Source of the DNA: a bacterium | Lineage (GTDB): Bacteria; Planctomycetota; Planctomycetia; Kolteriales; Kolteriaceae | Assembly (NCBI GenBank): GCA_019748235.1 | Contig: JAIEPU010000057.1 | Location: 1-64,000, forward strand | Length of the DNA stretch: 64,000 nt | Reading direction: 5' to 3' | Shown here: positions 1 to 64,000 of the stretch, one piece after another | How the letters are laid out: every line of letters begins with the position of its first letter | Position numbering within the stretch: the first letter of the stretch is position 1 | Translations under genes and position numbers: made by a program | The notes under the pieces: model-generated | Databases searched by the model: none | Seen by the model: only the letters and a program-made list of their open reading frames with translations | Told to the model about the DNA's origin: nothing

Positions 1-37
1 GTAGACTGCAACCGTTATCGAGAAAGAGAGAGGTCGA

Positions 38-538
38 TTAAAATCGCCCCTTGCGGCGATTGCTCATGACACGGCTAATCTCGCGCTTCGCATCTTTGGT
101 TTTGATCGACTCGCGTTTGTCGTGCGTCTTCTTCCCTTTCGCCAGTCCAAGCTCGAGCTTCGCGCGACCCTTCTTGAAGTAGAGTTGCAGCGGGATAAGG
201 GTGAAGCCGCGCTGTTCGGATCCGCGGGCGAACTTCTCGATCTCTCGCCGATGAAGCAGAAGCTTTCTCGGACGCTTCACCGGGTGATTCATGATATTCC
301 CCATCGCGTATTCGGGGATTTCGAGCTTGTGCACCCATAGCTCGCCGTTTTCGATGCGCGCGAACGCGTCTTCGAGCGATGCGGTTCCTCCTCGAAGGCT
401 TTTCACCTCTGTTCCAGTCAGGACAATACCGGCTTCGATCGAATCGACGATTTCAAAGAGATGACGTGCCCGACGATTGCGGCAAACGACCCTCTCCTTC
501 GCAGGTCCTTCGTCGGCGTCTTTTTTCTTCTTAGCCAT
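38..538 (-). CDS. smpB: SsrA-binding protein SmpB
   Basis: Partner of tmRNA in trans-translation: it binds the tRNA-like end of SsrA RNA and delivers it to stalled ribosomes in the cytoplasm. The 166-residue product has the SmpB core (NRRARHLFEI, GTEVKSLR near residues 40-50, then WVHKLEIPEY) and the basic tail with KGKKTHDKR and a lysine/arginine-rich end that enters the mRNA channel. An in-frame start exists at 601, but the ATG at 538 (MAKKKK) has a G-rich SD just upstream and gives the usual family length. The tmRNA gene itself was not found in the window. The family call is very secure. Confidence 0.96.
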   Translation of the reverse strand: MAKKKKDADEGPAKERVVCRNRRARHLFEIVDSIEAGIVLTGTEVKSLRGGTASLEDAFARIENGELWVHKLEIPEYAMGNIMNHPVKRPRKLLLHRREIEKFARGSEQRGFTLIPLQLYFKKGRAKLELGLAKGKKTHDKRESIKTKDAKREISRVMSNRRKGRF

Positions 539-731
539 TGGCCCCCGCTCTTTACGCATGAGTTGCCGCAATGAATTCAGGACGCACCGAACGGCGATCA
601 CCTCCGAATTATGAGGAGAAACGTCACGGATCGGGCGTCAAGAAGTCAGCTTTCGTTGATGCGGAGAGCGGCGATCAACCACTTCCGCACATCTGGAGAG
701 CGAGGTGATTCCTCTATTCCCCCTCGCAATT

Positions 732-2066
732 CTATTGCGGAGGGAGCTGGAGATCTTGTTGGGCCACGCGAGAGGGGGTTGAATCGCTCGACGAATCGAC
801 CGAGGGGAGCGACGATGCCCCTGCCGGAATCGGAGGTAACGCGCGGGGTGCGTCACTTTGATTGACGAGTTCGACCGTGGGTCGCTCCTTCGGAAGGGTC
901 GGAGGGGCGGGAGGTTCCATCGCCACGACGGGAGCGGTCGATTCCGCTTCCTTTCGAATCAAAGGAACAGCTGGTGCGACGACCTCGGAAGGCGTGACGG
1001 CTATTTCGACAGAAGCATCTTCTCCATCGTCGAGTCCGCCTGGGACACCTGCGTTATCGACAAAGTTTGCCTTGTACCAAGTGATCGCCTCTTGCACCTT
1101 TTCATCAACTCGAGCGGAAAGATGATGCGTGTCGATTCGCTTGAGTTCCGGCCAAAGCTTGTACGCGAAAAAGCCGGCACTGACCGCTCCCGCCAAGGCA
1201 ACGGCACCCGCTAATGGTTCGAGCCAGCCCCACCCATTCGGACGAGGCATGGGGAGTGTTTCTTCAATTCGGCCCGACGCGGGAGCCATCTCGAAGTCAT
1301 CCATGATTCGGCTCGCCATTGCGGCCGGGCCCATGCCACCGGTCGAAAAGGCATGATGTTGTTCAAAACCCGAGTGACCGACCGATCCCATCATCGGCTT
1401 GGTGGATGCCCTCGCGGGCTCGGCCGGCGGAAGAGAAATGCTTTCACTCCATGCCCGCGTATTCGTTGCGGGACCAAAGAGCGATGCCAAGTCCCCTCCC
1501 CGTCCCATTCCTGATGTCTGAGTCGGGTAGTCGAGTGTCCCAACGCCGGAGGAGGATCCCGGATAAGTCGTCGGCTTCGACATTGGACTTTCCATCCCTG
1601 TCGGAGGCAAGCTGGCGGAGATCGGTGAAATTGGGCTCGCCGGCGGTGATGGTGCGGCAACGGGCGAGGGTGCCGGTTCAAAATCAGCCATCACCATCGA
1701 GGAGGCTTGGTTCATTGGCTCCATCATGCTCAGCGTTTCGGCTGGCGTCATCGGAGCGGCTGGTTTCGAGGCTAATTCGTGTTTGATACGCTCGAGTTGG
1801 ACCTTGGATTCGTCAGAGGGATAACGCATGAGAAGCTGGGCGTAAAAGAGGGGCGCACTGTTCTCGCGAATCACGACATGGTTCGGGTGGCAGATCAGGA
1901 TTTGCTCTCGGCAAAGGTCCGCCAGGGCACTGTTCCCACCCCGCTTCGCGTAATACATGGCCAAAGCATAGGAATCGGCGGCATCGGCCAACTGACCCTT
2001 CTGAGCCAATGCATCCCCGAGCTCGAAATACAACGATTGAAGCTCTTCTTTTGAACCGGCGGACAT
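732..2066 (-). CDS. TPR-like single-pass membrane protein, function unknown
   Basis: I do not recognise a named family. The 444-residue product begins with a helical, TPR-like stretch (roughly residues 5-100, with ELGDALAQKGQLADAADSY resembling a tetratricopeptide unit). A long Pro/Ser/Met-rich linker follows, then one transmembrane helix near residues 285-305 (GAVALAGAVSAGFFAYKLW) and a Pro/Val/acidic C-terminal region. The start at 2066 was chosen over 2144 because GGAGG lies 7 bases upstream. A scaffold that gathers partners at the inner membrane is a plausible inference only. It stands alone between smpB and a divergent secreted protein. Confidence 0.7.
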   Translation of the reverse strand: MSAGSKEELQSLYFELGDALAQKGQLADAADSYALAMYYAKRGGNSALADLCREQILICHPNHVVIRENSAPLFYAQLLMRYPSDESKVQLERIKHELASKPAAPMTPAETLSMMEPMNQASSMVMADFEPAPSPVAAPSPPASPISPISASLPPTGMESPMSKPTTYPGSSSGVGTLDYPTQTSGMGRGGDLASLFGPATNTRAWSESISLPPAEPARASTKPMMGSVGHSGFEQHHAFSTGGMGPAAMASRIMDDFEMAPASGRIEETLPMPRPNGWGWLEPLAGAVALAGAVSAGFFAYKLWPELKRIDTHHLSARVDEKVQEAITWYKANFVDNAGVPGGLDDGEDASVEIAVTPSEVVAPAVPLIRKEAESTAPVVAMEPPAPPTLPKERPTVELVNQSDAPRALPPIPAGASSLPSVDSSSDSTPSRVAQQDLQLPPQ

Positions 2067-2463
2067 TCTCGCCTCCGTGCCGAAATGGGCTGCCCATCCA
2101 TGGACCCAGACCAACGCCGACCGGCCCATAAGCAACTTTCTCAATTAGCTCAAGGGGGACTCTGGCGGTTAACTGGGTAATTTGAACGGAATTTCACGAG
2201 GGGCTCGGGGGCTGCTCGGAAATCGAGATTCATCTCATTTGGAAGATGGACACCCCGTCCGTGATCGGCCGGAATTCCGTATTAGTTGGAAGAGAAGCGG
2301 AAGTGATGTCACGCCAAAGATCGAATCCCGGTGGGACCGCGCGGTTGTTGCCGAGAATGATTGATCGCTGAGCGGATGTTCCGTCGAATCGACCAACGAT
2401 TCTTGATGGGACGCGCAAATTCCGGGTAGCATAGACTGGTTGGTCGTGTTCAGGAGACAAGAC
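2067..2463. other. Divergent intergenic region, no gene seen
   Basis: About 400 bases between the divergent starts at 2066 and 2464. It must hold promoters for both genes, but I could not identify convincing -35/-10 pairs. Short open frames here have no SD and no protein-like composition. Confidence 0.4.
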
Positions 2464-3972
2464 TTGCACACCACACGATATGCGGCTCTTCTAGGAATAC
2501 TAGCAGTCACTTCCGCCGCCAATGGGAGTGACCATGTTCTGGTGATTGGCGGCGGCCCTACCCCGGCCTCGAGTCAGCTCTCTATCGAACGAAATGTCGT
2601 CTATCTGCGACAGGTCCTCCAAAACCTCGGACGAACCGACATTCATCCAGAGGTCTTATTCGCATCCGGCCCCGATGCCGTTCCGGATGTTTGTGTCGAC
2701 CAATCCTCTTCAGTCCCCCCATCGATCAAGCTGTTGACCGATCTCATTGGTGAATCGAAAGGGATCAATCTCGGCTACCGTTGCCACGACATCGGCGACG
2801 TGAAAGGTCCGGCCGATCGCCCCACCATCTTTCAGTCCCTCGAGCGATATTCCAAGGAATTGAAAAAGGGAGATCGACTCCTCATCTACGTGACCGGTCA
2901 TGGTGGAAAGGGTAATCCCTCCACGAACGGGCTTCTTCACACTTGGAAAGACGGCGAAATGCGAGTGCGGGACTTCGTGCAGTCCCTCGATTCGTTCTCT
3001 CCCGATGTCGAAGTCGTCGTGGTGATGGTTCAGTGCTACAGCGGCACCTTCGCGAACATGATTTTCAACGGTGGAGATCCCGATAAAGGTCTGACGAATC
3101 ATCGGCGAGCTGGATTTTTCGCGACGGTCGATTCCCGTCCCGCCGCGGGGTGCACTCCCGATACGAAGGTCGAGGACTACAAGGAATACTCCACCAGCTT
3201 CTTCGCGGCCCTCACCGGTAAGTCACGAGGTGGCCAAGAGGTCAAGGCAGACGACATCAACGGCGATGGGCAGATCTCTATGGCCGAGGCGCATGCCTTT
3301 ACCGTGCTGAATTCGCCGACGATTGACATTTGCTATCGCACGTCCGATCGATTCCTTGAAAAGGAAGCCCGGCTCGATTCGAAGGATGAAAAGCTGATGC
3401 CGACGGAAGTGAACCTAGCCAAACTGCTGGAAACGGCCGATCCGATCCGCCGGCATGTAATTGAGAAATTGGCAGCCGATTTCAACATCAGCGGAGATTC
3501 TCCGATTGCGGATGCCGAGAAGATTTCCAAACAGATTTCGGAAGATCGGCGACGAACCAAGGCACTGATCACAAGCATCGACAACAACGCCAGTAGCGCG
3601 GCCAAAAAGATGAAGGAGACACTTTTTATCCGTTGGCCGTTTCTGCAGAACGCCTGGCATCCGGACACTCATTCCCTGTTGACCAAGGAATCTGAATCCG
3701 TGGTCAAATTCATCGAGGGGCAATCTGGGTTTACGGCATGGAAGCGAATGATGGATCGCGCGAAATCGCTCCGAACGCAGGACCTCGAGAAAGAGCGGAA
3801 ATGGGCCAAGCTCCAGCGGTTTCTTCTCACCGCCAAATCGGTTGTCCGAGCCGAGAATCTTCGGCGAGAGGGATCGCCTGAAGTCCTCAAGCGATATGAA
3901 GAAATATCGCAACTAGAGAACTCGCCGTTTGCCTCTCTACCAAGTTCCGTCGTTGCGCCGGTGGCAAACTAA
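2464..3972 (+). CDS. Secreted caspase/C13-like cysteine peptidase homologue with EF-hand loop
   Basis: The 502-residue product starts with a signal peptide (AALLGILAVTSAANG). A caspase-hemoglobinase fold follows: the strand LLIYVTGHGGKGN carries the candidate catalytic His (about residue 146) and VVVMVQCYSGTF carries the candidate Cys (about residue 191), the usual His-Cys order of clan CD. About 70 residues later DINGDGQISMAE (264-275) is a textbook EF-hand loop, suggesting calcium binding. The remaining 200 residues are helical and charged, with no recognised domain. The TTG start at 2464 has AGGAGA six bases upstream; in-frame codons from 2440 lack one. Substrate and true proteolytic activity are unknown. 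Confidence 0.75.
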   Translation: MHTTRYAALLGILAVTSAANGSDHVLVIGGGPTPASSQLSIERNVVYLRQVLQNLGRTDIHPEVLFASGPDAVPDVCVDQSSSVPPSIKLLTDLIGESKGINLGYRCHDIGDVKGPADRPTIFQSLERYSKELKKGDRLLIYVTGHGGKGNPSTNGLLHTWKDGEMRVRDFVQSLDSFSPDVEVVVVMVQCYSGTFANMIFNGGDPDKGLTNHRRAGFFATVDSRPAAGCTPDTKVEDYKEYSTSFFAALTGKSRGGQEVKADDINGDGQISMAEAHAFTVLNSPTIDICYRTSDRFLEKEARLDSKDEKLMPTEVNLAKLLETADPIRRHVIEKLAADFNISGDSPIADAEKISKQISEDRRRTKALITSIDNNASSAAKKMKETLFIRWPFLQNAWHPDTHSLLTKESESVVKFIEGQSGFTAWKRMMDRAKSLRTQDLEKERKWAKLQRFLLTAKSVVRAENLRREGSPEVLKRYEEISQLENSPFASLPSSVVAPVAN

Positions 3973-5618
3973 CCTTTCTTTTCCTCCCGCGGAGGAAGTC
4001 CTTCGGCGGACTCGACGGTTCGTACTTGCTCGATGGTCTTCCTTTTCTCATCGATGAGCCAAAATGCTCCTTCACGCGGTACATCGACGCGCGCCGTCAG
4101 GAATTCCGGGATTGTGACTTTCACCATCGGCGTCATCTTGAGCGGTGCGTGCGCGTAAAGCAGCCAGCGTCGTTCTGGCTTTTCTCCAAGCTTCAGAGCG
4201 AGAGCGAAGACCGGCAATTCGCTGTGAAGCGTCCATTTTCCCTTGGGATCAAGATCAGTGTCGAGGCGGAACCACCGGGGAACACCTTCAAATTGTTTGG
4301 GGAGGAGTGTTTCGTAGGGATGGGGGCGCGACGGGTTGGCGACCAGTTCTCCCTTACGCCAGAACTCGCGCAAGACAGGCGTCCGGTGGACTCGATCGAC
4401 AGCCGCGAGGATGGGGCGAAAGTATGGTTCGGTCACATCAAGCGTCTCATTATGTCCCCTGAATTCGCGCACCGTGCGAGGTCGAAGGAGCCACATCCCG
4501 TACTGCACCATGCCGACGTATCGCTCCGGACCAAACGTCTGGCCTGCTTTCGTATATTGCGTCCGCTTATCGTCCGGCTTACCCGAGTTCCCATCCCATG
4601 TCGACATCTCGAACCAGAAGGGTCGTTCCTTCGGCAATTGTTCACGCGCGACCAGCCAATTCATGGCTTCCGTTTGTGGGCTCCAGAGATTGCAGTCCGT
4701 GCTCCCGTCCCAGTTGTTCGTGTAGTACGAAACCGATGCTCCTTGCCAGATGCTACTCCATGGTCCCACATCGGTCGGAGTCGATAGGGAATGGGCCAAC
4801 CACCCTGGCCAACGTCCAACGAAACTGGGGGCAAAGGCGTTGTAACCCATGAATCGAATATTCTTCTTCCAAGTCTCAGAGACGAGTCCCTTGCGGATCC
4901 CCTCGAAGAGTGCCTCATAGCGAGGCTTCCAGCCGTCCGCAACAATTTGACGCTTTTGTTCGTCGGGAAGACCAGGCTGATACTTCTGCAGGTAGGCGGC
5001 GCATTTCTCGACCTCCGTCCAACGAAGCTTGGCATGTTCGTTGTTCGAGATGAAGAGAATGAGTGGCGGATCGGGATACCACTCTTGAATCTGTCGAAGC
5101 ATGGGGTGGGCTCCCCAGAGCATGCCGCACTGCTCCCACGCCGTGATATCCCCGAAGGGGGATACCTTTCGTTCGATGGTCCCGTCAGGATGAATGACGT
5201 TGGGATTTACCGGAATCGGTCGGTCGTAGAACTCGCTTTCATACGACAAAAGCCGCTCCCATTGCGTGCCGACAAATGCGATCGGCAGCTTGAGCCGCGC
5301 CGCCCGCTTGATCGTCGCTTCGTAGTATTCCGGTCGAAGACTCCGATCGAAGGGAACGGGCGTCGCGAACCAAGGGATGATGTAATGCCCCTGCTCCAAT
5401 AGCCGCATCTGATATTCGGGGGTATAAGCAGGAACCGTCACGCCGGTATTCCAATGCCCCGCCAACGGAAGGGGGCGACCGTCGGGGTCGTTGTCTACGC
5501 GAAGCGACTCTTCCTGGATAGCAGTGACGATCGACTCGGCTTGAAGTGACGGAGGAAAAAATGAAACAAGCAACGTCACAAAGCAAATGAGTTTGCCGAT
5601 CTTGGTCGGTTGCCGCAT
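3969..5618 (-). CDS. Secreted glycosidase-like TIM-barrel protein (hypothetical)
   Basis: The 549-residue product has a clear signal peptide (IGKLICFVTLLVSFFPPSLQA). The body is rich in Trp, Tyr and Pro with runs typical of (beta/alpha)8 glycoside hydrolases: PLILFISNNEHAKLRW, IRFMGYNAFAPSFVGRWPGW and PFWFEMSTWDGN, where Glu/Asp residues sit at strand ends. No specific GH family can be named. The C-terminal 100 residues look like a beta-sandwich (WTLHSELPVFALALKLGEKPERRWLLYAHAP). The ATG at 5618 is preferred over a GTG at 5633 because the signal peptide then has the normal length. Its 3' end overlaps the convergent caspase-like gene by four bases. Extracellular carbohydrate processing is an inference. 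Confidence 0.6.
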   Translation of the reverse strand: MRQPTKIGKLICFVTLLVSFFPPSLQAESIVTAIQEESLRVDNDPDGRPLPLAGHWNTGVTVPAYTPEYQMRLLEQGHYIIPWFATPVPFDRSLRPEYYEATIKRAARLKLPIAFVGTQWERLLSYESEFYDRPIPVNPNVIHPDGTIERKVSPFGDITAWEQCGMLWGAHPMLRQIQEWYPDPPLILFISNNEHAKLRWTEVEKCAAYLQKYQPGLPDEQKRQIVADGWKPRYEALFEGIRKGLVSETWKKNIRFMGYNAFAPSFVGRWPGWLAHSLSTPTDVGPWSSIWQGASVSYYTNNWDGSTDCNLWSPQTEAMNWLVAREQLPKERPFWFEMSTWDGNSGKPDDKRTQYTKAGQTFGPERYVGMVQYGMWLLRPRTVREFRGHNETLDVTEPYFRPILAAVDRVHRTPVLREFWRKGELVANPSRPHPYETLLPKQFEGVPRWFRLDTDLDPKGKWTLHSELPVFALALKLGEKPERRWLLYAHAPLKMTPMVKVTIPEFLTARVDVPREGAFWLIDEKRKTIEQVRTVESAEGLPPREEKKG

Positions 5619-5719
5619 GAGTCTATCCGTCACTTAGTGTCGTTTTAGTGTGAGACTTAGAAGTTGCTCGTTTCAGCGACGTGACCGATCGTCAAGCAAA
5701 GCTGGGATCTAGTGTCGGA

Positions 5720-6730
5720 TTATTTCGAATCATGTTTAGCGACTGCTACCGGAGTGACTTCGAGTTCTTCCTTCCAACTAAACTGCCCCATCACTCGAAA
5801 CTTGATCCCATTCCCGTCGCAGACGTCAACTTCAAGGATATACCGTTTCGGCAATGCGATTGGAGGAATGGGAACGATCGTCTCTACTGTCTCACCCGGT
5901 GCAATCGCTTGATGGGGCATGTCGATGTTGAATTTCACTTTTTCGTCGGTTTGCGAATCGACGATCCAGCAGAAGATTTGCATCGTTTGTATGTCGCCGG
6001 GCCACGTGACTTTGCTGGTATTCGTGACTTCTAGATGTAAATCCCAGGGCTGTCCCGCCGGGATGCTTCCGGAGAAATTCGTTGGTCGAATTCTCGCACT
6101 AAAGTAGTGGAGCGTGTCGAGGCTGTTGATCCAGCTCTTAAACTGGTCGACGGTGTGAGGTTGTTTTTGCTCGACCAGCCAGTTCTTATAGAGGTCCAGC
6201 AGATTGGGAAGGTGCGAGCCGTGCGCGAGGCCGGTGTGGCCGTACCACAGGCTGTACTCTTTGCGGGCGTCCTCAATGCTGTCACCCGCGAGCAATCGGG
6301 CGATCGCAGAGGCAAGTCCGGTTCGATCGGCGCCGCTTCGGCAATGCAGTAGGACCGGCTCTTGGGACTCATCCAGAATGTGAATTAAATGCCGAAGTTC
6401 ATCCAGCGGTGGCAGCTGGTGATTGATGAGATTGATGTCGATGACTTCTATACCGAGCTCGTTCCCGGCTCGATGCTCGTCGTCGTACCATTTATCCCCC
6501 TGCCAAGGTCCACGTAGATTGACGACCGTATGGATTTGGTACTTGTCCCTGTATTCCTTCAGTTGATCGGGGGTCGGTTGGGCCGATCGGTAAACGCGGG
6601 CCGGCAAGACCACGTGAAAATTTGGACGTGCGATCCACCACCATACGCCGATGCCTAAAAGGACCAGCACCGTCGCGAGGCGGAGAGGTGTTTTCGATCG
6701 GTCTTCGTAGTAGTACCGTTTCCCGAACAC
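5720..6730 (-). CDS. Membrane-anchored dual-specificity phosphatase with C-terminal Ig-like domain
   Basis: Cysteine phosphatase signature HCRSGADRTG, giving the CX5R loop with nucleophile Cys130 and Arg136. The upstream Asp-rich stretch 78-85 (KWYDDEH) could supply the general acid. An N-terminal membrane helix (about residues 18-33, ATVLVLLGIGVWWWIA) anchors the protein. After the catalytic domain, residues about 215-325 form a beta-rich segment with SIPAGQPWDLHLEVTNTS and APGETVETIVPI, the pattern of Ig-like domains of the NBR1 type. The substrate could be phosphoprotein or phosphoinositide; the sequence does not decide. The GTG start has only a weak SD. Confidence 0.78.
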   Translation of the reverse strand: MFGKRYYYEDRSKTPLRLATVLVLLGIGVWWWIARPNFHVVLPARVYRSAQPTPDQLKEYRDKYQIHTVVNLRGPWQGDKWYDDEHRAGNELGIEVIDINLINHQLPPLDELRHLIHILDESQEPVLLHCRSGADRTGLASAIARLLAGDSIEDARKEYSLWYGHTGLAHGSHLPNLLDLYKNWLVEQKQPHTVDQFKSWINSLDTLHYFSARIRPTNFSGSIPAGQPWDLHLEVTNTSKVTWPGDIQTMQIFCWIVDSQTDEKVKFNIDMPHQAIAPGETVETIVPIPPIALPKRYILEVDVCDGNGIKFRVMGQFSWKEELEVTPVAVAKHDSK

Positions 6731-6911
6731 GTCCCTGTGTTACCTCAATCGCTAAAGGACTGCTGATTCGTGCGACGCCTTTCGTTTCCATCGTGGCGTG
6801 GCGTCGCTCGACCTTGTATCATCGCAACCAGTTGAACGCAACCGCAGGTTAAACTGGGGAGAATTGGCGGACATTGTTGGCCGAATTCCTTTCCATCCTT
6901 TGGTTGCCCGA

Positions 6912-6926
6912 CTCCTCGTTGAGGAG
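6912..6926. promoter_or_regulatory. Small inverted repeat upstream of the Mo-hydroxylase operon
   Basis: CTCCTC-GTT-GAGGAG, a 6-3-6 hairpin about 58 bases before the first gene of the operon. It lies in the probable leader. A regulatory role is speculative. Confidence 0.25.
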
Positions 6927-6983
6927 AATCGATCGGAGACGGGTGAAATCGCTCGCTCAATCACCGGGGGATCATGACGTTCG

Positions 6984-7883
6984 ATGAAAGAAATTGCTTA
7001 TGCTGCACCACGTACTGTCGCTGATGCAGTCGCTGCGTTAAAGCAGGCAAACGGTAACGGCAAGGCCTTCGCAGGTGGGACCGACATTCTGGTCCAGCTT
7101 CGCGAAGGTACCAGAAACGCCGACGTATTGGTCGACCTGAAGAAGATTCCAGAGATGACGGAAATCCGTCAACTTCCCTCGGGGGATTGGCAGATCGGTG
7201 CCGCGACCCCCTGTCACCGGATCGAATCGACTGTACCCTTCGCCGAAGGGTATCCTGGCATCATTGACGGCGTCCACATCATCGGCGGTTGGCAAATCAA
7301 GGGGCGTGCGAGCCTGGGTGGAAATCTCTGTACTTCATCGCCCGCCGCTGATTCAATTCCCGCGCTGATCGCTCATCATGCGGTTGTCAAAATCGTTGGC
7401 CCTGATGGAAGTCGTGAAGTTCCCGTTTCGGAGTTTTGCACCGGCCCAGGTAAGAACGTTTTAAAGCCCGCTGAATTGGTCGCCTCGTTCGTGATTCCGG
7501 CGATGCTTCCGAATAGTAGCGGATGCTATCTCCGCTTCATCCCCCGCTCCGAGATGGATATCGCGGTCGTCGGTTGCGGCACCACGCTCACGGTCGAGAA
7601 GGACACGATCAAGCAGGCGCGGATCGCACTTGGGGCCGTTGCGCCGAAGCCTGTTTTGGCGGAAGAAGCGGCCGCTTGGCTGATCGGAAAGCCCGCGACG
7701 ATCGAGTCATTCGAAAAGGCGGGTGAGATCGCGCGCAAAGCAGCGACCCCGATTAGTGACATGCGGGGACCCGCTGAGTATCGAACCCACTTGGTGGGTG
7801 TGCTGGTGAAGCGCAGCCTTATGACGTCCCTTCGGCGATTGCGAGGCGAACGCGTCGACGTGCTGCACGACAAGCTCGTTTGA
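6984..7883 (+). CDS. Molybdenum hydroxylase FAD-binding subunit (XdhB/CoxM type)
   Basis: Middle subunit of a three-subunit xanthine dehydrogenase-family enzyme. It carries FAD and passes electrons from the iron-sulfur subunit to an acceptor. FAD-binding motifs are visible: AFAGGTDILVQLREG (about 28-42) and GRASLGGNLCTSSPAADS (about 109-126), then the CO-dehydrogenase-flavoprotein C-terminal domain. Length 299 is normal for the family. It is the first gene of an operon with the 2Fe-2S subunit (55 bases on), the Mo subunit and a MoaD-like protein. The substrate cannot be inferred. Confidence 0.93.
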   Translation: MKEIAYAAPRTVADAVAALKQANGNGKAFAGGTDILVQLREGTRNADVLVDLKKIPEMTEIRQLPSGDWQIGAATPCHRIESTVPFAEGYPGIIDGVHIIGGWQIKGRASLGGNLCTSSPAADSIPALIAHHAVVKIVGPDGSREVPVSEFCTGPGKNVLKPAELVASFVIPAMLPNSSGCYLRFIPRSEMDIAVVGCGTTLTVEKDTIKQARIALGAVAPKPVLAEEAAAWLIGKPATIESFEKAGEIARKAATPISDMRGPAEYRTHLVGVLVKRSLMTSLRRLRGERVDVLHDKLV

Positions 7884-7937
7884 CGTAGTGAACCCACTCG
7901 AACAATAAGCGACAAGATGCATCCCAAAGGAGCAGGC

Positions 7938-8414
7938 GTGGCCACGAAAACTCCCGTCAGCACGACGATCAACGGCGAACCTGTTGAATTCCTCTGCGAG
8001 CCGCGACAGAGCTTGCTTGAAGTTCTTCGGGACACTCTTCACCTCACCGGCGCGAAGGAGGGATGCAATAACGGCAATTGCGGCGCCTGCACCGTCATCT
8101 TGAACGGGGTGGCGGTTGATAGCTGCCTGGTACTTGGCGTCGAGGTCGAAGGGGCCGAAGTGACGACGGTCGAAGGACTCGCCTGCCGGAATGAATTGCA
8201 TCCCATTCAGCAGTGTTTCCTCGAAGATGCGGCACTTCAGTGCGGAATTTGCACGCCGGGATTCCTGGTCGCGGCAAAGGCTCTTCTCGACAAGATTCCG
8301 AATCCGACCGAAGAGCAGATACGCTTTCATCTCGCCGGCAACATTTGCCGCTGCACGGGATATGACAAGATCGTCAAAGCGGTTCAACATGCCGCTCAAG
8401 AGATGGCAAAGTAA
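7938..8414 (+). CDS. Molybdenum hydroxylase 2Fe-2S subunit (CoxS/XdhC type)
   Basis: Small iron-sulfur subunit with two [2Fe-2S] clusters. The plant-ferredoxin-type cluster is bound by GCNNGNCGACT plus a later Cys (Cys43, 48, 51, 63). The helical C-terminal domain carries the second set in QCGICTPG and NICRCTGY. Length is 158 residues from the GTG at 7938, chosen because AAAGGAG lies five bases upstream; an in-frame ATG at 7917 has no SD. Electrons run from the Mo centre through these clusters to FAD in the subunit encoded just upstream. Confidence 0.95.
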   Translation: MATKTPVSTTINGEPVEFLCEPRQSLLEVLRDTLHLTGAKEGCNNGNCGACTVILNGVAVDSCLVLGVEVEGAEVTTVEGLACRNELHPIQQCFLEDAALQCGICTPGFLVAAKALLDKIPNPTEEQIRFHLAGNICRCTGYDKIVKAVQHAAQEMAK

Positions 8415-8467
8415 TCCGACACTTTCTTTAAGAGTCGCGCGAACATCATTGCAAATGGAGCCTGAGT

Positions 8468-10744
8468 ATGGCGACCGCGAATGAGACCAAGACTTCGAGC
8501 TATCGTGTCATTGGAACTCGACCGATTCGTCACGATGGTGTCGATAAAGTAACGGGCCGCGCAGTGTACGGCAATGACGTGCAGCTACCAGGGCTACTCT
8601 ACGGGCGTGTCCTGCGAAGCCCCCACGCTCATGCTCGCATCCGTTCCATCGATACCACGAAAGCGGAAAAGCTTCCCGGCGTGTTCGCCGTGATCTCGTC
8701 GGCAGACATCGACCCGCACGAATCAAAAATGGCTGAGCTCGGCGAAGGCTCGGTAAACCTTCAGTACCTGTGCGAAAACGTTCTGGCTCGCAAGAAGGTG
8801 CTTTACAAAGGTCACGCGGTGGCCGCGGTCGCGGCGGTGAATGCTCACGTTGCCGAGGAGGCTCTTAAACTCATCGAGGTGGATTACGATCCGCTCCATG
8901 CGGTGACTTGGGTACTCGATGCGATGAAAGACGATGCACCCATTCTTATCGATGATCTTAAGACTGAAGGGGCTCCCCTTCCCCATTCTAAGGGCCCAAC
9001 GAATATTGCCCAGCACATTGTGTTCTCCAAAGGGGACATCGAAAAGGGATTCGCCGAGGCGGACGTCATTATCGAGCGCGAATTCAAGTCCGCAACGGTC
9101 CATCAAGGTTACATCGAGCCGCACGTCGCGACGGCACTTTGGAGTCCGGACGGCCATCTGAGCATCTGGGCATCGACACAAGGCTCTTTCACTTGCCGGC
9201 AACAAACGGCCGAGCTGTTAGCACTTCCCGTATCGAAGGTCACCGTGACCCCTTGCGAGATCGGCGGCGGATTTGGCGGCAAGATCCGCGTTTACATCGA
9301 GCCGATTGCCGCTCTCTTGAGCAAAAAGTCAGGCCGGCCCGTGAAAGTATTGATGAACAGGGCCGACGTGTTTGAATCGACCGGCCCAACCCCAGGCTCG
9401 TTCATCCGCGTCAAACTTGGGGCGAAACGAGATGGTCGGCTCGTCGCAGGGGACGCATGGATGGCGTACGACGCCGGCGCCTATCCGGCGGGGATCATCG
9501 GTCCGGGTTGTGTCTGTGTCTTTTCCTGTTACGACTTACCGAACGCACGCGTAGAAGGTTTTGACGTCGTTTTGAACAAACCGCAAACGGCCGCCTATCG
9601 CGCTCCGGGCTCGACCAATGCGGCCTTCGCCTGTGAAACGGTCATTGAGGAACTTGCCGAGAAGCTTGGGATCGATCCGATCGAGTTCCGCCTCAAGAAT
9701 GCGGCAAAGGAAGGAACGCGCCGTCCCGACGGACCTGCCTATCCGGTGATCGGGCTCGTGGAAACTCTCAAAACCGCAAAGGCTCATCCGCATTACTCGG
9801 CCACGCTCGAGGGACCAAACCGAGGCCGGGGAGTCGGCTGTGGATTTTGGATGAACGCAGGGCTCAAGTCGAGTGTGACGGCCCACGTGAACGGAGATGG
9901 AACCGTAACCCTTGTGGAAGGGTCCACCGACATCGGCGGCACTCGCACCAGCATTGCCATGCAGTTGGCCGAGACTCTCGGTATCACCGCCGAGGAGGTC
10001 GTTCCCCGTGTCGTTGATACAGATAGTGTGGGCTATACCGACGTCACCGGTGGAAGCCGGACCACCTTTGCCACAGGGTGGGCAGCACATGATGCGGCAA
10101 TCGACATTGTCAAGCAGATGAGCGCTCGCGCGGCTGAGTTTTGGAAATGCTCACCAGATGAAGTGACGTTTGATCGAGGGCTTTTCTCGAGCAAATCGCA
10201 TGCTCTCACGTTCAAAGAACTGGCCGGCAAGATTCAAGAGACCGGCGGCACGATCACGGGAAGAGCATCGGTGGAAGCCAAAGGAGTCGGCGCGACATTC
10301 GGCACCCATATCGTCGATGTCGAGGTCGACCCCGAGACCGGCAAGGTTAAGATCCTACGGTACACCGCTGTGCAGGATTGCGGTCGTGTGATTCATCCAA
10401 GCTACGCTGAGGGGCAGATCCAAGGGGGAGTCGTTCAAGGAATCGGCTGGGCGTTGAATGAGGAATACGTCTACGATGCGGACGGTCGCATGCGAAACGC
10501 TTCGATGCTTGACTATCGCATGCCAACGGCCGTCGATGTTCCAACCATCGAACCGGTCATGGTGGAAGTGCCGAACCCACGCCATCCCTATGGAGTGCGC
10601 GGCGTCGGAGAAGTGCCGATCTGTCCTCCTCCCGCCGCCATCGGCGCCGCCATTTACAACGCGATCGGCATTCGAATGTATGAGTTGCCAATGTCTCCTC
10701 CGAAGGTTTGTCAGGCCATCATCAATGAGGCATCGGCAAAGTGA
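8468..10744 (+). CDS. Molybdopterin-binding large subunit of aldehyde oxidase/xanthine dehydrogenase family
   Basis: Catalytic subunit (758 residues) that hydroxylates a substrate using water at a molybdenum-cytosine or -pterin cofactor. Order: aldehyde oxidase a/b hammerhead domain (about 20-130), then the Mo-binding domains. Motifs seen are GGGFGGK, AYRAPGSTNAAFACE and GVRGVGEVP, whose Glu715 matches the conserved catalytic base. The loop reads AYRAPG, not the AYRCSFR of form I CO dehydrogenase, so CO oxidation is unlikely. The cofactor-maturation chaperone (XdhC/CoxF type) is not in the window. Confidence 0.94.
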   Translation: MATANETKTSSYRVIGTRPIRHDGVDKVTGRAVYGNDVQLPGLLYGRVLRSPHAHARIRSIDTTKAEKLPGVFAVISSADIDPHESKMAELGEGSVNLQYLCENVLARKKVLYKGHAVAAVAAVNAHVAEEALKLIEVDYDPLHAVTWVLDAMKDDAPILIDDLKTEGAPLPHSKGPTNIAQHIVFSKGDIEKGFAEADVIIEREFKSATVHQGYIEPHVATALWSPDGHLSIWASTQGSFTCRQQTAELLALPVSKVTVTPCEIGGGFGGKIRVYIEPIAALLSKKSGRPVKVLMNRADVFESTGPTPGSFIRVKLGAKRDGRLVAGDAWMAYDAGAYPAGIIGPGCVCVFSCYDLPNARVEGFDVVLNKPQTAAYRAPGSTNAAFACETVIEELAEKLGIDPIEFRLKNAAKEGTRRPDGPAYPVIGLVETLKTAKAHPHYSATLEGPNRGRGVGCGFWMNAGLKSSVTAHVNGDGTVTLVEGSTDIGGTRTSIAMQLAETLGITAEEVVPRVVDTDSVGYTDVTGGSRTTFATGWAAHDAAIDIVKQMSARAAEFWKCSPDEVTFDRGLFSSKSHALTFKELAGKIQETGGTITGRASVEAKGVGATFGTHIVDVEVDPETGKVKILRYTAVQDCGRVIHPSYAEGQIQGGVVQGIGWALNEEYVYDADGRMRNASMLDYRMPTAVDVPTIEPVMVEVPNPRHPYGVRGVGEVPICPPPAAIGAAIYNAIGIRMYELPMSPPKVCQAIINEASAK

Positions 10745-10769
10745 TTCGTCACCGGAGCGACTGATCATC

Positions 10770-11033
10770 ATGCTACGGGTTTTTATTCCGGACGCTCTGG
10801 CTGATCATGCCGCCGGAGAACAGCAAGTCGAGCTTTCGGCGAATACGTTAGGTGATTTGATAAGCGGGCTGGAGGGAATGTTCCCGGGGATTGGCCCCCG
10901 TATCACCGATGGTGATCGTCTGGTGAGTTGGCTGTCGTTCGTAATCAACGGCGAGCTTGCCGGCCGGAGCTTTTTAACTCCCATCCCGCCAAACTCCGAA
11001 ATTCACTTCATTCCGGCGATCGCTGGAGGCTGA
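10770..11033 (+). CDS. MoaD/ThiS-like ubiquitin-fold sulfur carrier
   Basis: An 87-residue beta-grasp protein ending in Gly-Gly (FIPAIAGG), the hallmark of MoaD and ThiS sulfur carriers whose C-terminus is adenylated and thiocarboxylated. MLRVFIPDALA and PPNSEIHFIPAIAGG match the MoaD/ThiS pattern. It is 25 bases after the molybdenum subunit, so it is probably cotranscribed and may feed dithiolene sulfur into molybdopterin for this enzyme. The frame is open much further upstream, but the ATG at 10770 gives the domain its natural N-terminus. Its SD (GGAG) is rather distant. Confidence 0.82.
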   Translation: MLRVFIPDALADHAAGEQQVELSANTLGDLISGLEGMFPGIGPRITDGDRLVSWLSFVINGELAGRSFLTPIPPNSEIHFIPAIAGG

Positions 11034-11038
11034 ATTCG

Positions 11039-11446
11039 TCACTCTCCGAACAGGACGTGGCGAAGAGTTTCTACTTGGTGACGCACGCGGTCTGCTTGAA
11101 ACGTCGGTTCCTTGGCCGCCTGATCGAAGAGATCTGCTCGAACGAACAGCATGGCCGGCTTCTTGATCAATCGAGCCGAGGCTAGCTGAATGAGAAGATC
11201 TCGCTGCGATGCGATGAGGCCATGTCCGGCGGCCAATTCATCAAAAAGTTGATCCGGATCGTTGAGCTGTTCGTGCTTCTCTTGTCGACGGCGAAGGAGG
11301 AAGAGTCCAATAATCCCGAGCACCGCCGCTGAAAGCAGGATAATGATTCCGATGTCAACAGCGTCATAAGTGGACCCATTAAAACCCTTTCGAATCGATC
11401 CGAAAACCTGCTGCTGCTCCTGCATTTGTCCCAGGATGAGAATCAT
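11039..11446 (-). CDS. Small single-pass membrane protein, function unknown
   Basis: A 135-residue product with one transmembrane helix (about 31-50, DIGIIILLSAAVLGIIGLFLL) followed by a basic stop-transfer (RRRQEK) and a soluble helical tail. The start is firm, with AAGGAG six bases before the ATG. It converges with the MoaD-like gene, the two stops being only a few bases apart. No family recognised. Confidence 0.7.
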   Translation of the reverse strand: MILILGQMQEQQQVFGSIRKGFNGSTYDAVDIGIIILLSAAVLGIIGLFLLRRRQEKHEQLNDPDQLFDELAAGHGLIASQRDLLIQLASARLIKKPAMLFVRADLFDQAAKEPTFQADRVRHQVETLRHVLFGE

Positions 11447-11741
11447 GTCCGCTCCTTTTTGATGAATGATTTATGAGCATCACGCTCAATTACTTGCATC
11501 CGCACGACAGCAGATATCTAAAAATGCGTCTCTAATGTTGAAGCGTATCACTCGAATTCCATTTTTCTGTTTGATCCGCAGTCATGGTGCTCACAAATTT
11601 TGCACCTTTCGCATCTGTTGTGGGCAAATAGGCAGCAGTTTGCTATACTCTTCTGTGGATGGGGAAACGGCCAAAACGGGATTGGCCATCTCCAATTCAA
11701 CATCTCCTTTCGAATACGTCGTTTGACCGGGAGTACAGATT

Positions 11742-12821
11742 TTGGCCGCTCCGCCACTCTCAACGATTGTCGGCGAAAGTCCCGCCATGCGAGAAGTTTA
11801 TCGCATGACTCGGCAAGTGGCGCCGACGAGGGCCAGCGTTCTAATTGTTGGAGAAACCGGTACCGGTAAGGAACTCATTGCCCGTGCAATCCACGTCAAT
11901 AGCCCCAGGGTGGAGGGGCCGTACGTTCGGGTCAATTGTGGTGCTTTGAGCGAGAGTCTGCTCGAAAGCGAGCTTTTCGGGCACGTTAAGGGAGCGTTTA
12001 CCGGGGCAATCGATAACAAGACCGGCCGATTCGAGGCGGCCCATACAGGGACGATCTTTCTCGACGAAATCTCGTCGATGACCCACAAGCTGCAAGTGAA
12101 ACTCCTCCGAGTGCTCCAAGAACGAGAGTTTGAGCGAGTGGGAGACAGTCGCACGATCCGCGTGGATACCCGCGTCGTGGCGGCCACGAATCAACATCTC
12201 GAAGACGAAATCGACGCCGGTCGATTCCGTGATGATCTCTATTACCGCCTCAATGTCGTTCCCATTTATCTCCCCCCTCTTCGTGATCGGCGTGAAGACA
12301 TTGGCCAATTGGCCGAGTTCTTCCTGAAGCGGTACTGTGCCGAAAATCGCAAGGACATCAAATTCCTTGACCAGTCGGTGCTCGATTGCTTGGAGAAATA
12401 TGACTGGCCGGGGAATGTTCGTGAGCTCGAGAATTACATCGAGCGTGCGGTCGTCCTGTCGGATGGGACTCGAATTACCCCAGACTTACTTCCCCCACAA
12501 GCGCGTGGAGAAGCGGCTCCGCGGATCATCCGAACTCGATCTGTCGATCTGCCGAGCGCAATTGATGAATTGATCAAACTCGCCCTTCAATCCTGCCCGC
12601 CGAGTGAGACTAACCTTTATGAAAAGGTGGTGGGAGCCGTTGAACGGGAATTGATCGAGCAGGTCCTTTCCTCCTGCGATCAGGTCCAGGTCAAGGCGGC
12701 TGCCCGATTGGGGATCAACCGAAACACGCTGCACAAAAAGCTGAAGGAAATGTCAATGGGCGAGGGCGCCGACGCGGACGAGCGGGATCTCGTCTCCTCA
12801 TCGAGCGGTGCCGCCAGTTAG
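11742..12821 (+). CDS. Sigma-54-dependent transcriptional activator (AAA+ and Fis-type HTH)
   Basis: A bacterial enhancer-binding protein that remodels sigma-54 RNA polymerase. Walker A GETGTGK (37-43), the sigma-54 contact loop GAFTGA (84-89, intact), Walker B TIFLDEIS, sensor and arginine-finger regions, and a Fis-type helix-turn-helix at the C-terminus ([16 protein letters not shown]). There is no receiver, GAF or other N-terminal sensing domain, so activity must be controlled by level or by a partner. The TTG start has GGGAG eight bases upstream. Target promoters are unknown; no convincing -24/-12 element was found nearby. Confidence 0.93.
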
Positions 12822-13107
12822 CCCGGTGAACGGCCGCGAGTCAAACCGAGCGGAATTTTGGCTGACGAACGAGCCGACCTGTTTAAACCTCGCGGATCTT
12901 GGCCTCCCGAACCTCTTGCCTCCCGTGGTGACTATCAACTACCAATGACGCATCCCTTCGTTTAAAGTCGAACCAGATCTGGATCAAATCAATGAAGTGG
13001 CACGGACTCAGCGATGAGCCGACATTGTGACGGAGCAGTGCGATTTCATCACGGTAGGATGGATTCGTTGGCGGCCGACGCGGGTCAGTGAGTTCTTTGG
13101 AAAGCGA

Positions 13108-14238
13108 ATGTCGAACGAATTCACCATCCCGGACGTTTCACCATTCTTCCGAGCTGATGCATCTCGGGAGAATCTGAATGCTCATACCTTCGTCCAGCGA
13201 TTGAAGCAGCGAATCGATTCACTCGTCCCACTCCCTTCGCGGATTCTATTGGCGATTTCCGGAGGTGCGGACAGCGTCGCACTCCTGCGCGGATGGATGA
13301 TGGCACGAAAAGAATTCGGGGATCATCTGGTCGTAGCGACGTTCGACCACGAACTGCGACCCGAATCAATCGAAGATGTTCGCTTTGTCTGCCGCTTAGC
13401 GTCGGAATTACAGATCGAATGCGAAGTGGGGCGTCCATCGGTTCCACTTTCCTCCTCCGGTGGTCGATCACTGGAAGGAGCGGCTCGGGCGGCTCGATAC
13501 GACTTCCTCATTGAAGCTGCTCGGAAACATCGAGTGACTCATGTCGCCACCGCTCACACCGCATCTGATCAAGCCGAGACGATTCTTCATCGAATCATTC
13601 GTGGGACCGGCCTGAGGGGTTTAGCGGGTATCGTGCCTAAACGTCCCCTCGATTCTGAAATCGATTTGATTCGACCGATGCTCGAGCTGACTCGCGAGGA
13701 TGTCGAAAGCTTCCTCGAAAAGATTCGGCAGCCGTTCCAGATTGATTCGACGAATGGTGACCGTCGATTTACGCGGAATCGCATTCGGCATGAGCTCTTG
13801 CCCCAATTGCGAGCGGAGTTCAATCCGATGGTCGGTACGGCTCTTTGCCAGCTTGCGGAATTGGCTCGCTTGGCGTCGGAAAATGAGGATCGTCTCATCC
13901 AGGGACTCATCTCGAGAGTCGTGCGCGAAAGAACCAAGCACACGGTATATTTTGACCGTGCGGAGCTTTGTCTGCTGGGGGAATACCAAGCGACTTCTTT
14001 GATCCGCGCCGTGATGGAGCAGCAACGTTGGCCCTTGCGGCGAATGGGAAAAACTCATCTCACTCGCATTGCCCGCCTTTGCCATCTTCATCGATCGACT
14101 CGAATCAGCCTTCCGGCCGGAATGTTCGCGAGTTTGAATCGACGGGAGGGAGTAGTCAGCATCATTCGTCTCGAAGAAGGAAAGCAAGAGACCCTGTCAA
14201 CCGACGAAGCGATGAGCGACGGTCAAGACAATCCATAA
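13108..14238 (+). CDS. tilS: tRNA(Ile)-lysidine synthase TilS
   Basis: Modifies C34 of the tRNA-Ile CAU anticodon to lysidine, switching decoding from AUG to AUA. The PP-loop ATP pyrophosphatase motif SGGADS is at about residues 51-56, followed by ATFDHELRPES and the HTASDQAETILHRIIRGTGLRGLAG block specific to TilS. The product is 376 residues. I place the start at the ATG at 13108 (GGAAAG upstream); an in-frame GTG at 13027 would add 27 residues with no SD. Confidence 0.93.
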   Translation: MSNEFTIPDVSPFFRADASRENLNAHTFVQRLKQRIDSLVPLPSRILLAISGGADSVALLRGWMMARKEFGDHLVVATFDHELRPESIEDVRFVCRLASELQIECEVGRPSVPLSSSGGRSLEGAARAARYDFLIEAARKHRVTHVATAHTASDQAETILHRIIRGTGLRGLAGIVPKRPLDSEIDLIRPMLELTREDVESFLEKIRQPFQIDSTNGDRRFTRNRIRHELLPQLRAEFNPMVGTALCQLAELARLASENEDRLIQGLISRVVRERTKHTVYFDRAELCLLGEYQATSLIRAVMEQQRWPLRRMGKTHLTRIARLCHLHRSTRISLPAGMFASLNRREGVVSIIRLEEGKQETLSTDEAMSDGQDNP

Positions 14239-14289
14239 AATGATCGGGCCGTCTGAAACGGTGAATCGATATTCAGTACAAGGCGCGGG

Positions 14290-16524
14290 ATGAACGAAGA
14301 TCTGACGGGCAAGACGCTGGGCCCATTTCAAATCGAACGACGTATCGGCCGCGGTGCAATGGGCGCGGTGTATACCGCCACGCATCGTCAAAACGGCAAG
14401 CGCGTCGCCATCAAGGTCATGACCCCAGCCAATGAGGCACAGGCCGTTAAGCTCGCCGCTCGGTTCGAACGAGAAATCAAACTCCTCGGGAAATTCCGTC
14501 ATCCGAACATTGTTCGCTTCTATGGAGCGAGTGAGGACCAGGGGATTCGCTACTACGCGATGGAATTGGTCGAGGGAATGTCACTTGACGATCTCCTCGA
14601 TAAAGAGGGGGTCCTCTCCTTCAACAAAACGGCCGCTTACGCGATTCAGATTTGTGAAGCCCTGCAAGAAATGCATGCGACGGGAGTCATCCATCGCGAT
14701 CTCAAGCCGGGGAACGTTCTTGTCACCTCTGATGGCAAGGTGAAGCTCACGGATTTCGGCATTGCTCGCGATACTTCCGCATTCAGCGAAGAGCGACTGA
14801 CGGCGGCCGATCACACGGTCGGTACGATTGCTTATATGTCTCCCGAGCAATTGGCGGGGCAGGAGCTGACTCGAAAGAGCGATCTCTATTCGCTCGGCAT
14901 TCTCATTTATCGCATGTTGACGGGTCAACTCCCCTTCAACGGCGAAACGATGTTTGAATACATGCAGCAACGGCAGACCGGTCGCTACCCTGCTCCGACG
15001 ACGGTCAATGCCGATCTTCCCCTCGATGCGGATCGGCTGCTGGCGGATCTGTTGGCGCAAGAACCCGACGATCGCCCTCGCGATGCTTATGTCGTGATGC
15101 AGCGGCTCATGGATATCACGAAAAAGCCGAAGACCGCGACGGTCACGAAGACCAAGCCGAAAGTTGTCGAGCCATTGGCCGACACTGTCGAAAATGGAAA
15201 GAGCAGATTCAGCACGTTGCTCGCGACCGTCTTTGGAACTCGGGATCGTAAGACGAAGAAGGTGAAATCGAAGTCCGACGAGAAGAGTTCGAATACAGCC
15301 GCTATCCTCGAGTCGCCCATTTTGCTGGGTGCCGGACTGATTCTCGTCGCAGCATTCGTCACGTACATGCTCTGGCCCCCTGGGCCGGATGAACTCTTCG
15401 CCAAGGGGGAGGCCTTGATGAAGCAGGAAAACGTGACACTCGATCAGATGATGGTTGCCGATCACGATTATTTCGAACCGATATTGACCACCGATCCGAG
15501 CAGTCCGCTGGCTCCGAAAATTGCACAATATCGTGATCAGATCAAATTGCAGCAATCGCGTGGACGGGTGAAACAAGCACTACTGCTGAATATCATTCAG
15601 CCCGATGCGACCGACGCCGAGAAGAAACTGATTGCCGCCATCAAACTGAAGGATCGTGATCCGGCGAATGCGGCCGATCAATTCCGCGCGATCGTGCGTG
15701 TCTTCGCCAATAACCCTGCCGCGAAGCCTTGGGTGACTCTGGCTTCGGAGCAACTTCTCGACGCGCCGACCTATGCCTCGGACGAACAACGGATTGAAGA
15801 GAAGCGGATCGGAGTCCGAAAAGCACTCGATGAAGCGACTGAACTGCGGAAGGGAGGAAACCTTCGCGAAGCACTCGACAAGTACGCCAGTGTGGAAGAA
15901 CTGTACGGTGAAGATCCCGAGGTTTCTGATCTCATCTGGAAGGCGGGGACCGACTTTCTTCCTCCCGATGATCTTTTCTCTCGCGGCGAAAAGCTGATGA
16001 AGAGCGAAAAGATTGAAGATTGGAATCGAGCGTTCAAACAATACTTCGACCCTCTCATCGAAAAAGGAACATCCCCTGAACTTGTCGCGAAAGTCGATGC
16101 TTATCGGGAACAACTAATTCAGGGAGAAGCTGCCAAGAAGGCCGACGAAGACCTACGAGTTGGTATTCATGCGGAAGCTCCTCCCGCAGAAGTGATGTAC
16201 GTCACTGCGATGTACGTGCGAGATCAATTGGACGATCCGCTGAGTGCTTATGACCATCTCAACCGACTGGTCGGTCGCTTTGAGGAGGAAAAGGACGCCA
16301 AACCTTGGGTGCTTCTCGCCAAGGAAGCGATGAAGAAGGATCAGGCGTCCGAGAATCGTGAGAAAAGGACCGGCGAGAAGCAGTATCGCGCGGATCGAGC
16401 GCTCGACAAGATGAAGAAGGAAGTCGCGCAAGATCCCGATAAGAAAGCTTGGCTTAGCCGAGTGATCAGCCTTTATGAAGATGACCCGGATACCAAAGAA
16501 ATCGCGGCAAAAGCAAAGCAATAA
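14290..16524 (+). CDS. Transmembrane Ser/Thr protein kinase with helical-repeat extracytoplasmic domain
   Basis: N-terminal Hanks-type kinase (about 10-270) with all key motifs: glycine loop GRGAMGAVY, VAIKV, HRDLKPGNV, DFG and SPEQ in the activation segment. A basic linker leads to one transmembrane helix near residues 345-365 (LLGAGLILVAAFVTYMLW). The remaining 375 residues are charged and helical, resembling degenerate TPR repeats (ATELRKGGNLREALDKYASVEELYGEDPEV). A sensor-kinase role is the natural inference. It lies 50 bases after tilS and 50 before aroC, perhaps in one transcript. Confidence 0.92.
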   Translation: MNEDLTGKTLGPFQIERRIGRGAMGAVYTATHRQNGKRVAIKVMTPANEAQAVKLAARFEREIKLLGKFRHPNIVRFYGASEDQGIRYYAMELVEGMSLDDLLDKEGVLSFNKTAAYAIQICEALQEMHATGVIHRDLKPGNVLVTSDGKVKLTDFGIARDTSAFSEERLTAADHTVGTIAYMSPEQLAGQELTRKSDLYSLGILIYRMLTGQLPFNGETMFEYMQQRQTGRYPAPTTVNADLPLDADRLLADLLAQEPDDRPRDAYVVMQRLMDITKKPKTATVTKTKPKVVEPLADTVENGKSRFSTLLATVFGTRDRKTKKVKSKSDEKSSNTAAILESPILLGAGLILVAAFVTYMLWPPGPDELFAKGEALMKQENVTLDQMMVADHDYFEPILTTDPSSPLAPKIAQYRDQIKLQQSRGRVKQALLLNIIQPDATDAEKKLIAAIKLKDRDPANAADQFRAIVRVFANNPAAKPWVTLASEQLLDAPTYASDEQRIEEKRIGVRKALDEATELRKGGNLREALDKYASVEELYGEDPEVSDLIWKAGTDFLPPDDLFSRGEKLMKSEKIEDWNRAFKQYFDPLIEKGTSPELVAKVDAYREQLIQGEAAKKADEDLRVGIHAEAPPAEVMYVTAMYVRDQLDDPLSAYDHLNRLVGRFEEEKDAKPWVLLAKEAMKKDQASENREKRTGEKQYRADRALDKMKKEVAQDPDKKAWLSRVISLYEDDPDTKEIAAKAKQ

Positions 16525-16575
16525 ATGAGTTGATCACTCCGTGATGCTCGTTTGAAGAAAGCCGACAGGAATCAA

Positions 16576-17673
16576 ATGGCAGGCAATAGTTTCGGTCAGA
16601 TCTTTCGCATCACCACGGCGGGAGAATCGCATGGCGCCGGGAATGTGGTCATTATTGACGGCGTCCCTCCAGGAATCGAACTGACAGTTGAAGATCTCAT
16701 CGTTGATCTTGATCGTCGTAAACCTGGTCAAAGCAAAATCACCACCCAGCGCAAAGAAGACGATCGTCCCGAAATCCTATCAGGCGTCTTTGAAGGGCGA
16801 ACGACCGGAACGTCTCTTGCCATCCTGGTTCGGAATGAGGACCAGCGATCGAAGGATTATTCCGACATCAAGGATAAGTATCGTCCCGGTCACGCCGATT
16901 TCACGTTCGATCAGAAATACGGCTTTCGCGATTACAGAGGGGGCGGACGTTCCTCAGCAAGAGAGACAGTCTCTCGTGTGGCCGCAGGCGTGGTAGCGAA
17001 GAAAATTCTTTCCACAGAGGGGATTCGGGTCGTTGGCTATGTGAAGCAGGTTGGATCCATCATCGCAGAGATCGACGATCCAGCCAGTGTCGCACTCGAA
17101 GAGGTCGAAGCTAATATTGTTCGCTGCCCCGACCCAGTCGCTGCCGAACGAATGATCCAACTCATCGACCAAGTACGGATGGAACAAGATTCTATTGGCG
17201 GCGTTAGCGAAATGGTCGCGGTGGGAGTGCCGGCGGGGCTTGGCGAACCGGTGTTTGACAAGCTCAAAGCGGATTTGGGCAAAGCAATGCTTTCACTTCC
17301 CGCCGTGCTCGGATTCGAATACGGAGCCGGGTTTGCCGTGGCGACGGCACGCGGAAGCCAAAACAATGACCCATTCGTCCCTTCCAAGGAAGGGGGCATT
17401 ACCACCGAGGGAAACAGGCATGGAGGAATGCTTGGCGGTATCAGTAGCGGGCTTCCCATTATCTGCCGCGCCGCGATCAAGCCAACGAGCAGCCTATCTC
17501 AGCCACAAAAAACAGTGGACAGAGAGGGTCATCCCACGGAGATAAGGACAAAGGGTCGACACGATCCTTGTCTGCTTCCCCGGTTCGTGCCGATGGGGGA
17601 AGCGATGATGGCGATCGTACTCGCGGACCATTTACTCCGTTGGCGCGCTCAAGTCGATTTGGCGCGCAAGTGA
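16576..17673 (+). CDS. aroC: Chorismate synthase
   Basis: Converts EPSP to chorismate with reduced FMN, the last step of the shikimate pathway. Signatures include GESHG near the N-terminus, RPGHADFTF, RGGGRSSARET and the C-terminal GMLGGISSG and RHDPCLLPR. Length is 365 residues, normal for the family. The start is the ATG at 16576 with AGGA six bases upstream, not an in-frame TTG at 16552. trpE lies 23 kb away at 40464, so the pathway genes are scattered as is usual in planctomycetes. Confidence 0.96.
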   Translation: MAGNSFGQIFRITTAGESHGAGNVVIIDGVPPGIELTVEDLIVDLDRRKPGQSKITTQRKEDDRPEILSGVFEGRTTGTSLAILVRNEDQRSKDYSDIKDKYRPGHADFTFDQKYGFRDYRGGGRSSARETVSRVAAGVVAKKILSTEGIRVVGYVKQVGSIIAEIDDPASVALEEVEANIVRCPDPVAAERMIQLIDQVRMEQDSIGGVSEMVAVGVPAGLGEPVFDKLKADLGKAMLSLPAVLGFEYGAGFAVATARGSQNNDPFVPSKEGGITTEGNRHGGMLGGISSGLPIICRAAIKPTSSLSQPQKTVDREGHPTEIRTKGRHDPCLLPRFVPMGEAMMAIVLADHLLRWRAQVDLARK

Positions 17674-17714
17674 TTCAGCCTCTCTCGTTATCGGTCGCGA
17701 GCTCAATCGATTCC

Positions 17715-18047
17715 CTAAGTGGATGAACCGGGAGACGCTTTGACATCCTGCCCCTTCTCTACTTTTGGCGGCGGCGTCTTCTTGCCTCGGCCTCCCCCGA
17801 AAAGGAATAGGAGTAGTCCACCGATTGCGATCGGCACGTAGAGATAAGATCCCGTCCCCAGCAGATAGATGAAAAGCCATGTCGCAACGAGAAATGTCAT
17901 GATGTAAAGCCCCCAGCGGAGGGCATACATCAGAATGTACTGCCAGGATTCGAAGCGTGTACCGCTGTAGACGAGGCTGATGGCGGCGACCAGCGGGGGT
18001 AAATAAAGGAAGATATTCGTGTCTTGGGCTTGAGCCAGAAGGGTCAT
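17715..18047 (-). CDS. Small multi-pass membrane protein, function unknown
   Basis: 110 residues with about three hydrophobic segments (IFLYLPPLVAAISLVYSG; LRWGLYIMTFLVATWLFIYLLG; YLYVPIAIGGLLLFLFG) and a basic Pro/Lys-rich cytoplasmic tail. Its ATG overlaps the TGA of the upstream membrane-protein gene (ATGA) and has AGGAGG seven bases upstream, so the two are translationally coupled and probably act together. Confidence 0.7.
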   Translation of the reverse strand: MTLLAQAQDTNIFLYLPPLVAAISLVYSGTRFESWQYILMYALRWGLYIMTFLVATWLFIYLLGTGSYLYVPIAIGGLLLFLFGGGRGKKTPPPKVEKGQDVKASPGSST

Positions 18048-18553
18048 GCGGATGCCTCCTTCAAGCGATTCGCGCGACTCCTGAGTTCCTGCTCTTCTTC
18101 CTCCTTGAGGGCAGGTCCGGACAATGCATCGTAGATTACGAAATAATTCAGTAGTCCGGCGATGATCGTATAGATCACGGCGATATCCATTCGTTTGCCG
18201 AGCTTCAAATGAAGTTCATTCAATTCCTCTTCAGAGGGGGGAAGCTCGAAACTCTTGATCGGTTCAGGTAGCCAAACTCTTTGCTCGGGACTGTTCGCGA
18301 GCGCCGGAAGGGCCGCCAGTCCGACGCCGACCTGTGCCAGGTAACTCCACTTCTCTTGCTTATCCCATTGCACCCAAACGACTTTCCACGCTCCCTCCGC
18401 GAAGCCCGTCCAAAAAAGTCCGTGAATGCAAATCGCGAAGAGGAGAGCCTTACCGTAGCGGCCCTGGTACAGATGGCCGAGGCCTGGAATTAGCCAAGCC
18501 AGGAACGCGGCCAGATAGGGGTTTCCTAGTTTGAGCGGATATGGCGAACTCAT
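18044..18553 (-). CDS. DUF6677-like integral membrane protein
   Basis: A 169-residue membrane protein. The N-terminal hydrophobic hairpin with FLAWLIPGLGHLYQGRYGKA resembles the TM2-type helix pair and the planctomycete DUF6677 group (recognition from memory). A second hydrophobic segment is MDIAVIYTIIAGLLNYFVIYDAL, then an acidic/basic tail. The ATG at 18553 has AAGGA upstream; a TTG at 18568 lacks support. It overlaps the following 110-residue membrane protein by four bases. No function is known. Confidence 0.7.
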   Translation of the reverse strand: MSSPYPLKLGNPYLAAFLAWLIPGLGHLYQGRYGKALLFAICIHGLFWTGFAEGAWKVVWVQWDKQEKWSYLAQVGVGLAALPALANSPEQRVWLPEPIKSFELPPSEEELNELHLKLGKRMDIAVIYTIIAGLLNYFVIYDALSGPALKEEEEQELRSRANRLKEASA

Positions 18554-18739
18554 GCTGTCCTTCCGCAAATTTCCAATGTTTCAAGCATCTTTTCTATCGA
18601 GGGGGATGCTTCTTTGCTCCCAAGTTTCTCGGAACTCCTCGGATCCGTTACTTACACTGGGATTCCGAAAGGATCGCGACCCATCCAACCTGTAGAGGCA
18701 AACAGAGCGAATCCGCTGGGATGGTACCAGCCTGGCGGG

Positions 18740-20080
18740 TCAAATCCACCCCAAGCTGGCGAGAACGGCGGCCAGAATGCCATTCACCGCGAGAAATCCA
18801 CCCAGGATGCCGAGTGCGGCGGGAATCATCGGATGGACGAGACGGAGGCGATCAGTGATGCGGTCGAGTGCGACGAGAATGACGGGAAGTTGACGCTCTT
18901 TCGGCTTCTCGTCGATTCCTGTCAGTACATTCTTATCGACGTCACCTTCTCCCTCCGATGCTTTCGCCGACTCCCCCCCTTCTCCGAAGAGTCTAGCCGC
19001 GAGAGCGGGAGCCTCATCCCCCCCTTTCTTCTTTAGAGCGGCCAAATTGATCTTGGGTTGCGGCGTCCCGGCCGGGCACGTCACCTTCGGAGCGGATTCC
19101 TTTGGGGTGTTTGTCGCGGTGGGTAGTTCGTCTTCATCGTCAAACTTAGCCAAGAGTGAAGAAATGGCCTCTTGCGACAGCGATTCATTCTGGTCGGCAC
19201 CCGGTGCTTCCTCCTGCTCGAAAGTAGCTGTCATGTCCGCGGATTCTGAATCTCCGTTTTTCGGCACTGAAGCGGGGGCTGGCAATAAGTCTTCAGGCTC
19301 AACGGATCGTTCGGCGGCTTCTTCCTCGACCTGCTTCAAAGCAAGCGCGATCTCCGCCGCGACGAGATCGTCTACCTCGTTGCTGTCGGTCAGTTCAGTC
19401 ACGATATCGTTGGGCACGTGAACCGCTGCTTCCTTGGATGAGTCATCGGCAACAGGAGATTCCGCTTCCTTCCATGCATCATCCGTTTCATAAGCCGCCA
19501 CTTCTGGCAAAACAGTTGCCGTATTGGAAACCTCTAATTCTGCGGAGACATCGATGTCAGAGTCGCTCTCATCGTCATCGAGATTTTCGTTCAAACCATG
19601 AAAAGTGTTATCGACCAATCGGTCATGATCGCCCGGTACTTCGTCCACTTCATCGATCAGAAGATGGCTCATCTCGACATTTGATGGCGAGGAAGAAGAC
19701 TCGACCGCCGTCTCTTTCGTGTTCGCCGGTTCGTCATCGAAATTGGCTGTGGGATTCTCCATTTCCACAAGATCGTTGAGCAATTCGGAAGTCGGCATTT
19801 CTTCAGCCCATGTGGGCATGGGAGGTTCTGCGAGGAGTTTTGCTCGAACAGGATTCGGCGAGGGGATGGATCTGACGGAAGCTTTCACGCCAGCGAGAAG
19901 GAGGTCCTCCATCCAGTCATCAGGAGAGGAGGCATTGGGAATCGATTGAACATTGGTTGTTGCCGAGGAGTTCGGCATTCGCACCCCTTCCTCGGATTCA
20001 ATTGGGGCGAACGAATTGGCATTAGTCACCACGGGGTCGAGAGATTCGCCTTCGGTCGACGTTGGTTGGTCGGCATTCAT
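18740..20080 (-). CDS. Acidic, disordered tail-anchored protein, function unknown
   Basis: 446 residues, strongly acidic and low in complexity (many Glu, Asp, Ser, Thr, Ala), with no signal peptide. Two hydrophobic stretches at the extreme C-terminus (VHPMIPAALGILGGFLAVNGILA and AAVLASLGWI) suggest insertion with the long acidic part in the cytoplasm. The PTIE/LPPA-like repeats seem compositional rather than a domain. It is transcribed in the same direction as the two membrane genes downstream, with a gap of about 190 bases. The SD at the chosen ATG is poor. Confidence 0.6.
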   Translation of the reverse strand: MNADQPTSTEGESLDPVVTNANSFAPIESEEGVRMPNSSATTNVQSIPNASSPDDWMEDLLLAGVKASVRSIPSPNPVRAKLLAEPPMPTWAEEMPTSELLNDLVEMENPTANFDDEPANTKETAVESSSSPSNVEMSHLLIDEVDEVPGDHDRLVDNTFHGLNENLDDDESDSDIDVSAELEVSNTATVLPEVAAYETDDAWKEAESPVADDSSKEAAVHVPNDIVTELTDSNEVDDLVAAEIALALKQVEEEAAERSVEPEDLLPAPASVPKNGDSESADMTATFEQEEAPGADQNESLSQEAISSLLAKFDDEDELPTATNTPKESAPKVTCPAGTPQPKINLAALKKKGGDEAPALAARLFGEGGESAKASEGEGDVDKNVLTGIDEKPKERQLPVILVALDRITDRLRLVHPMIPAALGILGGFLAVNGILAAVLASLGWI

Positions 20081-20462
20081 GGTGTGAGACTCATTGCAGG
20101 CAAAGCGTTAACCGTCGGTGGCTGAATATTCCCTCGACAATACCCTGCCCATAAACATTGGCGACAGACACCCCGTCCCGAAGCGGACTGCTCCGTTAAA
20201 GTCTATCACATGACATGACAGCGTACGCAGAGAGTTTCAGACTTCTAACAGTGTCGTCGAACGAGTTATCGAACTTTTGATTCAAGTGATAATTCGAGCC
20301 ATCATGGCTTCCATTTCGTCCATACGACCGGCGCAACGGGAAGCGGTTCGCGCTGACATAACTCGAGGGGCTTTACCATCCCCAATTGATTTTCTTGAGG
20401 GCATCACTGCCCAAACGAGTTAAAATGCTGGTTCTATCCATCAAGTCGACTCTGAGGTGACA
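20081..20462. other. Divergent intergenic region, no gene seen
   Basis: About 380 bases between the acidic protein (minus strand) and the PVC cytochrome (plus strand). It presumably holds both promoters. No convincing element, RNA or small gene was seen. Confidence 0.4.
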
Positions 20463-23456
20463 ATGCGAGTTCGGTTTCCGGCAGCCTTCTTTTTTTTCTG
20501 CGGCATCCTGGGACTCGTTCCCATTCTCTCGGGCGAAGAATCGGAAAAGAAGCTCGATGACTTACTTCCCCGGATCTCGGCGAAGGAACCAGCCGAGGCG
20601 ATCAAATCGTTCGCGACACGTGACGGTTTTGTTTTGCAGTTGGCGGCGCATGAACCGGTGGTGGTTGACCCTGTAGATGCCGCCTTCGATGAGGATGGAA
20701 GACTGTTCGTCTGCGAAATGCGCGGCTACCCCTTTCCAGAAGATGAAGCGAAACCCATTGGCCGAATCCGCGTGTTATCCGATCGAGACGATAATGGCAT
20801 TTACGAAAAGAGCGACATTCTTGCCGACGATCTCTTTTGGCCAACAGGTATCGCGGTTTGGCAAGGTGGTTGCTTCGTCGTTGCCGCACCTGATCTCTGG
20901 TACTTGAAAGATACCAATGATGACGGCGTCGCCGATATTCGTGAAAAGGTATTCACGGGATTCGAACGAGCCAACGTCCAGGCACTCGCCAATAACCTGA
21001 AATGGGGATTGGACGGCTGGATCTATGGAGCCTCTTCCTCAAACGGTGGAAGCATTCGCCGTGTTGATGATCCCAAAGCTCCTGTCGTCTCCATTCGTGG
21101 ATCAGACTTTCGATTCGAACCCAAATCGCGACGATTCGAAGCGATCTCGGGAACCGCTCAATTCGGCAACTCATTCGACGATCATTACAATCGCTTCGTC
21201 TGCTCGAACAGCAATCACGCGGTACACGTCGCTTTCGATAGTCGTTACTTGCCGAATAATCGGTTCGTTTCGGTCCCTTCAGTTCTCGAAAGCATTGCCA
21301 AAGATGGAGCGGCGGCGCCTGTCTTTCGTACCAGCCAGGCTGAGCCCTGGCGGCTCGTTCGCACCGCGCGTCGGGCGGCCTCGGGACAGCCATTTGCCGA
21401 GACAGAACTTCATGCGACGGGTTTTTTTACCTCGGCGAGTGGAATCACCATCTATCGGGGAGACGCGTATCCACTCCACTATCGGGGTAATCTGTTCGTC
21501 GGCGATGTGGGGGGAAACCTGGTTCATCGAAAGAAGCTCACGCCGGATGGGCCGACGTTCGTCGCCAGCCGCCTGGAAGACGGAGTCGAGTTCCTGACCT
21601 CGACCGATAATTGGTTCCGTCCTGTCAATTTCGTCAACGCTCCCGATGGAACGCTCTACATCCTCGACATGTATCGCGAGACGATCGAGCATCCATGGTC
21701 GATTCCCGAGGATATCAAGGCCCATCTTGATTTGACGAGCGGGAAAGACCGGGGACGCATCTATCGGCTGACTCCTCCTGAATTCAAACGACGTGCGACA
21801 CCCAAGTTATCGTCCGCATCGACGCAGGAATTAGTTCAACTCCTCGGGCATACGAATGCCTGGCATCGAGAATCAGCCGCGCGACTTCTTATGGAACGGA
21901 ATGATGAGACGACGAAAGCGCACATCAGGTCTCTTCTCGCGGCGAAAAAAGATGGGCCGCGCCTCGATCAGCTCCATGCGCTAGGAATTCTTCACGGTTT
22001 GGGGCTGCTCGAGCAGCAAGACATTCTTTTGGGACTCGCTTCTGCCGACCCGTCCGTTCGAGAACAATCCGTTCGATATGCGGAAGGAATGATGTCGGAT
22101 GATCGGATGGCCCATGCCGTGGAGCGACTTGCGGAGGACAAGGATTTTCGAGTTCGCTGGCAAGTGGCACTCTCGCTCGGCTTCTCGGATTCGCCCCGTC
22201 GCGCGGACGATCTCCTCAAACTCGCGACGCATGATCCGAAAAGCGCGTGGATGCGAACGGCGGTTCTCCTCTCCTCCAGCAATGTCGAGCCTTCCATGCT
22301 GAAATCGCTTCTCAAAGAGAAGGATGACTCGCTCGCCCCTTTGGGCGAAGAGCTTTTGCGCATCGTTGCCGTCAAAGGAAACGCTAGCGACATCACATCG
22401 GCGGCATCAAGTCTGTCGGATTCTCCCTGGAGCAAATCGCGAAGGATCGCGCTCGCCGCGGCGTTTGCCGACGGACTCAGGCAATCGCAGTCCACCGGTA
22501 AACTTTGGCAGACAATCAATACAACCTCGGTCGGTGAGTCGCTGCGATCGCTCCTCAAGGAAGCGAAGACGATCGCAACCAATCACGAAGCCTCGGCGAC
22601 GGATCGTACGGAAGCTCTTCGCGCACTTCAATTGAGCCAGGACGATTTGGCAGATGAACTCGCCAAACTTCTGAATTCTCACGAGCCGCGAGAGGTACAA
22701 CTGGAATCGCTTCATATTCTTGATCGATCCTCTCGCGCGGATGTCGGTGAGCGAGTCGTCAAGGCGTGGAGCTCCGCAACACCGGGCCTGCGAGCTGAAA
22801 TGATCGAAGTACTACTTGCCCGACCTGATCGCCATGCCGCGTTGTGGGGGGCGGTCGAAAAAGGAGATATCCTTCCAGGGCAGCTTTCGAGCGCGGCTCG
22901 CCAGCGGCTTTTGAATTCCGTCGCGACGCGGGGCAATGAAAAAGCGAAGACGCTTCTCACCGCGGGAACGGCAAATAGGCAAGGAATTATTCAAGCTTAC
23001 CGAAAGGGGCTTGATGTGAAGGGGGATGACGTCGCGGGACGAAAGGTCTTCGAGCGGGAATGCGCGACCTGTCATCGTTTACGCGAAAAAGGGTATGACG
23101 TCGGACCGAATCTCGCCACCGTGACGAATCGAACGCCAGTGCAACTCGTCGATCATATCCTCGATCCTAATCTTGAAATCCTACCGACCTTCCTCGAGTA
23201 CACTGTCGTTCTCAATGACGGTCGAACGGCAAACGGACTTATCTCATCTGAAACTGCCACGAGCATCACGCTTAAAAGAGCAGAGGGTGTGGTCCAAACT
23301 ATTCCGCGCGACGAAATTGATGAGATCAAGTCGACGGGAAAATCCCTAATGCCGGAAGGTCTCGAACAGAAAATCAGCAAAGAGGAAATGGCGAATCTCA
23401 TCGCGTACCTGTTGAAGGCGTCAGACACGAGTCAAATTACAGGAACGCGCAAATGA
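20463..23456 (+). CDS. PVC-type membrane-bound dehydrogenase-domain cytochrome with HEAT repeats
   Basis: A 997-residue secreted protein with the architecture typical of Planctomycetes and Verrucomicrobia. It has a signal peptide (AAFFFFCGILGLVPILSG), then a beta-propeller sugar-dehydrogenase-like domain (about 40-430, with FVCEMRGYPFP and WGLDGWIYGASSSNGG). HEAT-like helical repeats cover about 440-830. A C-terminal heme c domain has CATCH (Cys867 to His871) and a following GPNLATV region. It is likely periplasmic and involved in oxidative carbohydrate breakdown, but no substrate is established for the family. The ATG at 20463 is preferred to the GTG at 20457 on SD spacing. Confidence 0.9.
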   Translation: MRVRFPAAFFFFCGILGLVPILSGEESEKKLDDLLPRISAKEPAEAIKSFATRDGFVLQLAAHEPVVVDPVDAAFDEDGRLFVCEMRGYPFPEDEAKPIGRIRVLSDRDDNGIYEKSDILADDLFWPTGIAVWQGGCFVVAAPDLWYLKDTNDDGVADIREKVFTGFERANVQALANNLKWGLDGWIYGASSSNGGSIRRVDDPKAPVVSIRGSDFRFEPKSRRFEAISGTAQFGNSFDDHYNRFVCSNSNHAVHVAFDSRYLPNNRFVSVPSVLESIAKDGAAAPVFRTSQAEPWRLVRTARRAASGQPFAETELHATGFFTSASGITIYRGDAYPLHYRGNLFVGDVGGNLVHRKKLTPDGPTFVASRLEDGVEFLTSTDNWFRPVNFVNAPDGTLYILDMYRETIEHPWSIPEDIKAHLDLTSGKDRGRIYRLTPPEFKRRATPKLSSASTQELVQLLGHTNAWHRESAARLLMERNDETTKAHIRSLLAAKKDGPRLDQLHALGILHGLGLLEQQDILLGLASADPSVREQSVRYAEGMMSDDRMAHAVERLAEDKDFRVRWQVALSLGFSDSPRRADDLLKLATHDPKSAWMRTAVLLSSSNVEPSMLKSLLKEKDDSLAPLGEELLRIVAVKGNASDITSAASSLSDSPWSKSRRIALAAAFADGLRQSQSTGKLWQTINTTSVGESLRSLLKEAKTIATNHEASATDRTEALRALQLSQDDLADELAKLLNSHEPREVQLESLHILDRSSRADVGERVVKAWSSATPGLRAEMIEVLLARPDRHAALWGAVEKGDILPGQLSSAARQRLLNSVATRGNEKAKTLLTAGTANRQGIIQAYRKGLDVKGDDVAGRKVFERECATCHRLREKGYDVGPNLATVTNRTPVQLVDHILDPNLEILPTFLEYTVVLNDGRTANGLISSETATSITLKRAEGVVQTIPRDEIDEIKSTGKSLMPEGLEQKISKEEMANLIAYLLKASDTSQITGTRK

Positions 23457-23465
23457 CCGCGATGA

Positions 23466-24695
23466 TCAAAGCACATCGAGGAAGCGATCAACCTCTTCCT
23501 CGGTGTTGTAATGCACGAGACCGATCCGCACCATCCCTTTCGGCTCCAGGCCAAGGGCCTCCGTAAGAGGTTGAGCGTAAAAGTTTCCATGCCACACGAA
23601 GATGCCGGCATCCGCAAGTCTCTGGTCGATCGACGCGGGATCTTCCGTTCGATGGGTGATGGAGATGGTCGGAACGCGTTCATGGCATCGAGCAGGATCT
23701 GTGATCCCCCAGATCCGGATTTCGGATTTGCTCTGAATCCCGGCAATCAATCGCTTGGCCAGATTCCTCTCCACCTCCTCAATCGTTTGCATCGCCGAAG
23801 ATAGAGCTTCTTTTCGCGACGCTTTCAATCCGATTTGTTCGCGGCCCAAGTCCGCCAAATAGTCGACCGCCGCCAGCGCCCCCGCGATCCCCTCCATGTT
23901 CGGCGTGCCGGTCATCCATCGATCGGGGATCTGATTGGAGGCGGGACGAACTTTGTATGCCGGAAGCGTCTCCAGCAGAGTTCTCTTTCCCCACAAGATT
24001 CCGACGTGCGGTCCGAAGAATTTGTAGGCCGAGCAAACGAGGAAATCGCATCCCCACTCTAGTGCATTCATCGGGCCATGGGGTGCATAGTGAACGGCAT
24101 CGAGATATACGATCGCCCCCACGTCATGAGCAAGCCGAGTTATCTCTTGGACGGGATGAATCGTACCCGTGGCATTGGAAGCACATCCGACAGCGACGAG
24201 TTTCGTGCGAGAAGAAAGCTTCGATTGAAAATCACTCAAGTCGAGTGTTCCATCCTCGGGACGGACACGAATCCTTTTCACGACGGCGCCAGCGTCGGAT
24301 GCTGCCCGAACCCACGGTGTGAAGTTCGCGTCGTGATCCGAGTCAGAGACGATCACCTCATCCCCTTCCCTCCATGTTCGACCGATCGCTCGGCTGATCT
24401 GAAAGGTGATGGTCGTCATATTGGCGCCGAAGACAATCTCTTCAGGGTCGGAAGCACCCATTAAATCCGCCATCGCTCGACGGGCTTCGTCCAACAAGGC
24501 GTCACTTTCTCGACTGGTGGCGAAGAGGCCGCCATGATTCGCGTTGCAGTGGAGCAAGTAATCGCCGATCCCATCAACCACTCGTTGGGGAACTTGGGTC
24601 CCAGCCGGTCCATCGAAGAAAATCGCTGGGCGGTTGTTGACCAACCGTGACAATGATGGGAACTGCTTACGAACTCGATTGATGTCGAACGCCAT
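23466..24695 (-). CDS. Class V aminotransferase, cysteine-desulfurase-like (VC1184 subfamily)
   Basis: PLP-dependent fold-type I enzyme of 409 residues. FFDGPAGTQVP at the N-terminus and SAYKFFGPHVG with the PLP Lys225 place it in the cysteine-desulfurase-like group known as the VC1184 subfamily. The position where true desulfurases carry the catalytic Cys reads VWHGNFYAQP, with no Cys, so sulfur mobilisation is doubtful. The ATG at 24695 follows a hairpin (24702-24738) that contains a GGAGG, so translation may be controlled by that structure. It follows the barrel-protein gene on the same strand. Confidence 0.86.
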   Translation of the reverse strand: MAFDINRVRKQFPSLSRLVNNRPAIFFDGPAGTQVPQRVVDGIGDYLLHCNANHGGLFATSRESDALLDEARRAMADLMGASDPEEIVFGANMTTITFQISRAIGRTWREGDEVIVSDSDHDANFTPWVRAASDAGAVVKRIRVRPEDGTLDLSDFQSKLSSRTKLVAVGCASNATGTIHPVQEITRLAHDVGAIVYLDAVHYAPHGPMNALEWGCDFLVCSAYKFFGPHVGILWGKRTLLETLPAYKVRPASNQIPDRWMTGTPNMEGIAGALAAVDYLADLGREQIGLKASRKEALSSAMQTIEEVERNLAKRLIAGIQSKSEIRIWGITDPARCHERVPTISITHRTEDPASIDQRLADAGIFVWHGNFYAQPLTEALGLEPKGMVRIGLVHYNTEEEVDRFLDVL

Positions 24696-24701
24696 AAATG
24701 C

Positions 24702-24738
24702 CTGAACCTCCACGCATCAAGGAAACGCGGAGGTTCAG
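24702..24738 (-). terminator. Strong hairpin between barrel protein and aminotransferase genes
   Basis: Perfect 10-bp stem CTGAACCTCC / GGAGGTTCAG with a 17-base loop. It lies downstream of the barrel-protein gene on the minus strand and covers the only GGAGG before the aminotransferase start. It has only a weak T tract, so it may be an attenuator or RBS-masking element as much as a terminator. Its loop resembles that of the hairpin at 26312-26342. Confidence 0.6.
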
Positions 24739-24775
24739 TGTATGGTTCTGGTCACCCAATGGGGAACCGTCTCGG

Positions 24776-26149
24776 TTAGAAGTTCGCAGGGAGCGTGGTG
24801 TAACGGTTCAGACGACCAAAGTAGTAGTTGAACAGAACTTGAAGTTCCCCATTGAAGCTTCGGTTATTGTTATTCGTCACGGGGACGACGCCCGCGAGAG
24901 TGAGCGTTGATCGTTGGCCGAATACGAAGTGCGAGCCTGCCGTCAGGTTGACGATGCTGTAATTCGCATTGGTATCGGTCAAGATCGTCGTGACATTGCC
25001 GTTGTTGATCGAGCCGTTGTTGACGGTATCCGCGTTGCCGAGCGCCTGGTTGTAGTGAACTTCGAAAATGGGCGCAATGCCTGTGATGAACGATCCTGGA
25101 TTCTTGTAAATCCAGTAACCGACGTTCCAGTCGAGGAAGAGGACGCTCGTATCGCTGTAATCACCGGCTTTGGCCAATGAGTTCGTTGAATTGTTAAGCA
25201 TGTAGACCGATCGGCCAGTGGCGTCCACATCGTACTGACCATAAATCTGCGTAAAGAAGCGGCCGGGCATGTAGACCAATCCCAGGTAGGGTGCCAGATG
25301 AGTTCCCTGGTTCTTCACTCGAAGGATATCCGATCCGTTTTGAGTTAAAACTTGATCGTTCGCGGTCGGGGTGGTGATCGAAAGACCTCCACCGAAAGCG
25401 ACCGTGTTCGATGAGTAGATCAATCCCTTCAGAAAGACCGTCACGTTGCCGAGCTGCGTGTTCGTCGAGCCGATGTTCGTGACGTCTTGTGTGGAATCGA
25501 GCGTTCCGGCAAAGGGAACTCGAACCTCAACGGACGTGTTCCCATTGAAGAATGTCTTCTCGAACCCTGGCACATACCGATTGACATTGGTGCCATTGGC
25601 CGTCAGCGGCACGCCGTTGAAATATTGATAGCCGAAGTAAACGCGGTCTTGTGGGAGGACACTCGTGTTTTCCGCGAGCTTGAGTCGCCCCACACCACCG
25701 CCCGTTCCAGGTGACGTGTTGATCGGCGTCACCCGCGTCGGGAAGAAGCCACCATCCGTGTACCCCTGAACGACGGTCGTTCCCCCCGCGGCTCCGAAGA
25801 AATCGCCAACCATATTCGGCGCAGCAAAGTTAGACGCAGAGGCGACGTCATACTGTCCAGCCAGCGCCTGGTCGAATGCCGAGTTCGTCTCGGGAGCGTT
25901 GTTGGCTGCTTGAGGGCTGGGAGCATTGGGAGACTGAGATGCATCAGCACTCTCCGCTGCTTTCGGTTGAATCTCGGTACTAGCCGACGGCGGAGAAGTC
26001 GACTCTTCAATAATCGCCGGATACGACGGCGGGCATGTATCGCAGCTCTTCTTCTTGCCGAATCCAGCGGCAAATGAGTCGCTTCCAATGACAATGCTCA
26101 GTGCGGCTGTCAGTGTGGCCAATCGGCGAGAAATAGGGAGCTGATACAC
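24776..26149 (-). CDS. Putative outer-membrane beta-barrel protein, copy B of a tandem pair
   Basis: 457 residues from a GTG start with AAGGA eight bases upstream. Signal peptide RRLATLTAALSIVIGSDSFAAG, then a mature N-terminus FGKKKSCDTCPPSYP, a Pro/Ser/Ala-rich linker, and a long beta-rich region of alternating polar and hydrophobic residues ending in an aromatic C-terminal Phe (LNRYTTLPANF), as outer-membrane barrels do. It is a clear paralogue of the product of 26373-27800, with near-identical blocks such as YFGYQYF, GLSITTPTAND and HFVFGQRSTLTLAGV. No specific family recognised; transport or adhesion are possibilities. Confidence 0.75.
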   Translation of the reverse strand: MYQLPISRRLATLTAALSIVIGSDSFAAGFGKKKSCDTCPPSYPAIIEESTSPPSASTEIQPKAAESADASQSPNAPSPQAANNAPETNSAFDQALAGQYDVASASNFAAPNMVGDFFGAAGGTTVVQGYTDGGFFPTRVTPINTSPGTGGGVGRLKLAENTSVLPQDRVYFGYQYFNGVPLTANGTNVNRYVPGFEKTFFNGNTSVEVRVPFAGTLDSTQDVTNIGSTNTQLGNVTVFLKGLIYSSNTVAFGGGLSITTPTANDQVLTQNGSDILRVKNQGTHLAPYLGLVYMPGRFFTQIYGQYDVDATGRSVYMLNNSTNSLAKAGDYSDTSVLFLDWNVGYWIYKNPGSFITGIAPIFEVHYNQALGNADTVNNGSINNGNVTTILTDTNANYSIVNLTAGSHFVFGQRSTLTLAGVVPVTNNNNRSFNGELQVLFNYYFGRLNRYTTLPANF

Positions 26150-26311
26150 GGCATGTATCCTTTGCGTGGACAAAATGACGCTTTCCTGCTTTCTGGATCG
26201 GAGCGTTCCGCTTATTAACTCGTTCAATTCCTTGAAGAATTCGTCGACTCAGCGTTAAAAGAAAACGGTTTTACGGCTCACGACGGGAGTGGGTATGACA
26301 AGAAATGAACA

Positions 26312-26342
26312 ATCTCCACGCACCGAAGGGAAACGTGGAGAT
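26312..26342 (-). terminator. Intrinsic terminator after barrel protein copy A
   Basis: Perfect 9-bp stem ATCTCCACG / CGTGGAGAT with a 13-base loop, followed on the minus strand by a T-rich run (TTGTTCATTTCTTG). It sits 30 bases past the stop of the gene at 26373. Confidence 0.7.
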
Positions 26343-26372
26343 CGCGTTCATCAACTCATGGGTCAGGTGATT

Positions 26373-27800
26373 TTAGAAGTTGACCGGAAGCGTGCTGTAT
26401 CGATTAAGCCGACCAAAGTAGTAGTTGAACAGAACTTGGAACTCGCCGTTGAATCCGCGGTTGCTGGCGTTGGTTGCCGGAAGCACGCCCGCCAATGTCA
26501 ACGTTGATCGCTGTCCAAAGACAAAATGAGTTCCTGCGGTCAGATTCACGATGCTGTAATTCGGATTGTTGTCAGTGACGACGAGGCCAGTTCCATTCAC
26601 ATTTCCACCGGAGAACCCATTCGTGACGGTGTCCGCATTACCAAGTGCTTGGTTGTAGTGGACTTCGAAGATTGGCGCGATGCCGGTCACGAAGGTCGAC
26701 GGATTTCGGTAGATCCAGTAACCAAGATTCCAATCGAGGAACAAAACGCTCGTATCGTTATAGTTTCCGGCTGATTGAAGAGCGCCAGTTTGTGAATTCG
26801 CCATGTACACCGGTCGGCCGGTCGCATCGACATCGTACTGAGCATACATCTGAACGAAGAATCGGTTCGGCATCCAGATCACGCCAAGATAAGGAGCCAA
26901 GTGCGTTCCCTGATTTTTGATCCGAAGTATTTCCGAACCATTCTGAGTAACAACGGCGTCGTTTGCCGTCGGCGTCGTGATGCTTAACCCGCCCCCCATT
27001 GCCATGGTGTCTGACTGGTACAACAATCCCTTGAGGAACAAAGTCACGTTACCTAGCTGAGTGTTCGTCGCACCGATCTGATTCAAGTCCTGTGTCGAGT
27101 CCAGCGTGCCGGCAAATGGTACGCGAACCTCCACCGATGTCGTGCCGTTGAAGAACGTCTTTTCGAAGCCCGGAACGTAACGATTCACGTTCGTTCCGTT
27201 GCCGATCGGAACGCCTTGAAAGTATTGGTAACCGAAGTAAGCACGATCCTGCGGCAGAATGCTTGTGTTTTCGGCGAGCTTGACTCGACCGACACCGTTG
27301 CCCGTTCCAGGAGAAATTCCGAGCGTCTGATTCTGCGTGGTCGTTTGATAGATCGTCACCGGTCGGACTTGACCGTCAATATTGAGGAAAACAGTCCGGC
27401 TGGTGGTGATGGATTCGGTCAGCGTCATGGCACTCGCGGCACCGAAGAAATCACCGACCATGTTCGGAGCGCTAAAATTCGAAGCCGACGCGACGTCGTA
27501 CTGCCCCGTCAGGCTTTGATCGAGCGCTGAATCAGTGGTCGGAGCGTTATTGGGGGCCGGCGCCTGAGGTGAATTCGCTTCGGGAGCGTTTGGTTGAGAT
27601 TCGCTCGGCGCAATGGGCTGAGCCGTTGATAGAGGCGGTGTGCTCGGGACCTCTTCGATAACGGTCGGATAGCCCGGCGGGCAGACGTCACAATTCCGTT
27701 TGGCTTTGCCAAATCCAGCAGCCGCAGCTTCGGGTGAAACCACGAGAGTTGTCGCTAAAGCAAGGTGCAAAACAATCTGAGACAAGCGTCGAGGCGTCAC
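26373..27800 (-). CDS. Putative outer-membrane beta-barrel protein, copy A of a tandem pair
   Basis: 475 residues from a GTG at 27800, supported by AAGGAG seven bases upstream; the frame is open to 27959 but no SD is seen there. Signal peptide ending AAAAG, mature N-terminus FGKAKRNCDVCPPGYP with the CxxCPP motif shared with copy B, a low-complexity linker, then DQSLTGQYDVASASNF and a beta-rich barrel ending LNRYSTLPVNF. It differs from copy B mainly by an insertion near residue 160 (SRTVFLNIDGQVRPVTIYQ). The pair looks like an old tandem duplication including a downstream hairpin. Confidence 0.75.
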   Translation of the reverse strand: MTPRRLSQIVLHLALATTLVVSPEAAAAGFGKAKRNCDVCPPGYPTVIEEVPSTPPLSTAQPIAPSESQPNAPEANSPQAPAPNNAPTTDSALDQSLTGQYDVASASNFSAPNMVGDFFGAASAMTLTESITTSRTVFLNIDGQVRPVTIYQTTTQNQTLGISPGTGNGVGRVKLAENTSILPQDRAYFGYQYFQGVPIGNGTNVNRYVPGFEKTFFNGTTSVEVRVPFAGTLDSTQDLNQIGATNTQLGNVTLFLKGLLYQSDTMAMGGGLSITTPTANDAVVTQNGSEILRIKNQGTHLAPYLGVIWMPNRFFVQMYAQYDVDATGRPVYMANSQTGALQSAGNYNDTSVLFLDWNLGYWIYRNPSTFVTGIAPIFEVHYNQALGNADTVTNGFSGGNVNGTGLVVTDNNPNYSIVNLTAGTHFVFGQRSTLTLAGVLPATNASNRGFNGEFQVLFNYYFGRLNRYSTLPVNF

Positions 27801-28582
27801 GGCTTGCTCCTTCCATGGAAAACGAAGCGAACAGCTATGTCGCCCCGCGAAGCCTAAAAATCCATCACACGGCTGAGCCATCAAGCGGATGGCGCACTGC
27901 CCTGGTTGCCACCCCGTCGGGCGGTCTCGTAATTGATCGGAGGAAGCTCCTTGTCGCATCGCGTAAATTGCAAGCTAAAAACAAAGCCGAACCAACTTTG
28001 GCCGAAAGATGGGAAAACTTTGCTGATCATTCTGAAAAGGAGGGCGTTAACAGGGTCAACCGCAACAAAACGATTTTAGGACTGGGGAATCCTCAATTTC
28101 GAAAACAGCCCTGAATCCTGTGCATAGGTGTATTTTGTTTACGTCATGTCCCTCCCGCGGAGTCTTCTCCCTCCAAAACGAGCGGCAAGAGGAGTATCAT
28201 TAGTTTCAGAAGGAACTTAGGTCGAGAGAAGGCTCTGAGCGACCCTCCATTGGATCAGCATGACCTGATCCCCCTTGACCGACGCCCGTCGAGTCGTACT
28301 TAAATGGTTTCTATAAGGCGGGATACGCCCCGATTTGTTCTCCGGGTGTTCCCCCAGTAGCTGACTGGCCGCGGGTTTTACCTAACCTCTACGGACCGCA
28401 AGATCCTGGTTGAAAGGATCGCTGAAAGGCTGTTGAAGAACAACCTCTCGTTGACTGCCGGCGATGTTCTGCGAAACTAGCCAATGGTAGCAGTGATGTT
28501 GAGCAGCCAGGGTTCGGAGACTCCAGCAGGATCGCTGGAATAAGAGTGCCGCGGCCTCAGCCGATGGGAAGGATGTCGAACA
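27801..28582. other. Large noncoding region upstream of rpmF-plsX
   Basis: About 780 bases, the longest gap in the window, between the divergent barrel gene and rpmF. Open frames are present (for example one crossing 27734-28114) but have no SD or protein-like composition. From about 28300 to the rpmF start the sequence is G+C-rich with several short complementary segments (GGCG/CGCC near 28317-28330), compatible with a structured leader. No known RNA family was recognised. Confidence 0.4.
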
Positions 28583-28765
28583 ATGGCTGTACCTAAGCGA
28601 CGTAAGTCACACTCGCGCGTTCGTACGCAGCGAGCTCACAAGGCGATGACGGCGGTGCAACACCAGTATTGCACTAGCTGTGGTGCTCCAACGCTACCTC
28701 ACCGTGCTTGCCCCGCGTGTGGTCACTATCAAAAGCGTTTTTACGTGAAATCTGAGGAAAGCTAA
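28583..28765 (+). CDS. rpmF: 50S ribosomal protein L32
   Basis: 60-residue large-subunit ribosomal protein. The MAVPKRRKS start and Zn-ribbon cysteines (CTSCG and CPACG) are diagnostic; the zinc-binding C+ form is present. The stop overlaps the plsX start by one base (TAATG), the widely conserved rpmF-plsX arrangement linking ribosome and phospholipid synthesis. An SD-like GGAAGGA lies upstream. Confidence 0.97.
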   Translation: MAVPKRRKSHSRVRTQRAHKAMTAVQHQYCTSCGAPTLPHRACPACGHYQKRFYVKSEES

Positions 28766-29781
28766 TGCGGCTAGCCATCGATGCGATGGGAGGCGATGAT
28801 GCACCGGGACCGATCGTACAAGGGGCTCTCGAAGCATTATCGTTAGACGCGGAACTCGATCTTGTGCTCGTCGGTGATGAAAAGGTGATTCACCCCCTCA
28901 TCGACGGCAAGATTGATGACGGCAAGCGGCTCAGCGTCATTCACACCGATCAAGCGGTGGGAATGGACGAGAGTCCTGCCGTAGCGATGCGTCGAAAACC
29001 CAATAGCTCGATTAATGTCTGCTGGTCACTACTCGCTGAGGATAAAGTTGACGGAGTCGTCAGCGCTGGAAACACCGGCGCGGTCGTGGCCGGTGGATTG
29101 ATGACTCGTCGATTTTTGCCCGGGATTCAACGTCCCGGCATCGCGGTGCAACTTCCCACGATGACCGGCATCTCAATTTTGATTGATGCCGGCGCCAATC
29201 TGAATCCCAAGCCAGAACACCTTTTTCAATACGGCATGATGGGAGCCTCTCTTGTCCGGCAAGTCTACGGCGTCGAGAATCCCACGATCGGCCTCATGAA
29301 CATCGGCTCGGAGGATACCAAAGGAAACACGCTCGCTAAAGAGACTGCCAATCGCTTTCGAAACAGTTTCCTCCGTGATCGTTTCCTCGGAAACATCGAA
29401 GGCCGCGATATCTGCCGTGGCCTTGTCGACGTGATTGTCTGCGATGGCTTCGTTGGAAATGCTCTTCTCAAATGCTGCGAGGGTGTCCTCGATTTTGTCG
29501 TCAAGCGAGTCGCGATGGAGCTTTTGGGCAGCCTCGACTCGGAACGTCAAAAGGCCGAGGAAGTTTTATTCGGACTCTACAATCAGTACCATCACAGCGA
29601 GATCGGCGCTGCTCCGCTCATGGGGATCGACGGTGTCTGCTTGATCGGACACGGCGGGAGTGATGCCCGCGCGGTCAAAAATGCTATTCGCGGGGCCAAG
29701 AAGTATCGCGACGTCAACATCTCGATCGTGGATGATCTTTCCAACGATCGGAATAGCAGCCCGACGCCTGCCAAGGCATAA
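28765..29781 (+). CDS. plsX: Phosphate acyltransferase PlsX
   Basis: Makes acyl-phosphate from acyl-ACP, the first step of the PlsX/PlsY route to lysophosphatidic acid. Begins MRLAIDAMGGDDAPGP, the family signature, with SAGNTGA and NIGSEDTKGN further on. 338 residues, normal length. Translationally coupled to rpmF and followed by a strong terminator, so the operon ends here; fabH or fabD are not adjacent. Confidence 0.96.
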   Translation: MRLAIDAMGGDDAPGPIVQGALEALSLDAELDLVLVGDEKVIHPLIDGKIDDGKRLSVIHTDQAVGMDESPAVAMRRKPNSSINVCWSLLAEDKVDGVVSAGNTGAVVAGGLMTRRFLPGIQRPGIAVQLPTMTGISILIDAGANLNPKPEHLFQYGMMGASLVRQVYGVENPTIGLMNIGSEDTKGNTLAKETANRFRNSFLRDRFLGNIEGRDICRGLVDVIVCDGFVGNALLKCCEGVLDFVVKRVAMELLGSLDSERQKAEEVLFGLYNQYHHSEIGAAPLMGIDGVCLIGHGGSDARAVKNAIRGAKKYRDVNISIVDDLSNDRNSSPTPAKA

Positions 29782-29799
29782 TGCCTACTCTTTGAGATC

Positions 29800-29841
29800 G
29801 AGCGAAGGCTTTTGGCCAATTCAGGCGAGAAGCCTTCGCTC
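29800..29841 (+). terminator. Intrinsic terminator after plsX
   Basis: Perfect 12-bp stem GAGCGAAGGCTT / AAGCCTTCGCTC with an 18-base loop, followed by ATTTCTT. Located 18 bases beyond the plsX stop. Confidence 0.8.
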
Positions 29842-29976
29842 ATTTCTTGGTTCGTCGTAAAGCATTATCAGTTCAGAGTTTGCACCTCGATGTGCAGCAT
29901 TGGTTCCTCTTGCGTTCCTTGGACATCGCTGCTATAGGCCCCCGTCTCGTTCGCAGGGACGTGATGGAGGGCTAGC

Positions 29977-31110
29977 GTGACATATCGAAGAACGTTCGCG
30001 GCTCTCGGCGTCACCCTCGGCGTGGCTTATCTCCTCGGATGTGAACCGGTTTCCTCAATCGAATCCCCCACGGGCGAGACCACTCGTTCGCTTTCTAATC
30101 GCGCGACCACTTGGACTGTTCGTCGGCCGATGTCCATGCCGATCGGAGGGACGTCGGAAGTGTATTTTGCCGACTCGGGGGTTGCCTCTTCTTCAGTAAA
30201 CGTGGTTCGGATGGGAGCGATCTTCACGGAGTCGACCGAGAAAACCCTCGATTGCTACACGTCGCATAAGCCTAACGAAGAACTCTCAAACGAAGTCATC
30301 CGGGCGGCTCGCCGAGGAATCCAGGTCAGGGCCATTCTTCCCGCCGAATTTTTAGCATCCGCCGATGGCCGCCGCTGGCTGGCGGCGGGGATAGAGTGCA
30401 AATCTGACCCATTAGCCACTGAGTCCGATCAAGACTTCATCGTCGCCGACGGCGACCGCTTGCTTGTGGGTAGTTGGGACTTCATCTCGGGGCAACCATC
30501 GGACTCCTCCCTGCTCTTCTGGCTCGATGAAGAAGAGGTCGCATCCGCCTTTGCCGATTGGTTTCATTCTCAATGGCAAAAGGAGAACCTTTCTCACCGT
30601 GTATTACCAAAGTCGGTTGGTTCCGTGAATTCGCCTGCAAGAACGCGCGCCACCATCGGCCTTCCCAAGCAATCCAGTCACTCGATCGAACAGGCCATCC
30701 GCCGTGCCCGACGATCAGTGCACTTCCTCGCTGGTGATCTGATTGACGATGAGATTACTTCGGCGCTGACCGAGGCGGCTCGACGGGGGGTCGAAGTCTC
30801 AGGAGTCGTCGGCTCGCACGAGCAAAGGGGTGGCGTCGAACTTCAGCAACTCAATGAACTGGAACGCGTGCATATTCTGATGGCCGGTTCGGCAAGCCAA
30901 GGGATGCGTCACAACTTCTATATCGTCGACGGAAACTTCGTGATGATTCTTTCCCGTATGCCTCGGAAAAATGCGAACAGTCTGGATGTCCTATCCGTGA
31001 TCACGACGCGAGATGGCAAACTCCTTGCCTCATTCAAAGATGAATTCGCTCGAATCCAAGGCCGCGCCGCCGCGACCGTGGCGAGCCGGTTGGAACGAGC
31101 GTTTCGATAG
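29977..31110 (+). CDS. Phospholipase-D-like lipoprotein lacking HKD motifs
   Basis: 377 residues with a lipoprotein signal (LGVAYLLGC, lipid-modified Cys22). Two PLD-like repeats can be traced. In the first, a positional-bundle strand EVIRAARRGIQVRAILP is followed by QDFIVADGDRLLVGSWDF. In the second, AIRRARRSVHFLAG and ALTEAARRGVEVSGVVG are followed by GMRHNFYIVDGNFVMILS. The His-x-Lys pair is lost in both (QDF and HNF), so phosphodiester hydrolysis is unlikely; a binding role is possible. The GTG start has GGAGG upstream. Confidence 0.75.
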   Translation: MTYRRTFAALGVTLGVAYLLGCEPVSSIESPTGETTRSLSNRATTWTVRRPMSMPIGGTSEVYFADSGVASSSVNVVRMGAIFTESTEKTLDCYTSHKPNEELSNEVIRAARRGIQVRAILPAEFLASADGRRWLAAGIECKSDPLATESDQDFIVADGDRLLVGSWDFISGQPSDSSLLFWLDEEEVASAFADWFHSQWQKENLSHRVLPKSVGSVNSPARTRATIGLPKQSSHSIEQAIRRARRSVHFLAGDLIDDEITSALTEAARRGVEVSGVVGSHEQRGGVELQQLNELERVHILMAGSASQGMRHNFYIVDGNFVMILSRMPRKNANSLDVLSVITTRDGKLLASFKDEFARIQGRAAATVASRLERAFR

Positions 31111-31210
31111 AAGTATTCATCACACTCTGACGGCTACGCAATCATAGAGATCATCTTCCGATGCCCAATGTGTTCGACATGGTCACGGCGAGGATCATCA
31201 TCACAATGAC

Positions 31211-31387
31211 TCAGAAGAATGAGGCAAAAGTGTTAAGGATTTTCGGCGACCAACGAAGTATTAGAGCGATGGCAATGAGTGCGAGTAAACACCCAATAGC
31301 GATGGGAAAGATTCCATCGATCAGTGGCTCAAACGTATAAGGGTACGGTGCGCCATGCAAGAATTTCGAAGGCGCCGACCAGTTCAT
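31211..31387 (-). CDS. Possible small membrane protein (58 residues)
   Basis: An ATG-started frame of 58 codons beginning MNWSAPSKFLHGAP and carrying a convincing hydrophobic helix (IFPIAIGCLLALIAIALILRW) with a basic follow-on. It ends at TGA 31211-31213, but the same frame continues after that TGA to 31151 with a second hydrophobic helix (VIVMMMILAVTMSNTLGI). It could be a one-helix protein or a two-helix gene broken by a nonsense codon. No good SD is seen. It lies between the PLD-like lipoprotein and dxs. Confidence 0.35.
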   Translation of the reverse strand: MNWSAPSKFLHGAPYPYTFEPLIDGIFPIAIGCLLALIAIALILRWSPKILNTFASFF

Positions 31388-31432
31388 TCGCCGCGATCAC
31401 TAGCAGAACGTCACCGCTAATCGATCGTGCGT

Positions 31433-33367
31433 TCAAGATGCGATCTTGCCGTCTGTGCTGAGCGTTTCGATGATCGTGCCGACGTTGTACTTCTTCGCCA
31501 TCTCGACGATCTTGTTCACCATCGAGTTCGTATCGAGGCCGACCTCCGCAAGTTGTTCCTTCCGATCAGCATGCATCACCCAGCGGTCAGGCATGGCGGC
31601 AATCTGAAGGCGAGAAGCATCCACCCCCGCTTCGTTCGCTGCTTCTAGCACGGCCGAACCAAAGCCACCCATCTTGACTCCCTCTTCTACGGTGAGGACG
31701 AGAGGAAGCTGTTCGATAGCTTTGAGTATGGTTGTCTTATCCAGTGGTTTGACGAACCGCGCGTTAATGACGCCGATATCGAGCCCCATCTCGCGGAGCT
31801 TCTTGCTGGCGGCCACCGCTTCGCCAAACAAGGAGCCGTACGCAATAATGCAGCCATCGGTTCCCCACTCATAGATCTCTGCTTGGCCCAGTTCCAGCGG
31901 GACTGGCGTTCGTTCGATGCGTGCGGGAGTCGCTTTCGGGTAACGGATTGCCGTCGGGCTGGAATGATGGAGTGAGAACTCAAGCATGGGCGCGACGTCA
32001 AGCTCATCACCAGGAGCCATAACCACGAGATCCGGGAAGATTCGCATGTAAGCAACGTCGAAGCTGCCATGATGCGTCGGACCATCTGGACCCGTAAAGC
32101 CCGCTCGATCCATGCAGAAAACAACGGGCAAATTTTGAAGTGAGACTTCTTGAAAGACCTGGTCGAACGATCGTTGAAGGAAGGTCGAATAGATGTCGAC
32201 AATCGGCTTGAGGCCAGTCTTCGCCAGCCCCGCCGCAAAAGCGACTGCGTGCGATTCACAAATGCCGACATCGAAGAAGCGGTCCGGAAATTCCTCTCGC
32301 ACCTTCTCGAGCTTATTCCCTTGGCACATCGCCGCCGTCATGACGCAGACCTTCGGATCCTTCTTCATCTGCTCATAGATCGCGCTGCTGACGACGTCGG
32401 TAAAGGCGATGGATGACGTCGACTTCTTGAGTGAGATTACTCCGTTGTCAACCTTTTCGAAGACAGGAGGCGTATGGAACTTAACTGGATCGTTGCACGC
32501 GCTCGGAACGCCATGCCCCTTGTTGGTGAGGACATGGAGCAAGGTCGGCTTCTTCGCCTGCTTCACTCGCTGCAAGTATTCCGTCAGGGTCGGTATGTCA
32601 TGGCCGTCAATGGGGCCAATGTAATTGAATCCGAGTTTTTCGAACAGCATACCGCCAAAGAAGCTTACCTTGACGATGTCCTTTGCCACTTCCCAGAGAC
32701 GTTCGAACGAATCCGATGCCTTCGAGAGCGTTTTGACGAAGCGGTCCATGTGCCGCTTCACGTCTTTGAGCATCGGAGCGAGTCGAGCTTGCTCGAGAGA
32801 GTGGGCAACACCGCCGACACGAGGACAGATCGACATCTTGTTGTCGTTCAGAATGACGATCAAATTCTTGTTAAGTCCCGCGGCGTTATTCATCGCCTCG
32901 AAGACGATCCCTGAAGGGAATGCACCGTCCCCAATCACCGCGATCGAATGGCGGTCCTCTTCGTTGTTGAGGATGTCTCCCATCTTGAGGCCCAGTGCGG
33001 TCGAAACGCTTGAACCTGCATGCCCTGTCATGAAAAGGTCGTATTCGCTCTCCGCAGGATTGGGATATCCCATAATGCCGCCGCGCGTGCGAATGCTGTG
33101 GAATTGCTCGTAGCGGCCTGTGATGAGCTTATGCGGATAGATCTGATGTCCGGTATCCCAGATCAGACGATCACGGCTGAAATCAAATTCGCGGTGAAGT
33201 GCGAGGCAGAGTTCCACGACGCCTAGATTGCTAGCGAAATGGACCGTCCGATCGAAAAGCGGACGACAGAGTTCCTCGCGCATCTCGTCCGCGAGTTGTC
33301 TGAGTTGATCGAAAGAGAACGCCTTCAGATCATGGGGATTCTTGATCGTCGGCAGAAGAGCACTCAT
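31433..33367 (-). CDS. dxs: 1-deoxy-D-xylulose-5-phosphate synthase
   Basis: TPP-dependent condensation of pyruvate and glyceraldehyde 3-phosphate, the entry to the MEP isoprenoid pathway. 644 residues. Motifs: the GHQIYPHKL segment, the thiamine-binding IAVIGDGAFPSG with the downstream NDN, YIGPIDGHD, and DRAGFTGPDGPTHHG. Its ATG overlaps the stop of ispA by one base, so the two form a coupled operon. Confidence 0.96.
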   Translation of the reverse strand: MSALLPTIKNPHDLKAFSFDQLRQLADEMREELCRPLFDRTVHFASNLGVVELCLALHREFDFSRDRLIWDTGHQIYPHKLITGRYEQFHSIRTRGGIMGYPNPAESEYDLFMTGHAGSSVSTALGLKMGDILNNEEDRHSIAVIGDGAFPSGIVFEAMNNAAGLNKNLIVILNDNKMSICPRVGGVAHSLEQARLAPMLKDVKRHMDRFVKTLSKASDSFERLWEVAKDIVKVSFFGGMLFEKLGFNYIGPIDGHDIPTLTEYLQRVKQAKKPTLLHVLTNKGHGVPSACNDPVKFHTPPVFEKVDNGVISLKKSTSSIAFTDVVSSAIYEQMKKDPKVCVMTAAMCQGNKLEKVREEFPDRFFDVGICESHAVAFAAGLAKTGLKPIVDIYSTFLQRSFDQVFQEVSLQNLPVVFCMDRAGFTGPDGPTHHGSFDVAYMRIFPDLVVMAPGDELDVAPMLEFSLHHSSPTAIRYPKATPARIERTPVPLELGQAEIYEWGTDGCIIAYGSLFGEAVAASKKLREMGLDIGVINARFVKPLDKTTILKAIEQLPLVLTVEEGVKMGGFGSAVLEAANEAGVDASRLQIAAMPDRWVMHADRKEQLAEVGLDTNSMVNKIVEMAKKYNVGTIIETLSTDGKIAS

Positions 33368-34257
33368 TAACGATCCCTTTCGACCACGTAACGCGCCAAT
33401 GCCTTGAGCAATCCGGCGTTTCCACCTAAAGGGCGAAGTGCATTCGACGCTTCTTCGACCAGTTCGTGAGCCTGCCGGCGGCTCTCTTCAATTCCAAGGA
33501 TTTTCGGATACGTCAGCTTGCCCGCGGCGTCATCCTTTTGAACCCCTTTTCCGACGAGTTCAGGATCTCCCTCAACGTCGAGGAGATCGTCAGCAATTTG
33601 GAACGCCAATCCGATTGCCTTGCCATACGTCGCCAGAGCGGCAATTTGTTCGTCCGAAGCCCCTGCGATGTAGCCCCCCATTTTGAGCGATGCCGTCAGC
33701 AGAGCTCCTGTCTTCCTTGAGTGTAGGGACGAAAGCCACTCGGCGCCTCCTCCTGCGCTCGGAGGATTCAAATCGTCGACTTGACCCCCAACCATCCCGG
33801 CCGGACCAGCCGCCACTGCCAGCTCACGGATACACTTCACCGCTACTGCCGACGGCTGAATCTCGGTCATGATTTCGAAAGCGAGCGTGTGGAGTGAATC
33901 CCCCGCCAGGATCGCCGTTGCTTCATCGAAACGACGATGACACGTCAATTGGCCGCGACGATATTCGTCATCATCCATCGCGGGCAGGTCGTCGTGGATC
34001 AGCGAGTAGGTATGCACCATCTCAACCGCACAGGCCGCGGGCAACGCCGCATCGGTCATTCCCCCACACGCGTCGCAAGAAAGCAACACCAGGATGGGAC
34101 GCAGCCTTTTGCCCCCTCCAAAAATGCTGTAGCGCATTGCTTCACGAAGTAAATCAGGCCCGACAAGTTGTTGGCCCAAATAGCGATCGAGCGACCTATC
34201 AACGAGCTCCCCCCACGACTTCAGGGAATCGGTCAAGGATTCAGCAGTGGAAGGCAT
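33367..34257 (-). CDS. ispA: Polyprenyl (geranyl/farnesyl) diphosphate synthase
   Basis: Chain-elongating prenyltransferase condensing IPP with allylic diphosphates. 296 residues with the first Asp-rich motif (DDLPAMDDD, the bacterial DDx4D FARM form), GDSL, and the second (QIADDLLD). The extra residues in the first motif fit a short-chain FPP/GPP synthase. Start taken at the ATG at 34257 with AGGAG five bases upstream, not at 34284. Cotranscribed with dxs; xseB, often found here, is absent. Confidence 0.93.
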   Translation of the reverse strand: MPSTAESLTDSLKSWGELVDRSLDRYLGQQLVGPDLLREAMRYSIFGGGKRLRPILVLLSCDACGGMTDAALPAACAVEMVHTYSLIHDDLPAMDDDEYRRGQLTCHRRFDEATAILAGDSLHTLAFEIMTEIQPSAVAVKCIRELAVAAGPAGMVGGQVDDLNPPSAGGGAEWLSSLHSRKTGALLTASLKMGGYIAGASDEQIAALATYGKAIGLAFQIADDLLDVEGDPELVGKGVQKDDAAGKLTYPKILGIEESRRQAHELVEEASNALRPLGGNAGLLKALARYVVERDR

Positions 34258-34378
34258 CAGGCTCCTCTCGCGGTACAAGTTCAAGCGTTAATTTAGGTAA
34301 CGTCTAACTCTACCGCGTGGAACCAGCCTTCAGCAATGCCAATGAGATAAGCGGGCCATCGCTCCGCAAATTAACTTA

Positions 34379-34395
34379 ACTTTGCAATGCAAAGT
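34379..34395. promoter_or_regulatory. Perfect palindrome in the ispA/helicase divergent region
   Basis: ACTTTGCA-A-TGCAAAGT, 8-1-8, in an AT-rich stretch between two divergent genes. Symmetry and location suggest a repressor or activator site; the factor is unknown. Confidence 0.45.
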
Positions 34396-34468
34396 AAACA
34401 AGAGCCGATTGTTAATAATGTTGCTAACCTGACGCTCACAATCACTTAAGCTCATGAACTTCATAGAC

Positions 34469-34481
34469 TTATGAGTCATAA
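34469..34481. promoter_or_regulatory. Palindrome spanning the first ATG of the helicase frame
   Basis: TTATGA-G-TCATAA, a perfect 6-1-6 repeat. It includes the ATG at 34471, so that ATG may not be the real start. Confidence 0.3.
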
Positions 34482-36345
34482 ATCTCCGATCGCATTGGCG
34501 TCGCCATTCTTACCGCACCAACTGCTTTCCACAGTCGATCAATACCCGCGAACCAATCAGCCGATGAAGAAGGGGCGACATCATTCTCTCAGCGAAAGGG
34601 ATTACGTGGCGCAAGGTCTTTGGTGGATATGGGATAAGATTGTTCGTTTCGGGGGCCAGAGCCCGAGTGCCGAGGAATCTCCGCGCGTTTCGCCGCTCGG
34701 TTTGAATGATCTTGCTCCCCCCACCATCCAGACCGTCACGATTTCCCTTCCATCCTTTCGGCGGACCAAGCCCACCCTTCCCTCTGCCCGCGTCACGAGC
34801 TTGGTATTCGGCTCGCCTCCCCTACTGAAGCCGATGGTCGCCCACCCCGAGGAGACTTCCACGCCGGCACGAGCCGTGAAGCCGCTCAGCAAGAGAAAAC
34901 CCCCAGAGGGTATGCCGCTTCGCGATCGATTACAGTCTCTTCTTCAGCCGCCCATCGACGTCTTGATTGGAGACAATCGCCTTTACATGCCGTTCGATCC
35001 GTTTCCCTATCAGTACGAAGGGATCGGTTTCCTCTCGGGAAGTTGGGGAGCGATCTTGGCAGACGAGATGGGCCTCGGCAAAACGATGCAGTCGGTGATG
35101 GCGATCCGCCTGATGCTGCGCGCGGGGATGATTCAATCCGCCCTCCTCGTCTGTCCCAAGCCACTGGTTTCGAATTGGAAGAGAGAGTTCACGCTTTGGG
35201 CAGAGGAGATACCGATAGCGATCAGTCCCTCCGAGTCGTGGTCGCGCCGCAATTTCTGGCTCAATGATCGAACGCCGGTCAAGATCGCAAACTATGAAAG
35301 CCTTTCTCGAGATTCAGAGATTGTGAACGGTGCCGGTGTCTCGTTTGATCTCGTGGTGCTTGATGAAGCCCAGCGAATCAAAAATCGGGATTCCAAAACG
35401 TCGAGCGTCGTCCACGGCATTCGAAGGAAGCGAAGCTGGGCGCTGACAGGAACTCCTGTCGAGAATCGCGCCGAGGATTTGATCAGCCTTCTCGATTTCG
35501 TCCATAACCGCAAGACCATCGTCGAGCATGATCCTGATGCAAATCGCCCTGACCTCCTTCGGGATGCCGTCGCTGAAGTCATTCTTCGCCGGACGAAAGA
35601 CATGGTGATGGATGACCTCCCCGCGCGCATGACACGAGACATCTTCGTCTATTTAGGTCCAGAACAGCGGGCACGCTACGATTCCGCGGAGAAGGACGGC
35701 GTCATCAAACTCGGCGAGATGGGAGAAGAGATCACGATCGAGCATGTCTTCAAGCTCATCGGCCAGCTCAAGCTCATTTGCAACTTCGACCCGGCCACGG
35801 GAGAAAGCGCAAAAGCCGAGCAGCTTGAAGGAGATCTCGAGGAAGTCATCGAGTCAGGAAAGAAGGGGATCATCTTCTCGCAGTACGTCTCCACGCTCGA
35901 TCGGCTATCGGAGCGACTCAGTCATTTGAATCCGCTTTCTTATCACGGATCGGTGCCACACTCGCAGCGAGACGAGATTCTTCGCAAGTTTCGCGAGGAC
36001 AAAGATCGGCCGATTCTGCTTCTCAGCTATGGCACCGGCGCGGTCGGGCTCAATCTGCAGTTTTCGAATTACGTCTTTCTTTACGATCGATGGTGGAACC
36101 CGGCGATCGAGGATCAAGCCATCAACCGGGCTCACCGCATCGGCCAGAAAGATCGCGTGTTCGTGACCCGGTATATCTGTCCGAATACGATTGAGTCCCG
36201 CATCGCTCAAGTTCTCGATCAGAAGCGGGAACTCTTTTCATTCCTGATTGATGGGCATTCCGCGCCACAAGAGAGCCTGGGGCTCTCGGCTGATGAAATC
36301 TTTGGCCTGTTCGATTTGAAAGTCAGATCTCGGAATGCCGCCTGA
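34471..36345 (+). CDS. SNF2-family DEAD/DEAH-box helicase
   Basis: An ATP-dependent DNA translocase of the SWI2/SNF2 group. The first 150 residues are Pro/Ser/Thr-rich and poorly conserved. The ATPase follows with DEMGLGKTMQ (Walker A), VVLDEAQRIKN (DEAQ box), SWALTGTPVENR, GIIFSQYV, and motif VI-like NRAHRIGQKDRVFVTRYI. It is most like stand-alone bacterial SNF2 helicases (HepA/RapA-like or modification-independent), with no zinc or nuclease domain. The start is uncertain: 34471 lacks an SD and lies in a palindrome; 34564 (MKKGRHH) is an alternative. Confidence 0.9.
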   Translation: MSHKSPIALASPFLPHQLLSTVDQYPRTNQPMKKGRHHSLSERDYVAQGLWWIWDKIVRFGGQSPSAEESPRVSPLGLNDLAPPTIQTVTISLPSFRRTKPTLPSARVTSLVFGSPPLLKPMVAHPEETSTPARAVKPLSKRKPPEGMPLRDRLQSLLQPPIDVLIGDNRLYMPFDPFPYQYEGIGFLSGSWGAILADEMGLGKTMQSVMAIRLMLRAGMIQSALLVCPKPLVSNWKREFTLWAEEIPIAISPSESWSRRNFWLNDRTPVKIANYESLSRDSEIVNGAGVSFDLVVLDEAQRIKNRDSKTSSVVHGIRRKRSWALTGTPVENRAEDLISLLDFVHNRKTIVEHDPDANRPDLLRDAVAEVILRRTKDMVMDDLPARMTRDIFVYLGPEQRARYDSAEKDGVIKLGEMGEEITIEHVFKLIGQLKLICNFDPATGESAKAEQLEGDLEEVIESGKKGIIFSQYVSTLDRLSERLSHLNPLSYHGSVPHSQRDEILRKFREDKDRPILLLSYGTGAVGLNLQFSNYVFLYDRWWNPAIEDQAINRAHRIGQKDRVFVTRYICPNTIESRIAQVLDQKRELFSFLIDGHSAPQESLGLSADEIFGLFDLKVRSRNAA

Positions 36346-36476
36346 ATCCGTTCACGAAGTTCAAATTCCTTGAGCGTGCGTTTTTGAGAGGTGGGCAATT
36401 GCCATTCGATCCGGGGTGCTCGTACAGATACTCTTAAATAGACGATCGCAAACAAGTTCAGCCAGCAAGTGAGACT

Positions 36477-37244
36477 ATGGATCGACAATCTCTCGAAGAT
36501 CTATTCCGGCAAGTGCAAGCAGGTGAACTGACACCCGGAGAAGCGGCGGATCGGGTTCGGATCCAGCCGGTGACGGATCTTGGCTTTGCGAATATTGACG
36601 AGCATCGTCATTTACGGTGTGGCTTTCCCGAGGTGATCTATTGCGAGGGAAAGACAGCAGATCAGGTGGTCGCCATCATCGCGAAGCTCGCGGAGAAGGA
36701 ATCACTTGCTCTCGCTACGCGCGTCAGTCCCGAGCAGATGGAGCATCTGCAAAGCCGATTCCCGAACCTTCATCTCGACAAGCCGAGCCGAATCGCTTGG
36801 CTCGGAGAGATGCCTTCGGAGAAGCATGGGTCAGTTGTCGTCGTGACGGCGGGGACAAGTGATCTCCCTGTCGCGCGCGAGGCGGAACTGACGGCGCAGG
36901 CTCTCGGTTGTCACACGAAACTCATCGCCGATGTAGGCGTGGCGGGCATTCACCGTTTACTCGGACGTTTGCCGGAAATTACACAAGCAGATGTTGTCGT
37001 CGTCGTTGCCGGTATGGAAGGGGCGCTTCCCAGTGTGGTGGGCGGCCTCGTTGATTGTCCGGTCATTGCGGTGCCGACGAGTATCGGATACGGTGCGAAT
37101 ATGCAGGGAATCTCCGCCCTGCTCTGCATGTTGACGAGCTGCGCGGCAAACGTGACGGTCGTCAATATCGATGCGGGCTTCTGCGGCGGATTCGTTGCGG
37201 GACTGATCGCCAGGAGGACCAGTCGAGCGGATTCTAAGAACTAA
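36477..37244 (+). CDS. larB: Nickel pincer cofactor biosynthesis protein LarB
   Basis: LarB carboxylates and hydrolyses NaAD to pyridinium-3,5-dicarboxylate mononucleotide, the first step to the nickel pincer nucleotide of lactate racemase. 255 residues: an N-terminal helical part, then the PurE-like domain with TAGTSDLPVAREA, GVAGIHRLLGRL, VVVVAGMEGALPSVVGGL and PTSIGYGA. larC, larE and larA are not in the window. The stop converges with a rhodanese-like lipoprotein gene. Confidence 0.92.
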   Translation: MDRQSLEDLFRQVQAGELTPGEAADRVRIQPVTDLGFANIDEHRHLRCGFPEVIYCEGKTADQVVAIIAKLAEKESLALATRVSPEQMEHLQSRFPNLHLDKPSRIAWLGEMPSEKHGSVVVVTAGTSDLPVAREAELTAQALGCHTKLIADVGVAGIHRLLGRLPEITQADVVVVVAGMEGALPSVVGGLVDCPVIAVPTSIGYGANMQGISALLCMLTSCAANVTVVNIDAGFCGGFVAGLIARRTSRADSKN

Positions 37245-37251
37245 AAGCCGT

Positions 37252-37782
37252 TCATGGCTCATCACGAAGTGCCCGAGTCTCGTAGCCAGCCGCTTGCCAA
37301 GTGGCAATTCCTCCCGCCAATCGCCGCACATCCACAAAGCCGAGTCTCTTGCCCCACGCCGCTGCCGCATGGCCGCGCAATGAGTCTCCATCTTCATCGT
37401 AAACGATGACCGTCAGCCCCGGATCACGGCCAAGCTGCTTCTTGTAATCCTCCGGAGATTTGCCCCCCGCCTCTTTCGCATCCCACGGCTCGAGCGACTC
37501 CCGATTAGGGAACGAATAGCTCGTTGCCCCCAGAATGTGATGCTCGCGAAAATGACCCGCAGGCGTTGCGTCGATCAGAATCATGTTCTGCCGTGCGGAA
37601 ACCAGTTCGTGAAGCTCCGCCGGCGTGATGAGCTTGTATCCCCCCTCCTTCGCCTGCTTTTCGAGAGCAGTCCGCTGCGCCTCCGTCAGCGGCTTCCCCG
37701 ATCGAAACGCATTGCACCCCGCGAGCAGGAGAGCCCCCACGAGGATGGGCGCGATGGCGAGTATTCGAACCGTGTGATTCAT
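37252..37782 (-). CDS. Rhodanese-like lipoprotein without the active-site Cys
   Basis: 176 residues with a lipoprotein signal (LVGALLLAGC, Cys23). The rhodanese domain follows: ELHELVSARQNMILIDATPAGHFREHHILGA, then VIVYDEDGDSLRGHAAAAWGKRLGFVDVRRLAGGIATWQAAG. The active-site loop that should hold the sulfur-accepting Cys reads YDEDGDSLR, so sulfurtransferase activity is lost; a binding or sensing function is likely. The ATG at 37782 was preferred over 37818 because it gives a normal signal peptide. Confidence 0.85.
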   Translation of the reverse strand: MNHTVRILAIAPILVGALLLAGCNAFRSGKPLTEAQRTALEKQAKEGGYKLITPAELHELVSARQNMILIDATPAGHFREHHILGATSYSFPNRESLEPWDAKEAGGKSPEDYKKQLGRDPGLTVIVYDEDGDSLRGHAAAAWGKRLGFVDVRRLAGGIATWQAAGYETRALRDEP

Positions 37783-37970
37783 CTGATTCCGTCCGCGTGA
37801 AGGCTCAATGTTATCCATCGATTCGGCAGTTTTGATGATGAAAGATATACTGATCAGCCACGCAATAATCGACGATGCCGTCTTTCAACACGGATCGGGA
37901 TGGGCCGAATTCCGATTCCTGACTGTAACGTCCACTACCCGTTTTGCGAGCATGGTATGAGTGATCGAAG

Positions 37971-38975
37971 TTAACCTTTCGGATCCTCAGTTAGTATTAC
38001 CTCTCGAATCTTCAATGATTGTTCTAGCTGAAAATGTTGATAGTCGACTGTGCCTGACACGGTCCTTGCATCGCGTCTGTTCACGGTGATGACTAAGGAG
38101 AGCAGTAGCTCTCCATAACGAGTTATCGTCCAAAAGTCTCTACCATTGACCCCGTGAAACTCACAGTTGAACGGCGCCGTCACAGACGGATTCATGTCAA
38201 AGCTAACTTTCCAACTTTGCATATTAGGTCCCAGTGTGAGTGCGGTGCAGAATGGTTCCGAATACCCGGTGAATAGACAATGCTTATTACCGGAAATTGA
38301 GAGCATTACATTTTCAGCCGTAGACGGACCGTGATTTGTCAGTCTGATAGTAAACCGAACATTCATGCGCATATCATTCTTCTCGAACAGCGTCGGCTCA
38401 ATTGTGCATGACCACTGGACGCTTCGTTCCGGGAAAAACAACATCCGTAGGACGTTGATATTGATTGGGGCAAACTCATCACCTGCCCGAATGTAGAAAG
38501 GCCTACCAGTGTCAACCATCGATCGATATGGCTTGTGTGATCCGTTGGGTACATAGCTTACGACGAAGCCGCTTCCATCCTCATCAATGAAAAACTCGCA
38601 TTCTACACCCTTGACCGGCGGGTCAGTCATTCGATTAAAAAGCTTCACAAGTGTATTTCGGCAAGCCTCGGCGTTCTTTATTGGCGCAAGTTTATGAGCC
38701 CGATCGAGCGTTCCAGGTTCAATTCGTTTGGTATCGATCCCCCATACAACGACGCCACCACCGGAGTTTGAAAAACCAGAGAGCATCTTTGCCCATTTGG
38801 ACTCGATCGGCTTTTTAGGATCATTGGGATTCCCGGGTTCGTATCTCTTGAATTCGAGATAGTCTGACTCCTCCGTCTTTTCTTCAACAAACTGCTTGAT
38901 TCGTTGCAGAGGATCGGGTGCGTCCACAATCGATCGATAGATGACCTCTGCTGTGCTCATGTCTCGTTCTGGCAT
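37971..38975 (-). CDS. AlbA_2/Schlafen-like putative nucleic-acid-binding protein
   Basis: 334 residues. Residues about 25-165 match the AlbA_2 (Schlafen-like, divergent AAA_4) domain: TEESDYLEFKRYE, then SGFSNSGGGVVVWGID and GRPFYIRAGDEFAPI. The C-terminal half is beta-rich, Ig-like in pattern (MRMNVRFTIRLTNHGPSTAENVML). AlbA_2 proteins occur as regulators and in anti-phage systems. The gene is AT-richer than its neighbours and follows a small membrane-protein gene by 21 bases, suggesting a recently acquired two-gene unit. The ATG at 38975 has GGAG nine bases upstream. Confidence 0.8.
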   Translation of the reverse strand: MPERDMSTAEVIYRSIVDAPDPLQRIKQFVEEKTEESDYLEFKRYEPGNPNDPKKPIESKWAKMLSGFSNSGGGVVVWGIDTKRIEPGTLDRAHKLAPIKNAEACRNTLVKLFNRMTDPPVKGVECEFFIDEDGSGFVVSYVPNGSHKPYRSMVDTGRPFYIRAGDEFAPININVLRMLFFPERSVQWSCTIEPTLFEKNDMRMNVRFTIRLTNHGPSTAENVMLSISGNKHCLFTGYSEPFCTALTLGPNMQSWKVSFDMNPSVTAPFNCEFHGVNGRDFWTITRYGELLLSLVITVNRRDARTVSGTVDYQHFQLEQSLKIREVILTEDPKG

Positions 38976-38996
38976 ATGCTCAAACTCCGCGTTTAG

Positions 38997-39188
38997 CTAC
39001 GGGAAGAGGCAAAGAGGAAAATATTTGTTCACAATAAGGGTTGTAATATCGACAACAGCGATTGCGAGCCAACTGATAAGTCGTGGGGTATCTAAGGCCG
39101 AGGTAACCGACAGCATGCCGACACAAGTCGAACTCATCGCAGCCGCAACGATCAGATCGTCCCGTCCAATGCACCAATCAAAGAACAC
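38997..39188 (-). CDS. Two-helix small membrane protein next to the AlbA_2 gene
   Basis: From the GTG at 39188 (GAGG about ten bases upstream) the product is 63 residues with two hydrophobic helices (DDLIVAAAMSSTCVGMLSV and LISWLAIAVVDITTLIVNKYF). The frame is open up to a GTG at 39296, which would add 36 hydrophilic residues but has no SD. It ends 21 bases before the AlbA_2 start and shares its low GC. No family recognised; a membrane effector partner is one possibility. Confidence 0.5.
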   Translation of the reverse strand: MFFDWCIGRDDLIVAAAMSSTCVGMLSVTSALDTPRLISWLAIAVVDITTLIVNKYFPLCLFP

Positions 39189-39326
39189 GCCAAACGATCC
39201 TCTATCAGATCGATGTGAACCAACACGAAGGCCTATCGAGTTGCCGGGAAAACGTTGGCGGTCGATTGGGACGAGGTGGTGTGATATACTGATCACAAAG
39301 ATAGTAGATGACTAGGGATCGATTGA

Positions 39327-40340
39327 TTGGGCATCTTTGACAAACTTTTCGGCAAGCCTTCCAAGCCCTCCGCTCCGAAGCGGAAGAGGATAAGTCTTTC
39401 CAGGCGTTTCGGGATTTATGGCCCGCTCGGCAAAGGGAGCATGTCGAAAGTCTTCCGGGCGACTGATCGAGAGCTTGGGCGCGAAGTCTGTTTGAAGGTG
39501 CTGGATAAGAAACAGCATCTCGCGCTTGTGAGCCGTTTCCCAGGCCTCAATCGTCCGGAGGAAGGGGAAGTCGCGATCAGCATGAAGCATCCGAACGTCG
39601 TCGAGACCTACGACTGGGGTTGGACGACGAAGGATGAAGTCTTCATCTCAATGGAGTTGATCAAAGGAGTCGGCCTCAACGTCTTTACCGATACCGAAGG
39701 AAAGAAGCCTCTCAATCGACGGCTGGATCATCTCATCCAGGCGGCGGACGGCCTCGCGTATTTCCATCAGATGGGCTACATACACCGCGACATTTCCCCC
39801 AAAAACATCATGGTCAACAACGACGGGATCGCGAAGCTGATTGATTTCGGGTTGTGCGTGCCGAACAAGCCCGACTTTCGCCGGCCGGGGAATCGAACTG
39901 GCACGGTTCGGTACATGGCCCCAGAACTCATCAAACGTGGCACGACTGATGAACGGATTGACATCTTCAGTTTCGGCGTCTCGGTTTATGAGGTCCTGAC
40001 CGGAGGCTCGGCCTGGGAGCATGCCGAAGAGTCGATGCAAGAGATGCTTCAGCACGTCAATCGGACGGGACGGGATCCTCGTGAATTGAATCCAAACCTT
40101 GACGAAGAGACCGCCCAGGTCATCATGAAGGGAATTGAGCGGAATCCGAAGGACCGATACCAGTCGATGAAGGAGTTCGCGGACGCCCTTCGGTCGCTCG
40201 AGCCGAAGAAGGTCCCCGAACCTCCAAAGCGAATTCCTGTCGAAACTTCTGACGCTTCTGACCTTTCCGCAGGTGTCCCCAAGCGGAAACCCACTAAGAA
40301 AACAGTGAAACGTCCCGGAGACCGGCCGACGAAGGGGTAG
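39327..40340 (+). CDS. Ser/Thr protein kinase with variant HRDISP catalytic loop
   Basis: A cytoplasmic 337-residue Hanks-type kinase without a transmembrane helix. Glycine loop GPLGKGSMSKVFRA, VAIK-equivalent VCLKVLDKK, catalytic loop YIHRDISPKNIMV, DFGLC and APELIKRGT. The catalytic-loop Lys of Ser/Thr kinases (HRDLKPxN) is replaced by Ser. The C-terminus (about 285-337) is Lys/Pro-rich and disordered. TTG start with AGGG ten bases upstream; it begins just after the AT-rich island. Confidence 0.87.
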   Translation: MGIFDKLFGKPSKPSAPKRKRISLSRRFGIYGPLGKGSMSKVFRATDRELGREVCLKVLDKKQHLALVSRFPGLNRPEEGEVAISMKHPNVVETYDWGWTTKDEVFISMELIKGVGLNVFTDTEGKKPLNRRLDHLIQAADGLAYFHQMGYIHRDISPKNIMVNNDGIAKLIDFGLCVPNKPDFRRPGNRTGTVRYMAPELIKRGTTDERIDIFSFGVSVYEVLTGGSAWEHAEESMQEMLQHVNRTGRDPRELNPNLDEETAQVIMKGIERNPKDRYQSMKEFADALRSLEPKKVPEPPKRIPVETSDASDLSAGVPKRKPTKKTVKRPGDRPTKG

Positions 40341-40463
40341 TTCGCTCTTGGTGAACTCCCCTAACCGATGGTGTGTCACTGGGGCGGGCCACGGCAGGTC
40401 ATCGTCTCGATGGCGGGCCGGCCAAAAAAGATTTGATCACTGATTCCACTCAAGGCAGGTAGC

Positions 40464-41969
40464 GTGAGCTTTCACCCGAGCATCGAATCTTTCCGTCAAC
40501 TGGCCGGCACCTATAACGTGGTTCCGGTGTATCGCCAATTGACGAGCGACAGCCTGACCCCGGTCAGTGCCTTCGTTCGCCTAAAGGGTGGAGACTGGTC
40601 CTTCCTGTTCGAAAGTGTCGTCGGGGGTGAAAAGGTTGGTCGATTCAGTTTCATCGGCATCAAGCCCTTCATGACCTTCGAGGCGTTCGGCCATTCGATC
40701 ACTCTCTCTGATTCCGCCGAGACAAAGACATACGAGCATCCCCAGCCGTTCGATGAGCTTGACCGGCTCATCCAGCAGTATCATGCTCCTCACATCGAGG
40801 GGCTTCCTCGCTTTCACGGGGGCGCCGTCGGCTATGCCGCGTATGACGCCATTCGTTACCTGGAGAATTTGCCAAACGCCCCGCCCGACGATCGTCAACT
40901 CCCCGATCTGTCTTTTGGCTTCTATGACCAAATGATCGTCTTCGACAACATCAAGAAAACGGTGCTCGTTGTTGCGCTCGCGCATGTGGCCGGAAAAAAT
41001 ATCGAGGAGGCATACGCGAACGCGTGCGGGCGCGTCGATGGCCTGGTGGCGAAGTTGAAGGAATCGAGCGATGGATTAGAGCCCGTCGACATCGAAACGA
41101 CCGGCACCGAGGTCGCTCCGAACATCCGTTCCAACTTCACCAAGGAAGAATTCGTTACCGCCGTTGACAAGTGCAAGGAATACATCAAGGCGGGTGACTT
41201 CTTTCAGATCGTCATCAGTCAGCGATTCGAGACGGAGACGACCGCCAGTCCGCTAGAAATCTATCGCTCGCTCCGCGTGGTGAATCCAAGCCCGTTCATG
41301 GTTTATTTCCAAACGCCTCGCTGCACGCTGGTGGCAAGTTCGCCCGAGATCATGGTACGTGTCGAAAACGGAACCATCGTGACGAGGCCCCTGGCCGGAA
41401 CCAGGCGGCGAGGAGCGAATGAAGCCGAAGATCGTCGGCTCGCGGAGGAATTGATCGCGGATCCCAAGGAACGGGCCGAGCATATCATGCTCGTGGATTT
41501 GGGTCGAAATGATGTCGGTCGGGTTTCGGAATACAACACCGTCCAACTCGACGATGTGATGACGGTCGAACGCTACAGCCATGTCATGCACATCACCAGT
41601 AACGTCACCGGTAAGCTCGCAAAAGGATTGAGTCCGCTCGATGCTTTACGTGCATGTCTTCCCGCCGGGACAGTAAGTGGTGCTCCCAAGGTGCGTGCGA
41701 TGGAAGTTATTGACGAGATCGAGCGAACCAAGCGAGGCCCGTACGCGGGCGCGATTGGCTACGTCGATTTCACCGGCAACATGGACACCTGCATTGCCCT
41801 TCGCACGATGGTCGTCATGGGAAACAAAGCGTATGTGCAGGCGGGAATGGGGATTGTTTACGACAGCGATCCGCAAGCCGAATATCAGGAAACGCTCGAC
41901 AAGTCGCGTGGCCTCTTCCGGGCCATTTGGATAACCGAAGAACGATTAAAGCGTCAGAACGGCGATTGA
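40464..41969 (+). CDS. trpE: Anthranilate synthase component I
   Basis: Converts chorismate plus ammonia to anthranilate, the first committed step to tryptophan. 501 residues, with the N-terminal domain ([20 protein letters not shown], including an LLES-like element, FLFESV, for Trp binding) and the chorismate-binding C-terminal domain ([59 protein letters not shown]). No trpG or trpD is adjacent. GTG start behind AAGGCAGG. The stop abuts the convergent permease stop with no gap. Confidence 0.95.
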
Positions 41970-43067
41970 TCACGCCCGGCCGTCCCGAAGCCTGGGATCA
42001 GTCGCCTCCTGTAATCCTTCACCGACCAAGTTGTACGACAGGACGGTGAAGAGAATCGCCACTCCGGGAAACGTCACCAGCCACCACTTACTGAGATTCG
42101 CTCGACCTGCATCGAGGATCGTCCCCCAGCTCGGATTGGGAGGAGGCGCGCCGAAGCCGAGAAAGCTGAGCGATGCCTCAATCAGAATTGCCGCGGCAAT
42201 GCCGAACGTGATCGGCACCAATACCGGCGCCATCGCGTTGGGAAGGACGTGGCGAAAGATGATCGTCGGTCGCCTGATGCCGAGCGAAATAGCGGCCAGG
42301 ACAAATTCGGTATTGCGCAGCCTTAAAAATTCGCCACGCGTCAGCCGTGCGATGCCGGTCCATCCCGTGAATCCAATGATGGCCATCATGTGCCAAATCG
42401 TGGGACGCTCAACGACAGCAATGAGTGCCAAAATCAGGATGAGCGTCGGAATACACATCACGACTTCGATGAGGCGACTAACGAGCGAGTCGATCCAGCC
42501 GCCGAAGTAGCCCGCAATCGCCCCAAGAGTGATTCCAATGATCGCGGCAATTCCCATCGAGATGAATCCGACGACGAGTGCGGTTCGTGTTCCGTGCACC
42601 ATCTTTGCGAAGACGTCGACTCCGGCGGGATCGGTGCCGAAGAGGTGGTAGCGATCAGGGGGCATGAGCGGTTCCGCGGCCGGTAGACCGGGCCATTCAT
42701 TGGCTCGAACGCGCCGATACGGATCTTGATAGACGAGCGGCCAGACCGCCCAGGCCTTCGGATCATTCTTGGTGAGGTTCTCAGGATAAACGCCCCGAAA
42801 TTTGTCGACGCGAAAGATCGGGTTCTCCCAAGTTGTGTTCAAGTACCCGAGCGCCGGGAAATAAAGTGTTCCCTTATATTCGCAGACGACCGGTTTTGTC
42901 CCTGCGATGGCCGGTGCGAAAACCGCGACGATAACTAGGAATCCGATGAATGCGAGGCCAAGCATCGGGAAAAGCTTGCGACGAAAACGGCGCCAGACGT
43001 CTTGCCAGTATCCCGGCGATCGCGGCACGCGCTTGAGTGTTCGAACTGGCTGCTGCTGCGTATTCAT
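41970..43067 (-). CDS. Oligopeptide ABC transporter permease (OppC/DppC type)
   Basis: 365-residue inner-membrane subunit. TM1 near residues 35-55 (MLGLAFIGFLVIVAVFAPAIAG), a long periplasmic insertion, then five more helices. The EAA loop is visible as ISLGIRRPTIIFRHVLPNAMAPVLV, where the permease meets the ATPase. It is the last gene of the importer operon, 51 bases after the other permease. The insertion of about 85 residues between TM1 and TM2 is longer than usual. Confidence 0.93.
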   Translation of the reverse strand: MNTQQQPVRTLKRVPRSPGYWQDVWRRFRRKLFPMLGLAFIGFLVIVAVFAPAIAGTKPVVCEYKGTLYFPALGYLNTTWENPIFRVDKFRGVYPENLTKNDPKAWAVWPLVYQDPYRRVRANEWPGLPAAEPLMPPDRYHLFGTDPAGVDVFAKMVHGTRTALVVGFISMGIAAIIGITLGAIAGYFGGWIDSLVSRLIEVVMCIPTLILILALIAVVERPTIWHMMAIIGFTGWTGIARLTRGEFLRLRNTEFVLAAISLGIRRPTIIFRHVLPNAMAPVLVPITFGIAAAILIEASLSFLGFGAPPPNPSWGTILDAGRANLSKWWLVTFPGVAILFTVLSYNLVGEGLQEATDPRLRDGRA

Positions 43068-43118
43068 CGCGTCTTGAACTCACTGGCAAGGTGCATTTCA
43101 ACTCTCGTCTCTAAGCGG

Positions 43119-44096
43119 TCACTCATAGTTCACGCGAGGATCGACAACCGCGTAGAGGATGTCAGACAACAACTGTCCCAGTAACGTCAGTGCCGAGAAA
43201 ATCAGTGTCAGCCCCATGATCGTGGGATAGTCCCGTTCTCGAATCGACTCAAAAAAGAGTCGTCCCATCCCCGGCCAGGCGAAGATCTGTTCAATGATGA
43301 CGGAGCCGGACAGGAGCGAGGGCAAGACGAGCCCAATCATCGTGACGAGGGGAATCATCGTGTTTCGGAACGCATGGTGAATGAGCACGCGCCGAGGCGG
43401 AACCCCTTTCGCGAGCGCGGTTCGAATGTAGTCTTGCCGGACGACTTCTTCCATATTCGCTCTGATGAACCGTGTGTAATAAGCAAGGCTGCCATAGGTG
43501 TAACATGCAACGGGCATCACGGAGTGAATGAATAGGTCCCAAGTCTTTTGCATCGGCGTCATGCTCAAGTACTGATCACTCGTCATTCCAAACAAGGGAA
43601 GAAGATTTAAACGCACGGCGAGAAGGTATTGCAGAAAGAGTGCTGCCACAAACGAAGGAAGCGAATAGAGGATGTAGAGTCCGAGCGAGAGGACTTGCTC
43701 ATCCCCCTTCCCCGCCCGCGCACTGGCGTAAAGACCAAACGGAATGGAAAGCCCAAATGTAAGAACAAGCGAAGTGATCGACAACAGCAACGTCGGCCCG
43801 ATTCGCTCCATGATCAAATCACTGACGGGTCGGTGCTTGGAAATAGAACTCCCCATGTCGAATTGGAAGAGATTTTTCAGCCAGATTGAGTAACCCACGG
43901 GAATGGAGTTGTTCAATCCATAGGCGGCTTTCATCCGTTCGATCTGCTCTTGTTTGATCGCTCGATCCGTCATTTCGGACATCGCCAGCGTCGTCGCATC
44001 GCCCGGCATGTTACGGATCAACGTATAAATCAGCATCGTGATAAGGGTAAGCGTCACAATGCCGATCAAGGATCGTCGGAGGAGATAACTAACCAC
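43119..44096 (-). CDS. Oligopeptide ABC transporter permease (OppB/DppB type)
   Basis: 325-residue inner-membrane subunit beginning VSYLLRRSLIGIVTLTLITMLIY, six predicted helices, and the EAA motif ALAKGVPPRRVLIHHAFRNTMIPLV. Pairs with the OppC-type subunit. The GTG start has a G-rich upstream tract but no standard SD. A stem-loop at 44143-44162 lies between it and the substrate-binding-protein gene. Confidence 0.93.
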   Translation of the reverse strand: MVSYLLRRSLIGIVTLTLITMLIYTLIRNMPGDATTLAMSEMTDRAIKQEQIERMKAAYGLNNSIPVGYSIWLKNLFQFDMGSSISKHRPVSDLIMERIGPTLLLSITSLVLTFGLSIPFGLYASARAGKGDEQVLSLGLYILYSLPSFVAALFLQYLLAVRLNLLPLFGMTSDQYLSMTPMQKTWDLFIHSVMPVACYTYGSLAYYTRFIRANMEEVVRQDYIRTALAKGVPPRRVLIHHAFRNTMIPLVTMIGLVLPSLLSGSVIIEQIFAWPGMGRLFFESIRERDYPTIMGLTLIFSALTLLGQLLSDILYAVVDPRVNYE

Positions 44097-44142
44097 ACCC
44101 GTTCCCCAAAGGATTTCTCATCTCGGTCCTCTCGACGTCGAA

Positions 44143-44162
44143 TGTGACATCGGTATGTCACA
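44143..44162 (-). other. Intercistronic stem-loop in the importer operon
   Basis: TGTGACAT-CGGT-ATGTCACA, a perfect 8-4-8 hairpin between the substrate-binding-protein stop and the permease start. In other importers such structures stabilise the binding-protein message or attenuate transcription, which fits the higher need for that subunit. Confidence 0.55.
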
Positions 44163-44182
44163 CAAAACCAATCATCGCGCTC

Positions 44183-46135
44183 CTACTGGGCTCGCCAGAT
44201 AGCCGATGAGCCTGGGCCGTAGTGATAGGGACCGCGCGGGCTCATGAAATAACCCCGAAGATCCTTGTTGATGCCGTAGAACGCGGTTCGCCAGTAGAGC
44301 CAGGTGTAGGGTTGATCGGCATAGAGAATCAGATGAATCTTGCCGTAGATTTCCCCTCGCTTCTCCCGGTCGAACTCCAGTTCGGCCTCACGGAAGAGTT
44401 TGTCCACTTCGGGATTGCTGTAACTTCCGTAGTTTCGACCCTCGCCGGTTCCATAGATATTTTTCGTCGTGAAAGGGTCGGCTCCCGAGCCCCATCCACC
44501 GAAAGCAGCATCGAACTGATGTTCGTTCAATCGTTGCTGCAATACGGTGAATTCAAGGGGCGACAAATTACATCGCACGCCGATCTTGTCGAGTGATTCC
44601 CGGATGACGTTGCAATAGCGTTCGAGGAGTGGATCGGAGCGGTAAAGGAGACTGAACTCGAAGACCTTGCCATCCTTGTCGCGAATGCCGTCTCCGTCGG
44701 AATCTTTCCATCCCGCTGCGTCGAGGAGTTCCTCTGCCTTATCGAGATCCTGTTTGTAAGGCGAGGGATAATCCTTCGGCGCCATCCATGCTCCCTTGTA
44801 GAAGGGGCCGGCGCACGGTTCGTAAAGGTCGTAAAGGATCTTCTTCAGGAGCTCGTCATAGTCAACGGCATAGGACATTGCCTGTCGAACTTTCAGGTCG
44901 CTAAAGAAGGGTGCCTTGTCCGACTTCATGTTCCAAATGACATGGAACGAAGTCCATTCAACGTCCCGAATCTTGGTGTTCTTCTTGTAGAAGTCTTCTC
45001 CGTTTGTCTGCTGTCGCCACTGCTCCGCGGAAAGCGTCATCTCATCGACATCGCCCGATTTTAGACCGAGAAGTGCCGTGTTCGAGTCGGTGACGACGCG
45101 GAACCGGATGGTTTCGAAGTAGGGCTTGTCTCGCACCTCTTTGCCGTTGTGCATGTAGTAGCTTTCACGGCGCTTGAGAACGATTTCGTTTTGTGCCTTT
45201 CGGCTGGCGACCTCGTAAGAGCCGCTCACGACAGGCTTGGATTCGAAGGCGACGTGTTCCTTGCTCGTGACAAGGGACGGGTCAGACTTGTAACTCGTTT
45301 CGAAAATATGTTTGGGCAAAATCGGAAAGCTGATGTTCCAAACATTTGTTGCTGCCGCGGCCTTGTGAAAGAAAACGACGGTATGGTCGTCGTAGGCATG
45401 AACCCAGCGAAGTTCATCCGTTCCCGAACGGACCGCGCGAATCGGAACGTTATCATCCATAATCACTTGAAAGCTGAATGCGATATCGTGAGCGGTCACC
45501 GGCTTTCCATCCGACCAAGTCAAGTCGTCGCGAAGGACGAACTTGTCAACGAGGCGATCCTTGCTCGTTTGCCAGCTCTTCACGATCTCTGATGCCGCGA
45601 AAGGGCGCATCTCCCAATCAAATCCAATCAGGCCGACGCTGGTAGCGCCTTGGAAATCAAAGTCGGAAGTCGAACTGATGAGGACCGGATTGACGCTGTT
45701 GATGTCCCCTTGAATACATCGGTTCCAAGTCGCATTCCAATTGACATCGCCGGGGGCTTTGGGTTGTTGCGAATAGGCCGAGAGGATCTTCTCGTTCGCT
45801 TCCTTCGAATCATTCCTCAGCGATGACACTTCTTCGATTGTCGCGATGGGAGGATGCTCGGCGAGGTATTTCGTCAATCGGTCGAGACTATCGACGATGG
45901 GGCCATCAATCCATTCCGCTTTCGCATCGACTTCAGACAACGGAGGTGGTGTGAACGGCTCAAGTGATGGAGTCTTTGGAGTCTCGGCTTGTGCCGGAAC
46001 TGGCTTGGCGGTTTCTACCGAAGGCGCGGACTTCTCGGTCGGGGCCGGAGTCTTTGCTTCTTCTTTCTTCGAGCAACCGGTCGTGAGGATCGGAACTACC
46101 AGTAGCAAAGTGCCGAGCCGGAACCAATAAGACAT
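44183..46135 (-). CDS. Oligopeptide ABC transporter substrate-binding lipoprotein
   Basis: 650 residues of the SBP_bac_5 (OppA/DppA) family. Lipoprotein signal MSYWFRLGTLLLVVPILTTGC (Cys21), then a Pro/Ala/Glu-rich linker of about 80 residues, longer than usual. The binding domains follow, with VDKFVLRDDLTWSDGKPVTAHDIAFSF, VRQAMSYAVDYDELL and the AGWKDSDGDGIRDKDGK block. The start is the second of two ATGs, spaced six bases from GAGG. It binds peptides or similar solutes outside the membrane; which one is unknown. Confidence 0.92.
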   Translation of the reverse strand: MSYWFRLGTLLLVVPILTTGCSKKEEAKTPAPTEKSAPSVETAKPVPAQAETPKTPSLEPFTPPPLSEVDAKAEWIDGPIVDSLDRLTKYLAEHPPIATIEEVSSLRNDSKEANEKILSAYSQQPKAPGDVNWNATWNRCIQGDINSVNPVLISSTSDFDFQGATSVGLIGFDWEMRPFAASEIVKSWQTSKDRLVDKFVLRDDLTWSDGKPVTAHDIAFSFQVIMDDNVPIRAVRSGTDELRWVHAYDDHTVVFFHKAAAATNVWNISFPILPKHIFETSYKSDPSLVTSKEHVAFESKPVVSGSYEVASRKAQNEIVLKRRESYYMHNGKEVRDKPYFETIRFRVVTDSNTALLGLKSGDVDEMTLSAEQWRQQTNGEDFYKKNTKIRDVEWTSFHVIWNMKSDKAPFFSDLKVRQAMSYAVDYDELLKKILYDLYEPCAGPFYKGAWMAPKDYPSPYKQDLDKAEELLDAAGWKDSDGDGIRDKDGKVFEFSLLYRSDPLLERYCNVIRESLDKIGVRCNLSPLEFTVLQQRLNEHQFDAAFGGWGSGADPFTTKNIYGTGEGRNYGSYSNPEVDKLFREAELEFDREKRGEIYGKIHLILYADQPYTWLYWRTAFYGINKDLRGYFMSPRGPYHYGPGSSAIWRAQ

Positions 46136-46271
46136 CATCAACCTCGAATTCCTCAAAACAAGTTGCGGGACCTCATACGTCTTTCGAACGTGTTTCCCAT
46201 GTGGTTGGCAGTATCGGCGTTCAAGGCGGCTGAGACAAGGGAGGAATTCAGGCCGATCCAGCCAATAACCC

Positions 46272-48116
46272 TTACGCATGAAGCTGTCTTAATTGCTGGC
46301 GGCGCTCGATGGACGAGAGAGAATCATCGGGAATCGCCGCAATCAGATTTCGTGTGTAGTCATTGCTCGGGTTGCGATAGATCTCGTCCGAGGGGCCGAA
46401 TTCGACAATCTTTCCGCCGTTCATCACCGCCATCATGTCGGACATGAATTTAACCACGCCAAGATCGTGACTGATGAAGATGTACGTCAGCCCGCGATCA
46501 TCTTGCAGGTCTTTGAGCAGATTGAGTACTTGAGCCTGGACCGACACGTCGAGCGCAGAGACCGACTCGTCACAAATGACGAATTCTGGTTCCACCGCGA
46601 GCGCGCGAGCAATGCAAATACGTTGCCGTTGGCCTCCGGAGAACTCGTGCGGATAGCGTCCCAAATGCTCGGTCAGAAGGCCACACTCTTCGAGAGTTGC
46701 AGCCGCTCGATCTCGTCGATCCGCCGGATTCTTCCCGACTCGATGTGTTTTCATTGGTCCGGTCAGGGCGGCTTCAACCGTGAGACGCGGATTGAGCGAG
46801 CTATAGGGGTCCTGAAAGATGACTTGGATGCGTCGCCGAGCCGTACGGAGTTCTTCGCCACGGAGCCCAAGGAAGTTTTTTCCTTCGAACTCAACCTTCC
46901 CCGAGGTAATCGGAACCAGCCGAAGAATCGCCCGTCCTGTCGTGGTTTTTCCACATCCGGATTCACCGACAAGACCAAGCGTCTGGCCTTTGTAAACATT
47001 GAAGCTCACACCGTTCACGGCCTTTACTTCGCCGACCGTCCGGCGGAAAACACCCTTCTTGATTGGAAAATGAACTTCAAGGTTTTCGACTCGAAGAATC
47101 GGCGACTGGTCCTCCGGGACGAACGTTGCATTAGATGCGGGCAAGGTAATCCCGAGTTTCGTGAGTTCTCCCTTGGGAGACAAAAGCCTTTCTCTGCCGC
47201 GCGACTGGAGTTCTGCGAGCCGCGTCGCCGGAACTTGCTTTTCAATGATTTCAATCGAATCCCCATTTTTTCTGACTTCCATGAAATCAGAAACGGTGAG
47301 GAGCCGCCGTGTATCGCCCGCCAATCGGGGTCGGCAGGCAAGAAGTCCTTTCGTGTAGGGGTGTTTGGGGTTCCGAAAAATGTCGAGCACCGATCCAGTC
47401 TCGACCACTTTCCCCCGATACATGACGGCGACGTGGTCGGCAATCTCGCTGATCACACCCAGGTCATGACTGATGAAAAGAATCGACATCTGCCGCTCAT
47501 CGCGGAGTTTTCGCAACAGATCGAGAATCTGTGCTTGAACGGTGACATCGAGCGCGGTCGTCGGTTCGTCCGCGATCAAAATCTTCGGATCGCAACTGAG
47601 CGCGATGGCAATCATCACGCGCTGCTTTTGTCCCCCCGACACTTGATGAGGATAGCTCCCCATGATGCGCTCGGGATCGCGGATCCCCACCTCTTGTAAG
47701 AGCTGGAGAGTTTTCTCGCGAACCTTTGCTGCCGAATTCTCGCCTCCGAGCTTGATGGCTTCACCAACCTGTTGGGCGACCGTGAACACGGGGTTGAGGG
47801 ATGTCCCCGGCTCCTGAAAGATCATGCTGATCATTCGGCCCCGAACTTTTTGAATCTCTTTCTTGGGGAGACGGACCAGATCTCGGCCCAGGAAAACGAT
47901 CTTTCCCGCTTCGATGTGCGCGGACGCTTCCGGTAACAGGCGGAGGATGGTGAGCGCCGTCACTGATTTGCCCGATCCCGATTCGCCGACGACTCCGAGC
48001 GTTTCGCCAAGTCCAAGTGAAAGGGAGATGTCATCGACCGCCTTCACCGGGCCGTGAGCGGATCGAAAATAGGTTTTGAGCCTGTCAATTTCGAGGATGG
48101 GCGCCGCTGACGTCAT
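46272..48116 (-). CDS. Oligopeptide ABC transporter ATP-binding protein, two-domain (DppD-DppF fusion)
   Basis: 614 residues with two complete ATPases. The first has GESGSGKS, SGGQKQRV and DEPTTALD. A linker of about 90 residues leads to the second with GESGCGKTT, SGGQRQRI and DESVSALD. In E. coli these are separate DppD and DppF proteins; the fused form is common in several phyla. First gene of the operon, followed by binding protein, OppB-type and OppC-type subunits. AGGA six to seven bases before the ATG at 48116. Confidence 0.94.
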   Translation of the reverse strand: MTSAAPILEIDRLKTYFRSAHGPVKAVDDISLSLGLGETLGVVGESGSGKSVTALTILRLLPEASAHIEAGKIVFLGRDLVRLPKKEIQKVRGRMISMIFQEPGTSLNPVFTVAQQVGEAIKLGGENSAAKVREKTLQLLQEVGIRDPERIMGSYPHQVSGGQKQRVMIAIALSCDPKILIADEPTTALDVTVQAQILDLLRKLRDERQMSILFISHDLGVISEIADHVAVMYRGKVVETGSVLDIFRNPKHPYTKGLLACRPRLAGDTRRLLTVSDFMEVRKNGDSIEIIEKQVPATRLAELQSRGRERLLSPKGELTKLGITLPASNATFVPEDQSPILRVENLEVHFPIKKGVFRRTVGEVKAVNGVSFNVYKGQTLGLVGESGCGKTTTGRAILRLVPITSGKVEFEGKNFLGLRGEELRTARRRIQVIFQDPYSSLNPRLTVEAALTGPMKTHRVGKNPADRRDRAAATLEECGLLTEHLGRYPHEFSGGQRQRICIARALAVEPEFVICDESVSALDVSVQAQVLNLLKDLQDDRGLTYIFISHDLGVVKFMSDMMAVMNGGKIVEFGPSDEIYRNPSNDYTRNLIAAIPDDSLSSIERRQQLRQLHA

Positions 48117-48604
48117 CGGAAGTCCTGCTCGAAGCATTAGTTGGGATCAAACGGTGCGACAGCGTTCCCGTCGTCGCACCACGGAATCTTGGTATTCTTC
48201 TCAGAAATCTACGAAACCTGAAAGGGAGTTTGATTGTCCTTTTTCGATAGAGGGCTCGTTGTTGGACGAATGACTTAAGCCGTTGCCTGCAAAAGCCTCT
48301 CGCGGAAATTCGTTTGAAAAGACGAGAGAACCATCCAAGAAAATGCGGGAGCAACTGAAGATTCTACAGTGTTTCAACGTAACAGAAGTGGGGCAATGAT
48401 GCGCCCAAATGATGCTTTACATCCCGATTCAGGGATTGATGAGATGGAAGCAGATCCTTGTCTAACAAATACTCATCGAAGGATGTGGGCCGGCACACGC
48501 TCGTACAATCGACCAAGGGTTCGCCCCCTAGTCTGTGTGGGAAAAGTGGCATTGTCTGATTCGAATGGCAATGCCAGCCTACCGCGATTGCAGTGGGGCT
48601 GTTT
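48117..48604. other. Divergent intergenic region, no gene seen
   Basis: About 490 bases between the importer operon (minus) and the six-TM kinase (plus). Open frames on both strands are Arg/Ser-rich and lack SDs. It probably carries both promoters; no element could be identified with confidence. Confidence 0.4.
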
Positions 48605-50248
48605 ATGAGTCGACGCTTTCTCGGCAGTTGCCCGGTTGCCTCTCCCGGCACGCCCGGCTCGACCGGTTTCGTGAGTGAAACCGAGCACGTGCTGCGCACA
48701 AGACTTCGCTCGGCTGCTTTCGTTCTGTTCTTAGGATTCTTCTCATTCCTGAGCATTTTCCTGTATGTCCGAATGCCCCTGAGCACCCCCATCTTTTTTG
48801 CTCATGTGGCGATCGTCATCATCACTGGTGTCTGCAGTTTTGTTCTCTGCGAACGGTATGGTTGGCGATTGCGTCAACTACGCATGTTTGAATACCTCCT
48901 CTTCTTGTTGCCGACCGCTTATTTCGTCTACATGCAGAGCCTCGAGGCGAGTCTGATCGTCAACTACGTGCGTCAGACGGAGTTGATTCAAATCATCCCT
49001 GCCTTGCCGAGCCGGCTTGTGATGCCTTGGATCTGTGTCATCTTCATTTACGCCATTTTCATTCCGAACAGTTGGCAAAGATGCGCCGCGCACGTGGTGC
49101 CGATGGCGGCGATTCCGATCACGATTTTCACCGTCATCTGTTTGAGCGTCCCGAATGGGACTCAGATTCTGACGAGCCCCGCGATGCTAGAGATCGTTCT
49201 TTGGCTCGCCATTCCGACGGCCACCGCCGTTTTCGGGGCGCAAACACTCAATACTTTGCGGAAAAAGGCCGCGATGGCGCGTGAGCTTGGGTCTTATCAA
49301 CTGAAACAGCGGCTCGGAACCGGTGGAATGGGAGAGGTCTATCTTGGCGAGCATAAGCTTCTCAAGCGTCCCTGCGCCATCAAACTCATTCGCCCCAGCC
49401 AAGCAGCAGATCCTCGTGCCATTGCTCGATTTGAAAGTGAAGTCCAGGCCACCGCGAAGTTGACCCATTGGAACACGATCGAGATTTTTGATTACGGTCA
49501 CACCGAGGATGGCACGTTCTACTATGTGATGGAATATCTGCCCGGGAAAAGCCTACAGGAATTGGTCGACTTATACGGACCGATGCCAATCGAGCGGTCG
49601 ATACATCTATTGAAGCAGGTCTGCGATGGGCTCAAGGAAGCTCACGACATGGGGCTCATCCATCGCGACATCAAGCCTGGCAACATTTTTTCTTCGTATC
49701 GTGGGGGCGTCTGGGATGTCGCCAAGCTTCTCGACTTCGGCCTCGTGAAATCCGTGGTGCCGGATGAAAATGTCTCGACGTCGGATTCGACGGAGGGTCT
49801 CGTCGTCGGTACTCCTCTCTTCGCGGCACCGGAATGGACACTTCGTGACGGTTCGCTCGATCCCCGCAGCGACATCTATTCTTTAGGGGCCGTCGGATAT
49901 TTTTTGATCACCGGCCGACCGGTCTTCACCCATAAATCCCCGGTGAAATTACTGTTTGCCCATGCGAACGAACCGGTCACGCCGCCGAGAGAATTCAATT
50001 CGCTGGTGCCGCACGATTTCGAATCGGTGATCTTGAGATGTTTGGAAAAATCGCCGGACGATCGGTACTCGAACGTCGAGCAACTGGCCGATGCGCTCCA
50101 GCGATGCTCCCATGCGAATGGGTGGACTCAACAAGATGCCGTTCGCTGGTGGCGAAATCTTGATACGCTCGCCGCGAAAGAAGATCGTGGCGAAAGCGAT
50201 CCCTCTGCCGCCACCCAGCTCTTGGAGGTCACCACTGCGGAAGTGTGA
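48605..50248 (+). CDS. Ser/Thr protein kinase with N-terminal six-helix membrane domain
   Basis: 547 residues. The first 220 contain about six hydrophobic helices (SAAFVLFLGFFSFLSIFLYV, HVAIVIITGVCSFVLC, YLLFLLPTAYFVYM, ICVIFIYAIFIP, PITIFTVICL, IVLWLAIPTATAVFG). The kinase follows, with GTGGMGEVYLG, CAIKLI, HRDIKPGNIF, LLDFGLVK and AAPEWTL. Canonical residues are all present. The N-terminal membrane-sensor layout is the reverse of the usual PASTA type and recurs in planctomycetes. ATG at 48605 with GGGG six bases upstream. Confidence 0.92.
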   Translation: MSRRFLGSCPVASPGTPGSTGFVSETEHVLRTRLRSAAFVLFLGFFSFLSIFLYVRMPLSTPIFFAHVAIVIITGVCSFVLCERYGWRLRQLRMFEYLLFLLPTAYFVYMQSLEASLIVNYVRQTELIQIIPALPSRLVMPWICVIFIYAIFIPNSWQRCAAHVVPMAAIPITIFTVICLSVPNGTQILTSPAMLEIVLWLAIPTATAVFGAQTLNTLRKKAAMARELGSYQLKQRLGTGGMGEVYLGEHKLLKRPCAIKLIRPSQAADPRAIARFESEVQATAKLTHWNTIEIFDYGHTEDGTFYYVMEYLPGKSLQELVDLYGPMPIERSIHLLKQVCDGLKEAHDMGLIHRDIKPGNIFSSYRGGVWDVAKLLDFGLVKSVVPDENVSTSDSTEGLVVGTPLFAAPEWTLRDGSLDPRSDIYSLGAVGYFLITGRPVFTHKSPVKLLFAHANEPVTPPREFNSLVPHDFESVILRCLEKSPDDRYSNVEQLADALQRCSHANGWTQQDAVRWWRNLDTLAAKEDRGESDPSAATQLLEVTTAEV

Positions 50249-50263
50249 ATTCTCCTGAGTGGT

Positions 50264-51316
50264 TTAGATGTCCTCGCGAGACGTGTTCGGCACTTCGAGG
50301 ACAAGGTCCGGCCCAAAGAGCTTGGCGGGGGTTTGAAACCCAGCCTTCAACGCTCCCCCCAGAACCCGCTCGACAATGAGAAGCGATGTCTCCGCCGTGA
50401 GCGTGTATCCCTCTGGTCCTTTAAACCTCGAAGTTCGTATTTCCCCTGCCCCATTACGAACTTCGCCCCACATCAAACTGGCGCCCCGAGCGCGTTCGCC
50501 GTCATCAGGACCTGGCTTTTGCGACCGAATCTTTGACTTCACCATGTTCTGCACGAAGCCCGTTCGAAGCAAAAAGCCGATGTATCGGCTCATTTTCAGG
50601 GATTTGATCGTCTTAGGGGGCATCGCGGTAAAGACCTGAATATTTTTGATCCCTGTCGAATAGAACGCCGTCGAGACGTCTCCCCAGGGAATGGTCACCG
50701 TCATGACAGGTCCTCGTCCGAAGTCGATTTCCTTGGTCTCATAGGCGGGTGGAACTGGGATGATCTTTCCGTCGCGGCGAATCGCGCCGGGCCGTCCCAT
50801 TCCCTCGGCCATCGTCAATGCTGTCCCTCGAGAGAATCGACCGATCCCCTGAAATGCGAGTGACAGGTGAGTGGCATCGGGGAGCCGCCGCTTCAAGTGA
50901 GCTGCCAAGCAATCCTAGGGGACGACGTCGAAGCCAACCCCAGGCATGAGCATGATTCCCGCCGCTTCCGCTTCCCGATTCCGTGCCGCCAGTCCCTCGA
51001 ATACCGCGATTTCTCCGGTGATATCGAGGTAATGTGTCTTCGTTCGAAGGCAGGCGTCGGACATTGCTTTGAAGGTGTGAGAAAAGGGTCCCGCGCAGTG
51101 GAGAACAACGTCGGCACCTTTCAGGACCGCGTCAATTTCACCCGGCTTATCCAGCGAGCAGGGACGGGATTCTAGTGAGTATCTCTTCGCCACTTCACTC
51201 AGTTTCGCCGCGTCACGACCCGCGAGAATCGGCATCATTCCCCGTTCGACAGCCATTCGAACCGTCATTTCACCGGTGAAACCGTACGCGCCGTAAATCA
51301 CCCAAGATCCCGCCAT
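50264..51316 (-). pseudogene. Saccharopine dehydrogenase/trans-acting enoyl reductase-like gene interrupted by one in-frame TAG
   Basis: The N-terminal half (51316-50918) has a Rossmann start (GSWVIYGAYGFTGEMTVRMAVERGM) and DVVLHCAGPFSHTF, typical of the saccharopine-dehydrogenase-like family. It stops at TAG (50915-50917) within GFDVVP-stop-DCLAAHL. The rest (50914-50264) continues in the same frame with the family's C-terminal domain. Homologues usually have Ser or Thr here, so a TCG to TAG change would explain it. No frameshift is needed. It may be a recent pseudogene, readthrough or a sequencing error. The ATG at 51316 has GGAG upstream, so the promoter end is intact. Confidence 0.8.
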
Positions 51317-51471
51317 GTCGTCTCCCTTCGATTGATGGGACACATGATACTCCCTTGTCGGGTAAATGACATCGTATTGGCGTCAATTCAAACGATCGTT
51401 AGACTACCGGCAATGAATGGGGTGTTTTTTAGCCTCGAAGACGGGGCCTGATTTACAAGAGAGTTGCTCGA

Positions 51472-53625
51472 ATGAATGAATCCGCCGTTGCCGATGACGT
51501 CACGAAAGAGGAGGAGCAGGCGGTCCACGGGTGGGATTTCGTCCGTTTGATTTTGGCTTGGGGACTAACGGCGGGCGCATTGCCGCTCGGCGTTGGAATA
51601 TGTCTCGTTTATCTCGTGCTCGAGAACCGGCTTCCCCCCGCGCTCTACTGGTTCGTGCCGGCCGTGTTGGCGGTGATGGGGCTCACCTGGGGTCTCGGTT
51701 CTCACCCTTCGATTCGGCCCTGGAACAAATTGATTCTGCTCGGCGTGATGACCACGTGGTTCATCGCAACCGCCAGTTTCGCTTACCCCATGACCTCTGC
51801 TCCTCAGCAGCATGGATGGATCATCGCCCTTTATGCGGCAGCTACACTATGGATGCCCTGGTTCGCTTGGTTTGGATTTTGGCCTGACTCGTTCTTCTCG
51901 CGATTCTGCGTCTTAGTCGTACTAGTCGCTGGGCTGGTCGTTTTTCATCAATTCATCTACGTGGAAGGTTTGAGTGGCGACGCAATCGTCAACGTCAACT
52001 GGAGAAGTCACGGTGGTCCATCACTCGCCACCTCGATCGAGGGAGAAGCCAAGCCAACGATCGACTTGAAAGCGACTCCGTACGACTTTCCTCAGTTTCT
52101 CGGGCCTAACCGGGACCTTCATCTACGAAGCGTTGATCTCGACACCGATTGGGCGAACCATCCACCAGAAAAGAAATGGCTTCAGCCGATTGGACTTGGT
52201 TGGGGGGCAATGGCGATCGTCGGTGACGTAGCTTTCACACAGGAACAACGTGAAAGTGATGAATGCGTCGTTTGTTACGAGCTGCGCACCGGAAAGATCC
52301 TTTGGATTCATGCGGATGATACCGCATTTCTTTCCACCTTTGGAGGAAATGGCCCGCGAGCAACCCCCACCGTCGACGAAGGAAAGGTCTACACGGTCGG
52401 AGCGACGGGAATCGTTCAGTGTCTCGATGGTCAAACCGGCAGCGTTATCTGGAAGACAGACATTCTCCCAGAGAACAAAGACAACCTAATGCACGGCGTA
52501 TGCGGATCGCCCCTCATCGTGGGTGATCTTCTCTACGTCTGTCCTGTGATAAAAACCAGCGAATCCCTTCGAGCATACAACAAGAAAACAGGAGAGGTGG
52601 TTTTCAACGCCGGTGGTGGAAGGGCTGCCTACAGTTCCCCCATGCTCGTCGAGATTGGGGGTACGCCACAGGTTCTCGCCTATAACGCGCAGAACCTCGT
52701 TTCTTATGACCCGAAGTCCGGCAAGATCCTTTGGCATCATCCCTGGGAGAACAACCAGGGGGTAAACGCGTCACAACCGGTCCTCTATCGCGATGACAAG
52801 GAAAACGTTTTTCTTTCGACCTCTTACGACAAGGGGGCGACACTCATCTCCGTTCGTCACGGCGACAAGGATGATTGGAAGGTCGAGGAACGTTGGACGA
52901 CGCGGAAGATGAAGAACAAGTTCACGACCAGCGTCGTGATTGATGACTTCATTGTCGGGCTCGATGACGGAATTTTGGCGGCTCTCGACCTGAAGTCGGG
53001 GAAACCTCTTTGGAAGTCAGGCCGTTACGGTCATGGGCAGATTCTGCTTGTCGGAAAGCACCTGCTCGTCCTCACAGAATCGGGCGATCTCGTTCTTCTT
53101 GAACCGACCGCCAAAGGCGGGAAAGAAATCGCAAAGCTTCCCGAGGCGATCGAGGGGAAAACCTGGAACAACCTTGCGTTCTCTCCTCCCTATCTTTTGA
53201 TTCGGAATTCCGATGAGGCGGCTTGCTATCGATTGCCCATTGCCGGTGAGTCCGAACGGAAATCCGCTGAACCAATCCACGAGAAAGAGCCTGAAAAGAA
53301 GGCTGACAAACCAGCTCATGTTGTGGAAATTCCCAAGGAGACGAAAAAGAGCAAGCCCACCGCCGAGAAACCAGCTCCCGTGAAAAAGGTTGATAACGAT
53401 CCAATCCCATTCGAAGCGGATCAACCGAAATTCCCGGACATCACTCCCCCGACGGAAGAGCCCAAGCCGGCCGCGGTGATGCCCCCTGCTCCGCCCACGA
53501 TTCCGCCTGCTGATTCACCGAAGCCGGAAGACGACGCACCCAAGCCGGGAGAACAGCCTCCACCGGTGGAAGTACCGAGTTTGGATCTTCCACCGATTGG
53601 ATTGCCGCCGGCCGAAAAGCCTTAG
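51472..53625 (+). CDS. Multi-pass membrane protein with PQQ-type beta-propeller and Pro-rich tail
   Basis: 717 residues in three parts. About 25-175 hold five transmembrane helices (RLILAWGLTAGALPLGVGI to CVLVVLVAGLVVFHQFIY). About 200-590 form a PQQ-like propeller with repeated blades (YELRTGKILWIH, CLDGQTGSVIWK, YNKKTGEVVF, SYDPKSGKILWHH, ALDLKSGKPLWK) resembling BamB and planctomycete PQQ-repeat proteins. About 600-717 are Pro/Glu/Lys-rich and disordered. PQQ-binding residues are not evident, so a structural or scaffold role is more likely than dehydrogenase activity. Confidence 0.88.
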   Translation: MNESAVADDVTKEEEQAVHGWDFVRLILAWGLTAGALPLGVGICLVYLVLENRLPPALYWFVPAVLAVMGLTWGLGSHPSIRPWNKLILLGVMTTWFIATASFAYPMTSAPQQHGWIIALYAAATLWMPWFAWFGFWPDSFFSRFCVLVVLVAGLVVFHQFIYVEGLSGDAIVNVNWRSHGGPSLATSIEGEAKPTIDLKATPYDFPQFLGPNRDLHLRSVDLDTDWANHPPEKKWLQPIGLGWGAMAIVGDVAFTQEQRESDECVVCYELRTGKILWIHADDTAFLSTFGGNGPRATPTVDEGKVYTVGATGIVQCLDGQTGSVIWKTDILPENKDNLMHGVCGSPLIVGDLLYVCPVIKTSESLRAYNKKTGEVVFNAGGGRAAYSSPMLVEIGGTPQVLAYNAQNLVSYDPKSGKILWHHPWENNQGVNASQPVLYRDDKENVFLSTSYDKGATLISVRHGDKDDWKVEERWTTRKMKNKFTTSVVIDDFIVGLDDGILAALDLKSGKPLWKSGRYGHGQILLVGKHLLVLTESGDLVLLEPTAKGGKEIAKLPEAIEGKTWNNLAFSPPYLLIRNSDEAACYRLPIAGESERKSAEPIHEKEPEKKADKPAHVVEIPKETKKSKPTAEKPAPVKKVDNDPIPFEADQPKFPDITPPTEEPKPAAVMPPAPPTIPPADSPKPEDDAPKPGEQPPPVEVPSLDLPPIGLPPAEKP

Positions 53626-53655
53626 CAAGGCTGGATGGGGACCTCGCGCTTTACT

Positions 53656-54852
53656 TTATGGAGTCGCGACCGCTTCTTTCTTTTCTTCTGGCTTCGCGGT
53701 TGTTTTGCCGGCAGCGGGAGTGAACGCGAAATCGATCTCCGCAGGGAATTGATTCTTTTCGAGATAGGCCCGGTAGAAATCTTCACCTTTCAAGTACAAG
53801 CCGAGGAACGCGGTGCTGTAGGAATTGGTGATTTCAAAGACTTTATCGAGTGCTAAGTAATCGATGTCCGCATCAGGTTGGGTGACTCGTTTCCCCTTGC
53901 CGATTCCGTCTCCGAAGTCGGGTCGAAATTGACCCATGTCTGAGAAGCTGAAGTGTCCCGCATCCTTGATGAGGACGAAATACTTGTCCGCCTTGGCGTC
54001 ATCAAAATACTTCCTGGCTCGTGCATTTCCTTCATTGCCGATGGTCGCATCCTCTGCCGCTTGAAAGAGGAGCATCGGGACTTCTTCATTCACTCCGGGT
54101 CCAAATACCGGGGTCATGGGAATGATTGCTTTGACTCTCTTGTCGCTGTTGATCACCGCACCGGCCGTGTATCCGCCGAATGAATGCCCGGCGACCGCGA
54201 TCTGTTTGGAATCGATCTTGCCGGCAAATCGGCTGTCCTCTCCCTTGCCGTAACGGAGCATGGTATCGATGACAAAGCTAACGTCCTTTGGTCGATCGGC
54301 GGCGTGCTTTTCGCGTGCTTTTGAATTGTGAATCACGATCTTGTTATTCACAACGGTCGCGGCGGAGTTCCCGGTGTGATCGCATGAGGCGACAATGTAT
54401 CCATGCGACGCGATGTAGTCACACCAGAACGTGCTTTGGAATCGCATGCCGCCGTTTCCGTGAGAGAATACGATGAGCGGGAATTTTCCCTGGCGAACAC
54501 GGGCATCCCTCACCGCGAGATTCTTGTAACGGGCATCGATCTCCTCGATCTTTACCTTGAAGCCCGTTTTGACCGCAAGGAGAAGGCTCGGCACTTGCCC
54601 GCTGAAGAGGAAGTCGGACATTCTATTCTTGGGCAGGTCCTTTGCATCATCGGTGGCCGGATACCAAATCTCCGTCGGGATGGTGCGCGGGCCGTTGGTG
54701 GCCTCGTCTTGACGGGAGTGATCGACGAGTACGACCGTTGTTACGCCGACAGGAAACGGACCCAGCTTTGTTGGATCGGGCGGTGCTTCAGCGCGGCCTT
54801 GTGTGACGAGAACAAGCAAATAAATGAAAACGGCCGGTCGACAGAAATTCAC
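53656..54852 (-). CDS. Secreted alpha/beta hydrolase (PAF-acetylhydrolase/dienelactone-hydrolase-like)
   Basis: 398 residues with a signal peptide (FCRPAVFIYLLVLVTQGRAEA). VFSHGNGGMRFQSTF is the oxyanion region and AVAGHSFGGYTAG the nucleophile elbow with the catalytic Ser. A later Asp and DAGHFSFSD with the His complete a triad. The GTG at 54852 follows AGGAGGG; an ATG-like start at 54894 would put residues before the signal. It resembles the chlorophyllase/PAF-acetylhydrolase group of alpha/beta hydrolases; ester or lipid substrates are possible. Confidence 0.85.
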   Translation of the reverse strand: MNFCRPAVFIYLLVLVTQGRAEAPPDPTKLGPFPVGVTTVVLVDHSRQDEATNGPRTIPTEIWYPATDDAKDLPKNRMSDFLFSGQVPSLLLAVKTGFKVKIEEIDARYKNLAVRDARVRQGKFPLIVFSHGNGGMRFQSTFWCDYIASHGYIVASCDHTGNSAATVVNNKIVIHNSKAREKHAADRPKDVSFVIDTMLRYGKGEDSRFAGKIDSKQIAVAGHSFGGYTAGAVINSDKRVKAIIPMTPVFGPGVNEEVPMLLFQAAEDATIGNEGNARARKYFDDAKADKYFVLIKDAGHFSFSDMGQFRPDFGDGIGKGKRVTQPDADIDYLALDKVFEITNSYSTAFLGLYLKGEDFYRAYLEKNQFPAEIDFAFTPAAGKTTAKPEEKKEAVATP

Positions 54853-54946
54853 AGGACCCTCCTCGAATGACTTGTTGAAATCACGAACAATCAATGAACG
54901 CGAAATTTGGGTTTAAATTCTGTGATGGCGTCACTCAGATTCTGTC

Positions 54947-55960
54947 TCAGACGTTCACACCTTCACGAGTTGTGACCGAACGGCCTCTATAAATCCGATC
55001 GATTCGCTCTCGATTCATACCGAGTACTTTGTCAAACCGGCTGAGTTTCATTCCCTCGATTTCGGGACTCTTATCCGCCAAGCTCTCGATCATCTTCACA
55101 TCGCACACGACTTCGATGTCGACAATTAGCGATAGAATCGGACGCGTGAGCTGAATGAAGGTTCGGCGAGCCGCCGTTCGGGCGCGCAGATAAGCAAAGA
55201 TCACTAGCTGCGTCTCATCGTTGTTGATGGGATTGAAAAAGACCCAGATGCGATAACGGTCGCGACGTTCCTTGCCGTTCTTCGGATCGTTCCAGAATTG
55301 TTCGTAGATCGTATAGACTGGTGAAAAGTACGTGACCCAATCGTCCGTGAACGTATCTCCCGTCTTCAGTCCCGCCAGTTGTTGAACGATCCATGGAGTT
55401 TTCTTTTGCGGCCCCGTATTCACGACACGGACCGAGGCTTCATTTCCTTCGACAGTCGTTTTCACTTCGCTCATTCGAGACAGGTCATACCCGAAATTGG
55501 CATGCGTCGTAGGAGTGTGTTCAACCTCGGTAAAGTTATCGAGTACGACCTCGAGGGGAGCTTTGATAGCGTAAGGTTTGGCGCAGACGAACTCGTATCC
55601 CGCGGTATCGAATTTCGGGAGTTCCGCTTCCACTCCAGCGCTTTTGATCCAGATGAAGCCTTCGTTCACTGTAACGTCGTAGTGGCGGGCGCATGCCCGA
55701 AGTTTTGGAGTTCCTGGGCTCTCTGCCTCTCCTTCAATGTCGTAAGTCCAACCATGATAGCCGCACTGCAATCGTTCACCGACGACCGTTCCTTTGCTCA
55801 GGCTGGCTCGCCGATGAACACAGCAGTCGTCGATCGCGCCGATATTTCCAGAAGCCGTCCGAAAAAGGGTGATGTCCCTTCCCCCGAGCGTGATCTTTGT
55901 CGGTTTAGAAGAAAGTTTTGAAATGGATAGCACCGGATGCCAATGATCGAATAGGCCCAT
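54947..55960 (-). CDS. Rieske [2Fe-2S] aromatic-ring or pheophorbide-type oxygenase
   Basis: 337-residue oxygenase component. Rieske cluster ligands CVH (Cys47, His49) and CGYH (Cys66, His69). The mononuclear iron site is likely in VLDNFTEVEHTPTTHANFGYD (two His four residues apart). The family resembles PAO/vanillate-demethylase-type single-component oxygenases. The start at 55960 (GGGGGA four bases upstream) was preferred over 56074. It is divergent from an acetoacetate-decarboxylase-family gene, which suggests joint use. No ferredoxin or reductase gene is nearby. Confidence 0.88.
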   Translation of the reverse strand: MGLFDHWHPVLSISKLSSKPTKITLGGRDITLFRTASGNIGAIDDCCVHRRASLSKGTVVGERLQCGYHGWTYDIEGEAESPGTPKLRACARHYDVTVNEGFIWIKSAGVEAELPKFDTAGYEFVCAKPYAIKAPLEVVLDNFTEVEHTPTTHANFGYDLSRMSEVKTTVEGNEASVRVVNTGPQKKTPWIVQQLAGLKTGDTFTDDWVTYFSPVYTIYEQFWNDPKNGKERRDRYRIWVFFNPINNDETQLVIFAYLRARTAARRTFIQLTRPILSLIVDIEVVCDVKMIESLADKSPEIEGMKLSRFDKVLGMNRERIDRIYRGRSVTTREGVNV

Positions 55961-56132
55961 GATTCCCCCTTGTTCGACTTGCCCTAGCATCGTAACCGAC
56001 CCTGAATCGCCGCTCCATACATCAGACCGCGGAATCCTCACTTTCGAACTCGAAGCGGTGAGGTTACGATCCATAGAGAAGCTCCATACGTCCCCCGGGG
56101 TGTGGTAACGATCTCAAAGGGCATGGTCACGA

Positions 56133-56843
56133 ATGAATGTTCCCTATCCCTCAGCACCCTGGAATTTAGCCGGTTGCGGCGTCCAAACCTTGCAATGGGT
56201 CGACGTTCGCGATGTGCGGAAATTAGTTCCTCCCGAATTGTCCATCGTCCAGTTTCTGCCTGGGAAGACGCTCGGCGTGGTGGCCTTCGCGCATTACGGA
56301 CCTGGCTCGGTTCTGGAGTACGACGAATTGATCATCGCTCCCGCGGTTGTCCGGCAAGGTGCGAAGTTCGGCGTTTGGATCACGCACATTTATGTCGATC
56401 ACCCGGTCTCCCTGCATGGTGGTCGAGAGATTTGGGGGGTGCCGAAAGAACTCGCGACGTTTGAATGGCAAGATAATGGTGATTCCTCCCAAGTCGCCGC
56501 ACACGCACGTGGTCGAACCCTCGCGCGAGTCGAGGTTGATCGGCGCTGGTGGCTATTTAGAAAACGACTCCGATTTCCAACATTCAGTCAACGAGGGGAC
56601 AACATCATCCGTTTCGTCGGTGAGACGTCAGGAAGATTAGGCTGGGGGCGAGGCAAGGTCGAGATTCCCAAGGAAAGTCCGTTTCATTCGATTCGGATGA
56701 ATCGACCCTTCCTAACTCTCTGGCTGCAAGAGATGCAGCTTATTTGTGGCGAGCCGATGGAACTCGGCAAGACTGCGTTTGCCGAGGGAGTTGACCGTTG
56801 GATCATGCAGCCGGCGATGATGAAGGAAGACGCTCTCACTTAA
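56133..56843 (+). CDS. Acetoacetate decarboxylase-family protein
   Basis: 236 residues of the ADC superfamily. The Schiff-base Lys is at about 105 in GGREIWGVPKELA, in the position of the catalytic Lys of acetoacetate decarboxylase. HYGPGSVLEYDELIIAPAVV matches the cone-shaped ADC fold. Family members decarboxylate or carry out aldol/dehydratase chemistry on keto acids. It is divergent from the Rieske oxygenase gene (172 bases between the starts). Confidence 0.85.
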   Translation: MNVPYPSAPWNLAGCGVQTLQWVDVRDVRKLVPPELSIVQFLPGKTLGVVAFAHYGPGSVLEYDELIIAPAVVRQGAKFGVWITHIYVDHPVSLHGGREIWGVPKELATFEWQDNGDSSQVAAHARGRTLARVEVDRRWWLFRKRLRFPTFSQRGDNIIRFVGETSGRLGWGRGKVEIPKESPFHSIRMNRPFLTLWLQEMQLICGEPMELGKTAFAEGVDRWIMQPAMMKEDALT

Positions 56844-56887
56844 GGACTGGTTCGTACGTCGATTCAGCGATCAATTCGGCGATCGAC

Positions 56888-57142
56888 TCAGTCGTCCTCA
56901 CGTCGAACAGGAAGTGAGTCTCTTTTCTTCTGGTAAACGATCCAGCCGATCCAAGCGAAGCAAAGAAAAAAAGCAATCATGATGCTGAGGGGCCAGATGC
57001 CGTTCCATCCCATCGGAAGGATGACATAGACGAGGATCAAAACGGGAACGCCAATGCCGAACAAGATGGCGATACCGAGAAATGCTTGAACGAATGACAT
57101 CGTCATGTCAGTGTTCGAAGGCTTTCTCTCTTCCTCGTCCAT
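56888..57142 (-). CDS. Two-helix small membrane protein, function unknown
   Basis: 84 residues with an acidic N-terminus, two hydrophobic helices (FLGIAILFGIGVPVLILVYVIL and WPLSIMIAFFLCFAWIGWIVY) and a basic tail. AAGGA seven bases before the ATG supports it as a real gene. No family recognised. Confidence 0.65.
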   Translation of the reverse strand: MDEEERKPSNTDMTMSFVQAFLGIAILFGIGVPVLILVYVILPMGWNGIWPLSIMIAFFLCFAWIGWIVYQKKRDSLPVRREDD

Positions 57143-57303
57143 GTCTCGATCCTTTTACTGCCGATCTTCAATTTGCATGCTTCTCGCTTAGCGGCGGACG
57201 TTGCCAATGCATTCTCGCAAACAGCAATCGCTAAAGTTGCACGCAACGTCCCAATTAAGTTAGTAACACGCATTACCCATCGCAAAGGTGCGACAACAGG
57301 TAC

Positions 57304-58998
57304 TTATTCAGTCTTCTTTGCCGTCTCATTCTTTGGAGTGATCGGAACGACAGGAAGTAGTAATCGAGATCCATTTGCTCCACCGAGATGAACGGTATTG
57401 TGAGCGACTTTCGCGTCTTCATATCCTTCGATCTGTTCCCACGTATTCGTGTGCGGCTCAAAGCGAGGACTATTCGTGCTTTGAATATGAAGGGCGAGTC
57501 GATGTCCTTTGTTCACGACGAGCGCCGTCGTGCCGATATTGATGCGAAGCGGATACGTTTTTCCGGCCTCTGCCTTTTGGGGCCGATCGAACCCCTCTCG
57601 AAAACGAAGACGCATCGCCTGGTCCAGAACGAGTGCTTCGTAGCCGTCGGGGTAGATGTCGACGAATTTGGCGACGAAGTCAGTGTCGGGCGCATCTGTG
57701 GATACGAGCAAGTCGGCATAGATTCTTCCGATGATGGCGGTCGATTCGGTAAGCGGATCCGTCTCGAAGCGTAGGACGTCCTTTCGATTCTTCGTTTCTC
57801 GCTGATCCATTGGTCCGCGTGACAGAAACAGATTGTTGCCTCCGAGCGTCGTCACCGGATTATGAGGATCGGAATCGTATGAGACCGTCGACTCCTTCCC
57901 GGGTGCTAGGTGTCCAAGGACACCGTTTTCACCGAGCCAGAGCGTTTCCGTCTTTCCCTTGGGAGGCCACACGTCGGTGGTTCGCCATTCGTTTCCTGGA
58001 GCCGATTTTTCCACGGTATCGCCCATCAGGAAATAGCGGACGGCAGGCTCAGATTCGATTCCATTCTCTTTCCCCTTAAGCCAGTGATCGAACCACCGTC
58101 CGACCGCTTCGAGATCTGGTTTGCTAGCTTCTTTCGGATAACTGAGCTTGCCGTTAAGGGGAAAGTGGCCGAATGCGCCGACCACAAGTTTTTGATTTCC
58201 TTTTGCTAAACCCGAACCGTGCTGTTGTAGACCCTCGAAGTTTTCGATGCCGCTTTCGACGAAGCAGTCGTACCAGCCGCAAACATTGAACGTCGGAATG
58301 TGCACGTCGGTGTAATGTCGTTGCATGTCCATTCCGATGGCTTCGTCATCGTAGACACCAAGTCTGGGCCGAAGCGTGTCGGTGAAGGGATGGCCGAGCA
58401 GTTTGAACCACCGCTCGTTCAAATCTTTGAGAAACACTCCCCCCGAGTACGACCCGAATCGAAAGTCACATCCGTGGGCAACGACCACGAAGGTGCAAAC
58501 GAGCTTCGGAGGATGGGACATGGCGGCGAAGTTGGCGAGGATACCGCTTGCCGACACGCCGAACATTCCAATCTTGCCGTCACACCACGGTTGCTCGCCG
58601 ATCCACGCGATCGTGTCGAAGCCGTCCCCCTTTTCATGTTTGAACGATCCGAAGACTCCTTCACTTCCTCCCGTGCCGCGCGTGTCCTGAACGACATGGG
58701 CATACCCCATCGCGGTGAAGTCGATCGGCGCTGCTCCAAGGCCGGCCGTCTCCTTGCCGTACGGCGTCCGGGTCAAAATGACCGGCCACGGTCCTTTTCC
58801 TTCAGGCAAGGTGATCAGCGTGGCGAGTGGTGTGCCGTCGCGCATCTTGATCTTGTTCTCAAAACGGCGTTCGGGTGGGATGACTTTCGACTTCCCCAGT
58901 AAAACGTCCCGTAAATTCTGGGCTTGGGCCGGCAAAGAACTGATGATCAAAGCGGTGAGCGCGAGAACTGAGGTCCGGACATTGGCTCGATGCGACAT
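57304..58998 (-). CDS. Secreted CocE/NonD-type hydrolase (X-Pro dipeptidyl-peptidase-like)
   Basis: 564 residues with a signal peptide (VLALTALIISSLPAQAQ). N-terminal alpha/beta hydrolase with KIKMRDGTPLATLITLPEG and PVILTRTPYGK, GTGGSEG, and the nucleophile in GMFGVSASGILANF. The C-terminal jelly-roll domain is typical of X-Pro dipeptidyl-peptidases and cocaine esterase (WRTTDVWPPKGKTETLWLGENG, GHRLALHIQSTNSPRF). The ATG at 58998 has GGAG seven bases upstream. Whether it is a peptidase or an esterase cannot be told. Confidence 0.92.
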   Translation of the reverse strand: MSHRANVRTSVLALTALIISSLPAQAQNLRDVLLGKSKVIPPERRFENKIKMRDGTPLATLITLPEGKGPWPVILTRTPYGKETAGLGAAPIDFTAMGYAHVVQDTRGTGGSEGVFGSFKHEKGDGFDTIAWIGEQPWCDGKIGMFGVSASGILANFAAMSHPPKLVCTFVVVAHGCDFRFGSYSGGVFLKDLNERWFKLLGHPFTDTLRPRLGVYDDEAIGMDMQRHYTDVHIPTFNVCGWYDCFVESGIENFEGLQQHGSGLAKGNQKLVVGAFGHFPLNGKLSYPKEASKPDLEAVGRWFDHWLKGKENGIESEPAVRYFLMGDTVEKSAPGNEWRTTDVWPPKGKTETLWLGENGVLGHLAPGKESTVSYDSDPHNPVTTLGGNNLFLSRGPMDQRETKNRKDVLRFETDPLTESTAIIGRIYADLLVSTDAPDTDFVAKFVDIYPDGYEALVLDQAMRLRFREGFDRPQKAEAGKTYPLRINIGTTALVVNKGHRLALHIQSTNSPRFEPHTNTWEQIEGYEDAKVAHNTVHLGGANGSRLLLPVVPITPKNETAKKTE

Positions 58999-59173
58999 GC
59001 AATGACTCCACCATGATCGATTGGGATATACCAATCATGATAACATCAGGCGTTCACGACAAGAGGCTCTCGACGTAACCCGTCGTAAGTCTTTCCTCTT
59101 CATCGTCTCTTCTGTGGAATAAAGGAATTTGAGATAGTTCAGAGCGCATCGGTGCGCGAGGGAGTCAACCAAT

Positions 59174-59902
59174 TTGAGCGCGGATTCGACTCATCAACAG
59201 CAAGATATGATCAACCAACAACAGCTGGAAGCCAGCCGCCACGCGGTTGAGCAAGCGGTGCTCGACCTTTGCAAGGTGGTTGACTCGTTGAGCAGTGTTT
59301 CGTCGGAGCGCCAGGAGCATTACCGGGTGACCATCTTCGGCTCAGCAAGACTGACGCCTGATCATCCGATTTACTCTGATGTCAGACGGCTCGCGGCGGA
59401 ACTCGCGGCCATGGGTTGTGACATTGTCACGGGCGGCGGTCCAGGTCTCATGCAAGCGGCGAATGAAGGTGAGTCAATCGGCGATCTTCAACATAAAACG
59501 CGATCCTACGGTCTGAGAATCGACCTCGCGTTTGAGCAGGCCACGAATCCTTATGTGGAGCACATGTATCAGCACGGCACCTTCTTTTCCCGATTGCACC
59601 ACTTCGTGCATATGTCGAGCGCTTATGTCGTCGTCCCCGGAGGCATTGGAACAACGCTTGAACTGATGTTGGTTTGGCAGTTGCTTCAAGTTCGAAAGCT
59701 TCATGGAACCCCCCTCATTCTCGTGGGGACGATGTGGCGCGGCTTGGTGGAATGGGCCAAGGAGACGATGACCAGCACGATCCCTATGCTTGCCGATCAA
59801 AAGGATGTGGAGATTCCTCAATATGTGGAGACCATCGACCAAGCGATTGCCTTAATTCGGGATGATTACCTTCGTTGGGAAAGCACCGCTCCTGTCCAAT
59901 AA
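59174..59902 (+). CDS. LOG-family nucleotide phosphoribohydrolase-like protein
   Basis: 242 residues of the LOG/YvdD (TIGR00730-like) family, often misnamed lysine decarboxylase. Motifs GGGPGLMQAANEG and VVPGGIGTTLELMLVWQLLQ carry the conserved PGGxGTxxE. Family members hydrolyse nucleoside 5'-monophosphates to ribose 5-phosphate and base. The first 40 residues are extra and helical. TTG start nine bases after GGGAG. Confidence 0.88.
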   Translation: MSADSTHQQQDMINQQQLEASRHAVEQAVLDLCKVVDSLSSVSSERQEHYRVTIFGSARLTPDHPIYSDVRRLAAELAAMGCDIVTGGGPGLMQAANEGESIGDLQHKTRSYGLRIDLAFEQATNPYVEHMYQHGTFFSRLHHFVHMSSAYVVVPGGIGTTLELMLVWQLLQVRKLHGTPLILVGTMWRGLVEWAKETMTSTIPMLADQKDVEIPQYVETIDQAIALIRDDYLRWESTAPVQ

Positions 59903-60093
59903 GAGATCGACGTGACATGCGGGCCGTTTCAATGAGAGTCGTTCACGAAGTTTGACCGAACGGGGGCAAAATCCAATTCTGACGGAAACGGTCAATGATC
60001 CCCGGTTGTCGAAATTGCTTGAGGGTTCTAGGCTAAAAGCAGGCAGAAAATAGCGTCAGAAAAGCGCACGTTTGCATTGGAAGGGTATCGGCG

Positions 60094-61071
60094 ATGGCCA
60101 ATGAGCTGGAACAGTTGCGATCGATGACCACTGTGGTCGCGGACACAGGTGAAATCGAATCGATCAAAGCGTACAAGCCACAAGATGCGACGACAAATCC
60201 CTCGTTGCTTTTGGCCGCCGCTCAAATGCCCGCTTATCAGTCGCTCGTCGATGAAGCCGTTTCCTATGGCGAATCACAACCCGGATCGAGTGAAGACCGC
60301 TTATCCGCTTGCATTGAGAAACTCTTCGTGATTTTCGGACTCGAGATTCTGAAGATTATTCCTGGCCGAGTCTCCACGGAGGTGGATGCCCGTTACAGCT
60401 TCAGCACGGAAGCGACGATCAATAAAGCGAAGCGATTCATCGATCTTTACAAGAAGTCGGGAATCGACCGCGAGCGAATCCTCATCAAGATCGCATCCAC
60501 TTGGGAAGGTATCCGCGCGGCGGAAGTTCTCGAGAAGGAAGGGATCCACTGCAACATGACGCTCCTCTTCGGCCTAGGTCAAGCGATTGCCTGTGCCGAG
60601 GCGAAGGCCACCCTCATTTCTCCGTTTGTCGGGCGAATTCTTGATTGGTATCTCAAGGACCTTGGCGTTGATTCCATCGCGCCTCAGGAAGATCCAGGCG
60701 TAAAGTCCGTGTCCAAGATTTACAACTATTACAAGAAGTTCGGCTACAAGACCGAGGTGATGGGCGCGAGCTTCCGCAATGCCGGTGAAATTCGCGAACT
60801 CGCTGGTTGTGATCTTCTCACCATTGCACCGAAACTCCTCGATGAATTGCAGAAGGGTAACGGAACGCTGACAAGGAAGTTAGACGCTTCCAAAGCACAA
60901 AAGGAAGAGATTGAAAAAATCTCGATGAATGAAGAGATGTTCCGCTGGATGCTGAATGAAGATGCGATGGCGACTGAAAAGCTTGCCGACGGCATTCGTC
61001 GATTCAATGCGGATTCTGACAAACTTCGAGCCTATGTTCGCAAACGATTTGAAGCGGCCGTGAAGGCCTGA
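60094..61071 (+). CDS. tal: Transaldolase
   Basis: Transfers a dihydroxyacetone unit between sugar phosphates in the non-oxidative pentose phosphate pathway. 325 residues closely matching the TalB class: [20 protein letters not shown], and [25 protein letters not shown], whose Lys132 is the Schiff-base Lys at the same position as E. coli TalB. ATG start eight bases after GAAGGG. Followed by an inverted repeat and a terminator. Confidence 0.96.
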
Positions 61072-61088
61072 TCGTTCGAGCGAACGAT
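61071..61088. other. Inverted repeat at the transaldolase stop
   Basis: ATCGTTCG-AG-CGAACGAT, an 8-2-8 repeat whose first base overlaps the stop codon. It may help end or process the transcript together with the stronger hairpin at 61115-61143. Confidence 0.4.
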
Positions 61089-61114
61089 TGTGCATCAAAG
61101 CAAGAAGCGACGAC

Positions 61115-61143
61115 GGGGCGTCTCCAACGTTGGGAGACGCCCC
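61115..61143 (+). terminator. Terminator-like hairpin after transaldolase
   Basis: Perfect 11-bp GC-rich stem GGGGCGTCTCC / GGAGACGCCCC with a 7-base loop, followed by GCCTCGTTT. The T run is short but the stem is strong. Confidence 0.65.
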
Positions 61144-61457
61144 GCCTCGTTTAACGGCGGCCCATTCGGATGGATGACCTCCTCAGGATGAGCCGAAGCC
61201 CATTCCCCATCTCGAATGGAGCCGCCAGAGCGTGGCACTAATGAGCAGAGCCAACCACTCATCAGCGGTAATTGATTGTTAGAGTGTGACACCTTACCAC
61301 GAGTGAACGTGCGATTGCTCGTGTTTCAGTTAGTACATTTTCGGGCATTTGAAGGAACACATTGATTTGATTGGGCGACGATGATTGTAACCAGCAACTA
61401 CTGGTGACATCAAATAAGATCTCGATGATTTTTGCCGGATACTCTCCAGGATTAGCC
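61144..61457. other. Intergenic region, no gene seen
   Basis: About 310 bases between the transaldolase terminator and the convergent alpha/beta hydrolase stop. AT-richer than its surroundings, no SD-linked frame of protein-like composition. Confidence 0.35.
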
Positions 61458-62366
61458 TCATTTCGACTTTGTCGCCGATGACTTGTGTGCTCGCAGGAAT
61501 TTCGCGATTTCCTCTCGGAATTTAGGATCGAATACTGCTCCCATGTGTCCTTCACCGGGAATATCGACGGCCGTGACATCGGGCATCGTCGATCGAAGCT
61601 CATTGATACTTCCAATCGGATCGACCGAACCCACAATCGAGAGCACCGGAACTTTATTTCGTTTGAGATCAGCCTCACTCACTTCGAGTGACAACATCCC
61701 ACGGCTCACGGCGGCGAGCGCCTTCCGATCATTGGCCATCGAAACGACCATATTGGCAATCCGGACATCTCGCGGCGAACGGGCCGCTTGATCGGTAGGG
61801 GTTAATCGTTGCAGCAGAGGGCCAACTCCTTCCTCCGATTCCAATCCATCCGCCAGCTTCTCACGAAACGAAAGCCACTCGGGCGTCGCACGAAGCCAGC
61901 CCATTCCACCGACCACTGCGGAAATCGCTCGCTCGGGGTGTGAGGTAACGAACTTCAACGTGATCGCGCCCCCCATCGAATAACCGACGATGTGCGCCTT
62001 TTCAATTTTCAAGTGATCCATCAGGCGGAGGACATCCTCCACCATCACGAGCCCATATTGATTCGGATCGTGAGGCTTGCCGCTCTTGCCGTGCCCACGA
62101 TTGTCGATCGCAATCACGCGGAAGTCCGGTGTCAAACTCTGAAGCATTTTGGGCGCGATCCATTGGAAATGGTGATTGATCGCAAACCCGTGAATCAGAA
62201 TCACCGGTTCTCCCTGTCCGACGTCGACGTAGGCAATGGGGACGCCGGCAGACTCGAAGAACTTCAACTCCTCCGCCGCATCAATCGATGGAGTCGTCGT
62301 GAGAAGATAGGTAACAACGAGGCTAAGCGTTATCACAGAATAAATGGAGCAACCGAGCGATTTCAT
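61458..62366 (-). CDS. Secreted alpha/beta-fold hydrolase
   Basis: 302 residues with a signal peptide (SVITLSLVVTYLLTTTPSIDA). Classic hydrolase motifs: VILIHGFAINHHFQW (oxyanion HG), IDNRGHGKSGKP, HIVGYSMGGAITLKF (Ser nucleophile) and IPGEGHMGAVFD (catalytic His). Closest in pattern to haloalkane-dehalogenase/esterase-like 3-oxoadipate enol-lactonase relatives. The ATG at 62366 overlaps the stop of the upstream DUF1080 gene (ATGA), so the two are coupled; AAGGA supports it. Confidence 0.88.
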   Translation of the reverse strand: MKSLGCSIYSVITLSLVVTYLLTTTPSIDAAEELKFFESAGVPIAYVDVGQGEPVILIHGFAINHHFQWIAPKMLQSLTPDFRVIAIDNRGHGKSGKPHDPNQYGLVMVEDVLRLMDHLKIEKAHIVGYSMGGAITLKFVTSHPERAISAVVGGMGWLRATPEWLSFREKLADGLESEEGVGPLLQRLTPTDQAARSPRDVRIANMVVSMANDRKALAAVSRGMLSLEVSEADLKRNKVPVLSIVGSVDPIGSINELRSTMPDVTAVDIPGEGHMGAVFDPKFREEIAKFLRAHKSSATKSK

Positions 62367-63034
62367 GAATCCTTCTCTTCCTCTTCGGGTTGTTCTTTCC
62401 GCTCTTCGGGTGTCAGTTCGCGGATTTTGATGTCTTTGATCAGAGCGGCCGTTCGCCAAGTGGAAAGACCAAGCGGTCGTGAAAGGTTCACATCGGGGCG
62501 GACGCTGATCACTCGATCCTTGATTTCAGCATTTACGACTCGCTTGTCGTCGAGCCATGCTTGAATGCGTGTCGGCTGCACACGAAGTCGGATTTTGTAC
62601 CAAGTGTCGTTGTCGAAGTTATGCCAGGAAGAGGTTTCATTATTGGACGCATCTCGTCCATCGATACAAGATAAACCGACGAGTCCGCCCCCCCAACCCC
62701 CAACAATGAGCGAGCAGTGACTCTTCTCGACGGGAAACGTCAGTCCGCAGAAAAAATCTCCCCCACGGACCCGCTTGGCTTTCAACGAAACTTCGTAGTT
62801 GGATGTCGGTAATCTCTCCCCCTGCTCCAGTGTCACCCCCGTCATGTCCCCTCCCATCTCGAGGAGTATTCCTCCATCCTCGACCATCACTTCTCCTTGG
62901 CCGCCGAAGTCAGTGATTTTCCAACCGCTCAGACTTTTTCCATCGAAAAGAGGAACTTCTTTCATCCCCTTTTCAGGTTCGGCAAGGGGAATGAACGACA
63001 GCATGAAAGTGACTAAAATGGTGCTTGGGGCCAT
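62363..63034 (-). CDS. DUF1080 (3-keto-disaccharide hydrolase-like) secreted protein
   Basis: 223 residues with a signal peptide and the concanavalin-like DUF1080 domain: VPLFDGKSLSGWKITDF, NYEVSLKAKRVRGGDFFCGLTFP, WYKIRLRVQPTRIQAWLDDKRVV. The family is abundant in Planctomycetes; characterised members hydrolyse 3-keto-glycosides. An acidic tail (EEEEKDS) ends the protein. Coupled to the downstream hydrolase gene. ATG start eight bases after AGG. Confidence 0.85.
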   Translation of the reverse strand: MAPSTILVTFMLSFIPLAEPEKGMKEVPLFDGKSLSGWKITDFGGQGEVMVEDGGILLEMGGDMTGVTLEQGERLPTSNYEVSLKAKRVRGGDFFCGLTFPVEKSHCSLIVGGWGGGLVGLSCIDGRDASNNETSSWHNFDNDTWYKIRLRVQPTRIQAWLDDKRVVNAEIKDRVISVRPDVNLSRPLGLSTWRTAALIKDIKIRELTPEERKEQPEEEEKDS

Positions 63035-63237
63035 GAGATTTACCTGAATTGGAGGAATCGACTGGACGGCAGCTTAGCAGATTCTTGATCAGTCAGAAGA
63101 GAGTTTCTTTTCCGGGATATCGCAACGGTAAAATATCCGAAGAGGTTAGCAGAGAAGGACGGTAGACTCAGACGGTTCTGACGGGCGGACATATATTCAG
63201 TAAATGAAGGAAATGTCTGGCCCAAAGGAGTAAGTGC

Positions 63238-63807
63238 GTGACCGAGCCGGAAGAGTCAAAATCGATGAAAGCGCACTTGCTCATCGCTTCGCCGGAGCTG
63301 CTCGATCCCAATTTTGCGAAAACCGTCGTATTACTGATCGATCACAACGGCGATGGCTCGCTCGGCGTGGTCCTTAATAGGCCGACGAATCGATCGATTG
63401 CAGACATCTGGAAGCAAATCCACGAGGACGAGACGAGCTGCAAGGCTCCTGTTTTCTGGGGTGGACCTGTCGCTGGTCCGCTCATGGTCATTCACCGCAT
63501 CGAAGCGCTAGCGGATATCGAGATCATGCCAGGTGTGTACTTTTCCACAACGAAGAACAACATCGACTCGGTCATGGAAAGTGACTCGCCGGATATTCGG
63601 TTTTTTATCGGTTGTGCGGGTTGGTCGCCCGGACAACTGGAGTCGGAGATCGACGAAGGATCGTGGGGGATCCTGCCGGCGACGCATTCTCACGTCTTCG
63701 ACGGTCGCGCTGACTTTTGGAAAAGAATCGAGCAGGAACTTTCGCCGAAGGCGATTTTTCAGAACCTCGGCGTTCGAGGGCTCCCGCCTGATCCGTCGGT
63801 GAATTAA
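63238..63807 (+). CDS. YqgE/AlgH family protein (UPF0301)
   Basis: 189 residues matching the UPF0301 family: HLLIASPELLDPNFAKTVVLLIDHNGDGSLGVVLNRPT, then PVFWGGPV and FFIGCAGWSPGQLESEI. In Pseudomonas AlgH affects alginate regulation, but the biochemical function is unknown. GTG start with AAGGAG seven to eight bases upstream. Confidence 0.93.
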   Translation: MTEPEESKSMKAHLLIASPELLDPNFAKTVVLLIDHNGDGSLGVVLNRPTNRSIADIWKQIHEDETSCKAPVFWGGPVAGPLMVIHRIEALADIEIMPGVYFSTTKNNIDSVMESDSPDIRFFIGCAGWSPGQLESEIDEGSWGILPATHSHVFDGRADFWKRIEQELSPKAIFQNLGVRGLPPDPSVN

Positions 63808-63826
63808 CAAGGTGAAAAAGTAGAAA

Positions 63827-63855
63827 AGCCTCGGCCGCCATAAGTTGCCGAGGCT
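63827..63855. terminator. Hairpin after the YqgE/AlgH gene
   Basis: Perfect 9-bp stem AGCCTCGGC / GCCGAGGCT with an 11-base loop, 19 bases past the stop. No clear T run on either side; may act for both convergent genes. Confidence 0.5.
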
Positions 63856-63957
63856 GAGGATAATTTGATCGAAGGCGCGATGCTCGGTCGTCGGAAAGAC
63901 GTCGCCTCATTCGCGTCTTCGTTTCTCAATGGACGAACAGTCTAAGGACAGAGACTT

Positions 63958-64000
63958 TTACGCGGCTGCCGCATCTCCGTTGCCTATTTCATCGTCATCA
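63958..64000 (-). CDS. 3' end of a gene entering from the right edge
   Basis: On the minus strand a frame reads in from the window edge and ends DDDEIGNGDAAAA at a TAA (63958-63960). The acidic, Ala-rich end looks like a natural C-terminus. Too short to identify. Confidence 0.35.
   Translation of the reverse strand, partial: DDDEIGNGDAAAA

Follow-up and report, generated by a model that had tools for sequence, protein, structure and literature searches.

The 64,000-nucleotide stretch of DNA analyzed here (the window) carries on its forward strand, at 2464..3972, a gene that by its translation and its homologs encodes a 502-residue homolog of the clan CD peptidases with an export-type N-terminus. 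The reading frame opens with TTG and ends with a stop codon at 3970-3972, and a Shine-Dalgarno-like AGGAG (2452..2456, +) can be read 7 nt upstream of the start. The ORF list also allows a longer frame from a second in-frame TTG at 2440; we favor the start at 2464 because of its ribosome-site spacing and the signal-like N-terminus that it produces. On both sides its neighbors are ORFs of the opposite strand that lack a Pfam match at E ≤ 0.001: 732-2144 (-) lies upstream, and 3969-5633 (-), downstream, runs over the peptidase stop codon with a four-base overlap. The downstream ORF, convergent with the peptidase gene, encodes 554 aa and has by eye a signal-like N-terminus of its own. Sigma-70-like promoter sites between 2100 and 4100 numbered 0, as against 1.0 expected in shuffles, a result that is uninformative.

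Residues 1-21 of the peptidase homolog (2464..2526, +) resemble a signal peptide by eye, and the AlphaFold model has a helix at residues 4-15. A hydrophobic N-terminal 12-mer above the threshold used is present in 58 of the 72 homologs with a testable N-terminus, the other 14 failing this simple hydrophobicity test. An earlier note on this DNA had called the protein secreted; judged by sequence, the export-type N-terminus is there, and the peptidase homolog is probably exported.

The two residues expected to form the catalytic dyad can be read directly from the translation: His146 lies in the motif TGHGGKG (codon 2899..2901, +) and Cys191 in the motif VQCYSG (codon 3034..3036, +), so that the description of both as intact holds. 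Both are kept in 81/81 sequences, i.e. the window protein and 80 homologs, and they align with the His and Cys motifs of metacaspase-4 and of GSU0716. The homologs were collected with two search patterns, [VI]MVQCYSG and AAGCT, and the conservation of C191 and of C230 is therefore partly ascertained, since both residues sit inside the patterns; protein and profile genome searches that used no pattern recover the same family. The His and Cys motifs occur jointly in 29 of 20,000 shuffles of the peptidase protein. Planctomycete caspase homologs in general keep the dyad in 64% of cases, according to PMC3501461, as against 81/81 here. That dyad loss is common among such homologs (PMC3501461) is what would speak for a dead, non-enzymatic scaffold or binding protein, a reading that we consider exceedingly improbable given the complete retention of H146 and C191, though one search pattern held the Cys.

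The predicted structure places these residues in a caspase-type fold. In the AlphaFold model, built with 70 sequences (pLDDT 93.4, pTM 0.91), H146 is near the end of the strand 138-148 and C191 follows the strand 183-189, i.e. the His-then-Cys order after two core strands that characterizes clan CD, with both residues at the strand ends where the fold should have them. The best Foldseek match is legumain (family C13; E 7.9e-7), with TM-scores of 0.32 by query and 0.54 by target length and an rmsd of 6.8; scores this modest are expected if about one third of the model is an insertion, which they do not prove. VIA-align likewise ranks legumain as the closest fold (Z 20.3 over 228 residues at 3.6 Å, with ~14% identity), together with Arabidopsis metacaspases 4 and 9 (family C14B; Z ~20), a GPI transamidase subunit (~18) and the bacterial metacaspase GSU0716 (17.9). 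With fold matches at Z ~20 and the dyad kept in 81/81, the protein is, on the predicted model, the caspase/C13-like clan CD member that had been proposed. The closest folds include legumains, Viola peptide ligases and the GPI transamidase (Z 17.7-20.3), and the protein could accordingly be imagined as a transpeptidase or maturation protease for surface proteins that, in the manner of plant asparaginyl ligases or the GPI transamidase subunit, cuts back or joins particular exported proteins instead of degrading proteins at large; a single gene with the dyad kept in 81/81 would suit such an enzyme. A fold cannot reveal ligase activity, however, and the neighborhoods described below hold no family-wide neighbor that would point to a substrate or anchor system, so that we regard this alternative as unlikely.

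Family assignment by sequence is less clear-cut. Pfam Peptidase_C13 matches 30/70 members at E ≤ 0.01 (best 5.1e-7), and the window protein scores 18 bits, below the PF01650 gathering score of 22.8; together with the ~14% structural identity this separates it from legumain. Legumain is an exported enzyme, and is not known to have an EF loop or a comparable helical insertion. PF00656 (C14) does not appear in the match list of the window protein at E ≤ 10, where the HMMER filters drop most matches above 0.1, or in that of the 70 members at E ≤ 0.01. The likeness to metacaspases is evident in profile alignments that pair both dyad motifs (metacaspase-4, profile E 8.9e-4; GSU0716, phmmer E 1.4e-5 and profile E 0.028). 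Metacaspases carry an Asp two residues before the catalytic Cys, which confers their preference for Arg/Lys, whereas residue 189 in this family is Val in 77 and Ala in 4 of the 81 sequences; specificity is not transferable from metacaspases, since the acidic residue of their DSC motif is replaced. The NCBIfam model NF047832 (caspase_w_EACC1) matches residues 110-265 weakly (E 1.9e-4; 21 bits against a cut-off of 140) and 6/70 members at E ≤ 0.01. The enzyme may work in the manner of the legumain/metacaspase type while fitting neither family by Pfam model.

The substrate side of the predicted active site is also well conserved. The AAGCT motif (residues 227-231; 3142..3156, +), with A228, C230 and T231 in 81/81 sequences, A227 in 69/70 and G229 in 70/70, probably forms with its invariant Cys230 a wall of the substrate pocket. 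Glu42 is present in 79/79 rows with a residue at that position, Glu241 in 80/81 with one Asp, and Gln190, like Cys230, in 81/81; our guess from these four residues is that the pocket is acidic. Asp288 is invariant in the 81-sequence alignment as well.

Past the dyad lies a 12-residue EF-hand calcium loop, DINGDGQISMAE, at residues 264-275 (3253..3288, +). Its first residue, D264, is 73 residues past C191, exactly where the earlier note had put a canonical calcium loop. The sequence follows the DxDxDG scheme with Glu at position 12 (D264, N266, D268, G269, E275), and the ligand positions are kept throughout the family: D264 and E275 are present in 81/81, position 266 is D/N and position 268 is D/N/S in 81/81, and Gly269 and Ser272 are each found in 76/81, while the non-ligand positions 267, 270 and 274 vary freely across 70 aligned sequences. 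This conservation is independent of the homolog search, since the loop played no part in either search pattern. A Cys-motif script parsed 77/80 homologs, leaving 3 unparsed; among the 77 the EF pattern begins exactly 73 residues from the Cys in 72 and 74 in one, and the other 4 keep the register and have lost the Gly of position 6, a loss seen in 5/81 in the larger alignment. In the window protein and 12 full-length homologs gathered without patterns, the His, the Cys and the EF ligands are likewise in register. The EF core pattern appears in 64/20,000 shuffles of the peptidase protein, and is thus by itself unlikely by chance and not decisive; homology is a much stronger support than shuffle statistics for the motifs and the loop alike.

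The model qualifies the claim of a perfect EF-hand loop, which stands for the loop sequence and does not extend to a helix-loop-helix unit. Residues 264-272 are coil and continue into an exit helix at 273-283, and the loop lies outside any strand, so that the concern that it might be buried in one falls away; the preceding helix, 242-251, stops 12 residues short of the loop, and because no helix stands directly ahead of it we describe the site as a half EF-hand. The binding of Ca2+ would follow from ligand conservation and predicted fold. Dyad and putative Ca2+ ligands are conserved together, in 81/81 sequences and in both deep clades of the tree described below, which is what the pattern of a needed metal site would be, and the calcium site thus looks indispensable to the enzyme.

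An ion bound in this way could regulate or could simply be built in. The calcium-gated enzyme proposed in the earlier note would use the half EF-hand as a low-affinity switch, the protease turning on as external or periplasmic Ca2+ rises; this would agree with the canonical ligands in 81/81 and with the expectation that a lone unpaired loop, as modeled, binds more weakly than paired EF-hands. Yet invariance without loss in 81 sequences suits a structural ion equally, and extracytoplasmic Ca2+ is normally abundant, which would leave a switch little dynamic range. We favor a structural ion filled on export over gating, and consider gating rather unlikely.

Calcium in a caspase fold has precedents, as evidenced by EF loops in PF00656 proteins, by archaeal homologs and by type III metacaspases. 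PMC6426788 describes calcium dependence in metacaspases, a conserved Asp where p10 begins that type III metacaspases crucially need to bind calcium, and an EF-hand motif in 7 archaeal caspase homologs. Planctomycete PF00656 caspase homologs have the GHG/DxC motifs of C14, and an EF-type loop only in a minority: of 59 loci given to the motif script, 45 were parsed, some with a doubtful Cys motif, and 14 were not, and 6 of the 45 have the loop, 63-69 residues past the Cys. The figure of 6/45 is rough, because degenerate loops (e.g. L119, L122, L123, L126) went uncounted and because two of the unparsed loci, L125 and L131, had previously shown an EF pattern within their domain; earlier passes gave an EF loop in 3/12, 3/13 and 7/28, one of these 7 lying outside the p10 region. 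The interpretation in the earlier note is only partly borne out: gating has no support here and the EF loop as an element is not unique, though its constancy across this family is noteworthy. The known calcium sites of metacaspases are not known to include EF loops. What sets the family apart is the invariant loop together with the export-type N-terminus and the helical insertion. Among the 6 positive loci is L132 (G000:C281:17802-18356), a second caspase homolog (PF00656) of the window's own genome, whose EF-type loop, DDNEDGKVSADE, lies 66 residues past the Cys.

The C-terminal region had been described as an uncharacterized tail of 200 residues; it is probably not a tail at all. Models and structural alignments place a helical insertion at residues 302-471 (3367..3876, +), with helices 347-390 and 423-469 forming a long hairpin, followed by a C-terminal helix at residues 472-485 (3877..3918, +) that probably closes the caspase-fold core. 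Structural alignments reach model residues 489-502 in 50/50 listed rows, with ~190-235 residues aligned, and because these ranges extend to the C-terminus we infer that residues ~302-471 are inserted and that the chain returns to the core thereafter. Folded alone, the insertion yields confident helices with the long hairpin (pLDDT 95.5); its matches are generic long-helix ones, the best Foldseek E being 0.22 and the best Z 9.1, below the ~13 that the tool gives for long helices, and no relative could be named. The absence of a named relative does not make the insertion a new fold.

The family is an old, chromosomal one of the Planctomycetota and Verrucomicrobiota. Searched with the protein, 59 related whole genomes gave matches in 15, own genome included; searched with a profile, at most 5 first-look candidates being scored per genome, 294 genomes of the phylum gave 10 at E ≤ 1e-10, again with the own genome included and with two of the 10 weak and partial; since so few genomes match in the protein and profile searches, the gene is patchily distributed. 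Named records contain 131 relatives, of which the best 80 were kept, 53 from Planctomycetota and 27 from Verrucomicrobiota by their titles, among them one from Blastopirellula marina DSM 3645 (L052), and with these best 80 of 131 examined the family may extend further. No relatives were found on plasmids or on viral contigs, the latter giving 9 pattern matches of which none is a relative. A maximum-likelihood tree of 81 rows divides into two supported halves (100/99 each) with both phyla in each, and either phylum label needs two changes on the tree, where shuffling gives a mean of 22.7. The pattern points to an old duplication or an old exchange followed by resident inheritance. The window protein sits on a long branch (1.85), and where exactly it belongs in the tree is unsure. 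The two deep clades (L026-L105) differ in their motifs, one tending to TGHG/QCYSG and the other to T[AS]HG/QCHAG. We recognized no paper on this family among those listed by searches of the openly licensed PMC literature.

Conservation of the gene neighborhoods is largely limited to individual clades and reveals neither a function nor a partner. Up to 5 flanking ORFs per side were clustered for 76/80 homolog loci and the window, L026, L029, L065 and L091 being left aside because the ORF caller had missed the family gene. The largest shared neighbor sets comprise 14 loci each; among the 16 largest, the sets with a mostly fixed position each keep to one clade, bar one stray locus in one set, and the clade-spanning sets have scattered positions. 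Any neighbor in the window is common to at most 3 other loci, and an operon or functional partner was rejected for want of a family-wide neighbor across the 76 loci and the window. In one verrucomicrobial clade of 17 loci, a common ORF stands at +1 in 14/17 (e.g. L080:9461-10027) and another at +2 in 14/17 (e.g. L103:10145-11539), the latter DnaA-like by eye.

A defense role was likewise rejected: in a PADLOC scan that covered the peptidase protein itself, the protein has no match at E ≤ 1, no relative was found on plasmids, and the viral pattern matches are unrelated. A programmed cell death or anti-phage effector, of the kind represented by cytoplasmic bacterial caspases, would be compatible with the caspase-type fold and with the weak caspase_w_EACC1 match noted above (E 1.9e-4, 21 versus 140 bits). 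This reading seems to us very improbable in view of the export-type N-terminus, the lack of a PADLOC match, of a family-wide neighbor and of plasmid or viral relatives in the sets searched, and a tree pattern that looks like that of an old resident gene.

Taken as a whole, the protein is probably an exported clan CD cysteine endopeptidase with a structural Ca2+ site, nearest in fold to legumain (C13) and the metacaspases. Clan CD enzymes are under tight activation controls, i.e. dimerization, pro-domains, pH and calcium. H146 and C191 would act as the catalytic dyad, and a single Ca2+ would be ligated by the half EF-hand through D264, N266, D268, the carbonyl of residue 270, S272 (possibly via water) and E275. 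The ion would tie the stretch that follows the fifth core strand to the next helix and so hold the side of the substrate pocket in shape. Since the cytoplasm contains little Ca2+ and its surroundings plenty, the enzyme would most likely mature and become active only after export, thereafter staying loaded with Ca2+. The hairpin of helices, inserted ahead of the last core helix, would be a likely arm for binding substrates or partners. The computation shows the ORF, its homology, the conservation of the ligands, the predicted fold and the lack of a family-wide neighbor; Ca2+ binding, protease activity, export, the role coupled to export and that of the hairpin are inferred. As a bolder and more tentative proposal, an old, exported legumain-like protease or ligase family of the Planctomycetes-Verrucomicrobia might have acquired the p10-side Ca2+ site as a compartment check, the enzyme folding and gaining activity only outside the cytoplasm, with the hairpin selecting the exported proteins to be processed. 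This sizeable bacterial family, its EF-type loop as constant as its catalytic residues, offers a clean and testable example of calcium built permanently into a legumain-like enzyme, and points to an uncharacterized extracytoplasmic processing activity in Planctomycetes and Verrucomicrobia.

Elsewhere in the window, the only other EF-core pattern in six-frame ORFs of at least 100 aa is DTNDDGVADIRE at 20910 (+), in the ORF 20457-23456, which encodes a large protein whose N-terminus looks signal-like and which has a haem-type CxxCH motif, both judged by eye. At 5720-6730 (-) there is a tyrosine phosphatase-family protein (PF13350, E 5.1e-11) whose N-terminus resembles a membrane anchor by eye, and at 24776-27959 (-) two adjoining proteins of 483 and 528 aa look alike by eye, as if they had arisen by tandem duplication.
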